A stretch of DNA of 64,000 nt, from positions 2,630,592 through 2,694,591 of the forward strand of contig JAJEKV010000098.1 in NCBI GenBank assembly GCA_021234155.1. The letters are read 5' to 3'. Origin of the DNA: Isoetes taiwanensis. Lineage: Eukaryota > Streptophyta > Lycopodiopsida > Isoetales > Isoetaceae. The notes under the pieces were generated by a model that was not told where the DNA came from, searched no databases, and saw only the letters and a program-made list of their open reading frames with translations. The stretch's first letter is position 1, and each line of letters opens with the position of its first letter. A program made the translations under genes and the position numbers. Below, in pieces: positions 1 to 64,000 of this stretch.

Positions 1-2336
1 TGGAGAACGCCCTGCAACTCATAATTCTATCTGGCCAAAAGAATTCTTCTGCTGACATAGCTCTTGCTGTTTTGGGTTTTAAAGGTGAGTTAAATGAGAT
101 TATTGATGATGCAAGGGTATATGCCCAGATGATTAATCGCTTCATTTTGAATTTTCCGAATTCATTGCATAATGTTGAAGAACAACGAAATTATGTTGAA
201 AACCTTAAAATCCAGGTAGTGTCGGACTGCAACAGTTTGCAATCTTCCATTGAAACTGCATATCAACAGGACAAGAAGACTCTAATACGAAATTGGAATA
301 ATAGCCCAGTGTCTAGATCTGTATGGTCCAGCTTGGTGCCTATGTTGATAAGTGCAGAGCCTAAAATCAGCGACACTGATTTGTCTAGACAGGAAAAGGT
401 GGGACAAGGTAGTTTTGGAACTGTTGAGACCGCACAGTGGCATAAACTGCCTGTAGCTGTGAAAAACTTTACTGATGTTCGTTATTTCCATGATGAATTA
501 GCAGTTTATAAGAACCTGCTGCATGCTGATTCTCCCCATATTGTACGCATGTTAGGTTACTCTACAAGTAATTTACTTGTATTAGAGCTTATGAGTAAGG
601 ATTTGAAAGAACATATTACAGGGCTAAAATCTCCACTTCCTCTAATTCAGTCACTTCACTTGATTCTCCAAATAGCCAAAGCATTGAGGCATTTACATAA
701 CATGGATGTTGTTCACCGGGACCTTAAACCCGCTAATGTATTGCTCAAAACTAGAAAGGATGGAAGTCTACTTATCAAACTGACTGATTTTGGCATCTCT
801 AAACACTCTTTTGGATTTGCAACATCCCATACATGCTTCCAGGGCACCATGATGTACATGGCACCAGAAATGCTGGCAGGATCAACAAAGTATTCAAGAA
901 AAGTTGATGTTTACAGTTTTGGTTTGATTAGTCTTGAGATTCTTGCAGGGAAGGTACGTCAGAATAGAGAAGAAGAATTAACTCTACCCAAAGACATTCC
1001 TAAGATGCTAATAAGTCTGATAAACTCTTGCATGGAATTTAATGATGTCAAACGTCCCGGCTTTGACGAAATTTGTGATAGCTTGTGGCTTGTGAAAGAA
1101 GAAGTCTTGGCCAAAGTCAAAATAAGTGGACTACGAGGAATAAGGATTGAAAACTTTCCAAGTGCTTCTGCCATTCATCCTAATCAAGATAATGCAAAAT
1201 CACGAAGGCACATGTTTCTTCCGATCATATCTCCGTGTTCTACTTTGACAGGTAAGAGAGCTATTTATGCTTTGTCACACAACGCTATCTGTAAGGGACG
1301 GTACTCAGTAACAGATTTGCCTGTAGACATTTTGGTTGATATTATGTTTGTTGGTTCCGTGCGTCTTATAGCCTCTGGACAATTAAAAATAGAGGATCGT
1401 TGGAATACTCTATTGAATCCATATGAAAGCATTGCACATGAAAATCGCCATCCTGAAGATCTAGGTATATTTGGGCAATTCAAGAAGTTGCTAAAGGATC
1501 AAGGAAAAAAGTTCAATCTCTATCTTTATATAGGAGGCTGGGACAATTCAGAGTGCTTCTCTACTGCCTTTTCTACTGCAACAACTCGCACTATATTCGT
1601 CAATTCTGTAGTGGGACTCTTGAAAAGCTACCCAATCTTCAATGGCCTGGTTATTGACTGGAGCTATATCAGTGACAACGGGAAGAATTATGGTAAGGCT
1701 GGCAATGTTACCAGTGAAAAAGATGTTGATAACTTGGTTCTTACTCTTGAGGTACTTAGAAAAGAACTACCTGTTGGTAGTTTTATGATTGCGTTAACTT
1801 GCACATCATCTGCTGCGCAGGAATGGCCAATAGAAAAGGCAATTCATTTGCTAGATCAGATCCATGTGAACCTTCCTGTCATTAGCAGTAAAATTACATC
1901 TCATAGATCGGCCTTGTATGCTAGTTCTTCCTTTGAACAGCATAATACAGATGAAAGTGTGAAGATGTACATCTCCCATGGGGTACCGTCTTCCAAGATT
2001 TTTATCGTGGGTTCACTAGATTCCATGAGATATGCAGACACTGATGGGATAGGCATGCCTGCTGGCAGTTGGAATTGGGACCCTGATTATAAGGGGTTGC
2101 CAGAAGCTGGATCTGAAGAGAAGTGGGATGATGAAGCTAAAGCAGCATATGCCCATCATCCGATGCGGAGGGTGATTGATACTTATGATAACAACAAGTC
2201 AATGGTTGAGAAGGCAAAGTATATTAAGGAAAATGACTTGGGAGGCATTCTGGTCCTCTGGGCCCATAATGATTTCCCTTACATGCATGAGCGTTCAACG
2301 ATGAAAGCCCTACACAAATATCTTACTCATAGTTGA
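1..2336 (+). CDS. Protein kinase fused to a C-terminal inactive GH18 (chitinase-like) domain, 5' partial
   Basis: The reading frame is open from base 3 to the TGA at 2334-2336, so the gene starts left of the window. Residues are numbered from the TTG at 72. Residues 1-100 look helical. The kinase domain follows: glycine loop VGQGSFG (110-116), VAVK lysine K131, catalytic HRDLKPAN with D217, DFG at 239-241, APE at 264-266, and a DVYSFG helix. All key kinase residues are present, so it should be active, probably a TKL-type Ser/Thr kinase. From about 395 to the end there is a GH18 barrel-like domain with YIGGW (486-490, the SxGG strand) and a terminal LVLWAHND strand (W730). The catalytic DxxDxDxE motif reads NGLVIDWS (524-531): only D529 remains and the catalytic Glu is Ser531, so hydrolysis is not expected but sugar binding is possible. 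I see no signal peptide or membrane segment in the visible part. A perfect-looking donor (AAAG/GTGAGT) lies near base 85, but the frame continues through it. Confidence 0.85.
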   Translation, partial: ENALQLIILSGQKNSSADIALAVLGFKGELNEIIDDARVYAQMINRFILNFPNSLHNVEEQRNYVENLKIQVVSDCNSLQSSIETAYQQDKKTLIRNWNNSPVSRSVWSSLVPMLISAEPKISDTDLSRQEKVGQGSFGTVETAQWHKLPVAVKNFTDVRYFHDELAVYKNLLHADSPHIVRMLGYSTSNLLVLELMSKDLKEHITGLKSPLPLIQSLHLILQIAKALRHLHNMDVVHRDLKPANVLLKTRKDGSLLIKLTDFGISKHSFGFATSHTCFQGTMMYMAPEMLAGSTKYSRKVDVYSFGLISLEILAGKVRQNREEELTLPKDIPKMLISLINSCMEFNDVKRPGFDEICDSLWLVKEEVLAKVKISGLRGIRIENFPSASAIHPNQDNAKSRRHMFLPIISPCSTLTGKRAIYALSHNAICKGRYSVTDLPVDILVDIMFVGSVRLIASGQLKIEDRWNTLLNPYESIAHENRHPEDLGIFGQFKKLLKDQGKKFNLYLYIGGWDNSECFSTAFSTATTRTIFVNSVVGLLKSYPIFNGLVIDWSYISDNGKNYGKAGNVTSEKDVDNLVLTLEVLRKELPVGSFMIALTCTSSAAQEWPIEKAIHLLDQIHVNLPVISSKITSHRSALYASSSFEQHNTDESVKMYISHGVPSSKIFIVGSLDSMRYADTDGIGMPAGSWNWDPDYKGLPEAGSEEKWDDEAKAAYAHHPMRRVIDTYDNNKSMVEKAKYIKENDLGGILVLWAHNDFPYMHERSTMKALHKYLTHS

Positions 2337-2683
2337 GGAAGCTCTCTAGGGGATTTTACGAGCATCTCTAAAGATAGTTGCTGGGTCTATTTGTATATTT
2401 TATTTCTGACCATAGATTTGGTGAATTTTTCATCAAAAACTAGTCTACAACTTCCAATGGTGCAAAATGAACAAATCAAGAAACCGTAAAACAATACAAG
2501 GCTAAGCTAATTTATCAGGCAAAGTGAACCATGGATATATAAAAACTTTAACTAATTCACATTTAGCGGCCATGGCCGAATCTTTAATTTTTTGCATTTA
2601 AGCCTTTGTACACATAGCTGCCATGGCCGAAGTAGCCATAGCCGAACCCAAGCCAAGCTTGGCACTCCGATTTGGACTTCAAT
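2337..2683. other. 3' flank of the kinase-GH18 gene, no further gene seen
   Basis: AT-rich sequence after the stop codon, without a supported coding frame. It presumably holds the 3' UTR and polyadenylation signals of the kinase gene, which I cannot place exactly. It runs directly into the GGGGAGGTTTCC repeat cluster. Confidence 0.5.
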
Positions 2684-3090
2684 GGAAACCTCCCCAATTT
2701 TCCACAGAAACCTCCCCAACTTTCCCTGGAAACCTCCCCAACTTTCCAGGCAAACCTGGGGAGGTTTTCATTTTGGAAAATAGGGGAAGTTTTCGTGGAA
2801 ACCTCCCCATGGAAACCTCCCCAACTTTCTTGAAAAACCAGGGGAGGTTTCCATATACGAAAACAGGGGAGGTTTCCATGGAAAATTGGGGAGGTTTCCC
2901 ATAAAAATTAGTAAAAAAAAGCCCTCCACGATCTGCCTTGATCCACGTGCTTCTTTAATATCCACCTTGATGGTTGTGTAAGCATGCCCTTATTAATTAC
3001 ACCCGCCTTTATTAATTACGGCCCTTTATTTTTTAAAATATTTTAATGAAACCTCCCCAATTTTTCGAGGAAACTAGGGGAGGTTGCATT
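2684..3090. repeat. Cluster of 11 GGGGAGGTTTCC motifs in both orientations (hAT-like subterminal repeats)
   Basis: About eleven copies of the 9-12-mer AACCTCCCC / GGGGAGGTTTCC occur in mixed orientation between 2684 and 3085, usually flanked by short AT-rich AATTTTCC or AACTTTCC. Copies in opposite orientation can pair, so the block can fold into several hairpins. Dense short motifs in both orientations next to an element end are typical of transposase-binding subterminal repeats in hAT transposons. A BED zinc-finger ORF follows at once, which supports this reading. The same motif clusters at 11.5-12.8 kb. Confidence 0.75.
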
Positions 3091-3137
3091 ATTTTGTGCA
3101 AAATTGTAATCCATTTCTTTCTCTTCTATCTCGTAGA

Positions 3138-3341
3138 ATGACAAGCAGAAAATCTGTTTGGTGGGACGAAGTTGATGTGGTAGGCCATAAATCTTGGATA
3201 TGCAAGTATTGCAAGGCCAACAAAACAGGTGGTCCAGATAGGGTGAGGGCGCACTTGATACACGAGGAGGGCAAAAACATAGTCTTTTGCATGAGGATTC
3301 TTGAAAAAAAAAAAAGCACTGTAACAAGCCTGCCGAGTTGA
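3138..3341 (+). pseudogene. BED-type zinc-finger fragment, probable start of a hAT transposase
   Basis: A 67-codon frame begins with ATGACAAGC. It carries a BED-like finger: an aromatic WW pair, C-x2-C (residues CKYC), then GGPDRVRAHL and a later H/C pair (LIHEEGKNIVFC). In plant hAT transposases this finger sits at the N-terminus and binds subterminal repeats. Such repeats lie immediately upstream here. The frame soon enters an A-run at about 3304-3314 and a stop, with no dimerisation (hATC) domain downstream, so only the 5' end survives. The ATGACAAG start is echoed at about 11871 next to the second repeat cluster, which suggests the same element family. Confidence 0.6.
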
Positions 3342-3396
3342 CCCTCCTGGCAACTCGGGATCTTGTCTATACTTAAGGCTAGATCTCTGTTGATAT

Positions 3397-3418
3397 GATA
3401 GATAGATAGATAGATAGT
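3397..3418 (+). repeat. (GATA)n microsatellite
   Basis: Five to six uninterrupted GATA units follow the BED-finger fragment. Confidence 0.9.
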
Positions 3419-3419
3419 A

Positions 3420-4494
3420 TTTTAACTTTAATCAACTATGTTGGTGAAGAATTTAATCTTCCAATAAATAATGGAGAATTATTCCCGTCTTATATATAGC
3501 TAATATCCAACTATTGTAATATAGTTTCAAGAGAAATACATCCATAATAGATTTATTCAAAACCAAAGCTAAGATTCAGCTTCTAGAAAACTCCAAAGTC
3601 AGCCACGATCCTGAACAATACCACTGCTATTGGCCCGAGCACCACCTTGCTCAATCACTGCATGCACTTAAAGGGGTTAGTCCTCGTGACTAAGTGGGGA
3701 TCCCATAGCTGCCTCTGCATACATGGAAACACTCTGGAATCTTGGATAACAAGAATATAAACAACCCAAGATACAAGAACCTATGGTGCAATGCTAGACG
3801 ATGACAATAAAGTAAACATCATGAACATCCAGAGAAAAGAACATAACTAAAGTACCAAACCATCATGACCAAACTCCGGAACAATGGGTAGCTCGGCCCG
3901 ACCTACATAGGGCCGGATTAGCGGGATAACGCTTCGGCCGACTTTTACATTCCAAGCCCTGTAGCGAGGTGGTGGGGTGAACCTCGTATGCGCATACCCT
4001 CTCAACCCACGTCTGGCACTGGAGGACCTCTTACCATGGGAGTTCACAAGAGTTGACTGAAGTAGCAATCCCGGCCAGGAGAACTAACGCCCGGTGTCAC
4101 AGAGCACAAATACAAAGAACATAGAACATGATTCATGCCGGAGCAACTTAGGCCACCGAACCTAGAAGTCCAACCCCGGAGGATCCAAATACATAAATAA
4201 ACATCAAGCATTGTGACATAATAGCTATGACAACAACATGTAATGTTCCTTAAAATATTTTCTAGACAAGTGTCTAAACCATACCCCTGCCAAGGTTGCC
4301 CATACAACCTGCCCATATTGGAATAGCAGTTTCAGTGACGAAATCTTAACAGCAACCCACTTGTCGATGCAGCGTGCTCAAATAACTGCTACAAAATCGA
4401 TGCAGAACTAACTTTTCAACATTATTTATTTACGATCCTTAGCTATGGTTTTAAGGTTTTAATATTAAAATTCCATTTCCATAGCTAATCAATT
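3420..4494. other. Non-coding stretch, possibly an LTR fragment
   Basis: No supported gene. A locally GC-rich segment at about 3880-4110 (GGCCCG, CCGGCC and CCGG blocks) sits in AT-rich DNA. It resembles the body of a retrotransposon LTR, but I find no partner copy, PBS or TG...CA boundary here, so that remains a guess. Confidence 0.3.
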
Positions 4495-4845
4495 ATGTCA
4501 CACATGCAAAGTGGAACCTCCAATTACAACATGGAAATGGGGTCGCCATTTTTGTCGGAGGCTTTATTAGGTGCTGCCACGTGCTATGATCCTACAATGC
4601 GGAATGGAAAGAGGCACGACAATTCCGTAGCAACTAAAACTTTACAGTCTGCTCCCGGTAATACAAAGATTAACACGAATTTGTGTTCAAGCTCCCAGTT
4701 TTACAGTCCAAGCTTCTACAGTTCCAGCTCGGAGCAGTTTATAGAAGCACAAGAACCCACAGATTTTTTCCGTGATTTTTGCAGATTCGACCAATCTCTG
4801 CATTTCACAGATCCCGCGATCGGGAGGAGCAATAATAATGCTTGA
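4495..4845 (+). CDS. Hypothetical 116-aa ORF
   Basis: An ATG-started frame of 116 codons rich in Ser, Asn and Gln, with a C-terminal EPTDFFRDFCRFDQ stretch. I recognise no domain. Ser-rich low-complexity composition plus an aromatic/acidic tail could be a disordered C-terminus of a larger protein, but no adjacent exon could be identified. No strong promoter or splice context was seen. It may be a chance ORF. Confidence 0.25.
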   Translation: MSHMQSGTSNYNMEMGSPFLSEALLGAATCYDPTMRNGKRHDNSVATKTLQSAPGNTKINTNLCSSSQFYSPSFYSSSSEQFIEAQEPTDFFRDFCRFDQSLHFTDPAIGRSNNNA

Positions 4846-5356
4846 TTCTCCATTTTGGAAGGACAGAACAGAGTAAAATAATTACAATAGGAGCAGCCAA
4901 GAAATACAAGAGTAAAATAGAGAAAATCTGTCATGCACTTGGACAATACAGGATCTGCCGCAGGAAATATGCCTCTGCCCTTGAAGCATGATTAAAAAAA
5001 AAAAAAAGGGATTGAATAGCTTCTTATTTTCTTAGCTTGCAAAAGCGACCCATGCAAGAATGCGGGGCATGCAAAAGCAGTGAAATTGAGGGAGCGAATC
5101 AGATTGCCATCCGGATTCAAAAAACAGGGGGTTACGCAAAGGGCAAAAACAGGGGATCGCAGATGGCAAACACGGCGGCTCGGATTCAAAAGCAGGGGTT
5201 AAAAGCAAGGGCAAAAGCAGGGGGATCGCGGTGGCAAACCACGGGCCGCTTCCTCACCTTGCCCGGATCCACCATCATCGACACACCGCCATAGCACAAA
5301 AATTGCCAGGCGCCATAGCTCGACACGCACAAAAATCGCTCCCCATTTCCATGTTG
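4846..5356. other. Intergenic, short internal repeats
   Basis: No supported gene. The segment 5080-5240 has recurring CAGGGG, GCAAA and GGCAAA motifs in a loose tandem pattern. An A-run lies at about 4994-5006. Confidence 0.4.
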
Positions 5357-5472
5357 TAGGGGGATGCCCACCGGTCGCACTTTCCGGTGTGGCGGTGAAC
5401 CGCTCCCGGCTCCGCCGGTCGCGGGGCCCCACCGGTCCACACCGGAAAGTGCTCCCGGTGGGCATCCCCCTA
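5357..5472. repeat. GC-rich foldback repeat, 36-bp arms
   Basis: The left arm (5357-5392) and right arm (5437-5472) are reverse complements over 36 bp with two mismatches by eye, around a 44-bp GC-rich loop that is itself partly self-complementary. GC content is far above the AT-rich flanks. The unit could be a tiny foldback transposon or the stem of a structured RNA. No target duplication is evident. Confidence 0.85.
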
Positions 5473-6613
5473 TACATCTTTCCAGCTTAAAAATTCGTAA
5501 GGTCTTCTGACCGCAACTGCCTATATCACCTTCAACTGCTTCTTAGCCCAGCCCCATCTCAAGGAGCAAGCCCATATAATTATCTGATATTCTATTCTAT
5601 TCAAATTATTAACACGTTAATTTCAAACACAAGTTTCTACATATTTTCTTACTTTGTTTTCCCCAATCTCCTGCAACTGCACCTGGACTTACCTTGTGAA
5701 TGCTCTCTGCTCAATCCCAGCACAATTCAAGCATGTCCACCTCATGTTTTCCCTTTTATCTTATTATATTCAGTATTTTTTTCATTAGTAACATTTCTTT
5801 AATATGCAACCAACAAAACATTAACATTCAACAAATTAATTAACAACACAAAACAGGAAACCAACGAGAACCTATTTCTGATCTGAAATCTGGACTCCTA
5901 GTTCAATTAAATCTGTCTTGATTCCTTCATTTTGGCCCATTAACCTGCCAAATTGGCCTGTTCCAGGTCATATTAGGATGCCTCCAAAAGTTCTAGCTCC
6001 TTCTGTGACGACTCCATTGCAGGAAAAAGCCGTTGTTGCAGCCCATGCTTAGCAGTCAGATTCATCATGGTTACTTTTGGCTTACTCTAGACCCTCTCAT
6101 AGCAATCTTATCCACATAATTTCTTATCAGCCCATAAATTTAACAATAGCACAGCAGCATGTGCAAATCGAATCCATTCCTGGCAGCCTATGCAATCTCA
6201 TGGAATCCAATCTATTGAAACCAAACCCCACCTGATAAGAAAAAGATCCGATGCAGGTGAAAGCTCCAAGCTTTTGCCACCGATGGAATTCCTCTTATGC
6301 TATCCCGTCTCCAAAAAACTTCCAAAATTTCTTTCTCAATTTGCCTTCCTAGATCGTAAAGCTTTTGCTTATTTATAGTTCTATCCTACATGCATGTGTC
6401 TATCTTGCATGCATGCCAAACATGCATGTTCTACCTTGCATGCATGTCAAACTTGTATACACGTACATGAGTACATATACTGACCCATCAACGGGCCAGG
6501 ATCGTTACAGTCTCACCTTCTAAAATTTATCCCATGTCCTCATGGGTCGATTCCAAGAACTATCATGCTTACTTAATAAGTATACTAACAATCTGAAGCA
6601 AAATAAACAATTG
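5473..6613. other. Intergenic, no gene seen
   Basis: AT-rich sequence with no convincing coding frame. At about 6390-6465 the palindromic word GCATGCATG recurs several times with CTATC/CTACCTTGCATGCATG spacing, a small irregular tandem array. The 3' LTR expected for the copia element at 6.6-11.2 kb is not recognisable here. Confidence 0.4.
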
Positions 6614-7394
6614 CTATAGAAAATGAGATAAAATCAAGTTATTACAAATCTCACCTGGGATTCGTACTATAGAAGCTTCCTGAGCACCCTCACGTGGAGC
6701 TTCTGCAGCATAAATATACGTTTGATTTTGCGGAAGATCCATTATTGTGGCAGCTCTAACAAGTCCTCCATGAAGAAAGAAACAGCACCCAGTAGTGGAT
6801 CGGGAATAGGCTTTTGTACCATAACATGCATCAACCATAAGGGTTGAAGGGGATTGAATGAGAACCATGGAAGAAGGTGATGCTATGATGAGGGGTGGAT
6901 TGCAAATATCGGAGAATGCGTTTGGCTAGAGTCGAATGGTATTCAAGAAAATGATCATTGAATTGACAGAGAGTGATGACTGTATAAGACAAATTTGGGC
7001 GGATATATATCATGAGATACATTAGACTGCCAATAAGTGAGCGAAAAGGCAAATCAGGAGATAAATTAAGGGATGCCATATCTTCAAAAAGGTTAACATT
7101 TGGTTCCATATGAGTGGCAACAAGGCGAGCATCCAACATATGGAAACGAGTCAGAATTGTTTGGGTGTAAAGAGCCTGATATAGGTGAAGGATATGGTTG
7201 GGGAGAACATGACAGATGTGTAGGCTAAGAAAGAAGGCAGCAGTACCAAGATGTTTCATGGAGAATTGAGTTGAGGAGGGAATAAATGTGGCCAAGGTCT
7301 GTGTGATGGTTGCGGAACAAGAGTATGTCATCAACCACAGGAAGATAATGAGAATTACAGGTGATTTATGATTTAGAGCTAACAGCAACAGCAC
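6614..7394 (-). pseudogene. Copia RT C-terminal half and RNase H remnant
   Basis: The minus-strand frame 7394-6831 carries the RT thumb: a SLIGSLMYLM...RPNLSY stretch (canonical GSLMYL...RPDI) followed by RILRYLQST. Frame 6868-6614 continues with STTGCCFFL, the RNase H-type end of copia pol. The VVDD version of the catalytic YVDD box is encoded at about 7331-7320, in a different frame from the downstream thumb, so at least one frameshift separates them. Confidence 0.85.
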
Positions 7395-8354
7395 AAAGAA
7401 ATAAATATGTTGATGCTCAATTTGATCAGCTGTGGAATTCTATTGGACATTTTTATGGTTGCTTTAATTTATTTAAGTTAAATTGTCATGTTGATAACAC
7501 TAATTCTGATTCTATTTTTCCTAGAGTATCTCTGGAACTGCAAGTACAAACTTGACATGCAATTTGATGAAACTGAGGCTTCCAAATACATTGGTCTTCC
7601 CCTGTCAGAAAGGCACGAGATTCAGAGTGAAGTGCAAAACCAAATGGATTACAGTTTTTGGACAAGTCATGTAAAGGGAAAGCTATATGAGAGCATAGAA
7701 GAAATTCCAGGGAAAGAGGTTGAGTGGCCTAAGGAATTCTGCAGAGAGACCCACTTAATGTATGTGCTATGGTGGTTTATGTATGCTAACAGTATGGACA
7801 TGACAGATAGGCAATTCGAGTTTTATAGGGAATGCTACTACTACCATAGGGGCAGAGCAGATTGTTATGGCACTCTTATCCACCTTCATTCCACATGTAA
7901 CTCAAACAGGCTGATCGAGGTTGTTGATTGGGGAAAGAATTTTATTCCTATACTTTATCCTCAGTTTAGGGACCACTTCCACTTTCTGGACACCTACAAT
8001 TTCTGATCCCTGCTTCATCTGTCCATAACTTGGTTTTTTGTGCAGATTTTTGGCTCAAGGAATCTACAGGAAATGTATTTGGCTGCATCAGCAAAAAGTT
8101 ACAAGACCTTGCTCCTTCTGAAAGTGCTCCTGTCTTCAACATCTACATCCTTATTATGTTGCAACACTTTATGTTTTTGTCTATATCAAGTACTCTACAT
8201 ATTGCTGCTACTATTTACATGGGCTTCACCAAGTCCAAAAAAATATTTCCTTATGTTACATATTGCTGACTCCTCAGTCATGCAATTCTCTATTTTTGTA
8301 CTTATTCTCCATAATTAATGATTAAAAAGCTTCATTCCTTCAAAAAAAAAAAAA
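7356..8354 (+). pseudogene. Processed retrocopy with poly(A) tail and 14-bp target-site duplication
   Basis: The insert ends in an A-run (about 8342-8356) and is bounded by AAGATAATGAGAAT at 7342-7355 and again at 8355-8368. This shows LINE-type target-primed insertion of a polyadenylated RNA. It holds a 172-codon frame (7488-8006), preceded by an overlapping frame at 7361-7555 that looks like the same protein before a frameshift. The encoded protein is rich in Trp, Tyr and His (for example KEVEWPKEFCRETH and YRECYYYH) and I do not recognise it. A motif DQLWNSIGHFYGCF in the first frame resembles DKSWDALGSFQGFY in the poly(A)-tailed unit at 40.4-41.2 kb, so both may derive from one gene family. 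The rest of the two proteins does not visibly align. Confidence 0.85.
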
Positions 8355-8472
8355 AAGATAATGAGAATGAAGGAGCCTGTTTGGCAAAGATAAACACTTG
8401 TGTCTACGGGAGAAGGCTGAAAATGAAGATCTCGAAGGCAGGAATCAAAACATTGAAACCAAACTCGTGAAG

Positions 8473-9024
8473 CTAGGTTGAGACCGTAAATAGCCTTCTG
8501 TAATCTCCATACATAGTTAGAAAATTTGAGATCCTAAAAACCACAGAGGGCTGCTTCATAAAAAGCTCTTCTTGAAGATCGCCATGGAGGAATGATGTAT
8601 GCACATCGAGCTGAAAAATCTCCCAATCATGTTTAGCTGCACGAGCAAGAATCGTCCAAAGACTGGTCATATGAATCATGGGCGAGAAAGTTTCATCATA
8701 GTCAACACCGTGGATTTGAGCGAATCTACGAGCTACAAGACATGCCTTGTAACGCGCGAGAGATCCATCTTCGTTGAACTTCTTAGAAAAACTCCACTTT
8801 GAATCGACAACTTTTCTGCCAGAAGGAAGGGGCACTAAATCCCAAACATGGTTTTGTTTCATAGAAGACAATTCTTCAGGGGCAACCTTGTGCCAATGAG
8901 AAGTATCTGGTCCATTTCGTGCAGCATGAAGCATAGCAGGAGTACCATGGGTGGCAAGGCAGATCCATTCAACAATACTAATTTCAGCATTTTCAATGAT
9001 TTTAAGGGTGGAGTGTGCATGCAC
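8473..9024 (-). pseudogene. Copia reverse transcriptase N-terminal half
   Basis: The 183-codon frame includes the typical copia sequence: VWDLVPLPSGRKVVDSKW, FNEDGSLARYKACLVARRF, GVDYDETFSPM and DVHTSFLHGDLQEE. Its C-terminal end is followed on the minus strand by the retrocopy insert. The DVxxAFLHGxL segment carries Thr-Ser in place of the usual Ala. RT would be non-functional because of the downstream disruption. Confidence 0.92.
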
Positions 9025-9403
9025 TGGCTGCGAGGGAGAGAAGAGGTAGATTGAGAGGAATTAGAAGCTACAAAACTGAGAGGAGTAAGAAGCTACAAGT
9101 TGCTCGGATCGCACAACATGTGTTTCTATAACAGATGGTTCAATTGGAGGGCAATGATCAACAAGAGGAGGTGTATCCGGAGCAAGAGCAGCATGAACAT
9201 GATATTCTACCTCTTCATTAATGAGAGATAGGCCAGGAGGATCAGGGACCAGCATTTGCCGATCAATAAAATCTGCATTTTCTTCAATACCAAGAATCTC
9301 GGATTCATCAAAATGGACATCAGAACTGATAAGTACCTGATTCGTGGAAGGATCCTAGCATTTGTAACCCATATGATTTGGAGAATACTCGATAAAGGGC
9401 ATT

Positions 9404-10030
9404 TCACACTCTTATGGTCCAAATCTTTGGGAATTTGAACATAAAAGTGCTACCAAAAACTCGCAAGTGAGAGGCATCAGGCTTTGATCCATACCATACT
9501 TTGTGAGGTGTAGAGCTAGGAGGAGCTATTATAGGAGCAAAATCTTGAGTATGAACTACAGTAGCAACCACTTCCTCCCTGAATTCACGTCCCAAATACC
9601 TTTGAACTAACAAACTCTTGGCAGCTTCACATATTGTCCGATTTTTTCTCTCAGCAACACCTTTTTGTTGAGGGGTGTGCCAAGTTGTGATTTGTCTGTG
9701 AATACCAGCTGCATTGTATATGTCCTGGAAAAGGTGTCCAAGAAACTCACCATCGCCCTCTGTTTGAAGACAATTTATGGTGTAGTTCACTTGATTCTCA
9801 GCTGACGCTTCCGAAAGCTTATATAGATTTCCAAAACGATGCCCCTTGGTAAGTGGATTCGCTGGTAGAATAACATCCTTGGGAAACAGAAGAACAACAT
9901 TATCAGTGAAGACTGAAATCACATGGTCTGTCAGCTTTGCCACAAACAATAGATTTTTGTGGAGTTTGGGAACCAAGAGAGCATTTGAAAGTGCTGCCTC
10001 CTTGCCATGAAGAAGTGGAAGGTGAAACAC
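9404..10030 (-). pseudogene. Copia integrase region
   Basis: The 208-codon frame runs from a pre-integrase segment (ALLVPKLHKNLLFVAKLTD) into the core, with TDGEFLGHLF-like sequence (here TEGDGEFLGHLF), GIHRQITTWHTPQQKGVAERKNRT and HLRVFGSTFMFK. The zinc-binding and first catalytic part between these seems shortened, so the DDE set is incomplete. It lies between gag and RT, as expected for Ty1/copia. Confidence 0.9.
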
Positions 10031-10148
10031 TCCTTTTGCAGTGATTGATACATGGGCAGTAGAATCAAATTGGACACCGCCTTGAACTGGTTCAAATCTC
10101 TGAGAAGTTGGGGATACTTAACCGTAATAGAAGTGCATGCAGAATCAA

Positions 10149-11124
10149 CTATGAGAGCAGGAGGCTGATCTCAAGATGAAAACCTTCTTCAACAATAGAA
10201 TCTGCTGCAACAAGGCATGCTTCTTCAAGATTTGGATTATTCTCTGGAAGAAGATCTAAAATTCCTGAGATGCATGCTTCTTCAAGAAGGCAATTTTCTT
10301 CTTTAAGGCTAAGGCCATCCACAAAGTGTGCCAATTCTTCTGGTTTTTTCTTAGTGGGAGCAGCTGGTGCACCATGTGGTTCGCTTGGACATTGCGGAGC
10401 ATAATGACCAAAACCTAAACAATTACTGCATTGGTTCTTGCGCAATGGAGTTCCATCTCAAGCCAAAGGACGTTGATTTTGAGATGCTGGAGATCCTTGG
10501 AAGCGTGTTTGGATCACAAAAGCTTGCTCATGTTTGGCCCGATCTCCCCTTTGCTTATGCATAGTGGCAAGCTCAACTAAATCCTCAACAATTTCATCCC
10601 ATGTTGCAGTCTTGCGAGATGTCATTAAAAGCTCTACAGTGCTACCCCATGTTGCAGGAAGAGAGGTATACAATCTAAGCTTCTTATGTGGATTAGACAG
10701 AGCATAGTCTTTCCCAGCATTCGCCAACAAATCAAACTTCTCTTGAAGCTTGGCAATCCGGATGTCCTGTCCATCAAGCTCAATATGAATCTGCATCAAT
10801 TCAACTTCAAAGCGACTTCCATATCTAGTTTGGAGAAAATCCCAGATATGTTTGCTGCCTTTTTCAAGTTCACCTTGAACAATCTGCAACAAATCCTTTG
10901 ACAAACACAAGGCTATGCAAGCCAAGGCTCCAGAGCAGAAGTGCTTTCTGTTGAGCCAGATCATCTTTCTTACTAATGACTGGCTTTGGCTCACTGCCTT
11001 CAACAATCTCCCAAAGCAATTCAGCCTTGAGGTACAATATCGTCATCATCCTCCATCCATCGAATCCTTTTCCTTCAAATGTTGATGGCTGCAGATGCAA
11101 GATATTTGAACTAGTGTTTGCCAT
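10149..11124 (-). pseudogene. Copia gag with CCHC zinc knuckle
   Basis: Frame 11124-10870 starts MANTSSNILHLQPSTFEGKG and contains the FDGWRMMTILYLK gag start motif. Frame 11006-10458 continues through LYTSLPATWGSTVELLM. Frame 10445-10149 gives the zinc knuckle CSNCLGFGHYAPQC (C-x2-C-x4-H-x4-C). Three frames are needed, so frameshifts are present. It is the first coding region after the PBS, as expected. Confidence 0.9.
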
Positions 11125-11172
11125 CTGAAATAAGCAGGTAGATCTCTTTCTATATGAGTTAATCGAAAGCCT

Positions 11173-11184
11173 GCTCTGATACCA
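11173..11184 (-). promoter_or_regulatory. Primer-binding site for initiator tRNA-Met (copia element)
   Basis: The minus strand reads TGGTATCAGAGC, complementary to the 3' end of plant initiator tRNA-Met. It lies directly next to the LTR terminus TACA. Confidence 0.93.
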
Positions 11185-11470
11185 TGTACATGAAAAGAAG
11201 CATAGATTAAAAATGAAGCATGCAACATATATCTATTGAATATAGAACTGAACTTGAAATACAATGAGCTCCATCAGTTATGGAGCGAATCAAGTCATGA
11301 TCAGAAGCGATCACCGTAAACAGAAATAGCAACTCTAAAATTGTGGCAAACCCTAGGCAATGGTCAACATGAGTGGCATGTCAGGTAGTGGTAATCTCTA
11401 CAGAAATAATCAGAAATAGCAACCCCAAAATTGTGGAAACCCTAGACACTAATCAACATGAGTGACGCGA
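11185..11470 (-). repeat. Copia 5' LTR (outer boundary uncertain), with internal tandem duplication
   Basis: The LTR ends (minus strand) in ...CATGTACA directly before the PBS. Inside it, a ~54-bp unit containing CAGAAATAGCAAC and GTCAACATGAGTG occurs at about 11320-11373 and again, diverged, at 11411-11464. The outer TG end is not certain. Confidence 0.7.
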
Positions 11471-11510
11471 TCAAATTATCTGCGCCCGAATTTGGTTAGA
11501 CTCTCAAGAA

Positions 11511-12815
11511 TGGAAACCTCCCCAATTTTCCCAAATGGAAACCTCCCCAGCTTTCCATGGAAGCTTGGAAGCTTGGGGAGGTTTCCACATAGAAAAATTT
11601 GGGAGGTTTCCACTTTGAATCAGAATTTTTTGAGCGGAGAGATTCCCTCCTCATAAATGCAAAGGATTTAATATCGACGGCAAAATTAGATTGCCCCTTT
11701 CAGATTTCGTACAGGAATTTCTATTTGGAGCTTTTCAAGTTCATTTTCTGTAAGCTGCTCTTGATGCAAAGCTTTGATTCTTGATTTTAAGGACTGAAAA
11801 CTGGAGTAAGCAAATCAGTTTTTGGAGTTTTGCATATTTTGCTCTTTGGACTATTGTTGGAATAGATAGAATGACAAGACGATGGCGGACACCTATTTGC
11901 AGACAAAAAAGGGGCAGATTAGACTATAAAATAGGGATGTCGGCCAGTTTTAGGGACTCAGAAGACTCTGCTCTTCAATCTGATCTCAGCAACCTTTTTT
12001 TTTTTTTTTTGGCTAGCCGCTCCAATTCCGACCTCTGCCGAAATCTGAGCCAGCTCAAGACTTGCATGAATTCCTGTTTTTCCCACCTTGACTGCTGAAT
12101 CCTATATGGAAATTGGATTCTAGGCTCAAGCCCTTGTTTTGATTGCTTCAAAGCATATTTTGAGTCTATAACCATTGTAAAATTGGATGTCAGATTGTGT
12201 TAAAATTGGGTGTAAAATTGTCAGATTTGGTGTAAAATTGTGTTGAGCTGTTATCAGATCTATAAGATCATTTCTAAGTTTTGATCCTTGCTTGTGTTGC
12301 TATGGCTTCCAAGAATTTAGTTTTGTTTATTATACTTGTCCTCCAGTCTTGTGTTGCATTGTTAGAACGAAGCAAGAGATCACAAATTCATACCTAAATT
12401 TGCAAATTTTCGCAGGTTTAACTCTTGAACTAGCAAAAATCTGAAGCCCAGCGGAAGGGGAGGTTTCCATTCCGAAGATTCCAGCACAGGATTTCTGATC
12501 GCAAGGAAAATTGGCAAAGAAGAATCGAAGAATTATATACTTGCTACAAATAGTGTGATGTCTGGTAAGCCTACACAAGGAGATTCTCAACTTTGATATC
12601 AGGAAGCTGGCTCAGTATTATTTCTTCAAAACATGGTTTGCATTAAGATATTGTATTCTCACAAGCTCTTCTTGGCAAAAGAGCTCTCTGTACTACTTCT
12701 TTTTAATAATGAATTTATATAAAATTTTCAAAAATTTCGATAGTGGTTTGAATTGGAATGCGGTTGAATTTGTTTTGCTTTTAGGAACTTTTTTGAGAAA
12801 CCTCCCCAAGGTTAT
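11511..12815. mobile_element. Second hAT-like repeat cluster with GGGGAGGTTTCC motifs
   Basis: Two forward and two reverse copies lie at 11511-11613, one at about 12459 and one near 12801. Downstream of the first cluster an ATGACAAG start (about 11871) matches the start of the BED ORF at 3138, but the following codons do not keep the zinc finger. The span may be a degenerate or non-autonomous copy of the element at 2.7-3.3 kb. Terminal inverted repeats were not identified. Confidence 0.5.
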
Positions 12816-12948
12816 ATTATACATGTTCATGGAATTTTGTGAATAAGACAAGCTGAATAAAAGATAAATAGCACTATCACAAGCGATCATAATTTTTCAT
12901 GGTTTGGAAATTGGACGCGCGCACTAGATCCACCATGCCACGAAGCGT

Positions 12949-13092
12949 CCTTGTTGAACCTACTGGGATTTCGACCATAAGAAAATGGGAGGGACCTTGT
13001 TGAACCTATGGGGCTTCATTCTTGTTGAACCTACTGGGGTTTCGACCATGTAAGAAAATGAGAGGGACCTTGTTGAACCTATGGGGCTTCAT
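12949..13092. repeat. 72-bp tandem duplication
   Basis: Two adjacent copies (12949-13020 and 13021-13092) of a unit beginning CTTGTTGAACCTACTGGG and ending TGGGGCTTCATT, with a few differences. Each unit itself contains CTTGTTGAACCTA twice. Confidence 0.93.
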
Positions 13093-16000
13093 TGAACCAT
13101 AGGAAAATCAAGGTTGACTATAAACATTCTATAATTCAATACCTCTATAATGGCGATATGTCGGTGGATTATGCTTCTTCATGGTCAAGATATCCTCTTT
13201 GACGTAGATGTCTTCCTTATATAATTGAGATCTATGGATGAAGATGTTGCTTGAATTCGCATTCAAAGGGGGCGTGACAGTCCCAAAACGGTCTGTTTGT
13301 GAAAGCTGAAGGAAGAGCATTCTTGGGCGTTATATTTGCCGGAATAAAGGTAGTGAATTCACCAAATTGAATTGGCACCAAATCTCCTTGAAGCATAAGT
13401 TGTTGTTGAGCCAATATGTTCTGCTCTTCAGGGTTTAAGGAGCAGAAAATATTTAAGATTGAGTAAGGAGATAATCCGTCTGATAGATCCAGTGGGGCCA
13501 TTTGGTGCCAGATAGGTAAGGGAACTTAATGGGAAGTAGAAAGGAGAATAAGGATGATTGGAAATCAGGGAATAAGGGAAAGACTAGCGAATGGCAATAG
13601 GAGAGAGAAGGAAAGTGACAGAGATGAAAGATACCTTTCCAGGAAAGTGATAGGACCCAAAAAGCCAAGATCTAAAGATGTAATAGAAGAAACCTTGCTT
13701 GCTTACCCCGATTCGAGAGCCTAGTCATGATATAAACCCTAGTTAGGTTTGTTCAGAACCAGGCACTCACGCTCGCGCTTCCGCCCGCCATCCTTTCCTC
13801 CTTCGCTAATCTCGATCAACCTTGAGGTTTGTTTTTTCACATTTGTTCTAGTGTTGGTGATGTGCAGGTATAGGTTGACAAGCGACAACAGCTTCGACTT
13901 CTCCATTCGTGGGTGTTTTGGGAGCGATTTTTCAGCCTTACATTTGTCCAAGCCCCTTGCCGAAGGCTTATCACTAGGGTTTTTCCTCAAAAACCCAAAA
14001 GGGCGGGTTAATCCTGGTAATAAGCTTTCGGCAGGTACACAAACAAAACATCTATTAGCATTGTATTTTTTGGGGTCCAAGTTGTATAACTGGACATTCC
14101 CTTTATTTTTTATGGGTAGTTTGCATGTGTGCGGCTACCCCACTATCCATCATTGTAGAAAATCTGCTGAGATGAATAACTAACAATTATTCATTTGGAA
14201 ATATTCATCGGAACCTTTTCTTTCACCGAGTCCTTTTGGTTGGCTTATTCAATTTTGTCTAGATATATGCATATGGGTATTTTTTCTAATTTTTTGCTAT
14301 ATATTCGAACATTTTTTATTCTATTGATATTGGATATTTATCTTGAAGTTTTGAATTCACAATTTCTAGCCTATGTAGGGATATATGTCCTATGTTTCTA
14401 AAGTGTGTTTCACATAGTTTGGAGCTTTCCTGGTTAACAGGGTCTCAAACCTATTTAGTTCCATGTTATTCAAGGGTTCTTTGACAAATACTGTAGATAT
14501 ATTTTACAGTTGCCTTTACAGATACATTGTCTAAGGTTACATTCCGCACAACTTGTTTTTGTTCGTTCTATTTTTTAGCTTGCGTTCGGATGCTATTTTG
14601 AAATAGTTATTTCTTGGACCACTTCATTCATCACCTTGCGGATTTATAGTTTGGGGATTTTATGGCATGTCTAAATGGTGAACCCATATGATTTCCAACG
14701 GGTATTTTTGGCTCATATATTTTTGGGACCTTGTGCGAGTTATTTTCTTATTGCATTTGTTTCATTGGCTTGCATTCCTCTTTCTCGTATGTGTGCTTGC
14801 ACTTAAAACACGTTAATTTGTTGTCCTTTTTTGAGGCATTGCTCTGAGATCTGTCATTATGTTGGCGATTGTTCTTCATCATCTAACATTGAAGCTTATC
14901 GAAGTTGCATTCTATGTTCTTGACAGTGGATGACAGTTATGTTGTTAGGTGGTTTTTTCATGTTTTTAGACTCCGCACATCTTTTATTGCTTTTACAACA
15001 CCAATTTTACGTATTTGGGTGATTCCTTACTTACGTTCGCTCCACTTTCTTCTATTTGCAGTCATCTACTCTTTCCATGCATAGCTTTACTTACAATATG
15101 TCACTTTACATACTCATGTTTTTTTCCATTTAATTTCACATGTCCATAATCTCGTTTGCTTTATTATTGCAGACCATCTATACGGCACTAGCTTTACTAC
15201 CGATACATCATTTTACGTAACAGTTCCTACCTCTTCAAAGAGCTGCTCTTCAAGGTCACATAATATACTATCAGAAAGTGGTAAGCATAGAAGATTCACA
15301 CCTTCCAAACTTCGTCTACATAATGGCCGTAGGTCCACAACGCTTTAAAACCTGCTGGAAGGAGAAACAAGCAATCTGATTTTCCAAATGGAATGTGCAG
15401 GTTCAAGTCATACAAGTGTAAAACAATAAGGATCACAATCGCCTAAAACAGTTCTGGCCACACGTCCCTAAGTAAGCTTTAGAATAATAGTGCTTTGGAG
15501 TTGGTAAAGGCATCGCACGACAAAAACTAGATTAATTCTACACTTGCCAGGGATCTATAGTAGTACTCGTTAACACATTTACCCATTAAAAAACGTAGAG
15601 CGATTGTGTCCATTCGCACAAGAGCACATCACATCAGAATTGAGGCAGGCAGATGGGCCCGGAAAGAGGCAGAAAACAAGGTCTGCCAATGTTGTCAGCT
15701 AGGAGTTGTATTCTTCAAAACTCCCAACCGCATGATTATGAGGGGTTGGTTACACCTAGCCAACTACATGTGATGATGAACACGACTTTAGCTTCAAAAC
15801 TCCCAACCGCATATATTTTATATACATGTGATGATGAGGTAGTTGACATGCATTTTATATTCGTGGAGGACTCAATTGTGCCCTTGATCATCGCACTGGC
15901 ATCCTATAAATGTATATTTTATGAGCAAGCTCATTACTGCTAAGATTTTTCCCTCAAAGACCCATTAATCCTGAAGTGTAATAGGCTGGATATTCCTTGT

Positions 16001-16521
16001 TTGTTTGTTTGAGTTCCATAGGCCATCTGGTCTCCGTTGTCGATAAAAGCTAATTCAATTCAATTCTCATCCATGCTCTCCTTTCATTGATCTCTTATCT
16101 AACCCATAGCTCTAGTACCTTTACTAAAAGAACTACTAGCAGTGAACTAGGTATGCTTCCTTCGCAACAACCACTTACCTGATATGCTACTATCACAACC
16201 AAATATGCTTTCTTCATAACTACTAAACTATTTGTCCTTTAACCCAAAATTTTCTCTTTCCCAAAGTAGAGGAACCAAGCTTTTGTTATTTTAGTGTAAT
16301 TTTATTTTGTTATTTGCTTCCCCAGAAAATGAAAGATAGTTGTACAATTATCAACAATGTGAAAAAATAGAGATTTATTGCATGAAGTTAATAATGTGTG
16401 TAATAATATGTGACCTTAACTGCCTAACATTTTATCTCTTTGAGCAGCAGACATCAACCATTATTGGTACCCGATGCCCATTGTTTTTCCCCCTTAACGC
16501 ATAAAAATGGAAAGAGCAGCA
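13093..16521. other. Intergenic region, no supported gene
   Basis: The two longest frames (minus 13232-13501, 89 codons; plus 13749-14183, 144 codons) have no recognisable domain. The second starts in a C-rich CGCTCGCGCTTCCGCCCGCC segment that looks like a 5' UTR or first exon, but I could not extend it. At 15695-15830 a short unit (TTCAAAACTCCCAACCGCAT...ACATGTGATGATGA) is repeated once. The rest is AT-rich and featureless. Confidence 0.45.
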
Positions 16522-19171
16522 CTAGAACTTGAATACGTGTTCCTTCTTGTAACCAAGTTCTTTTAGCAATCCACTGACCTGAAAGAACAAGAATTCATAA
16601 ACAAATGAATGTGCACGAAAGCATAGTAACTAGTATCTGTTGGGAGAATTCATAAAGCAATGAATGTGCATGGAAGCATAATAACTAGTATCTGTTAGGA
16701 GAAATAAATGGCTTGAACCCAAACCTCTCCTTGGGACCTGTCTGGAGCTTTATCACCAGATATATGGTTCATCATTCCAGGAGGTCCACAAACCTGCAAT
16801 AGAATTGCAACAATCTCTGCACTAAGTTACGAGGTTCTGAATTCAATCAGTAAATAGTGACATTAATTGGCACTCCTTTGACACCTTACCAATATCATGC
16901 TATCATCAGAAGGTTCAGGTAACCCTTTCATAATCATGTCTTTTGTGATATAGCCTACTCCGCCATTCCATCTTTTATCAGGTTTATCAACAACATAGTA
17001 AACCTGGGAAAAGCAAGGATCAAATGGCTTAGTTCCATCTTTCCAACTAAGTAAAGGAATGTAATTGACATCCCCACCTTGAAATTTGGGTGACTTTCAG
17101 CCAAGGAATCCAATTTTTGCTTCAGCAATATATCATCCGGAGACACATTTGCATATATCAGCGAGATCTACATGGCAAATAGCTTCAGATAACCTAGCAA
17201 TAAAATAATTATCTCATGCAGTAAATGAGGGCAGACAAAAGTTGATTGTAAACAAATGTTGTAATAACCTGAGTTTTGTCATCAGGGTTCTTTAGCACTT
17301 CATTTATTATTTGAAGCATGGGAGTAATGCCAGTGCCTCCTGCAACCTGACATTATAAAGTCTATTGCGTTACCAGCTTGCCATGGAATCAATTGCACCC
17401 AATCTTACCATTCCAATTCTCTTCAGCATATTCGGGGTGTATGGTAGCTTTGAGATTGGACTGCAATGCGCCAGTATTAGCAGACACAAGTTGACCAACC
17501 AAATAGATGAATGGAAAAACATTACCCCTTGACCTCTAATGTATCACCAGGCTGGAGACTTCCAATATGCGTGCTCATTTTGCCTTCAGGATAAACCTAA
17601 AGGATACTCATAGAATATGATTAATTCAACCGAGAAGTTTTTACTAATTTGATATATACCTTTATCATCAAGTCAAAGTAGCCATGTGTTTCAGGATCTG
17701 ATATTGGGGTGTACCTGGAAATAAAAAAAATAATTAAACTAGAGACACTAGAAGCCGCACCCATGAAAGCATGAGATACCTACGGACGTATGACATAGTT
17801 CGGCTTCCCATCTTTCTTCTTTCCAATAGATGCCCTGTGTTATTAACCAAGGATTCAGATCCCCCCTGGTTATCCCTGAAAATCAAAAGAATCAATCACC
17901 TTGTGACAATGCAGGAAGCAACAGGCAGGCCAATAACAGCATCTTTGTCTATCCCAAACCTGTCAAAGATCAAAGCCAGACTTAGATAACAGGGAAGAAT
18001 GACTGCACAAATGTATGTCTATAATATAATTACATTGTTTTTGCATACAGTCTTCTACAGATATGGTTTTAATACTGCTCTTATGACACTCCCATTTTTG
18101 TAAGCAGTAATTAATAGCTGCTAAAAGAAACAAGATTTGCCCTTCAAATTTTTGAAAGGCCAAGCCCATTTCATGTAGGATAATTGCAGTGTAGTGCACC
18201 AGCATTGCCAAGAATGCATTTTCCATCCCTTGATCAATATTATTCTTTTTGCTATGGCTGACACTTACAACATAACACACCAAAACAATTATGCGTCATT
18301 TTCTAAACATTGCTTGAACCATTAAACTTGAGGCAGGATCCTTTGCGTGATCCCACAAGAAAAATGAAAAGATTGGCATGCATTGTATCTACTGAGGAGA
18401 AGATTGTGGAGATGAAAAGAGACAGGACACCTCAACAATTTTGTATTATGCGTAATTGTCTCTGTCTCCAACAACTTGAACAAGCGCCACTCATTTGGAT
18501 CTAAAGCTGCAGTAAGAAACAAAGCCACTCGTTGTGGGAAGAATCAAGAAAACCAGAGTTTAAATTAAGGTTCAACAAAGCTCCCTATGTGCTTATATTT
18601 TGGCCTTTACAAAATCCAATATCTTAACCCATCTATACAACAAATCGCAGTAGCAAAGAGTTGTCTAAAATCGAGCTATAGGAACAATCAGTTTGCAATC
18701 AACATACCAACTTTTTCGGCATCTGCATATGCTGTCCCGCTTAATTGCTGGAGATGGAAGTGTAAAACATTTAGCAAAGAATACAGAATACAGATAACAA
18801 CTTCAAGAAAGTAATATTAAATGGATCCATCAAAATTTGGCCAAATGTCTTAAAAATGGGCCTTCCAGAGCCATTAGGCTATGATTAATTACAGAATGGA
18901 AAACAAGTCTGAATTTTCACGAACAGATGAACTGCAACGCTACCTGATTTGAACTGGCAGCCCAACATGCCACTGCACCGAAGATGGCTCCAGCACTCGA
19001 TAACAATAACCCATATCGTTTACCATCTGCTCCAGATCTGCCATTGTCATTAGCCGATCCATGAATTGCATCAAATTTGCAACAAGTTGCAGCTCCAGCC
19101 TCAAATGCCCATGAATCACATCTACTTGTTCTGAGGGCAACTGTGCTCCATCTGCGTGCCAGCATAGCCAT
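16522..19171 (-). CDS. CBR2: NADH-cytochrome b5 reductase-like protein, mitochondrial (13 exons)
   Basis: It oxidises NADH through FAD to reduce cytochrome b5 or a similar acceptor, at the mitochondrial membrane by homology. Exons on the minus strand are 19171-18944, 18747-18708, 18506-18431, 17959-17900, 17834-17784, 17714-17660, 17596-17526, 17460-17409, 17346-17269, 17167-17078, 17003-16890, 16793-16725 and 16578-16522. All have GT/AG borders and compatible phases, giving 346 codons plus TAG. Exon 1 encodes an Arg/Ser-rich presequence (MAMLARRWSTVALRTSR) and a hydrophobic stretch (YGLLLSSAGAIFGAVACW), a mitochondrial signal-anchor. The FAD motif RPYTPIS spans the exon 5/6 junction. KGPISKLPYTPNM and AGGTGITPM (NADH loop) follow, then ISLIYANVSPDDILLKQKLD, VCGPPGMM and a GYKKEHVFKF C-terminus, all close to the plant CBR2 family. 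The frame has no break and I see no missing active-site residue, so it is probably functional. Confidence 0.95.
16591..16701. repeat. 55-bp tandem duplication inside the last intron of the reductase gene
   Basis: Units at 16591-16645 and 16646-16701 share GAATTCATAAA, AATGAATGTGCA and ACTAGTATCTGTT with a few differences. They lie between the last two coding exons and do not affect the reading frame. Confidence 0.9.
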
Positions 19172-19630
19172 ATGTTGTCTATGGCAATTCCAGCCGGTAT
19201 TGCAAAATGGAAGACTAGTTCAGTTGCGTTTGAATTACTACTGCTACGGGAATCCAAAACCCTAAGGCCTTGAGGTGACAGGTTTTGGGTCCATGTCAAA
19301 GTGCAGTCTGGTCAAATTAAAAATCGTGGATTTTAAAATGGAAAAACTACAAAATACCCTTACGTTTTTTTATGTTTTTGACAAATTGTGCCACGTACCC
19401 TTGAGTTAAAATAAATTACTGAGATGCCTTTGGTTAACATATATCCCAATGTCTAAATAAATTACAGAGATGCCCTTGGTCGACGTATATTTCGATGTCA
19501 ACTGAGGGGTATGTCGTGAAATTTGTCAAAACATAAAGGTATTTTGTAGTTTTTCCCTTTTAAATTTTATAAGGAAAACTAGCAAATGCCCTTACAAATT
19601 TTATAATAATTATTTTATATATGCCCGATT

Positions 19631-20055
19631 TGTCCTCCCACGGAAACCCTTCCCATTTTTTTCTCCAGGGAAACCCCTCCGGTTTTGGGTTTCCAAGATT
19701 ACTCTTCTTATTTTTCATGGAAAGCCTTCCAAATTTCTAGCCCTTGAAATTAGGAAGGATTTCCCTGAAAAATAGGAAGGGTTTTCGTTTCAGAAAATGG
19801 GAAGGGTTTCCAGGAAAAATGTGAAGGCTTTCCATAAAATTATTTTATTTTTAGAATATGCGCACGTGTGAGCCTTTAAGGATCACACTTATCAACGCGA
19901 GCGCCTTCCATTAAGGCGGCAGGTCCATCAAGTACGCACGTCACCCTAAATTTTAAAATTCAAACTCTTGAGTGGAAACCCTTCCTATTTTCTAATGCCA
20001 TGGAAACCCTTCCTATTTTCCATGCATAAAGGAAAATAGGAATGGTTGCCATATC
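19631..20055. repeat. Cluster of GGAAACCCTTCC motifs in both orientations
   Basis: About ten copies of GGAAACCCTTCC or its complement GGAAGGGTTTCC lie between 19640 and 20050. They are organised like the GGGGAGGTTTCC clusters, but the core is changed. Opposite orientations allow hairpins. It probably marks the subterminal region of a related but distinct hAT-like family. No transposase ORF follows. Confidence 0.7.
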
Positions 20056-22459
20056 TCTGCCAAGCAATTATTGGTAAGAATTCGTCAATTGATGTTTGTT
20101 TATACCGAATCTATTTGTTATCAAAAAGGTGTTGCGATTTTTTTTTCCAACGATGGTGCTACAGTAACTGAACAGCACGTATTGATTGAATGAAATTTGT
20201 GATTACTAGACGGAGGCAGATTACTTTTCGGATGAAAGGAACGGGAGATTCAGAAAAGTGAAGTAAGTAGGAGTTCGAATGTTTCAAACGAGGAAACGTT
20301 TCTTTTTTCCAGAGGTTCCAAAGCTCTGCTAAGCTGGGTCGTTAAAATAGCAGAAGCCCTAAGCTCTGCTATGTTGCCGTGAAGTTCTAAGTTTTGCAAA
20401 AGCTCTAAGCTCTGCTGCATTTGGCTGTGAGTAGAAATAGTCTGAGTTGAGAGATTGAAAATAAAGCTGCTCTATTCTGAATTAGATATTGAAAAGGAAG
20501 TTGTTCTGAGATAGAACAGAGAAAAAAACGGCTCTAAGTCGTTCTCTATCGGCCAGTAATCGCCAATATGGCCAGCAATTTCTTAGTCCAATAGGACCTG
20601 TAGCAGCTGGCGGTGCTTTTGGTTCGTCAAGATGATGGCTTTCATTTGACATTAGCAACCATGCAACATGGCTTGGACACTTTATATTGATTATTGTTGT
20701 TTTCGAAAAAATAAAGAGTAGCTTTTGTTTAGATCAGTGTCATGGAAGTGTTAAATTAAGTGTTGATGATTTGACTGTAAACATAAGTCAAAAAGAATGG
20801 TTAAAAGGATGATATTGTTCAGATGCTATGTTGCGATGGTGATCGCCGCCGCAGTAAAGCCCTTGTAAGGTTTAAAATTTTACGAGGGATGCACTCTACA
20901 CACCTTTGAATCATTTTCCCTCCATGCTTGCATACAACCCAATGGATCCGAATCTTGACGCATTTGAGTGATGTGAGGAGGATGCTTCCACAGATTTACC
21001 TTTACATGATTCAGACGATTTTACTTTTGAAAATATGAGAATGTTGCAAGTTTTGAGGATCAACATGATGAAGATGGTGCAAATGTGAATTATCATGATC
21101 CCTTAAAAGACGATCGTTACATTCAATTCTTTCTTCCTATTAGATCCGAAATGGCTTCTAGCAGATAGCTATGGCCATCCCGCAGCCAAATCGGCTGCTT
21201 GCCTTCCATTTTCGTAACAGAGAAGCGCTCAGGATTTTCGTCAAAGCAAGAATAGGTTTAGGGCACGTTCCCAAAATTCATTACCATTTAATTTTAATGC
21301 ACAATTTTCTATCAATGCACAATTTTCTATCTTTGCAACTTTGTTGCCTTCGTATACGTGCCACTTTTGGCCCTTTTGCACACTTAATTCACCTTAGAGT
21401 ATCATATGAAGCAAATGAGATGGATGCAGCCGAGCAAAGCAAAGCCATATAGAGATTGTTCAGAGTTCAAGAAAGCAGAAAGAAAGGAAAAAGAGGCCAG
21501 ACAGCAAAGTCATCAAAGAGATTATTAAAAGCCCAAACAAGCAAAAAAGAACCAAAGAGAAGCTAGATAGCAAAGCCGATAGAAGAGGTTAATGAAGGCC
21601 CAAGCAAGCAAAAAGTAAGCAAAAAGAGACCAGCAGCATCATCGGTTGTGGCAAGTCCGGAGAAGAAGCATGAAAAAGGTCCCTTTTTTTTTGCTTTGGG
21701 TTTTCCAATGATATTTTGCCAAAACATTTTATAAGCGGTGGTCGTTTCATATCTTTAGTCAATCTATATCCATCAATTTCTTTACAGTCTATCCAGGAAA
21801 CCAAGTCCAGTGTATGAATCATTTTGACAAGACTATGAATTACTCTAAATTCTAAGCATACTGTGAAGACGATCATAAAGATAATTTGGTGCAAAGACCT
21901 ACAAGTATAAATGGACTCTTTAATCCGTATTCAAACTTTACAGCCTTTTTCCTTATTTTGGCTTGCCCCTCTTCACTTCTTTTTAAAAAACATGTTTTGC
22001 TGATAAATATTTGAATAGAATGTTGCCTTTTATCTTTTAAAAATAATAAACTGTGTTGCTTATTCCTAGTTATAGTTTTGCCATCGCTAGTTTTATTGAA
22101 TTCTATTAGTGTATGTTATTTAAAGCCTTGTATCTATTTAGATACCCAATTAATAGGGCAATTGCAATTTGGTCAACCTTCTATTTATAGTTTAGAACCT
22201 TTTATCTATCTATACTTTGATGCACATCTTATACACTAACCCTCCTCTATTGCATAGTATAGTCTCATTCCTACATCACAATATAGCTCTGTCTTTTTGT
22301 TGTATCTTATGATTCATAGACCTACTCAAAGTTTTAAAGGTTCATCGATATTGACATTTTCATTTGGCTTGTATGGCTCAAGGTGCCACACATATTGTAA
22401 TGGCTCAAGGTTCTATACATCTTGTGGTCATCCATGTGGCTCACTCATGATGATTTCTA
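20056..22459. other. Intergenic, trace coding remnant near 20.93-21.17 kb
   Basis: The plus strand at 20925-21165 reads as short broken frames with an acidic, gag-like composition (for example MDPNLDAFE, a stop, then DLPLHDSDDFTFENMR). This could be a decayed mobile-element gene, but I cannot name it. The remainder is AT-rich and without supported features. Confidence 0.35.
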
Positions 22460-22815
22460 AAGCTCGAAATTTCACACACTAGAGTCCGTGAGTTTTCTTA
22501 TTTCATGTAAGTCACAAACTGGAATCATTGGAGGTTCCAAACTTCAGGGACTAGAGTCCATGATAAGTTCCAAATTTCGTGGACTGTAGTCTGTGGTTGT
22601 TCTTCTTTTATATAAGTCACAAACTGAAGTCATTCAATTTTTAAAGTTTTAAACTTCACGAACTAAAGTCCGTGATCGGTTCTTCTTTCATACAAGTCAA
22701 AAATTGGAAATTGGAAATTGGACATTTATAATTAGTGAGTTTCCAAATTAGTGAGGTTCCAAACTTCGTGTCCATGATTTGTTTTTCTTTCGTATCAATT
22801 ACAAACTAAAATCAG
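22460..22815. repeat. Imperfect ~110-bp tandem repeat array
   Basis: Three to four diverged units share AAGTCACAAACTGGAATCATT-like, GTTCCAAACTTC and GGACTAGAGTCCGTGAT-like segments, spaced roughly 100-115 bp apart. It is a degenerating minisatellite. Confidence 0.75.
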
Positions 22816-23320
22816 CAAATCCTATCCATTGCTCGGGATCTAGCTCCTGAGGCGAGGCATCATGGTGGGCACTTCGTGCCTTACCAACTTTGGCAGGCCA
22901 CAAGAAGATAAACTACTGCACACTCACTCTTGTCCTGGATGACGTGACCTTGCCATTGTCGCCTTGGGACGATATAGCTGCATGGATGAGCATGAAGTTG
23001 CTCGTGGCAGTACCCTTGGCAACCACCTTCTTGCCAGAGATTGCACCAGTGGCTGCCCTCACCGTCAGTCCAGGCGTCATCTTGCTTCGCCATCGACGGC
23101 CCCCTGAGCCTCCAACTCCTATGGAGGAAGACATGGGTCCGAGCTCGTGAACTTACTTTTTTATGTAATAATGTATTGAACTTCGGGCATTATTCTATGT
23201 ATAGCTATAATTGATATTCTTTTTGGCATTATATAATATAAGTTTTGATGATCTTATGGTTTGTTTAGACTACTTCTTGTATAGATGATCTTTGTATATG
23301 TTATATCATTTTCCATTTGA
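22816..23320. other. Intergenic between the minisatellite and the gypsy pol
   Basis: A moderately GC-rich patch (22850-23150) contains overlapping 70-90-codon frames on both strands with no recognisable domain. It may be the 3' untranslated part of the gypsy element read on the minus strand. Confidence 0.3.
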
Positions 23321-23321
23321 T

Positions 23322-23870
23322 TCATACGCACATCTCATCTTTAATCCATTTTTCCTTTGATATAGACAGCATACAGAACCCTCCATGGGCTACCCTAGTG
23401 GAACATGCTATTTGAGAGTGGTATGCTGCACTCATGGCAAGCTCGGTTTGCATCATGCTAAAGAAATCCTTCCATAGACCGTAACGCATTAACAAACTTA
23501 GAATCACAATCTGAAATGATCGATCTGAAATGATGGTGTGCGCCATACCATGAAGGCGAAAAATCTCCTTGGAGAATAATAGTACCGTATCTAAGGCAGT
23601 ATCCGTGATGCGACATGGCAAGAAATGTGCCATCTTAGAGAGCTTGTCCACACTATAATTAAGGCATCAAATCCCATAAGAGTTCGCAAAAGACCCACAA
23701 TGAAATCCATGGTAATGACTTCCTATTTTGCATTGGGAAGTTCCAACAGCTTTAACTCCCCTAGAATCTGCAACTGTTCTACCTTTATTTGTTGACAAAG
23801 CTGACACTGCTTAATGTATCCGGTAATGTGCTTCTTTATTCCACGCCAAGTTGGATCTGACCTTAAAATA
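23322..23870 (-). pseudogene. Gypsy integrase remnant
   Basis: H2C2-type zinc-finger sequence (HITGYIKQCQLC) precedes the core. A Trp codon before EVITMDFI has become TAG, and a frameshift lies between GFDALIIV and DKLSKMAHF. The core ends early after AAYHSQIA. Family integrases carry a DDE triad; here only the first Asp region (TMDFIVGL) and the SDR-like Asp are visible. Confidence 0.88.
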
Positions 23871-24057
23871 GCTTTTCATAAACCCAACATGTCCCCCTAT
23901 TGGACTATTAATGTGTGTCATGGAGAATGAGCTTTATAATCCTTGATGTTTCTGGCACATATAGTTTATTCTTGTCATAAAAGAGGTTACCTTCCTTCTT
24001 ATAATGACGAAAAGCTTCACGCTCCTTATCTGCCCTAGCCTCCTTAGACAAGCTTTG

Positions 24058-25366
24058 TCAGATCTCATTGAATTCAGGATATATTGGAAGAACTTGCTCA
24101 ATTGTCTTTCCAAACTTACTGGTGAGAGTAGAGATAGTATTACAATACGTGTGAGTCAACAAATGATGTCTAAAAAGGGCATCATCAACAATATTATGCT
24201 TGCTCAATTTATAGACAACCTCAAAATTGTATTCTTCCAAGAATTCCATTCATCTATCTTGTGTCGAAGATTAAGATGGGACTGCGTGAAGATATATTGG
24301 AGGATTTGATGATCGGTATCCAACTGGAACCTTCTCCCAAGGAGATAATGCCTCCAAATCTGCAAGGGCCGCACAATCGCAAGCAACTCTTGGCATGTGT
24401 TGGGTATCGCTGCTCATTATCATTCATCTTCTTAGAGTCATAGGTGATAACCCGTCCTTGCATTAGAACACATCCAGTAGCTATCTTACTCGCATCGGTG
24501 GCAACCCATTTATCCTTTTGAGGATCTGGTAACATAAGAACTGGAGCAGTGGTCAATGCTTCTTCAATTGTTGGAACCCTTACTGGACTTTCTCCTTCCA
24601 ATGTGTCATCCAATCCTTTACTTTCTCATGCTTTGTGAGGTTGTTGAAAGAGGTTGCTATCTTGGCAAAATCCTTAACAAATTTTTGATAATACCCCGTC
24701 AAACCAAAAAATTCTGACCTCCCAAATATTTGTACGAGTGGGCCATTATTTAACTGCTTCAATTTTAGCTGGATCTGTGGAAATGCCTTCCACAGCGCGA
24801 TATGTCCTAAATATTCCATCTTGGTGGTCGCAAATTTGCATTTGGAGAACTTAGCAAAAAGTTGATGGCATCGCAACTTCTGTAGGACCAACCGAAGATG
24901 GCATTCATGATCCTCCAAGGTCTTACTGTAAATAAGTATGTCATCAAAAAAGATGATGACAAACTCATCCAGATATTCACGGAAGACATTGTTCATTAGC
25001 CGCATAAATGTGGCAGGCCCTTGGTTAGCCCAAAGGGCATAACAGTGCACTCATAATGCCCATAGTGAGTCCTAAAGACTGATTTATGGATGTCCTCCTC
25101 GTTGATTCTTATCTGATGATACCCTTATCGAAGATAAATCTTGGAGAAGTACCTAGCTCCTCGCAATTGGTCTATAAGATCATCGGCCAACAATAGAGCA
25201 TATTGGTTCTTGATGTATGCTTATTTAACTGTTGGTAATCAATACAAATCCTTAAGGTGCCATCCTTTTTCTTGATAAATAGAATAGGAGCTCCAAAAGG
25301 TAAGACACTTGGGTGAATGAATCCTAGCTTGAGAAGTTCATGCAATTGTTTCTTAAGTTTTGCCAA
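24058..25366 (-). pseudogene. Gypsy reverse transcriptase and RNase H
   Basis: The fingers frame starts near [20 protein letters not shown], and [17 protein letters not shown] is well preserved. The palm keeps the catalytic Asp pair in FFDDILIYSK. Connection and RNase H follow with DASKIATGCVLMQ and YLLGRRFQLDTDHQILQYI. The VYKLSKHNIVDDAL segment corresponds to the family's YxPGKxNxVADAL. At least three frame changes separate these blocks, so it cannot give one polyprotein. Confidence 0.92.
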
Positions 25367-25999
25367 TTATGGGGTGCTTATGCGGTACGGAGACTTACTG
25401 GTAGGTTTGATACACGGGGCAACTGCGATCTCGCATTCATTCCCTTGAAGGGTGGCAATTCCATAATCTCGTCAGGAAAAAGGTTATGGAATTTCCAAAA
25501 CAAAGTGTGAATGGCTTTGGTCAAGCCTCTCTTCTTGCTTAGATATGGATTCTAATGATGCAAGTTTAACAATACAATCAACCCTATTTTTTCTAATGGC
25601 TCTATCCAACTGCCTCAATGAAATACACTGCATATTTGGTGTAACTGGGTTACCTGCTATGGTGATACGGGCCCCATTAGATGCATTGAATGTGACCTCT
25701 TACTTTTCACAATCAATATTGACCTTTGCAGCGGCCAAGGACTCCATACCAACGATGAGGTCATACTTACCAATGTTCATAATCTATGCATCTAAACAAA
25801 CCGATACTCCTGGCAACTGAATGTTCAGGTTGACATGGCAACTCTGTGTATGATGGACAACCCCACTAGCCAACATAACTGGGCAGTAGCTTAGACCTCA
25901 AAGATGTGACCCATTTTCCACATGGCGTTATCCTATTGGGCAACTGCCATGCGGCCATGTCCCATTGGAGCCACGTGTCATCCCATGTGGACCCTAACC

Positions 26000-26590
26000 T
26001 ATATTACCCCAAACCCTAACCCTAGGCCTCTTTCCTGGCCCCAACACCCTGGGAACCTTCTTCGCACTCGAAACTCCATTTCGAGTGTCGTTTGCTGTGG
26101 CATAGCCTAGTGCAACAGCCCCCAGAGTGCGTGCCCGTGTGGGCCGGGCATGGGTCCGACACCTCCTGGGGCAATGGTGTTGCCCTGCCTCTCAAGAGCT
26201 ACAGGTGACAGCCTGGCTCTTGTTGTGGGGGGTTAAGTCGAGGACGAATCGTGTGTCGCCATGATTCTCTAGCCGCCCGAGGAACCTCTAGGCCCCGGGA
26301 AGGGGAGATGCAACCCTTCCTGCCTCGACGAACCGGGGAGATGCAACCCAGAGTAGTCTCCATGGGTGATGCCACGAGATTGCGTATCCAGAAGGCTAGA
26401 GTCATGACAGAGCCCGATCTAGCCCATCTGCAAAGTATGCACAGGAGGGGCGGATGGAGTGATCAACCCTAGCCATTGTCTCAAGCTAGCCCCGCCATTG
26501 TTATGACTCGGTCTGCTCTATCTTGAGACTCCGTCGTCAGTCTACTTTCCCCATGAGTCTGAGCCCGGCGTAGGAGATCTCATGTTTTAT
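26000..26590 (+). repeat. LTR fragment, same family as 43386-44638
   Basis: From ACCCTAGGCCTCTTTCCTGG (about 26013) and again from GTGTGGGCCGGGCATGGG (about 26130) to CATGTTTTATGGC (26593), this follows the 43.4-44.4 kb LTR in the same orientation with scattered mismatches. A ~430-bp block present there (about 43480-43908) is missing here. Similarity stops at the edge of the large inverted repeat, so that repeat replaced or truncated the LTR. Confidence 0.88.
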
Positions 26591-27740
26591 GGCAAACAAG
26601 ATAATGAAACACTTGGGGAGCTAGTCACAGTTTTTTTTTAGTATTGGGCTTATGGGCATGACTATAACCGAGCAGTGATTTCAGTTCGAACTGGAGGCTT
26701 TATGAGTTTATTTCTCATTTTCGTTCAAATGTTTAACTAATATTTACCTTGTTTAGAGTGGAATAAATGGTGTTGCATTTGATCCTTCATGAACTTGATT
26801 CTTGTATTGCAATATTCAAATTACTGATAATGAATGAATAATGAATAAGCTACGTTGTTTTTAATAAACATATCAGTATAATACTTATGCTTGCTTTGTT
26901 AGGGCCCGAAGGGCCCAAAATTTTTTTTTTTATTATAACAACCAACACATAACTACCATTAACATTAATTAACACAACCATTACATCCAACACTTTTAAA
27001 TTAAAACCCCCTTGAAACCCCCTCTAGTTTGGGTGCATATTTACACGGGGGGTGACTCCGGGCAACGAGAGCTGTTGAATAGGCATATTCACCCCTTATT
27101 CCTTAATCTACACCGTACACAAAGTTCCTCGTTTGTGGGGTATGGATGTATGGAATTTGTTATACTGTATAACAAGATTTGTAAAATACTATAAGATTTG
27201 AGGTAATATACTATATGGTGTTGATTTTGTACGTGCAAAACATAATTATAGGGGCTCTCGCTGCCCTACGTCACCCCCCGTGTGAATATGCACCCAAACT
27301 AGAGGGGGTTTCAAGGGGGTTTTAATTTAAAAGTGTTGGATGTAATGGTTGTGTTAATTAATGTTAATGGTAGTTATGTGTTGGTTGTTATAATAAAAAA
27401 AAAAAAAATTGGGCCCTTCGGGCCCTAACAAAGCAAGCATAAGTATTATACTGATATGTTTATTAAAAACAACGTAGCTTATTCATTATTCATTCATTAT
27501 CAGTAATTTGAATATTGCAATACAAGAATCAAGTTCATGAAGGATCAAATGCAACACCATTTATTCCACTCTAAACAAGGTAAATATTAGTTAAACATTT
27601 GAACGAAAATGAGAAATAAACTCATAAAGCCTCCAGTTCGAACTGAAATCACTGCTCGGTTATAGTCATGCCCATAAGCCCAATACTAAAAAAAAACTGT
27701 GACTAGCTCCCCAAGTGTTTCATTATCTTGTTTGCCATAA
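26587..27740. repeat. Large near-perfect inverted repeat (arms ~486 bp, spacer ~181 bp)
   Basis: The left arm is 26587-27072 and the right arm 27254-27740. They are reverse complements with only a handful of differences by eye, mostly A-run length and the innermost ~30 bp. The 181-bp spacer (27073-27253) is AT-rich and not repeated elsewhere in the window. Each arm contains GGGCCCGAAGGGCCC, a small palindrome. A transcript would form a hairpin of about 480 bp. No ORF longer than 60 codons is inside. No target duplication is evident: the left end merges with an LTR fragment and the right end enters unrelated DNA. Confidence 0.97.
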
Positions 27741-27912
27741 TCTTTTAATGTTTCCACTTGATCATAATATGCACAAGAGATATCGTTCACCTACAACTGG
27801 TAGGTTGCTTCCATTGCCTGAATGATTCTCATCATAAACCTCAAATGTCAATTTTTGATCAATAAAGCATAATTATTCATGTGACAAAGCTAAGATGCCA
27901 TCAGAGGATACA

Positions 27913-28040
27913 CATTATGGACAAAGGCATCTGCACGGAAATTGCCGAATTCGCGGCATTCCAGTATGATCAGATGCATTATGGACAAAGGCATATGCAC
28001 GGAAATTGCCGAATTCGTGGCATTCCAGTATGATCAGATG
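27913..28040. repeat. 64-bp tandem duplication
   Basis: Units at 27913-27976 and 27977-28040 begin CATTATGGACAAAGGCAT and end GATCAGATG, with two to three differences. Confidence 0.95.
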
Positions 28041-28839
28041 CAAGTTGAGCTCGTGGCTATCTTCATCTGGCTCTGGTGTAATGACCAACATTGGACTCTT
28101 TCCCTTGAATTCCAATTTTGCAATTTCCTCACATTTTTTCTTTAATAACTGCATATTGCTCCAAAAATCCGATGACTAGTAGCTACGGTCCAAAATACTG
28201 ATTGGACATTACTTGCCCCAATCTGGCAGCTTATTACTCCTAAGGATTCTATCTGCCACTTCTTTCAATGGCTGACAATGTGAAAACCCTTTTCCAACTT
28301 TAAAATGTTTGCCAATTTCCAAGTCACATGGGAGTTACCTGTAGACAAGGCAGAATTGGGGGTGTTCGTTCTTTGAAGGAAATGAATGCACATTAGCACA
28401 TGAATTTTGGCTGGCTCCACATCCTATTACCTCCTGCAATATCTGATTACCTCCTATTGCAATCACATCGGCCATCTTTGGAGAATCGTGACCACTAATC
28501 CGGCCGCACAAAGGTATTTTTTCAGGACTACTAACCATCGTGACGTAACCCGGCCGCTTTTGACAAAGGTATTTGGAAAATCAAATTATGCAAGGAAGGA
28601 ACAACCTGGATTATTTCATTCACTTGGCGAGATTTTGCCCAGTGCTTAACTATGAAAGCCAGTTGCCTCAACCGGACATCAATTTTTGCATAGTCATGCA
28701 ACAATTTCGAATTAACTACAGCGAGCATGAGTCAATGCCTGGAAGAACCCTTTGTCAAGAGACGATGCATTTCTTATTAATGAAACTAAGCATGATTTCA
28801 TTAATTGGATAAAATAACGCAATTTTGAGAATTTTAAGC

Positions 28840-29960
28840 ACACCTTATTTGCTGAAGCACGAATACTTTCACCTAGTTCTCGAGCCCAACAAACATAAGG
28901 TAATTAACAGACACATATACATACAAATTATGTGTTATACTTGTACGTGTACATGATACTTGTAGAAGCCCAATAATGGCCCTACATTCTACACCAATAA
29001 TTCACATCAATAATTTTCACTTCACTATAAAACAAATTTCGACTCGGGGTAGAGATCATTCATCTTCCATGGCTTCCTCGATGCCTCGTCCAAAGCACAT
29101 CCGATCTTTCAAGTGCTACTTGAGCTACAACGACCGAATGAATGCGCAAGAAATGGTGTTAATCTTGATCCATGGCTCCAATCTAAGGCTGATGGTCCCG
29201 CTAGTGCTTGCAGGAAGCTCACTCGTGTTAAAGTCCACATTTATCGGCTTCCCGATCGAGGGAGATCTATGAGTGAATAGCATCACGAGCTTTGATGTTG
29301 ATGATGAGTGAATCAATGTTATCGGTGATGACCTCATAGACTGTTTATGATATAATAATGGTATGAGAACCTATAAACTATGTAAGGATGTAATAGCACA
29401 ATGAATATTGTTTGATGTATCATACCTGAGTGTAGTGTAGGGTTGTGCTCTTCGACTTCCACTATATCTGCAAGCTTTTCAATCACACCTGAATTACTAA
29501 AGCACAAAAACTTCTACTATCATGAATCCACAAAACATATCCATACGAAAAGATGTATTATACTTGTATGTATACAAAGTCTTATACACGCGCAATAATT
29601 GGGGTAAAGTCTACCCCAATAATTCTACCTCACTATAAAAACTTCTCACTTCGGGCTAAAGTTCATTCATCTCCCATGGATTTTTCGCCTTCATCAGTTC
29701 ACCACATCGAGGCGATCAAGTGCTCAATGAGCCACTGATCTTGTTGGTTGCCTAGAGGGCATCTTCTTCTTGATCCCTACACGTGAAGAAAAGCTTTTTG
29801 AGATTCACCCCTGCGTCCAATTCGTGTGATGATCCATCCGATTTGGCTTCCCGGCGCATGAGCTATGAGATATCGGGGATCACTACTACGATCCCGAAGA
29901 TGAATGATTCAATTGTTCAAAATGTTATAGCGTAAGAGCTCTTGTGTTAAGATGAAAAAT
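28840..29960 (+). repeat. Diverged tandem duplication of a promoter-plus-short-ORF unit
   Basis: Segments at about 28850-29340 and 29490-29960 share order and wording: GCTGAAGCAC/ACTAAAGCAC, a TTATACTTGTA block, CCAATAATT, a TATA-like CACTATAAAA (29022 and 29633), CATTCATCT-CCATGG, and GATCAAGTGCT-type sequence after the ATG. The first unit has an ATG (29070) with a 67-codon frame. In the second the frame stops after 21 codons (29677-29738). I do not recognise the encoded peptide. The unit may be a small decayed gene family lying inside the uridylyltransferase intron. Confidence 0.6.
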
Positions 29961-30247
29961 GCAAGACGTAATGAATAATAAATAGTCTATTGTAGTGATG
30001 TTATCGGTAATAAATAGTATAGTGTGAAATGCTTTAATGTACCTGTAAGACTCAAGTTTCATCTCCTTCCTCGGATGCCTCTTTAGCAAGCAATTCTCAG
30101 AAAGCTGATTCCTACAAAGAGGGAGGTATCACAACCAATAATGGCTTCGGGTTCCACGGACCAAGCATAGTCTATCGCTTTTGAGAGGTCGATAACGTGG
30201 GTCCTGTCATTAGGATTCGCCTCCACTTCTTATGCCGCCAAGTCCGA

Positions 30248-32246
30248 TCATCGTTGAGAGCGACGGGTGCCTTTCCTAGCCACAGGCTCCCACCAAGAAA
30301 CAAAAACCTCGTTATAATGAGGGGCAGTGGGATCTTGTATTGGATCCTCTTCCGCATACGCAATCCATGTAGGACATGCATCTGCGGGTCTTACAAGAAG
30401 AAACATACCTTTCTGTACATCTTGGTATGGATCAAATATTTCCACTGCGTTCTTGGGTTTATCCTTAGCAGGTCCAACGAAGCCAGTCGGAGCGTCATAT
30501 CGATCAATCTGAATAGATTCAGGCTCGTCAAGCATAACTTGCCTTGTGCGGGGCCAGAAGTTCAGAATTTCTGCATTGCCTGGGGGTATTTCCCCTAGAA
30601 CACGCATCACTTCGCACCAGTAGTCTATGACCTCGTTCATGTAGGTATTGGACCACGAGTTCACACCAGCCCTGGAGATATTAGCCCAATGCACCATGTA
30701 CTTCGCAATGGACGACCTCAATGCTCCTATGTCTTTGAGACTTGCATATGGCTTAACAGTCTTGGGCGACCCAGTCGGTATCATTGGGAAACCATTGTCA
30801 TCTGCTTTCCACATCCGAATACCCTTCTCTGGCAACCATTCTCTATGACCAGGTCTCATCTTGTAATACATTACTGGCCATCCATCATTCATGCAAAACT
30901 TAAACAATAACGGCTCCAGGTGACCAACCAAACGATCCTTCTTATCAGGAATGTATCCTTTGACGAACCCCTTCCAATCCGGAACCTCGGCAACAAGGTA
31001 TGGCGTTGGTGCCTTCGTGCTACATTCTCGGAACAGTTGCATTAGTTCAGGAAGAGTTAGAGCATCAGACCTGCGCATTAATGTGGAGTAGTTACCGAAT
31101 AGTGCATCAATGTCATCATGAGTGTGGCCTACCATCATGAAGCCCAGCTGTATCTGATCAAATACACCCAACCACACAAGATAGGATAGATAAGAGAAGA
31201 GATATCTGTTCTTATTCTGCCCAGCGCAATTGTCTAGTTGCAAGTATAGTCGCCTAGGTAACATCTTAAAATGAGATGCTTCCTTAGCAGGTGGTACAAA
31301 GTCTTGCCCAGTGATGTTGCCTTTTTTTGTCCTCAACCCCGCACTGTTGAGGAGTGCACTGACCCACATGCCTTGAGGACGTCCTTCTTCTGGGAGGTAT
31401 CCTCTAGTGTTTTGATAGCATGATTCAATGAACCAACATGAAAGTTTGAATCGTCCTTCCAAAGGTCTAGTGAGAAATGTCCCAATGCACCTGTGCCTGG
31501 CCATGCATCAGTGCACCAGTCACACTAACTTTCAAGCGTTCACCTCTCCATACTGACTTTGCGAGTTTCTCTAGTCTTGGAATCATGGTCTTGTTTTGGT
31601 CCATTTTATCATGTATAATGGTAAGCGCCTGTTCTGGTGATCGATGGGACAGAGCTCTCCATGACCAGTACAAAGCTCCTACAAGAGATCTGGGCAGTCA
31701 TGTGTGCCTTCCTTTCAATCTGCAACTCTCTTCTCTCCCTTGGATCTCTTGTCTTAGCCATTTTTTCTTTGATTACAATACATGTGTTGCACTTAGAGAA
31801 AGCTATCCTTTTCGCTATTGCAACCTCGTTATGATCCTGCTTCCACCCACGTGAAAATGATGAGTGAGAGACATGTTTGCCTGTCATCTCCTTCACATTG
31901 GCGTTCACCTCTTGAAGAATGTCCTTCTTGGTTAGAACAGAGGGGAGCCTCTTCACATTCTCTCTTACACATTGATTATTGATTTTTTCGATCGTGGGGC
32001 ATTGTCAGCGTTCTCATCTATGTACATAGACAGCACGGCCTTCCCTGCTAGAGTGTGAGACCTTGGTTTTTTCGTGCCCATGTTCCCATGTTCAGCTACT
32101 CTGTGACCATCAAGGAAAAGTCTTCGCCATTTATAGAAAGTGGACATTGGAATACCATACGCTATATGCCATGCTTTCACACAAACCTGCTTGTTATTTA
32201 GCATGAGCATCTTCACCTGTCCGTTCTCCGAACAAACATCTAACAT
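30248..32246 (-). pseudogene. DUF7869-type mobile-element protein, nearly complete, two frameshifts
   Basis: Three minus-strand frames make one protein: 32246-31965 (KAWHIAYGIPMSTFYKW and HGNMGTKKPRSHTL), 31956-31609 (SKCNTCIVIKEK, a Cys pair) into 31673-31467 (IIHDKMDQNKTMIPR), then 31504-30248, a 418-codon frame. The last has LQLDNCAGQNKNR (31247-31209) and VGHTHDDIDALFG (31134-31096), the signature I recall for DUF7869, plus a PDWKGFVKGYI and a YGL-like tail. The spaced Asp residues suggest an RNase H-like nuclease fold, which would fit a transposase, but this is inference. A second, more decayed copy lies at 55.4-58.6 kb. The long unbroken frame implies recent activity. Confidence 0.8.
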
Positions 32247-32740
32247 ATTAAAACAAATGTGGTCCTCTCAGGCGAGCGGTCAAGTTCGGAAGAAGAAGGT
32301 GCGCATGCTACTAATCTCTGCGGTTGAGAAGTTTGCGCAAAGCATCTTCTCATACAATGATGGATTTACGAAAACCTAAAATTGAAGCCGCCATGATCTT
32401 TCTCTCGGGCTTTGGTCACACCAGCTTTACGTGGAGTCCCATTCACCATTCTATACATCCTTTTGGGTGCCTTTTCGACATCAATTTGCATGGCATATGG
32501 TTCGCTTCAATGATTTGTTTCCGGCGGTCTTTATGAGTGTGGACACGACTACGTTGTCTACTAACACCAAGGCGTTCGACCACTTCACCAAATCATGCAA
32601 CTCAGGCATCTCAAAGACAAGCCCCGACATCTCATGGGCCGGTCTTTCCAGGCATGGGGCATAGCTTCATCAGCGTGGCGGCCGTGAAGTCATCACCTAA
32701 TCGGTATCGAGAATCGCTTGATTAGGATCGGTGAAGATGA

Positions 32741-33241
32741 TCACACCGAACCCATAAGGCATATCCACAAACATTCATGCAAAAGTGTGCAATTCTTCTC
32801 AATAAGTTCTTCCCTCGAGATACCACCATGACGATGTATCGGGGCAGACGGAGTCGTGGGATCCTCCAACGACAACCAATTCAGCCTCATTATCGCCCGG
32901 CGGAAAGTGGGGGCGGTGTTATCTTCAAGTGCAGTCACGTCTCTCTCGAGCTACAGGATGAAACTCCCTCTGGACTCTGCAAGTATTGCAATCTCGGGTT
33001 CCGGATAAGGCAACGGAATGCTGCCATCAAGAATGACTTCCACAGACACTACAGCGAAACCCTCGGGCAAGGGCAAGTTATGGTGCTTGGTGAAGTTGTG
33101 CAGACGACCCTCTGCAACCTTCGTCCCGTTGAATAAAATGGATCTCAATTGCTCCATCCTGTCATGTAAACAAAATAGAATGCTGTAAGAAATCGCGGAC
33201 GCGATTTCATGGAACACTATCTGCCAGTATTGTGGGGGCAT
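32741..33241 (-). other. Possible upstream coding segment of the DUF7869 element
   Basis: Two minus-strand frames (33241-32951, 96 codons; 32938-32741, 65 codons), separated by one stop, together read like coding sequence (GTKVAEGRLHNFTKHHNLPLPEGF and DGSIPLPYPEPEIAILAESRGS). The opposite strand carries a finger-like CKYC...HRHY stretch (plus 32777-33136). Only one strand is likely to be real. I favour minus because it is collinear with the DUF7869 frames, but cannot prove it. Confidence 0.35.
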
Positions 33242-34011
33242 TAGTCAATGTACCTGAAATTCGCTGCGCTAGATCGCCACTGCGATCTGGCTGAGCACTG
33301 AGAGTCCACAATACTGCCACTAATGAGGATCTATTCCAAGAGAGATTCCCTACGAATGCTCTATTAAAACGCGCCCGCGATCCGATTGAACAAAAGGAGC
33401 TTCAAAGATATGCAGAATTGTCCTAAGCTTCTGTAGTAAAAATGAAGTGTTTCATCAAGTTTCCAACACGTTGCGAGTTGTCTAACTGAAGATCTAGGAA
33501 CTTGCATCTCCTCCATGTGGCAAGGAAGATACTTGTAGAGAAACAACAGACCATTACTGACATGAAGCTGAATGGAATTATTATGGACAAACGTTTTGAA
33601 GACAAAGAAGAGGTTGGAATTAGTGAAGATGTAGCCAGTGAAACTCATGGAACCGAGCATCTATACAAACAATGCTATCCCCAAGAGTAGGAGAAAGCAT
33701 CAGTCCATACAGAAATTTTAGAACCATTAAATCAATTTATTGGACAGAACAATGCACATGCACATTGAAATGATGCACATGCACACTATTGTCCCGAAAA
33801 CAAGAACAATGCAATTGCAGAATAAAACAAGAACAATGCATATCAAAACATGCAGTGGACATCGATTCTTGCCTGCTTCGGGCACTTAGATGTCGATTAA
33901 ATGCAACATCTCGTCAAGCGCCATCAGCCGCCTCGCTTGCGCCTCGATCGAAATCTCCCGAGCCAATGCGTTTGGAATGGTCTGGAATGAGGAGCTCTTG
34001 GCGGGGAAAGA

Positions 34012-34075
34012 GAAAGTGCATTGGGCGGGGAAATTTGATTTCTAAATTCAAATGAAAGTGCATTGGGCGGGGCAA
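34012..34075. repeat. Short direct repeat GAAAGTGCATTGGGCGGGG
   Basis: The 19-mer occurs at about 34012 and again at about 34050, separated by an AT-rich ~20-bp stretch, upstream of the two-exon gene. Confidence 0.85.
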
Positions 34076-34282
34076 TGGGCTGTCGCAGTCACCGTACCTT
34101 TGGTTCGTGCCAAATTCCGAAATGCGCTGGCTGTCTCCATCGGACGGGTAACCTAGCTTTGACAGTTACACGCTTCCCACGCGTAATGTCATGCCAACTA
34201 CTTTTATGTCAGACGGATTTCTGACAGGACATTAAGGACAGGGCATAAAGTATGATGCCTTTATCCCTTCCGCCAGTCATAA

Positions 34283-34368
34283 ATAAATGCGCCGACGGAA
34301 TTAAATGCGCCGACGGAATTAAATGCGCTGGCCAAAATTAATTTGCCGTCGGAAATAAATGCGCACGT
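34283..34368. repeat. Tandem AAATGCGCCGACGGAATT units
   Basis: Two exact adjacent 18-bp units are followed by diverged AAATGCGC copies and an inverted TTGCCGTCGG. It lies 150-250 bp upstream of the predicted start of the two-exon gene and could be part of its promoter or of the element end. Confidence 0.8.
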
Positions 34369-34436
34369 GTGAGTCTGACACGTGCACTTATGTCGGGGCC
34401 GTAATGGCGGGACATTTATGGCGGGCGTCCCCAGGC

Positions 34437-35520
34437 TACTTAAACCCTTTTCGCGATTTTTTGGAGTCAGTCCTTTCCGCCGCCCTCGAATTTTTTAGCG
34501 CCTTCGACAAAAATCAGCGCCATCATGTCTCGATCTTCCGCCCTCAGAGAAGGTAATTTTCGCGCTTTCTTTCAGCAGTGGTCCTTTGACACCATTTTGT
34601 ACTTTAAATTTCAATGAAGAGAGGTCGAAAGGATCGCGACCGCGATGTTTTCGATCTGTATTCGTATTAGTTTATGCTTTAGAGTGCTCAAGGGAATCGC
34701 GGCCGCGATTTCCTTGACTTGTTTTGTTTTGAAGCTTCGCCGTCGCGTTCCTTGCCAGCATTTTTAGAAATGTTATTATTTCAGTTTTACTTGCAAGGAT
34801 CGCGGTCGCGTTTCTTGGAAGCTCTTTCTTTTGAAATGTCTATTGACCTCTAGTTTTCATTTTGTTCGTGCAGCACTTGACCTTTTCAGAGGTCCAAATG
34901 TTGAACCCATGCGAATCGTAACTCCCGATAAAAGTCGGAGGTGGTGCATGGAGATTGCCCAAGCCATACCACATATCAAGGGAGACCGCAGGAAGGACCT
35001 CTGCCTCTTCTTGAGGACCGGTAAGGGGCCAGAGGACTTTGAACAGATGGGGATTATCGTAGCCATGTGGGAGGGCACGAAGAATAATGTGCAGGATGCC
35101 ATTATATGTAGCATTGAGGACACACAGCAGCTACAGTTTGTGGAGTACATCCTTCGATGGCAGAACTACGACCCGTCCATTATGACTGCAAGCAAGCACA
35201 ACAAGCCAGCTAGTGGCAAAGGTGTGCCAACTAGTGCAAAGGGCTTTGGTTGGGATCTGCCATCATATGATTCCTTGTCTCTCTCTGGTATTAAGTGCAA
35301 CAAAGATCTCCTCGTGGGCTTCAGCAAGTGCAGAAAGGGCTTGTCAGCAGATAAAAAACCTCCTTCTTGTGCCTTAAAGGCTACTAAAGACAACAAGCTA
35401 CCGACGCGTATGGATACAAACTGGTTGCGTGCTGTTGCTAAGAAAAGGAGTGTTGTTCCATTAGTTGCGATTGGTGAACCATCCGAACAAGAAAGATCCA
35501 ATTTCTTTGCTTTCGCCTAA
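34437..35520 (+). CDS. Unknown two-exon gene divergent from the DUF7869 gene
   Basis: Exon 1 is 34525-34552 (MSRSSALRE). Intron 34553-34873 has donor AGAAG/GTAATTTT and acceptor TTCGTGCAG. Exon 2 runs 34874-35520 and joins in phase to give about 224 residues starting MSRSSALREALDLFRGPN. A TATA-like TACTTAAA lies near 34437. The intron contains three GATCGCG palindromes. The protein has an N-terminal part with KSRRWCMEIAQAIPHIKGDRRKDL and VEYILRWQNYDPSIM, and a Lys/Ser-rich tail. I recognise no domain. A matched splice frame and clean stop make it more than a chance ORF. Head-to-head placement with the DUF7869 gene suggests an accessory protein of the same mobile element; this is inference. 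Confidence 0.55.
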
Positions 35521-35853
35521 TCCAATATCTTCGTGAGTTGTTGATCCCATCGCCCAAAAATGCTCATGCCTCCCCTATAGTGCCTCCCCTACGTAAGAAC
35601 CAAAGATGAGGAAGAAGGCAACCATTTTCAAAGTTAGACTTGACCTCTAAATGTAGATGATAAGGACCAGCCTTCTACATCATCTACACCTACCTCATCA
35701 GTGTCCTAACCGCCACTTCAACCGCAATAACCACTTCAACTTGGCCTTCGAGACTCAGATTCTCGAGGAACTCAAGTTCAACCCCTGCCGAGGAAAAGAA
35801 ACTTGTTGAGCTAACAAAGACGTAAGCTTCGAGGAGTTCGAAAATATTATCCA

Positions 35854-37590
35854 ATGGGAGTGAATTGGTTCACAAAAGTTAGCATCTTATTTGCGAGGCG
35901 GCCCGGCTACAATGACGATACGGATATCGTTCGAACGACCATGTGCAAACTCGATAAGGAGCTTCAAGAAGTGCCCTACGGAGGTTCTAACCCCGCAGAT
36001 GTTGTCCCTTTGATCCCATCACTAAGTAAGTACTTTGTATACGTATATTGTTGTGAGGTTTTCATTAACTAAAATATTTTGTATCCCAGGAAAATAATAA
36101 CTTGGTCCAAACCTGAGGATCTTCAAAACAAAAAATATTACATTATTTCGGAAACCACAAAGATATTTTTCGCTTTCGGATCCTACGCTCGCGGATGGGG
36201 ACCATCGAACAACGAAGCGGAATTTATGAAAGTTTTTAAGGAGAAGAACACGGTCTGAATGGAAACCTGTTCAACAGGGAATACATTCAATTATCTATTC
36301 AATGCAACGACATAATTGCAGACTCCGTATACAGAGAGCCACTTGTGGAAAAGCTTCAACAGCCGTTCAGAATCAGGCTTTAAAGGCTTTCGGGTGCCCT
36401 CCGCAGGTCCAAAGCGAACGCAGCAGACCACATCGGCTTGGAAGGTAAGCCTATTTACTTTTTTGTTGAAACAGATCATGGTCCGCCGATCCTAACGCAT
36501 TTTACTCCAGGATTTTGTTGAGGTAGCCACTACGACACTCAAGGTGAAAGAATTGAAAGACGAAGCGGTTTATATTCATGCACGATTTAACCATGGGCTA
36601 AGTTCATGGAAGTCGAAATAAGTGGGCATCACGGAAGCTATACCGGATGATCATGGAGAACTGCGGAAAAGCCCACAAAAGAATTTTTCAACAAAACATT
36701 TCTCGGGGAACCTTCGTGGCATGAACAATGCGGAGGTATCACGCGGCTTATGGATGAGATCCTATGTGGAAAGACATATTTAAAAGTGCATCCGGTTATA
36801 ACCGGCAGGCATGAATGTAAGCAGAGGGCCTTGGACATAAGAACTCTGACATTGATGCACCGTGAGGTGCTATCCTACGCCAACTGCTTGCTAGACAAAA
36901 ATTACGGCAAAGATAGAGGAGCTCCCCGGAATTATTCTCGAACTAAATGAAGAGAGGTTACTTGATATAGCGGTATGGATTTTGATTATATTAAGGCCAA
37001 CTATAATAAGGATCACGTTCAGGGAAATCTTCCCACTGTTTTTCTGGAAGCTTTACTAGCTATACTCAAACCCGAAGAAGCAAAGAAACAGAAAGAAAAA
37101 ATGAACATTGTAAAAGCAGTAACAAAATCTGGTGTTCTTGTGCAGGGGCAAGTATTGGAAAATGCCACCATGGTTTTCATTGATATGCGTAGTTTCAACA
37201 CTGTATGGGAAGTAAAAAAATACACGATCTTTTTCGCGAGATTGCAAGTATGACTACCGCAAAAGTGTATCATATCATTGATGCTCCCCGCGATCGATCC
37301 AATTTGCCAAACCGCTTATATAAATCAAACTCAAATCCGTGGTTGTTCCCATGTGTCCACGGGTGCTTATGAGAGAACGGGGCTGGGTTAGCAAGAAAAT
37401 GATAAAGGAATTTCAATACTACGCCACGCATGTGACGATCAATAGAAGTGACGTTAGATATCTTACCATGGCCGCCAAGATTGGAGTTGCGTCTAACGGG
37501 GGACCACGCGCCAAGAGGCACACCTCTACCAAAGTATCCAATCACGTAATGAGGAGGTGGACGCCAAAACAAAGAAGAAATACCTAGAAT
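35854..37590 (+). pseudogene. Decayed multi-exon gene remnant
   Basis: Several coding-like blocks follow with plausible splice sites. 35854-36033 ends PADVVPLIPSLSK. After a GT...AG gap (acceptor TTGTATCCCAG, 36091) the frame continues IITWSKPEDLQNKKYY to a stop near 36256. A further block leads to donor GAAG/GTAAGC (about 36445) and acceptor TTTACTCCAG (about 36511), then DFVEVATTTLKVKELKDEAVYIH and a stop. The last block is 37339-37587 (VSKKMIKEFQYYATHVTINR). I do not recognise the protein. Several stops are present. It may be the downstream part of the gene starting at 34525. Confidence 0.4.
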
Positions 37591-37748
37591 ACTTCGCGGG
37601 TAAGTCTAAGTTTTCATGGGCAGCTATGGAAGGGGATTTTTTGTTCGAAGGCCAGGCTAAAACGTCAGATATCTACGCCATGGTGAAGGAATTGGTTCCG
37701 GATGATGGTCTTTGTTATTGACTTCTTCTCGCTGGAACCGCTTCTAGA

Positions 37749-38474
37749 GTGGCTCTGATGCAAGGTAAGCGTAGCATGTCTTTGGAGTATGATGACAAGG
37801 TCTGCAGGTTTTTGAGATCGTTCTTCGAGACCTTGGAGAAAATGGCAAGGCCACCCTGTGAAGAAGAAGAAGAAGAACAGAAAGTAAACCCGGACGCAGA
37901 AAACGTGCCAAACATTCAAATAACTCAGCAGACGGATCTGAGTAACATGGATGTGCTACTGGACCAGCTAGATCAGAAAAGCTTTGAGGAGAGGCTGGAG
38001 GAAACAAAGGCTCTTTTAGAGAAGACAGAAAAAGACACCGCTGCTCTTGATAAGACATTTGAAAAGCTCGAGGTCTTGAATCAAAAGTTTGATGCGGTAA
38101 TGCCATTAGTAACTGGTATGATCGACAAACAGTCTAGCCAGTTTCAATACGTTGGTCCCTCAGAATCCGAGACTCAATTTCAAGACCCTGAAAATATCGA
38201 AGTAACCAAGAGAAGGAAATTAGTAGATACGTCCGAATATAGTGCTGAGCTACGTGGAGAATTGTTGGATACACAGTACTCAGGACGTGTGCAGCAGATC
38301 GCTGAGGCAATGGATGTAGAAATTCCTTCGGTTACAGGATATTCAGAAGCGAATCTCTCACAGACCCTTGCTTTAGGTAAGGCACATACAGACAGAATGG
38401 CCAAGGAACTTGGCGTTGCTCCAGAGTCTGTGAAAGAGACTCAAGAGTCTGTGGAAGAGACTCAAGATAACTGA
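37749..38474 (+). CDS. Acidic coiled-coil ORF, 241 codons
   Basis: The frame is open for 241 codons and ends TGA at 38472-38474. Residues 20-40 hold a run of Glu (PCEEEEEEQK), residues 65-105 a heptad-like LDQLDQKSFEERLEETKALL segment that predicts a coiled coil, and the end repeats ESVKETQESVEETQ. A GT donor (GCAAG/GTAAGC) close to the first Met and coding-like sequence upstream (KFSWAAMEGDFLFEGQ) suggest that the first Met is internal and that this is the last exon of the preceding gene remnant. No domain recognised. Possible DNA-binding or multimerising partner of the element. Confidence 0.45.
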   Translation: MALMQGKRSMSLEYDDKVCRFLRSFFETLEKMARPPCEEEEEEQKVNPDAENVPNIQITQQTDLSNMDVLLDQLDQKSFEERLEETKALLEKTEKDTAALDKTFEKLEVLNQKFDAVMPLVTGMIDKQSSQFQYVGPSESETQFQDPENIEVTKRRKLVDTSEYSAELRGELLDTQYSGRVQQIAEAMDVEIPSVTGYSEANLSQTLALGKAHTDRMAKELGVAPESVKETQESVEETQDN

Positions 38475-39041
38475 AGTTTTCTCGATTTTTATGCATTTGA
38501 ATTCATCATGTAAAGACTATGAAATTTTGTAACAGACTTTTGCTCTTTTGAGGAAATGATTATTCTCTTACATCTTTTTACTGTATAGAAGTACTGACCT
38601 TCTGTATTATTATCCACTTGTGTACTGACCTTGTGTATTATGAACTTGTCGGGAAGATCGCCATCGCGATCTTCTCCACATGTTTAGTCATTTAAGAATG
38701 ATATTAAAATGTTGCCGTAAAGCTTGTAATGACCTCTCATGCCTTGCTTATCTGGTTAAAAACATCGCCATGGCGATTTGCACGAGCATTCACGGCATTA
38801 TAGCTGTTGAATGTTTTGTGTTCCTACACATTGAAGGTCGCCCCATAATTGCTTTTCCCGCGGATAAAAATAATGCGAGCAAAAATTGTGCTCTTACTCA
38901 TTGCAAATTGCTTAACAATAACAACTTTTTTCATTCTAGGACGCTACTGCGACCTATTTCGTCTCGATCGAGAAAACCAAATTTCTCTAATTAACGAAAT
39001 CATGCTTAACTAGAGGATCTTGTTTGTTAATAAAAACTGAC
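38475..39041. other. Flank with two GATCGC palindromes, no gene seen
   Basis: AT-rich except for the palindromes at 38653 and 38764. No conserved coding sequence. It separates the coiled-coil ORF from uridylyltransferase exon A and may contain the right end of the proposed large transposon. Confidence 0.45.
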
Positions 39042-39867
39042 CTGAACACTTGCCATGTCATTAGCTTCCAAGATATCTGCCATCCGAACAACAAGCTAAG
39101 CTTTATTTGGATCTTCCTCATCAACAGTCAAGCATACATCAATATCACTATTTCGTACTCCAAATGCATTTGCACATGACCCAAATAAGAAAAGCTTTGC
39201 GCCTGGCCATCCGTGTTCAACCAAGCTATCCAGCCGAGATACAGGAGGACTTCCGAAAACCCTGTTGTCTGCAAACCCTGGATCCCTGGTTTCAAACTTT
39301 TCCAGGTCGAGATCATTTAAACTGGAGATCATTTAAACTGTCTTCTGCAGTACCTCGCCGACCCATTTCCCTCTGCCAGATTTTTGCTTTTCATGGGGCT
39401 CTCGGAACCATCTACAACCCCTTCTATAGTTATAGAAATTGAATCAGATATGGGGTTCAACCTCAAAGAACCATAACATCCAGGCTGTGCAACAAGGTAA
39501 GAAAATAGGCTTAGTTAATCCCACATGATACATGCCCTGTCGAATATGGCAGAGGGCCAGAATATGGCAGAGGACCAGATATGGCATGGGAAGAACGAAA
39601 CCCTAAGTTGAAGGGTCTCGAGCCTTGCATGTAAAGCAAGGAAAAAATACTTTTGCTTAGCATAGAATCTTAAATTATAAAAAATATATATCAAAATTTA
39701 TGGATTCAACCATTGGAAAGTGTCACGAAAATTAAAGTGAGCGTATGTGCACTCTAGATATACCGATTAGTATGTCTCATAGAATACTATCATCAAATCA
39801 TATAAAAACCTTAGGAAAAAAAGTACAAAAATACAAAAACAACCCCCTGTTATAATGCTTGATATTT

Positions 39868-40133
39868 ATCTCTGTTATTGCTATGGATATATGGATGGGC
39901 TACCCTTCGAGGTAGCGTGATGTATTGTATTGCTAGTACTAATATTGTTATGCTTCCGCTGATATAGGAGCCCATAGGGGCAGGGCGCCCAAGGCACCTT
40001 CGTGTCCCCTTTCTGCACTAGGGGTACCCTAGAGTGCGAGATAGGCGGAGGGCCCATGCGGTCGAAGGACCGGATGGCGGATTTCCTGCGAAGTGCACGG
40101 CCGGGCGCCGTATATTTTGTAGGGAGCGTCACA
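39868..40133 (+). repeat. 5' LTR, truncated, gypsy-like family
   Basis: It matches 44369-44638 over the full ~266 bp with about 18 differences by eye, and both end GTAGGGAGCGTCACA. A tRNA-Met PBS follows at once, which fixes orientation and right edge. The outer ~1 kb of the LTR, present at 43386-44368, is missing here. Confidence 0.92.
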
Positions 40134-40134
40134 A

Positions 40135-40146
40135 TGGTATCAGAGC
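40135..40146 (+). promoter_or_regulatory. tRNA-Met primer-binding site
   Basis: TGGTATCAGAGC lies one base after the LTR end, complementary to initiator tRNA-Met. Confidence 0.93.
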
Positions 40147-40448
40147 CATGTTCTTGGTTGATCAAGAACTAGCACTGACCATATCCCTAGTTAAGTAGTC
40201 TAACAGGCCTAATAGGGTGTGGAATGAAAATTTCCACCATTGAACCTCGAAAATAGGGGAAACAAATTTCTCCTAGGTAGGAGGTCCATAAAAATAGGCT
40301 AAGTTATTAGATGGGGGGAAAAGAATGAGTCAAATTAACATTCTAGTAAAATTGGAGTGAAAATTATGCATCAGCATCAGATTTCACCCAAAATGGGTCG
40401 AAGAATCATCCCAATCCGAGACCCGGGTGAAATAGCGCAAATTCATAA

Positions 40449-41202
40449 TTGGCACTTCAAACCATTAGGGAAATTCTTCAATTAGAGTTGGCAGATGCAG
40501 CTATGGCTCACAGATTGAGTAGGGGATCTAATTATGATAAAAGTTGGGATGCTTTGGGCTCTTTTCAAGGGTTCTATACATTCTTTTCTTCTTATTTTAA
40601 TAACCTTTCTGACGTTGCTGACAGATTACCTGGTCAAGAAGCACCATGAAGGTGGTCATGTGAGGGAGGTTCCGGAAGGCACGAAGCCCATGTCTCACCA
40701 GGAGGTTTTGGAAGCCCTCCTCTGGGTTAAAACTGAAACTATCATGATTCGAACTCTGAAGCGGGTATTGATGGACGAAGACATTTGGCAGTTCAAACAG
40801 GAGCTCAAGCCGTATTTCGAGGAGAAACTTGGCATCTGTGAAGGAGCGCGAGAATCGTGGATTCTTCACATTCTGGATGCCTCTATATATGGGGCGACTG
40901 AACTAGATTATCTGCTCTTCAAATACACAGATCAAGCCTTTGCAATCATAACTCTTGATGGAGTTATCGACGAATGAGGCAGCCGCAAATAGTTCTTAAC
41001 TGAATCATCTCCTTCAGTGACTTGCTTAAAACTATAATTTTAGTTTATCTTGCTTTTAATCCCTCAAACAGTGTTTGAATTTAGTTGATTTTTCCTCCTT
41101 CGGAGAGTTAGGCCAATTTTCAAGTCATGGCCTCTATAACAGAGTTTCACTCTGTTCTTTTGTATTACTATTACATGTAATATAATACCACTGCCGTTTC
41201 TA

Positions 41203-41236
<34 letters not shown>
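40449..41236 (+). pseudogene. Poly(A)-tailed retrocopy of an unknown ~175-aa gene
   Basis: Frame 40449-40649 (MALQTIREILQLELADAAMAH onward) and frame 40534-40977 make one protein with a single frameshift near codon 65: the first ends LSDVADRLPGQEAP and the second picks up at HEGGHVREVPEGTKPM. The C-terminal half is helical and charged (MIRTLKRVLMDEDIWQF). A ~200-bp 3' UTR leads to an A-run of about 32 (41204-41236). Tail without introns means a processed copy. A target duplication was not found. Segment DKSWDALGSFQGFY resembles DQLWNSIGHFYGCF in the retrocopy at 7.4 kb. No known domain. Confidence 0.65.
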
Positions 41237-41238
<2 letters not shown>

Positions 41239-41466
41239 AATTCGAATTTCATAGTATAATGCAGCAGCAGCCATATATTAATAAGTATGTATATTGGGGT
41301 AATTAAAAAGGGGGACTAATTAATAGGGCTATTAATAGTAGGAGAATATTCCCTAGAGCATCTTCCTTTTTAAATATCTTCTTGCCACCCATTTCTCCCT
41401 ATCTTTCCCTAAACCTCCCTCCTTTGATACCCAGCTTAACCTAATCGGTTTTCCTGACTGTAAGAT

Positions 41467-42003
41467 ATGGCGCGCACCAAATGCACAGCTAGAAAGTTTA
41501 GTCCCAGGCGCACACCCTCCATGGCAGCAGCAGCAGCAGGTCCTGGCAAGAAGATCCCCGAACACCTTAAGCCCGGGAGGGAGGAGTTGTCGAGCTCGTT
41601 TGACGACACCTACCAAGCCTCCCAGGAGGAGAGCCAGAGCAGCTCCTCGGTGGGGACACAGCGGACGGATGAGACCGTCCACTTCGGCCAGCCGTCCTAC
41701 CAGGAGGAGCAGGGGCAGCAGGAAGAGCACCAGGAGGAGCAGGAGCAGCAGCAAGAGGAGCAGCAGCAGCAGCAGCGGTGGCAGGGGGTCGAGCAGGAGG
41801 AGCAGCAGCAGTAGCAGGAGGAGGTTGGCCCTTCCAAGACGAGGAAGGGCAAGGAGAAGGTAGCGGAATGGCCCAAGGAGAGGGCCCAGAGGAAGAAGAG
41901 GGAGAGGAAGAAGGAAGCCCGGAGAAGGGAGAAGCGGTCCAAGAGGGACCATGTGTTGAAGGTGTTCCTGGCAAAACCTTCGACCTCAGTGGTTTATATT
42001 TAA
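41467..42003 (+). pseudogene. ORF with histone H3-like N-terminus, Gln/Glu-rich middle and basic tail, one internal TAG
   Basis: The ATG at 41467 opens MARTKCTARKFSPRRTPS. Residues 2-11 match the histone H3 tail at 8 of 10 positions, including the Lys equivalents of K4 and K9. The middle is an acidic Gln/Glu run encoded by CAG/GAG repeats. At 41812-41814 a TAG interrupts a CAG run, and the same frame stays open for 62 more codons: KTRKGKEKVAEW, then a very basic RKKRERKKEARRREKR, ending at TAA 42001-42003. A single CAG-to-TAG change explains the stop. It lies between two LTRs of one family and may be a gag-like protein of that element. No histone fold is present. Short similarity, so chance cannot be excluded. 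Confidence 0.55.
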
Positions 42004-43385
42004 ATGAAAATCCGAGCCTTGTTGCCAAATTTGAACAGAAATCATTCTCCTTGCATTATTTTACCTTTGCACAGAAGCATCCATTAATTCATTAGTAAGT
42101 TATGGCAGGCATAGATATTGCATAAAAAAAAGCAAAAAAATGCATTTGAACTTCCAGCAAAACCTTTTTTCTCTTCTGTTCTTATTTTGCGATAGTCAGC
42201 CATTCAAAAAATTAAGATCCTAAAAGAGTAGATCTCTTTTTGCAAGGGGCACCTTGAAAATCTAGCTCTCTGCCAGGGATACTGACCAAAAATTGACCTG
42301 GTCAGGAGTGCTTGTTTGGCTAATCTATCATCATTAAAATCCTTTTGACTTTTGTCCCAAGATACTTCAAGGTCTTGTGCAACTATAGAAATAAGAATCA
42401 TGATAAAACTCCCTTTGGTTTGCATTTGATATACATTCTTGTAAGGCAGACTTTTCATCCTTCAGGGAAAGCTGTTTTAAACAATTGCTTGGGCATTCTT
42501 TTGGACTTTTCTCACTCAGACTGGTTGCCTCAAGCAACTTGGAGGTTCATACCAAGAACTCTTCAAGGGGTCTTCAAATCTTCAAACTTTGCTTGATTCT
42601 CCTTCATGTCTTGCTTGTGTGACCTAAGTCAAATGTCCTCACCTTGCTCTTCAAGTCTTCAAAGTGTGCAAATATGAATTCTCCTTGTGTCCCTAAGTTC
42701 AAATCAAAGTGTGAGCATAAGAATGTGAAATGTGCCTTGCTCTTCCATGCTGCCATAGCATGGCAGCATTATGCCAAACTAAAAGAACAGGCTGGTCTCC
42801 CAGCCCGTTTTCTTGCTGCTTGATAATCAGGATAGTACTCCAGCCAATTGCCAATATGAAGGTATATTTGGCAATTCAATGGTCCTGCAATAGATTGAAG
42901 ACAAGTAGTGATGGTAAAATTCAGTACGATGTGAATATGAATATGGAGGTGGTTTATAAATGAACCTGCATGACAAATGGGATCATTAGTAAAAATGTGA
43001 GCTACTGGATGGACATATGACAGTAGCTTGATGGGTTTGGTGGTGATTTGAGGGGTCTTATGTGGAAAAAAGGGGCAACTCTTGAACAGATGAGCATGGA
43101 GTGTATGTATCAGGATGCACCTACATGTGACAAAAAAATTGTTAGCTCAAATGAGTTGTTGTTGTGGAGGGAATGGTAGCAACCATGGGTATGATGTAGA
43201 ATGGAGAGTAGTGAATGTGTAATGAGATGAATGACTGTAAATCCAAATGCTCCTACACGGAATTCATGGCTTTAACAATGTCAGTACTTGATTTGAACCT
43301 TGACTAGATCGAGACCTGCACAAATCTTATGCTCTTGTATCGTTGGTGTGAATTAAAAAGATTAATCAATATCAAAGCTAAAATA
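42004..43385. other. Non-coding internal region of the LTR element, no gene seen
   Basis: AT-rich sequence with no conserved frame. It lies between the H3-tail ORF and the right LTR and presumably belongs to the element's internal region. Short Lys/Asn-type ORFs are present but unsupported. Confidence 0.4.
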
Positions 43386-44638
43386 ACCCTAGGCCTCTTT
43401 CCTGGCCCCAACACCTTGGGAACCTTCTCTATGGCATGGCCTAGTGCAACAGCCCCCAGAGTGCATGCACGATCCTGGAGCGAGCACTACTTCGACCACT
43501 TCAAAGATCATGGAGACGGCAGGAATAGGATGGAGCTCTTCGGGAGCAGGTATTTGAAGTGAACCCTAATCAAGGAACCCTAACTGTAAGTTAGATATAT
43601 AGGATTAGGTTAGATGTTATTCTGATGATTATCATGTTATGAAGTTATGGGATGATGGATGATCATGTTTGCTCCTCTTGTATTGGGAAGCGGGGTAGAG
43701 ACCTAGCAGCCATTACTTAGTAATGCTCCTAGTTAGACCCTTTAGTTCCTATTATATGCACCCTGTGCATAGGAACCAACCGGGCTACGAGGACTATGAT
43801 GTGACGCAGCACTACATAACAGGGCTAGAGGCGAGACGGAGGGAGGGTCCCTGTTGAGTGCGGCTACTGGGGACCCCATAGCGGGCTAGGCTTATGGCCG
43901 GTCACTTCGTGTGGGCCGGGCATGGGTCCGACACCTCCTGGGGCAATGGTGTTCCCTGCCTCTCAAGAGCTACAGGTGATGGCCTGACTCTTGTTTTGGG
44001 GGGTTAAGTCAGGGACGAATCGTGTGTCGCCATGATTCTCTAGCCGCCCGAGGAACCTCTAGGTCCCGGGAAGGGGAGATGCAACCCTTCCTGCCTCGAT
44101 GGACTGGGGAGATGCAACCCGGAGTAGTCTCGATGGGTGATGCCACGAGATTGTGTATCCGGAAGGCTAGAGTCATGCCGGAGCCCGATCTAGCCCATCT
44201 GCAAAGTATGCACAGGAGGGGCGGATGGAATGATCAACCCTAGCCATTGTCTCAAGCCAGCCCTGCCATTGTTATGACTCGGTCTGCTCTATCTTGAGAC
44301 TCCGCCGTCAGTCTACTTTCCCCATGAGTCTGAGCCCGGAGTAGAAGCTCTCATGTTTTATGGCATATATGTATCTCTGTTATTGCTATGGATATGTGGA
44401 TGGGCTACCCTTCGAGGTAGCGTGATGTATTGTATTGCAAGTACTGACATTGTTATGCTTCCACTGATATAGGAGCCCATAGGGGAAGGGCACGTAAGGC
44501 ACCTTCGTGTCCCCTTCCCGCACTAGGGGTACCCTAGAGTGCGGGATAGACGGAGGGCCCGTGCGGTCGAAGGACCGGATGGGGGATTTCCTGCGAAGTG
44601 TACGGTCGGGCGCCGTATATTTTGTAGGGAGCGTCACA
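43386..44638 (+). repeat. 3' or solo LTR of the 40-kb family
   Basis: The right end GTAGGGAGCGTCACA equals the 5' LTR end at 40133. Its first part matches the LTR fragment at 26.0-26.6 kb, and 43700-44400 is similar in layout to the minus-strand LTR at 46463-47395 (CTCCTAGTTAGA, AGATGCAACCCGGAGTAGTCTC, AGCCCATCTGCAAAGT). The left boundary is uncertain, since similarity to the 26-kb copy starts at ACCCTAGGCC. No PBS follows, so it is a 3' or solo LTR. Confidence 0.88.
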
Positions 44639-44640
44639 GG

Positions 44641-44945
44641 CATTATAGTGATGTGCTTGGCATGAATGGCACAAATGTTAGCATCTCACCAGGTAATCCT
44701 CTGTGGCTTCCTACAATGCAAGTATGGCATAGGTTTGGAACCTAAGGCTGGTCTTGAATTCTTGGGCAATCTCCCAAACCAACCGCTAGAATGGCCGCCT
44801 GCATAGCAGAAGCTCAGTAGTCTTCCGATGTTTGCGAATCTTCCTCAAGGCCACCGTGCCGGGTTTCCATCTGTGGAGCTTCTTCTTGACAACTAGCAGC
44901 TTGGGGAGGGTCTTGCTTGCAGTAGGAGGGTGTCCACCAACAATG
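44641..44945 (-). pseudogene. Histone H3-type pseudogene, cut by the LTR
   Basis: The minus strand encodes KKKLHRWKPGTVALRKIRKH, KTTELLLCRRPF, a stop, then RLVWEIAQEFKTSLRF, ILAL, a stop, EATEDYLV, and after a small deletion with frameshift DANICAIHAKHITIMP. This is the H3 histone fold from the end of the tail to loop 2. The remaining C-terminus is missing because the LTR end (44638) abuts it. Both stops stand where H3 has Gln (CAG to TAG), and an Arg is Trp (CGG to TGG). The tail part (IVGGHPPTASKTLPKLLVV) is poorly conserved, so canonical H3 and CENH3 origin cannot be separated. No introns seen. Confidence 0.88.
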
Positions 44946-46449
44946 TTTAGTCTTGACGTCGACTGGAGGAGGTGGCTTTGCCTATTCTGCCCATTGCCTG
45001 AAGGTGCTCCTTATAATTGCCTTCCAACTTGTGTGCAGTACTCTTATGCCTTCATTTTATCATGGGTGGCCCAAGTTGGTCGGCATCCTACTTGCCTTGA
45101 TTCTCCCCTACCTGCTCAGCTTCTCTTTGTGCATGTCTTTCAAGTGTTTGACGGACTTCGATCCTCCTTAGCATCTCAGTTATATACATGTCTGGCCTGG
45201 CCGCCATTTCTAGTTCAATAGGCTTTTGGAGCTCGAGCATGATGTATTGAGGGAAGTCATCCTATAAGAAGCTCTGAGTTTCTTCATCATTATCACACAA
45301 GGGCAGGGTAAGAGGGCATCCCTTTATGATGGCCTCTCCGTTTCCCATGTAAATATATTGTGCACCTCTATCCTTTGGGTCTCCACTAGCCACTTCTTGG
45401 GCATCAGCTGCTATGTCCAAGTCCATGACCCTTGTGCATCTACTCTCGCAGCTTCCTCATCGTTGATAGTCACAGATTTGGGAGGGGGGGAGGGGTAATA
45501 CTTTTTCAACGTCAGGGCCTGGTCTAGCTACTTCACAAGGGTATACGTCTCGCTAATGAGTAGAAACCGCTCAGTCAGGTGAAAGACGGGGTAAGGTATT
45601 TGACCTCCCATCGAAACATTGGACTAATTGGTCAAGGAGGAGTTCGATCTTCTTGTCATCTCCAACGGGGTTGCTTCCCAGATCAATGAAAATCTGGGTC
45701 ACGTTGAGTGTCTCATAGCTCTGCTCATACCTAAAGCGAGGCATAGCTATAGAAGAGGAAGTAGGTGTGGGGATGAGGAGCTAGGATGGTGCCTAGCTAT
45801 GGCGGAGTAGTCAACTCTAGTGGCTGGACAAGCTTGGCTATGGGCAGAGGGGAGCTTGAGATCCAATGGCCATGGTGGCCTGGGGAGGAGGGAGGACGCA
45901 CAAAAAAGAAAGTGAAAAAAAAAAAAAAACATCTCCAGGAAGTTCAAATCCCTAAAGAAATTTCTTTGAAAAGGTATAAAAAGATATTTTATACGACATT
46001 TTTTTTTTATATGGCACGTATAATTTGGTGCCAAGGAGGTTTTTAGGCTTGCTAATTGAATTCTAGACTCGTTTTTCCCTATCGATGCCACCTTTAGCAA
46101 AATGCTAAAAATCTTTCATCTAGAGCGTCTTCTGATGGAGCTTCTAGTGGGATTTAGCTAATTCAAGTGTCTTCTACATAATGGCACAGAATCACCTTCA
46201 TCCGAGCTTCCTACAAAGAGTTATGGTATCTGAGAGCAAGGAACCTCGTTCTGTCGAAAACTCGACAGGGTCCGACTTTTTACATCCTACAATTCACTTC
46301 CTGATTTATTCATTTTTCATACATTTCGGCTAAATAGCATATTATCTACGAATTTAGGGTAATTTCCTATGTTAGAAAACCCCCACCAACTAATCAATAT
46401 AACAAGTTAGAGCATGGCCAAGGCTATGATCCTGTCTACTAATATCATC
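44946..46449. other. No gene recognised; internal region downstream of a minus-strand PBS
   Basis: This lies on the internal side of the minus-oriented LTR and PBS at 46.45 kb. Minus-strand reading gives short frames without recognisable gag or pol motifs. There is a G-run at about 45483-45494 and an A-run at about 45917. The element body is either deleted or too decayed to identify. Confidence 0.35.
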
Positions 46450-46461
46450 GCTCTGATACCA
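46450..46461 (-). promoter_or_regulatory. tRNA-Met primer-binding site (minus orientation)
   Basis: The minus strand reads TGGTATCAGAGC, one base beyond the LTR terminus GGAGCGCACA. Confidence 0.9.
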
Positions 46462-46462
46462 T

Positions 46463-47395
46463 TGTGCGCTCCCCGAACCTATACGATGCTCCCATCGTAT
46501 AAACTTGACAAACTCCCCTCCCATGGCAACTCAATCACCACAGAAAGGCCTTCATTTTGGCTCGGACCACTTGTGATGGGCAAGTGTTCGGATGAAGGGC
46601 ACGGAGATGTCATTCGTCCTATGCCTTCGATGGGGAATCCTATATAGCAAAAGCGTACATATATACTAGCACCTAGCAACAATATACATAATAATATGCC
46701 ACCGCAAAGTGTGGCCCATCCATCGACAAGACAATATCACACAATATCAATATACCTAACAAATGCATCAAAAATAAAAGGTCTAACCCGGGCTCAAACT
46801 CAAGGGGGTTAACTGACGGTTAGGGCCTCGGGATAACAACAGATGGAATCATAACACCAGTGTTGGCTGGCATAGAACAATGGCTAGGGTAGTCCACCCT
46901 ATCTGTCCTTTTGTGCACACTTTGCAGATGGGCTAGAACATGCTATGGTGGGGTTGTAGTCTTTCGAAACCGTAATATCATGGAATCACCCTATGAGACT
47001 ACTCCGGGTTGCATCTCTCGGTCCAATGAGGCAGGAAAGGGGTGAATCCCCACCCAAAGCATGATGGTTCCATGGGTGGCTAGAGGATCGTGGCACCACT
47101 GACGCCCACGCTTTCGTACTTGACTTACCCTCCAAAATTCGTGGGCCGACCCCAGCCATGCCCATCGAGTCTAGGACGTCCCTATAGGTACGTATCCTGC
47201 GACCCAATGAGCATACTATAGGAGTCTTTGTAGTCTCGCTAGGCAAGGTTCCACCTCCGCTTCACCACCATGTCCGTTGTATAGTGCTCAACTACCGCAT
47301 ACCATCCTCAGCCCTTATGCACATGCCGCAATTAATAGGATTCTAACTAGGAGCATCTCTACTGCTATATGGCCTTTAGGTCTCTACCTCCCTCC
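46463..47395 (-). repeat. 5' LTR of a related family, minus orientation
   Basis: On the minus strand it ends GGGGAGCGCACA next to the PBS. Blocks such as GAGATGCAACCCGGAGTAGTCTC and TCTAGCCCATCTGCAAAGT match the 43.4-44.6 kb LTR in order, but overall identity is low, so it is an older or separate subfamily. The outer edge near 47395 is approximate. Confidence 0.8.
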
Positions 47396-47483
47396 CCTCT
47401 GATACGAACCTGTAATCTCCAGAGTAATTCTGCAAAACCATTGTCAAAAAAAAGAAGACAAGTAAACCCAAATCCATCCCTTA

Positions 47484-48425
47484 AGGGCAAAGCTCACCAC
47501 CCAACTGGGCTATGCTGAGCAAGAGAATCTACGAGAAAGACTGAATTTTAGAAAAGGAAAGGCATAAGGGAAAACAATTTAGCCGCTATAGAATCCTCAA
47601 TCTAGCAAAACCTCAAGTTTAAGAGAAAGGCTAGGCTGCAGAGGTGGATAAGGTAGGAATTCAGGAATTCATAAAGAATTGAGGGATTCTCCCATCGATC
47701 AATCCACAACTTAATTAATTACCAAGATTCATCAGATCATGGGTTATAGAAAATGGGCTAAGGATTGAAAGTGGTTTCAGAAAATCCACAAGGTGATTAC
47801 AAGATTAATTCTACCATGATTTCTGGATTGGAGTCGGATTGGAGTCGCAGGTTGAAATAGCAGGTTAGAACTGTTGAGATGAACGCCAGTTGTTGGAGTT
47901 GGACCTAAAGATACTGTAGCAATTCACCTTATTGGCTAAATGTTGGACTCTTGGTCGCTCTCCTCCCTTCGACATCAATGCCTCCGCCAATTATATAGTC
48001 GATGCAGATAAAGGCTCAATGTCTTTTTCCTCTATATAAAGGCCTCAATACCTTTAAAATAGTCTAAATGCATTACCCTTTTGTTTGACGCCCACCTTTA
48101 GCTTTTAAAAACTATTCTTATTCTTATTCTTATTCTTTAGCTTTTAAAGAGCCCTTATAAAAAATATAGTTGCTAAAAGGTTTTGTTAACTTTCTCTTTT
48201 AAATGGTTCGTGGCTTTATTAAAGGCTCACCTTATATTCTAAGGATCATTGACTATTTTAAGCTTCCTTGGCCTAAAGGTCATAATAATAAAATCCTTGG
48301 CCTAGATATTTCATTATAAATGGTTTGGCATCAACATTTGACTTTCTTTCTCATTGGCATGAACATTTGACTTTCTTTCTCATTCTCTTGCCCACATAGT
48401 CACTTCCCCGAGCACCACCATGTAT
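47484..48425 (+). repeat. Dispersed repeat, second copy at 62648-63415
   Basis: Starts CAAAGCTC(A/G)CCACCCAAC, shares GGGCTAT(G/A)CTGAGCAAGAGAATCT and AATCCACAAC, and ends near CCCTCAAGCACCACCA-type sequence. Same orientation, with indels. A (TTATTC)n microsatellite at about 48112-48136 is private to this copy. No ORF is shared. It is probably a non-autonomous element or LTR piece. Confidence 0.75.
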
Positions 48426-50219
48426 CCCCCCCTTCCCAAAACAAAAATTTCCACAACATAGAAGGAACAAAAATAAAACAACCATCATACACACATCCAT
48501 CCGTAGCCTCAAATAGAGTATGAAATAGAGACTAAGCATACAACTACAACTACACATCCAAGTGTTAGATAGAAGCTCAAGCTGTCTAAGTACTAATAAG
48601 TGTCTTGGCTAAAGCCATTATCTCCAAAGGTTTCCATGTAGCTAGTTTGATTGGAGATGAACAAGCAGCTCCTCCTTCACCAAATCCTCCCAAATCGATT
48701 TGGGCCAGAATTGGGGTTGAAGGCCCACTTGGTTGCCTCTTAGATGGGCAAGTAGCCTAGGCCAATCGAGTTGGTCCAAGTGGCCTCATCCTAATGGCCT
48801 AATTATACTAATTAATCTACTTTGTTAATTTGGGTTTTTGGAATTTTTTTAACGCGATTTCCTAAGATTTTAGAGCTTTTTGTGGACTGGAAATATTTCT
48901 GGCATGCTAAAAATTGGGCATGTATGACTCGAGAATTCGGATTCTGGAGGGTCTATCCCCATTTTTTGGTGTATGCGCAGCACAGCATGGAAGCCACGTT
49001 TTTTCAAGCATCCAATTTACCAGAATTTTTGGCATGGATGCCAGACCTCGCTACATAGATTTTTAACGAGTCACGAATCTTCATTTGCATTGCCATCTTC
49101 CGCCTTTGTATCTTGCTTTCCGATCCCCCTTTTTTTTTGCGTTTGCAATACGTTCTCTCTCATATTCGTTTGTTGCCGTCTTCTGGCTGCTCCGACCCTA
49201 ATACAGAGGTATTTTGTATATCTGCCATGGTTGCAATTATAGATCTATGGAGGTGGCATCGTAGGTTATAAGTGAAAACTTTTGTGGCTTTGGCATCAGG
49301 TGGATTGAGCAAAGCGAATTTATGGTTTCTGTCATGCCTTGCAGGTTCTCCAGTTTCAGAAGCCTATAGTTCGTTATGTTCATCTCTCTAAAGGAAGCCA
49401 TTAATTTCAAGGATGTGTGTCTGCTCCATGGAATCGCAGGTTGTATGCATGCCACACAGATTGTGCAGAGAGTAAAGGAAGGGCCGAAATTGCCATCAAT
49501 ATTTCAAGATTGAGGTAAATATTGAGTGTGTCCAATCTGTTTGCTATGCTTATGCTTTTGAGCTTTATCTAGCATGTACCTATAGATATGAAGTATCAAC
49601 GAATCCCCTGTCTCAATTTATGTTTGAAGTTTCCACGCCCAATGCTCTTACATTAAGATAGAAGAAATGATTGTTTTATTCTGGGTGGCAGGGAATTTGA
49701 GGTAATATTAAGACGTGTTATTAATTCTTAGCAAATTCATTCCTTCTTACTATCTAAATATGCAGAGTCTAAAGGATACACTTCTTATGAATTCATGTTC
49801 TAAATTCGTTCCTTATATAGATTTGATTTTGGCGGAGATGAAATGCTGATAATTATAGCTGTAATTGATGGAGTTGAGAACTGCCAATTGGTTGTAGAGG
49901 AGAAACAAGGTTACTTTATGCTATAAGGTTAGTTTCTGCCTCCGAGAAAATAATAAATTTAGTATATGGATTCCATGCCGTAAATGAAAGTAGGAACACT
50001 ATATGGCCCCAAAGCTCTCTCCAAATGATGCCAGACTTTTTGGCATGGATGCCAGGCCTCCCTGCATAGATTTTTAACGAGTTATGAATCTTCATTTGCA
50101 TTGCCAGTCATCTGCCTTTGCATCTTGCTTTCTGATCCCCCCTCCCCTTTTTTTTCCTTTCGTTGACATGCTTTCCAGTTGGTGTTGTGGATTTGCTCTG
50201 TCGGTAGATGCAAAGGACT
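48426..50219. other. Intergenic with a ~130-bp direct repeat
   Basis: Segments 49022-49150 and 50030-50165 are diverged direct copies (TTTTTGGCATGGATGCCAG..., AGATTTTTAACGAGT, CTTCATTTGCATTGCCA). Each ends in a T-run. A short frame near 49380-49505 (FKDVCLLHGIAGCMHATQIV) looks coding but could not be extended. No gene supported. Confidence 0.5.
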
Positions 50220-50382
50220 ATTCTTTTGCATTAGAAGACTGCTTTTTATGGTTATTAAAAAGGCTTTGCTCATTCAGGTTAGTGTACTACCTCAAGATCT
50301 ATTCTTTTGCATTGGAAGACTGCTTTTTTATGGTTATTAAAAAGGCTTTGCTCATTCAGGTTAGTGTACTACCTCAAGATCT
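50220..50382. repeat. 81-bp tandem duplication
   Basis: Units 50220-50300 and 50301-50382 are almost identical, from ATTCTTTTGCATT to CTCAAGATCT, and differ by one substitution and one T. Confidence 0.96.
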
Positions 50383-50519
50383 AAGTTATGTGTTTTTAGA
50401 AAAGATCTAAGTTATATGTGTTTTTAGAAGCCTGCAAACATACCGTTCTTTTTGTACCCCATTATGCAGAGCCATCTGTGATGGAAGATAGACCAAGTAG
50501 TTCAAACTCATTATATTTA

Positions 50520-51257
50520 TAGTTTAATTTGCAGAAAAACAGGATATCAATGGAGTATTGATTACCTCAGTCTGCTACAGGCCGCCTATGAGGTATTTTA
50601 GATCATGATGTTTGGTTCAGTTCTTTGAATTCCATTAGGCATTAATTTTTTGTGCATACATCAGATATATCTACAAGTAGCAGTTCATTAGCAGGGTCAT
50701 GCATAAATTGCGTTGGGTTTGGTAGAGCCCCATCACTTCATTGTCAAAGAGCATAAATTGTGTGAGACTGCATGCAATATGGGGATAAAGCTGAAATATA
50801 AAATACCAATATCCATGGGGATTACCTGGTTTCAGAATTTGCTTATATATCCTGGTGCCAGACTTCATAGAAGATGCAGCATGCAATTCTACACATGGCC
50901 ACATAATTATGTCGGGACATAGATTGTTGTTACTCTTAACAATAAAGCACTAGCTATGGAAGCTATAAAAAAGGCCACAAATATAGAAGGTTGAAAGCTA
51001 CCAAGAGTACTGGAAATCCTTCATCTTAGGCCACAAATATAGAAGGTTGAAAGCTACCAAGAGTACTGGAAATCCTTCATCTTGGTTGACTTACACTTTG
51101 AACCATAAACATGTGTAATCTATGACAGTCGTGGTCCAAATACCCATGTTTTGTGTGATATTGAGATATTTGAAAAAATTAGAGGCAATGTTTTTACTCC
51201 ACATTGTATTTTGGGGGATCTAGCAACAGTATCGTGCATGCCAAGTAAGCTTTATGG
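50520..51257 (+). pseudogene. Coding-like remnants of an unrecognised gene
   Basis: Three plus-strand pieces look like protein. 50533-50594 (KTGYQWSIDYLSLLQAAYE, with AG before and GT after); 50713-50922 (KEHKLCETACNMGIKLKYK, later CSMQFYTWPHNYVGT); and 51108-51257 (YDSRGPNTHVLCDIEIFEKI then FTPHCILGDLATVSCM). They are Cys-rich and ordered, so they may be exons of one gene. A tandem repeat lies between the last two. I cannot name the family, and the pieces stop in all frames between blocks. Confidence 0.35.
50972..51083. repeat. Perfect 56-bp tandem duplication
   Basis: Units 50972-51027 and 51028-51083 (AGGCCACAAATATAGAAGG ... CCTTCATCTT) look identical, so the duplication is recent. Confidence 0.97.
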
Positions 51258-51304
51258 ATGATGAGAGGTAAGCACGAAATCCATTTCTATTATTCTACAT
51301 TTAA

Positions 51305-53746
<2,442 letters not shown>

Positions 53747-55225
53747 CTATTGAGGGCTCAGTAATTGCAGACGTTTATCTAGAACCTCAAGTATGTATAA
53801 TGCCAAGTCATGCACAGATGGTGCTCTGAGAAGTTCTGGAAGCGTGGAATGGAATGCTAAGGTCAAAAAATAATTCCGGACTATCTCAAAAGCAGGGCAA
53901 CTCAGAAGAGTATGGCTTTCATCTTCAATAACCTGTAACTGGCAACAGGCACATAGTCTACTTCTCGCGGCAATTACGGCCGCTCCCATCTACTGTCTCA
54001 ATCAGTAGCTTTGTGGGACCCGATGCGAATTGATGCAATAGCTACAAGCTTGTTCCTGGACAATGAAGCAAGCAAATAAGCTTGGGGCCCCGGTGCCACG
54101 GTGGGATTTATGTGTGCATGATAATGACCGGTTTTTCACTTGGGCCAAAGTTTATCGTGTCCCATATCTTTTGAGAAAAACGACCATTGAGATATTGTTG
54201 CAAAGCTCGGGATCGAACGGGCAAGCATCGGGACGATTGCTCACGGTTTACTTACCAACCGGGCAAACCATGTAGTGCAATGCTCTTTCCAACATCGTTT
54301 CAAACGGCCGAGGAGATTGACCATGGCAAATGCAAGAACGGGATACCTAACATCATCCATGTGGTGCACCTTGCAGATATAGTGGAGATGGTGCTTCATG
54401 GCAGAATGTTGAAGAGGCCAAAAACCTGTCTCTTGTAAAAGAATAGCATAGGGCACCGTTGTTTTAACTCCGAGGTGAAGTGAGAAAGGACTTTTGCACC
54501 AGCTCCAAGCTCTCTCAAGCACTAGCACTAATGGCGTGCCCCCACACTTGAGAACCATACAAGAAAGCAGGCTCTACCAAAGCCCGAAACAAGTGGGCTT
54601 TCCGTGGCCAATCATGAATTTTCAAGCGAAAACAATTGTTTTGCATTGCATAGAGTGCTCTCCATCCAGTGACCACCGGCTTGGTAATACATCGTTCCCA
54701 AAGTGTATTCTTACAATTCTACACCAAGATACTTGTAGCTATCTACAACTTCAACTTCAGCGGCTATCATAGTGCATAGGGGGAACATTGTGACGAGAAG
54801 ATTGAACTACCAAAAGCTTGGTCTTTTGGAGATTAACATCTGGACTGTGTTCTCACAAAAACTGTGCAGAGCATGTAAATGTTGATGCATACTAGCAAAT
54901 GCAGTATGTGCGGAAGGGAAACATCATCAGCATACATAAGTTGCCTAATGATATAGTGTGCCAAATGTGGACCTCCGCCGCCATGATTATCAAGCCATTC
55001 TTCCAATTGATCAATGTACAAGCCAAAGAGTGTAGGAGATAAAGGGCAACCCTGACGAACTCCAATATTGCTAGTGATTTGAGTACCTGATGCTGGAAAT
55101 TTAGCAAAAACCCTTTCATTTAGGAGATAAAGAAGGGGCAACAGTTTGCTCGACGAGGTCGGAATGGAAGAACAAGAAGTGAAGATTAGTTCATCCATGT
55201 TCAGAAGAAACTTTTGCAATAGCAA
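53747..55225 (-). mobile_element. Non-LTR retrotransposon (LINE) reverse transcriptase remnant
   Basis: The minus strand at 55225-54833 has the RT palm GVRQGCPLSPTLFGLYIDQL and the catalytic MYADDV box. Frame 54558-54241 covers the region after RT. Frame 53989-53747 has the C-terminal finger LCACCQLQVIEDESHTLLSC (C-x2-C ... H ... C) typical of plant and animal LINE ORF2. The frame is broken several times and the 5' half (endonuclease) is absent. LINEs of this kind supply the machinery that would make the poly(A)-tailed retrocopies at 7.4 and 40.4 kb. Confidence 0.88.
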
Positions 55226-55427
55226 TCATGACAAGTGTTGATCCCTTAGATGTAGTTGAGGACTTAGACACTTGGGGATGACACTCTAGGAGTCGCTATC
55301 AGCCACATATTACCTAATTACAATTCAATGAAGTAGGTTGAAGTTGAGAACAATTGTCGAGCATGCAAAGGTATCATTAAGATTGCCACATTGATGAGAT
55401 GGCCAATAGAACACATAAGACATCTAT

Positions 55428-58400
55428 ATGGAGGATCTTAGCGTCACAGATATACAGGAATCTGAACTTGTGGAACATTCTTACTCTATATTCCCAGAGA
55501 ATGTTATCTTATGCAAGCAGAGGAAGTTTGACTTTTCAGTAAAGGCAATAAAACAGAAATTAAAAAGAAAAAATGGGCCAGAAACTTTCAATCCCAAGAA
55601 AAAAATAAGGAAAAGGGATTATATGATTAATTGTTTGAAGGAGATTGTTCAACAAACAAAAGGGAGGTCTTGTTGTCCATCATGGTGCACAATTAAGTAC
55701 TTAGTTGAAGGTATGCAAGATATGAGAATAAGATATTGGAGCTAGGTTTGTGACAACAAAAAAAATCTAATGTATTCCATGTTTGGGTCTAGTTATCGAG
55801 ATGAAGATACTGGTCACATGAAATATCCACTAGAGAACATATGGATATGCAAAGAAGCATAGACATGCATAATTAGATTTGCTTAGAGTACATGTTATAG
55901 ATACCATAAACAATATATTGAAGGTGCAAGAAAAGCAGTACATGGGAATAAAGGTTTGATCAAAACTAGGAGCAATACCTTGATGGCTATTGAAATATTT
56001 GAAAACTGTTAAATAAATGGTAGAATTTATGCCACACAAGATCAAACGAAATGAAAATGGCTGCAAAGACGTCAAACGTATATTGCCACTTCAATACATT
56101 CAAAAATAGTGTTTGCAAGAGGTTAATAATGTGCTAATATACATGGGGGACAGTGTTGTTAAAAAACCCCGTTTTTAACCATAGAGTACTTCTTAAAAAA
56201 GCCCTACGTTTTCTAAACGTTTGCAACCATCGGGGGTTATCAAAAAATATATAAAAAAAAAAAAACCATTACTAATGCCTCGAATGACTTTCATTTAGAT
56301 TTTCTGGTCTAGCAAACAAGATTTTGGAACTATGAGCAGCCGCATGCATGTAGAAACATGCCAAATGCATGTAGAACCAGGGTTTTGGTTTTTTGCTCAA
56401 TGAAAGAAAGGTTTTTACTCCACCATGCAAACCAGGAAACAGTTCTTGCGCCAATCCAAGACCATTCGACCAAGGTAACTTTTCCATTCTTCTTCTTTTA
56501 CAACTAATTTTATTTCGATTCATTTTTTTCTGTATTGCTTCTGAAGCTCTGACTGCCATAAGTGATAAATAGAAGCAGGAAGTGACCCAAAATCGTTCTA
56601 AAGGTATAGCTGCTTCAAATAATTCCTTTTTACCTATATTCATTTCTCTTCTATCTACCTCTAGTATGATAATATGCTAAATCTTTATGTTAATTGTTAT
56701 ATTATTAAGTTAAACCTTTGAATTAAATACACATTTTTGTGATTTGATTAGAACCCAAATATGGTGCTGGTATTAAAAAATGTTATATAATCTGTTTCAA
56801 AGGGGCAATTTGGTGTTTTTAAAGTTTTTTTTACGTTTTTTACGTTTGCAACGTTTTTAATGTTATAAAAACGTATTCTAAGATTTTAAAAACCAAAAAT
56901 AAAAAACTTTAAAAAAACTTAAAAAACGTATGCTACCCGTACGGTATACAACGTATGTAACAACATTGATGGGGGGAGAGCAAGATCTCAATCAACCTTT
57001 TGTAGGATTTGGAAGAAACATTTTAATGACGTGGCAGTGAAAAAAAATAATAGCTTATCTAAATGCAATACATGTATACAGTTACGTGAGGCATTGCGAA
57101 GTGCAATTGTGATTGAGCAAGACATCAAAATGAACAAACTTTATGTAGAGCCACCTTTACCAATGGAGGGTATTCTCTTCCATGGAACCTGAGAGATATC
57201 TATGCATCATCCATGATAAGATGTCACATAAAATTTTCCTACTAGGATTGCAACCAATACAAAAAGTTGTGTTAATGCTCAACAGTTGAAGATCTCTCTA
57301 GTTGACATGTTGATTCATGGTCATGGAACAAGTGTTTTTGGTCATTTTTCATTAGACCTATAGGAAGATGGACCGGATTTCCATGTTGGCTCAATATTCA
57401 AATGTCTTCAAAATCTAGATCGGGGTGTTATGAAATCATAGAAACAGAATAGTAGTGGCATATTTGGAGCTCTTCCGGATGATGCGACACAGAGGCTAGA
57501 AAGCAAGTTGAAAGGACTATCAAATTTTCTAGCAAGCAAGCCATTTCTACAACACCGAAAGATATAAGTGAAGGTATGATGAGACAAAAGCTACCTCGAG
57601 AGTTGTGTTTACAACTCGATAATTGCTTTAGCCAAAATAAAAATAGATGGTTGTCTCAAGCATGACAACAAAGCAGGTATTTGAAGTATTAAAGGTTGGA
57701 TTCATTATGGTTGGGCATATACATGATGACATAGAGGCCTTTTCGAGGTCTTTTCATCTATATTGCAAAGAGATTCAATATCTACATTGTCGTAATTGAT
57801 GGAGCTATTTGCATCTACGATGGACCCATCAACTATACCATTTTTAATTGATGAAGTTCCAAATTGGAAATCCTTTGTAGAGCCATGCATGTCTCAGGGT
57901 AAGCTAGCTATGGAAGTCTATTCAAAACTATTACAGTTCAAATTTTGGATAAAAGAAGGCATCTCTATAAATGCAGCATAAAACACATCCTACAGATCAA
58001 TCATGGCTTCCTACACAGGGATATGAAATGTGGAAAAGGGACAACGATGGAAAGCCAATGATCCTAAAGGTGAACCTTCAACCCTTCCACCATTTAAGAA
58101 CACCCCATACGATATTGATGAAGGGATTGAAACAATTTATTGGTAGTTGGACGCATACTTTACAACAACCAACACTTTATGAAGTAAAGAAATATTCATT
58201 GCAAAAAAAAAAAAGTATTGGGAAAAAGTAGCTGATGCATTGCAAAGCATCGATGTTTTAGGAGGGCCATTAAAAGATGGTTTTCTTCCCATTTTGAGAT
58301 GGGAAAGAATATTTATTGAACACGCTGATTCAACAGAGGAACCTCACAGAAGGGGCATTTGGCAAATTGGCATGTTGATAGCAAGACCAACAGGCTGCAA

Positions 58401-58643
58401 TGGCATGGTCTACCAGATTGAGCAATTGCAAAGGATGTGAAAAAAGGCTACTTTATTCTCATAAAACATGACAATCTAGAGGCATACCCAGTGTGGCTTG
58501 GTGAAATACTTTATGAACCAGTACAAAATGATGATAATCTAGAACTTGAGGTAGAGGTTCAATCTTGGGCTCCAAAGTCCAGGAACAAGAAGAAAGTGAA
58601 CATAATATTTATGAAAATTGTTGGAAAAAGGTATGGGTTTTGA
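55428..58643 (+). pseudogene. Second DUF7869-type gene, heavily decayed, split by a MITE
   Basis: Plus-strand blocks follow the order of the 30-kb copy: VHGNKGLIKTRSNTLMA (about 55938), then after the MITE KCNTCIQLREALRS (57057 onward), LQLDNCFSQNKNR (57611-57650), MVGHIHDDIEAF (57706-57742), LIDEVPNWKSFVEP (57846), a YEMWKRDNDGKPMIL block (58021) and YFILIKHDNLEAYPVWLGEI (58449). An N-terminal segment at 55428-55745 is Lys-rich (KAIKQKLKRKNG). Many stops and frameshifts. One His of the signature is Ile (HTH to HIH). It is much older than the minus-strand copy. Confidence 0.85.
56151..56967. mobile_element. hAT-type MITE with 11-bp TIRs and 8-bp target duplication
   Basis: The left end CAGTGTTGTTA and right end (complement) CAATGTTGTTA form terminal inverted repeats with one mismatch. 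Flanks ATGGGGGA (56143-56150) and ATGGGGGG (56968-56975) are an 8-bp duplication with one mismatch, the hAT hallmark. Subterminal ACGTTTGCAAC words occur near both ends. A minus-strand 123-codon ORF inside (56643-56272) shows no transposase motif, so the element is non-autonomous. It sits between two blocks of the DUF7869 pseudogene. Confidence 0.85.
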
Positions 58644-59024
58644 ATCCAGCAGATCCATCAAGGAAATAGAGATAAGTTGTATTCTTTGGTCATATGCACT
58701 GCTAGGTGGAAGGGACATATCATCTATACAGACACATAAAATTTCAAAATAACAGGCGAAGAAAGCAAAGTACAATTTAAGTTTGGAATGACATGTGTTT
58801 TTGTTAGCATACAATCTTATAGTATTATTCTGAGCAATAACAATGACTTTATGTTTAATTCAATGTATTGTATATTATTTTGTCAATGAAATTTGAGTTC
58901 ATCTTAGAAGTAATGACCTTATTGTTTGCCTATTGAGTTGATTGCTCACTTGTAAAGATATGTCATGTCACTCATTTTAATTGCATATGTCTTATTTGCA
59001 ATCCGAGTTCATCTGTCTGCGAGC

Positions 59025-59215
59025 TCGGCACCGGGGAAATCTGCTCCAATGCTTCCAGATAAATATGGCGATTTCTTTTATGTTTTTGACAAAGCAAAGG
59101 TCAGCAAGCTCCTAGAGCATCGTCCATATGATTGTCTTATTGATTTGCAGCTCGAGAATAGTGACGCTATATGGTCCGCTATATGGTCTATCTCCTATTG
59201 AGTTGAAGGGCTTGT
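59025..59215 (+). pseudogene. Ty3/gypsy RT entry fragment
   Basis: The plus strand reads MLPDKYGDFFYVFDKAKV, EHRPYDCLIDL, then after a frameshift a PLYGLSPIELKGL-like end. This is the linker before RT (LPxxYxDFxDVF...HRPYDC...GPLYxLSPxEL). No RT core follows, so it is a lone scrap. Confidence 0.88.
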
Positions 59216-60993
59216 GAGTATCACTCCTCATGGAATCTCTATAGATCCCAAAAAGGCCAGCACAGGCTAAATTTGGGCCTTAGATGTTGGGCTCCAATAT
59301 GATAGAGACACGTGGCTTATGCCACTTATGTAATTCCCCAGAGAGCTAGCATCCCCCCTCCGGGGCACCCTAAGAGATTGACTGACCTTTATAAAAGAGG
59401 CCATATGGTGCCCAATGGTCTTTTAGGGAGTGAACAATGTTGTCCCGAAAAGTTTTTCATAAATGTGCAGTGTTGAAACTTGATGGTCAAATAATATCAA
59501 TGTTGATGGGGCAGACTTGGTGTTAATAGATTTACATGTATCATGTCCATCCCTTATATTTTGGGGTGGTCTAATTTATATACAAGTGTTAATAATGTGG
59601 GGGGCATTATATGAACCTTGTGATTAGGCATTCTAGCATAAGTGCTAGATCGTGATGACTCCGTGGGAAAACGATTTTGTTAAAAGAGACATATCAAATT
59701 TACATGGCGTGGGTGGGTCTGTGATTGAACCTTGAAAAAATGCCACCATTGTGACCTAAATAATCCAGGCGTTGGATACCCTTAACCTGGTTTGGATCCA
59801 ATCCTCCAAGATCACCAAAAAAGGTCCCTTCCTTTGGGATTCCATAGTCAATTGCATAGTTAAATGCTTATTACACAGTTTGGGCCATTTTTGGCCAGAT
59901 GGAGCTCTCTTATCGTGGAGGCACTCGCTTTGCTTCCTCTTTCTCTTCTACCCGCATCTCTAGTCCAGTCAATTTCGACTTGCATGGAAGTGATTTATTC
60001 GATTTAATGGAGAAATAAGGGAGAAAAATATGCCGGAAGAAAACCCTCAAAATCTCGATAAGGGTGGGGATTTCTGCACCATTACTGTGCAGTAAGGAGA
60101 GATCCTAGACCAGGCTAAGAGTGTCCCATGCCAATAATCCATATGAAAAAATCCACGGGGGTCACAGTGTGTATGAGCCCATGAAGAACCTGGTGCCATA
60201 TGCGTGGGTCTGAATCCACCTTATAACTTTTAATTTGCAAAAAGGGATATGTACATTGCCTTGAAGGATGCCCACATCATAATGCTACAAAAAGAACTCT
60301 GTTTAAATATTTACATCTTGTCCGTCGAGCTATGGTAGTTAGGGTTGACAAAGGCCTTGTTTTTTTTTCTTGCTCTATGAAGGGTCGATCCGCTAGATTT
60401 TAGATGCTTGATTTGTGCCTAAATCTTTGCAAAAAAACCTTGATGGGATGCAGAGTCATAGAGATCTGCTGGATTTATGGCATTTGCCAAGAGTTTTTAC
60501 TAGCACAAACACTATAGCGCATCCATCATGGATTTGATCTTTGGAAACAAAGCCCAGAGTGAGGCGACAAGGGAGGCTTACTCTAGGTGACTTATTCCAA
60601 GTTTGGCACCAAGGAAAGTAAATCTCTGATGAATTTGTACTAAAAATTGATTGTTAAACATCCGACAAAATTTTTGTGTGTTCTAAGCTAGAAAGATTGT
60701 GACATGTCCTTGTGGGTTAGGAAGCGTATGCCAAAAATCCTGTGTAGAGCAAATCTTTAGGGAATAAGACATGGCCCTTGACACAATATAAACTGTTAAT
60801 GGAGTGTTCTAGCTGTTTGCAGAGGATAACTCTGAATTGCTAAAGATAGAAATGATATATTGACAGAGTCGAATGCCGAGTATGACAATCCAGTTTTTGC
60901 CAAGCAAGCTGGTGGTTGCTATTTGCATTGACATAGTAGCAGTGGCAAGGACCTCAGAGTTTTGCTGCAATGCTTTCCTTATGCAATAGTTCA
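59216..60993. other. Intergenic, no gene seen
   Basis: No conserved frame. A short T-run lies at about 60360. The region may contain unrecognised LTR or UTR remnants linked to the gypsy scrap at 59.0-59.2 kb. Confidence 0.4.
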
Positions 60994-61482
60994 TGTTCGA
61001 ATTCTCCATTATTGGATGTGGCACCTTTGATCTCTTCCATCTTTATGCCTAATAAGACTCTTATACATGCATAATAAGACTCTTATACATGCATATATTG
61101 TATCTCATAATGAATAAATATTTATCTTGTTGTGGGGGGCAAAGGGTTGTGCTCCTTAGCTCGTCTTTGCTGCGTTTTACATATTCTTAATATGGTATTA
61201 GATCTGAGTTCTTCTGCAATCACTTTTCGTGGACTCAGCGGAACAAAGATACTTTATGTGTTTTCTAGAATTGGCTTTCCTATATGGAAGTTGAAGATGG
61301 AGCTGGTATTGAAAGCGATTAGCTTTTCAACTATGTGACTGAAAAGATCCCAATTCCAACACAACCTTTGACAAATACTAGTGCTAGTTACTAATAGAGC
61401 AGAGTATAATTCTTGGATCAATTTTTTTTATGATTGGCGCAAAAAAAGATGAGGTGGCTCAATCACCGTTATAGTTGGGAGC

Positions 61483-61557
61483 AAACACGTTTGCGCTTTT
61501 TTGCAAACGTTTGCAAACGTTGTTTTGCAAACACTGTTTGCAAACGTGTTTGCACAT
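61483..61557. repeat. GCAAAC/GTTTGC palindromic cluster
   Basis: In about 75 bp the hexamer GCAAAC or GTTTGC occurs around ten times in both orientations (for example GCAAACGTTTGCAAACGTTG), forming overlapping dyads. It lies in the internal region of the copia-like element. Confidence 0.9.
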
Positions 61558-62647
61558 GAGCCAAAAAATACCAATTAGGGAGCAAGTACCGCACCAATTA
61601 GGAATGGCCCGAAATGGAGTTCTTTCTCGCCTAATCCTTCTTGCTCCAACTCTTAGGCGCTCAGATAAATATCCACTGTGTTCTTTTCCCAAAAAAAAAG
61701 CAGTTTCCTTGTTCTACGGCATTGATTTCGTTTTTTGATCTGACTCTTCCTATTCTTGTATTGTATATGCATGATAGCAGATGCAAACAAGACGTTTGCA
61801 CATTTGGTGCAATAAAGAGCCCATATTAATGGATATTAGCAATTTCAAGTCATCCTCTAATATATATAGTCTTCGTAACGATATTGTTAATCTTCGTTTT
61901 TTTTTTCTTTTTACTAATCCATTTGAATATCACCTTGTCAAATTCAAATGTTTAATGGATGGACTGTCTATCGCTGGCGCCACTAATGTAGCAGACTATC
62001 ATGTGCCGTATGAATTTCAAGTAATTCAGAGTGTACTATTTGACAAAGATAACCTTTTCTTAGATCGTATTCAAGCGGTGTTGAAGAACAAAACCAACAA
62101 AACTTCAAAAATTTGCTAAGGATCAAGAAGAAAAGGCTCTTGTTGTCATCGATAAAAAGTGGGGACATGACAGTGAGTAGGCATTTTATTTTGATGATCG
62201 TGATTACTGTGATGATTATAGTTATTCAGATGCTCGTGATGAGCGATCTTGTCGTGGATCGTGGTCCTTTTTGTGATCGATCTAATCGTGGTCATAGCAG
62301 TGGTGGTTGTGGTAGTTCTTCTTGAAGTCCAACTATCTATGAGTATTGCAAAAAGACTGTTCATGATTAAGATGATTGTTATTACAAGAAATTTGATGAA
62401 GAAGGAGTGAATCGCGAGGAACTTTCTCACTATTATGATATATTGGCATATGCCAGACGATTGCTTATCTATTTTCTGACAAATTCTTATTCTTCTACAA
62501 TCTCATTAGAGACCGATTTACTAGAAATTGATCAGTGTATAATGAAATTTTCATTTGAGATGCTTGTTATTGCAGAGATGGTAACATGGTGATGCATCTG
62601 TTAAGGCGTCCAAACTTAATGATATATCTGCAAGAACAATAGAGAAC

Positions 62648-63415
62648 AAAGCTCGCCACCCAACCGGGCTATACTGAGCAAGAGAATCTCCGAGAAAGAC
62701 TATATTTTGGAAGAAGGAAAGGTTTAAGAAAAATCAATTTAGCATTAAAGGACTCTTCTCTAGCGGTCTTGCAAATTTAAGGAAGAATATAAGCTTATAA
62801 TTGGCTAAGGCAAGATGCTTTGGGAATTCTCAAAGGATTGAAAGTTTCTCCAAACAGGCAATCCACAACACAAACATATACAGAGATATGTCTGGATGGT
62901 GGAATGGAAAGGAAAATCAAGGCTTATTGAGGAAGGAATCGGATTCAAGAGCTGATGTCGATCTACTGGAATTGATTGCAGATGTTTTTGACACAGATGT
63001 TGCCGATTCACAGATGTCAAACCAAACATCTCCAAATCCAATCTACTTTGAGATGTCCGATTTCTATCCGGGTTGATAGTCGTTGTTGCCTCCAATTTGT
63101 TCGATGTTGCTCCTTTAAATAAGCCGAGTTTGCTTTGAAAATGGTCGTTGCGCTTTATTTATTTTATTTATTTATTTTTTGTAAAAATTCATCTTATCTT
63201 ATTTTAAGGAGATAGTATCCTTTTCTTACTCCTTGGATTTCCCTATTAATAACCTTAAAAGCCTTGCTAATGTTATGGACCACCTCCTAAAGGTCTCTTA
63301 TTAATATAATCCCTATAATTTGGCATAGATGTTTCGTTCAATGGTTTGACATAGATACATTTTACTTTTTTTGTCTTTCTCCCCGTAGCCACTCCCTCAA
63401 GCACCACCATATCAG
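62648..63415 (+). repeat. Dispersed repeat, second copy of 47484-48425
   Basis: Same order of conserved blocks as the 47.5-kb copy (CCACCCAACCGGGCTATACTG, AAGAGAATCTCCGAGAAAGA, GGCAATCCACAAC) with shorter spacing in the second half. A private 91-codon frame (62801-63076) is acidic at its C-terminus and unrecognised. An ATTT-rich run lies near 63153-63180. Confidence 0.75.
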
Positions 63416-63575
63416 CATCATTTAGTCTCTCTCAACTTTAGATAAATTTATTTTTATGAGATCACATATTTCTTTACCAATCGACCAAGGGTCGATGGTG
63501 TTCGAATTCTCCATCATTGGACATGGCACCTTTGATCTCTTCCATTATAATGTCTGATATGGCTCTTCATGTATA

Positions 63576-64000
63576 CATATTTTTTTGAAGCCTAAAAATT
63601 CATGCTACTAATGCAGAGACCATGCCCATGATTGCTGGGCTTATCCTGTCTCGATGTATCTAAAACAATAGATAGCATCTTGGACCGAGGAATAGAAGCC
63701 GTGCAATTTCACTTCTGCTTCTCTGTTTAATTCGTATGCAAGTGCCTACTCGAAAAAGATTTGTCCTTCTATCCTTAATATGATATGAAATAGATTGTCT
63801 GCTCCAAATAATCTATCGAGCTGGCCCCCGTGCAAATGTTAAACCATACAATTTTCTTCTGATGGTACGGAGGCTAAGCCAAAATGCCGGCCCTCTTGAA
63901 AAAATATTAATAAGAAGTTTATGCAAAATATATGTTGGTCTTCGTATTTAGAGTAGCTCCATTTGTTGGATTTTGTAGGTACTGCAAGATGATACTGCTT
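63576..64000. other. Right flank, no gene seen
   Basis: AT-rich sequence after the truncated 3' LTR. No frame longer than 60 codons and no recognisable motif up to the window end. Confidence 0.45.

Follow-up and report, generated by a model that had tools for sequence, protein, structure and literature searches.

A single-exon kinase-GH18 fusion gene without signal peptide or membrane span in Isoetes taiwanensis, with a probable MLKL-type N-terminal domain and a degenerate C-terminal barrel

In the window (the whole 64,000-nucleotide stretch analysed here, G000:C1109:2630592-2694591, from the lycophyte Isoetes taiwanensis, a spore-bearing aquatic quillwort), an open reading frame at the left edge joins a protein kinase to a GH18 domain with a degenerate catalytic motif, and the locus raises the question of whether the two belong to one protein and, if so, what such a GH18 domain may do behind a kinase. 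The fusion had been proposed in an earlier sequence-only reading, and both halves were recovered with Pfam (Pkinase, window residues 129-363; Glyco_hydro_18, window residues 451-751). The features of the gene within the window are as follows.

3-2336, + strand: fusion-gene open reading frame inside the window, 777 codons, open off the left window edge, with a TGA stop at 2334-2336
3..371, + strand: remainder of a putative N-terminal helical domain (protein residues 71-193 of 847), from profile matches to AtMLKL3 and low-confidence predicted helices
387..1091, + strand: protein kinase domain (PF00069, E 1.8e-41)
462-464, 720-722 and 786-788, + strand: kinase catalytic codons for Lys, HRD Asp and DFG Asp, respectively, from the paralogue alignment
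1353..2255, + strand: predicted GH18 (beta/alpha)8 barrel without catalytic residues, bacterial/fungal type (PF00704, E 1.4e-37, model and fold match)
1641..1664, + strand: degenerate catalytic motif NGLVIDWS in place of DGxDxDWE, from the sequence

The 5' end was taken from the neighbouring sequence, as the sequence-only reading had advised. With the upstream sequence (L009) added, the stop-to-stop frame comprises 863 codons, and the full open reading frame starts at an ATG 208 bp upstream of window base 1 (G000:C1109:2630384; start context AACAATGG), giving a protein of 847 aa from one exon, with residues 1-70 encoded in the added 208 bp. The homologous methionine is used by all 15 aligned kinase-GH18 paralogues. 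Directly before the homologous ATG, paralogue L014 and the split copy L013 carry an in-frame TGA with no AG acceptor between, so that no upstream coding exon would fit there, which makes a signal peptide encoded in such an exon very unlikely. Hydropathy analysis found no membrane span in the window protein (19-residue maximum 1.78), in line with what had been read from the letters, and no signal peptide at its N-terminus; across 15 family members, a membrane span was absent from 14 and a signal peptide from all. A hidden upstream exon encoding a signal peptide or membrane span, an alternative named in the earlier reading, is contradicted at the DNA level by the hydropathy and by the TGA of L014 and L013, and was rejected. 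The one exception, L024, has a hydrophobic stretch (residues 526-544) formed by a short repeat inside a tandem duplication, which is not common to the family. The duplication (L024:2408-2600) places this strongly hydrophobic stretch between kinase and GH18, and this copy, if translated, could be a type II membrane protein.

The window protein was compared with the genome (1,658,258,908 bases, 1110 contigs), in which PF00704 has 109 matches. At least 15 uninterrupted kinase-GH18 frames of 846-950 aa were found (on C1109, C908, C1056, C1018, C1034, C1075, C979, C917, C1093, C1110, C1090 and C1106), together with about 15 additional split or broken copies, often clustered (e.g. four on C1110 within 92 kb); these counts were taken frame by frame and are lower bounds. 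Recurrence of the fusion in at least 15 uninterrupted frames is far beyond chance and excludes a mis-annotation. The alternative of two separate genes joined by mis-reading, also raised beforehand, is contradicted at the DNA level by the single-exon frame and by the same fusion in many paralogues, and was rejected; the window gene is a single-exon kinase-GH18 fusion with neither signal peptide nor membrane span. About 90 or more genomic places carry the N-terminal-plus-kinase part, many of them in frames of 430-600 aa that are too short for a GH18 domain, which makes the fusion genes one subset within a larger kinase family.

Frames of 700-1030 aa with the N-terminal-plus-kinase module and no PF00704 match were also seen on C1079 (e.g. 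6723101-6725005), C418, C2:33697-35124, C1093:4106893 and C907:45379796, and some of those on C1079 match the first third of GH18 only, up to a YPIFNG motif; judging from these frames, other C-terminal partners of the module may exist.

The nearest known kinase-GH18 protein is tobacco CHRK1, a membrane receptor in which a GH18 domain without its catalytic Glu is extracellular and N-terminal to the kinase. The joining of a kinase to a GH18 domain lacking this Glu is common to both, and the opposite domain order pointed out in the earlier reading was borne out: in the window family the kinase comes first and GH18 is C-terminal, there is no membrane span, the N-terminal domain is different, and the GH18 domain is not of plant type. 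The CHRK1 layout of signal peptide, extracellular N-terminal GH18, membrane span and cytosolic kinase is not that of the window protein. No published HeLo-kinase-GH18 or cytosolic kinase-GH18 protein was found in the open-access literature searched, which is no proof of absence.

The kinase domain retains the glycine loop, VAIK Lys, alpha-C Glu, HRD Asp, the following Asn and APE Glu in 15/15 paralogues, and the DFG Asp in 14/15 (Asn in L016), and the kinase of the window protein is probably catalytically competent. The catalytic residues had been listed correctly as present under numbers (K131, D217) that are wrong by 23: the VAVK Lys is window residue 154, the HRD Asp 240 and the DFG Asp 262, corresponding to 224, 310 and 332 in the full protein. 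TKL-type kinases, TAK1 and RAF among them, and plant MLKLs are the best PDB relatives of the domain. A fold search with the kinase model had kinase domains only among the matches listed and was uninformative on the N-terminus.

The N-terminal region of about 190 residues, whose resemblance to the plant MLKL HeLo domain was absent from the sequence-only reading, as was the multicopy family, had no Pfam model above cut-off, and weak single matches (MCAfunc, DUF7792; E about 0.1) were not counted as evidence. With full-length and HeLo-kinase profiles, MLKL2 and MLKL3 (6ka4, 6lba) align in one stretch from residue 14-22 to residue 512-520; for the other kinases listed, the alignment is confined to the kinase domain. 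With the window-clade N-terminal profile alone, AtMLKL3 (6lba) ranked second of 177,635 PDB sequences (E 1.7), two sequences being retrieved at E up to 10, one of them 6lba, and the N-terminus of this clade is collinear with AtMLKL3 residues 11-92 (INxxQC, REL..V...G...V..C). Other N-terminal profiles tried against the PDB sequences did not find MLKL. Because MLKL was already the hypothesis, the 6lba match appears much stronger than an E of 1.7 suggests, though it came from one of several N-terminal profiles tried. The model of the window protein has helices in the N-terminal part at low confidence, residues 1-70 lying outside the modelled sequence, and the kinase follows directly after the HeLo-like/brace region, as in plant MLKLs. 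Taken over these profile alignments, the region probably comprises a four-helix HeLo domain of the plant MLKL type and a brace.

Plant MLKLs (Arabidopsis MLKL2/3, PDB 6ka4/6lba; wheat/Aegilops Pm13) have a helical HeLo-like domain, then a brace, then a kinase, as the window protein probably does, and like it they lack a membrane span. The Arabidopsis MLKLs are pseudokinases, while in wheat mildew resistance is conferred by Pm13, a HeLo protein whose kinase is of the active type; HeLo, brace and kinase are all three needed for this resistance (PMC10951266). Pm13 resembles the window family in its intact kinase residues and differs from it in having seven exons (PMC10951266), compared with one in the window gene, and no C-terminal GH18 barrel. 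What is added here to known MLKL-like kinases is probably the dead C-terminal GH18 domain, and the MLKL-like N-terminal domain shifts the likely output of the window protein to cell-death/immune signalling.

Retention of the GH18 fold, expected from the sequence-only reading, was confirmed by a model of the barrel built with bacterial relatives as alignment, which is complete (mean pLDDT 80.8, pTM 0.87) and matches solved chitinases (Z 34.8, rmsd 2.7, 342 residues aligned). The best PDB sequence match is Paenibacillus ChiW (262 bits over two domains, about 133 each), followed by scores of about 118 bits for fungal entries and 89 bits for the single plant-labelled GH18 entry seen. In a prokaryote genome scan, relatives of about 30% identity came mostly from Paenibacillus, other Bacillota and Bacteroidota. 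The motifs WDDEAKAPY and YD..S...K are common to the family and to ChiW and related bacterial GH18 domains; WDDEAKAPY and other motifs shared with bacteria are missing from the class V chitinases of I. taiwanensis, and the family GH18 is without class V features. Since ChiW and fungal entries score higher and the shared motifs are absent from class V, a bacterial or fungal ancestry appears likelier than descent from plant class V chitinases. ChiW itself differs from the window GH18, which has lost catalytic and cleft residues and is fused to a kinase. Two GH18-only relatives (C1100:12165467-12166594 and C959:1364416-1365579) show about 50% identity to the window GH18 and PF00704 scores above those of fused copies, with DxxDxDxE absent by pattern scan, and are possibly close to the ancestral unfused form.

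The loss of three of the four acidic positions of the catalytic motif was correctly noted before: in NGLVIDWS, D1 is replaced by N, D2 by V and E by S, and D3 is kept. Of 18 GH18 copies, 17 have one of nine other residues in place of the catalytic Glu, none retains D2, and 15 retain D3. Whole-genome motif scans found an intact DGxDxDWE, or a looser form, at no locus of the fusion clade, the same scans matching secreted chitinases; a shorter degenerate-motif pattern matched 16 family loci and one further locus (C942), which looks like a chance match. By its residues, the GH18 half is catalytically dead.

The losses extend to the cleft. The β6 MxYD is lost in 18/18 copies and the β8 Trp in 16/18, the Ser of SxGG (β3) is variable, and nearly all of the cleft residues (β2 Phe, β3 Ser, β6 MxYD, β7 Tyr/Arg, β8 Trp) are gone, with replacements that differ between paralogues; in the window gene, Leu stands in for the β8 Trp and Pro for the Tyr of MxYD. 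These losses and differences imply that no shared chitin site is conserved in the family, and they bear on the proposal, made in the earlier reading, of a cytosolic chitin or chito-oligosaccharide lectin wired to a kinase, like YKL-40 or CHRK1. GH18 lectins exist, the fold is retained here and the relatives are chitinases. The sugar-site residues β8 Trp, MxYD, β3 Ser and β2 Phe, however, are gone in most or all copies, each replaced differently, the window gene included, and free chitin is, to our knowledge, not expected in the cytosol. The pocket is not that of a GH18 lectin, in which the Glu is lost and the aromatic sugar cleft kept, and a sensor of chitin or glycan specifically is therefore disfavoured and, on our estimate, improbable.

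Variability was compared between cleft segments at the eight strand ends, picked from strand-end motifs before the entropy calculation, and the rest of the barrel. Mean entropy in the GH18 domain of the fusion family is 1.96 in the cleft segments versus 1.16 elsewhere, and in 14 active bacterial relatives 0.89 versus 1.63 (difference in pattern, p 1e-14): within the family barrel, variability peaks at the former substrate cleft, opposite to what the active bacterial relatives show. Pairwise omega over five independent pairs was 0.67 for the N-terminal part, 0.48 for the kinase, 0.60 for GH18 outside the cleft and 0.97 for the cleft. Parsimony on the GH18 tree gave 0.49 outside the cleft and 0.93 at strict cleft positions, 14 single positions picked from general knowledge of Serratia ChiB. 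The kinase and the GH18 scaffold are under purifying selection, for the latter with neutrality rejected at a P of 5e-51. Neither estimate shows clear positive selection at the cleft; at an omega of about 0.93, the variation is accounted for equally well by neutral drift and by diversifying selection, and the cleft would be either released from constraint or diversifying. These data argue against a conserved sugar site common to the family.

Selection on the scaffold also bears on the alternative that the family was amplified by duplication and is decaying, with the GH18 tail as evolutionary debris behind a functional kinase. About half of the fusion copies are split or broken, and there are many kinase-only frames of the same family, as such decay would leave; set against this are the long uninterrupted frames, the purifying selection on the scaffold, and a methionine, linker and C-terminus (HDHLTHG) that are conserved in the family, and we consider decay highly improbable.

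A scaffold held for structural or regulatory reasons (dimerisation, or autoinhibition of the kinase or HeLo), with an unused cleft drifting neutrally, is a more serious alternative, which we nevertheless regard as rather unlikely. It fits the near-neutral cleft codons beside a constrained scaffold, and the many family-only conserved columns outside the cleft (SG 528-529, FKK..DQG 563-571, YPIF 613-616, E806). It is unusual, however, for drift to bring polar, charged and bulky residues into the interior of a barrel and leave the fold intact, and some close pairs differ mainly at the cleft (for L014/L015, cleft dN 0.203 vs 0.036 in the rest of GH18). This pair (C1075, C979) has synonymous divergences of 0.33 for the N-terminal part but only 0.04 for GH18 without the cleft, a difference suggesting that paralogues have exchanged the GH18 half by gene conversion or recombination.

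The reading we prefer, at an even chance, is a cytosolic MLKL-like kinase whose dead C-terminal GH18 domain is a recognition or bait module governing the kinase/HeLo output. The protein would have four parts: an N-terminal HeLo-type bundle with brace, a competent kinase, a short linker and the C-terminal GH18 barrel. The barrel, without hydrolysis and without the canonical sugar cleft, would recognise a protein or other varying ligand, probably not chitin; engagement of GH18 by a pathogen protein or other such ligand would switch the kinase and free the HeLo bundle for defence directed at the membrane or for cell death. We infer both the ligand and the output, and draw the immune role from analogy with the integrated domains of plant immune receptors and with XIP, likenesses that also suggest the bait function itself. 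XIP is a dead plant GH18 that binds fungal xylanases, and DxDxE is lacking in part or whole in 20/34 rice GH18 genes (PMC12329526). XIP-type xylanase inhibitors, like the window family, form a multigene family of GH18 barrels without DxDxE, but are stand-alone and of plant type (PMC12329526), whereas the window GH18 is a fused, predicted-cytosolic domain of bacterial/fungal type. The Pm13 and XIP precedents favour the cytosolic sensor-executioner reading.

Kinase fusion proteins and NLRs with integrated domains likewise combine an active-type kinase with an unrelated domain in clustered, copy-number-variable families; the window family differs in lacking NB-ARC or LRR, and GH18 was not among their partners in the open-access literature searched. 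A bolder form of the preferred reading, which we offer tentatively and hold doubtful, is that the dead GH18 is a hypervariable recognition module acting via an active kinase on a HeLo cell-death domain, and that the family constitutes an NLR-independent class of intracellular sensors; as part of it, the eight strand ends, which formerly bound chitin and now differ between paralogues, would be comparable to the variable surface of immune receptors. Plant MLKLs are known in the role of executioner and, in the case of Pm13, in that of resistance protein; their triggering is unclear, so that a covalently attached sensor-like domain, if true, would be a direct handle on it. Lycophytes would then build intracellular receptor-like proteins outside the NLR scheme, and the theme of a dead GH18 as recognition domain would extend from secreted inhibitors to intracellular signalling.

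Elsewhere in the window, positions 2660-3300 hold many direct and inverted copies of GAAACCTCCCCAA adjoining a BED zinc finger-like frame (SRKSVWWDEVD...CKYCKANKTGG...RVRAHL), probably a degenerate hAT-like transposon. A long inverted repeat at 5350-5480 (GGGGATGCCCACCGG...CCGGTGGGCATCCCC) is perhaps a small transposable element. On the minus strand, broken Copia-type retrotransposon-like frames with gag-like, integrase and reverse transcriptase stretches lie at 6831-11042, and a 419-codon frame at 30248-31507 with LQLDNCAGQNKNRYLFSYLSYLV and GHTHDDIDALF motifs probably encodes a transposon-related protein.
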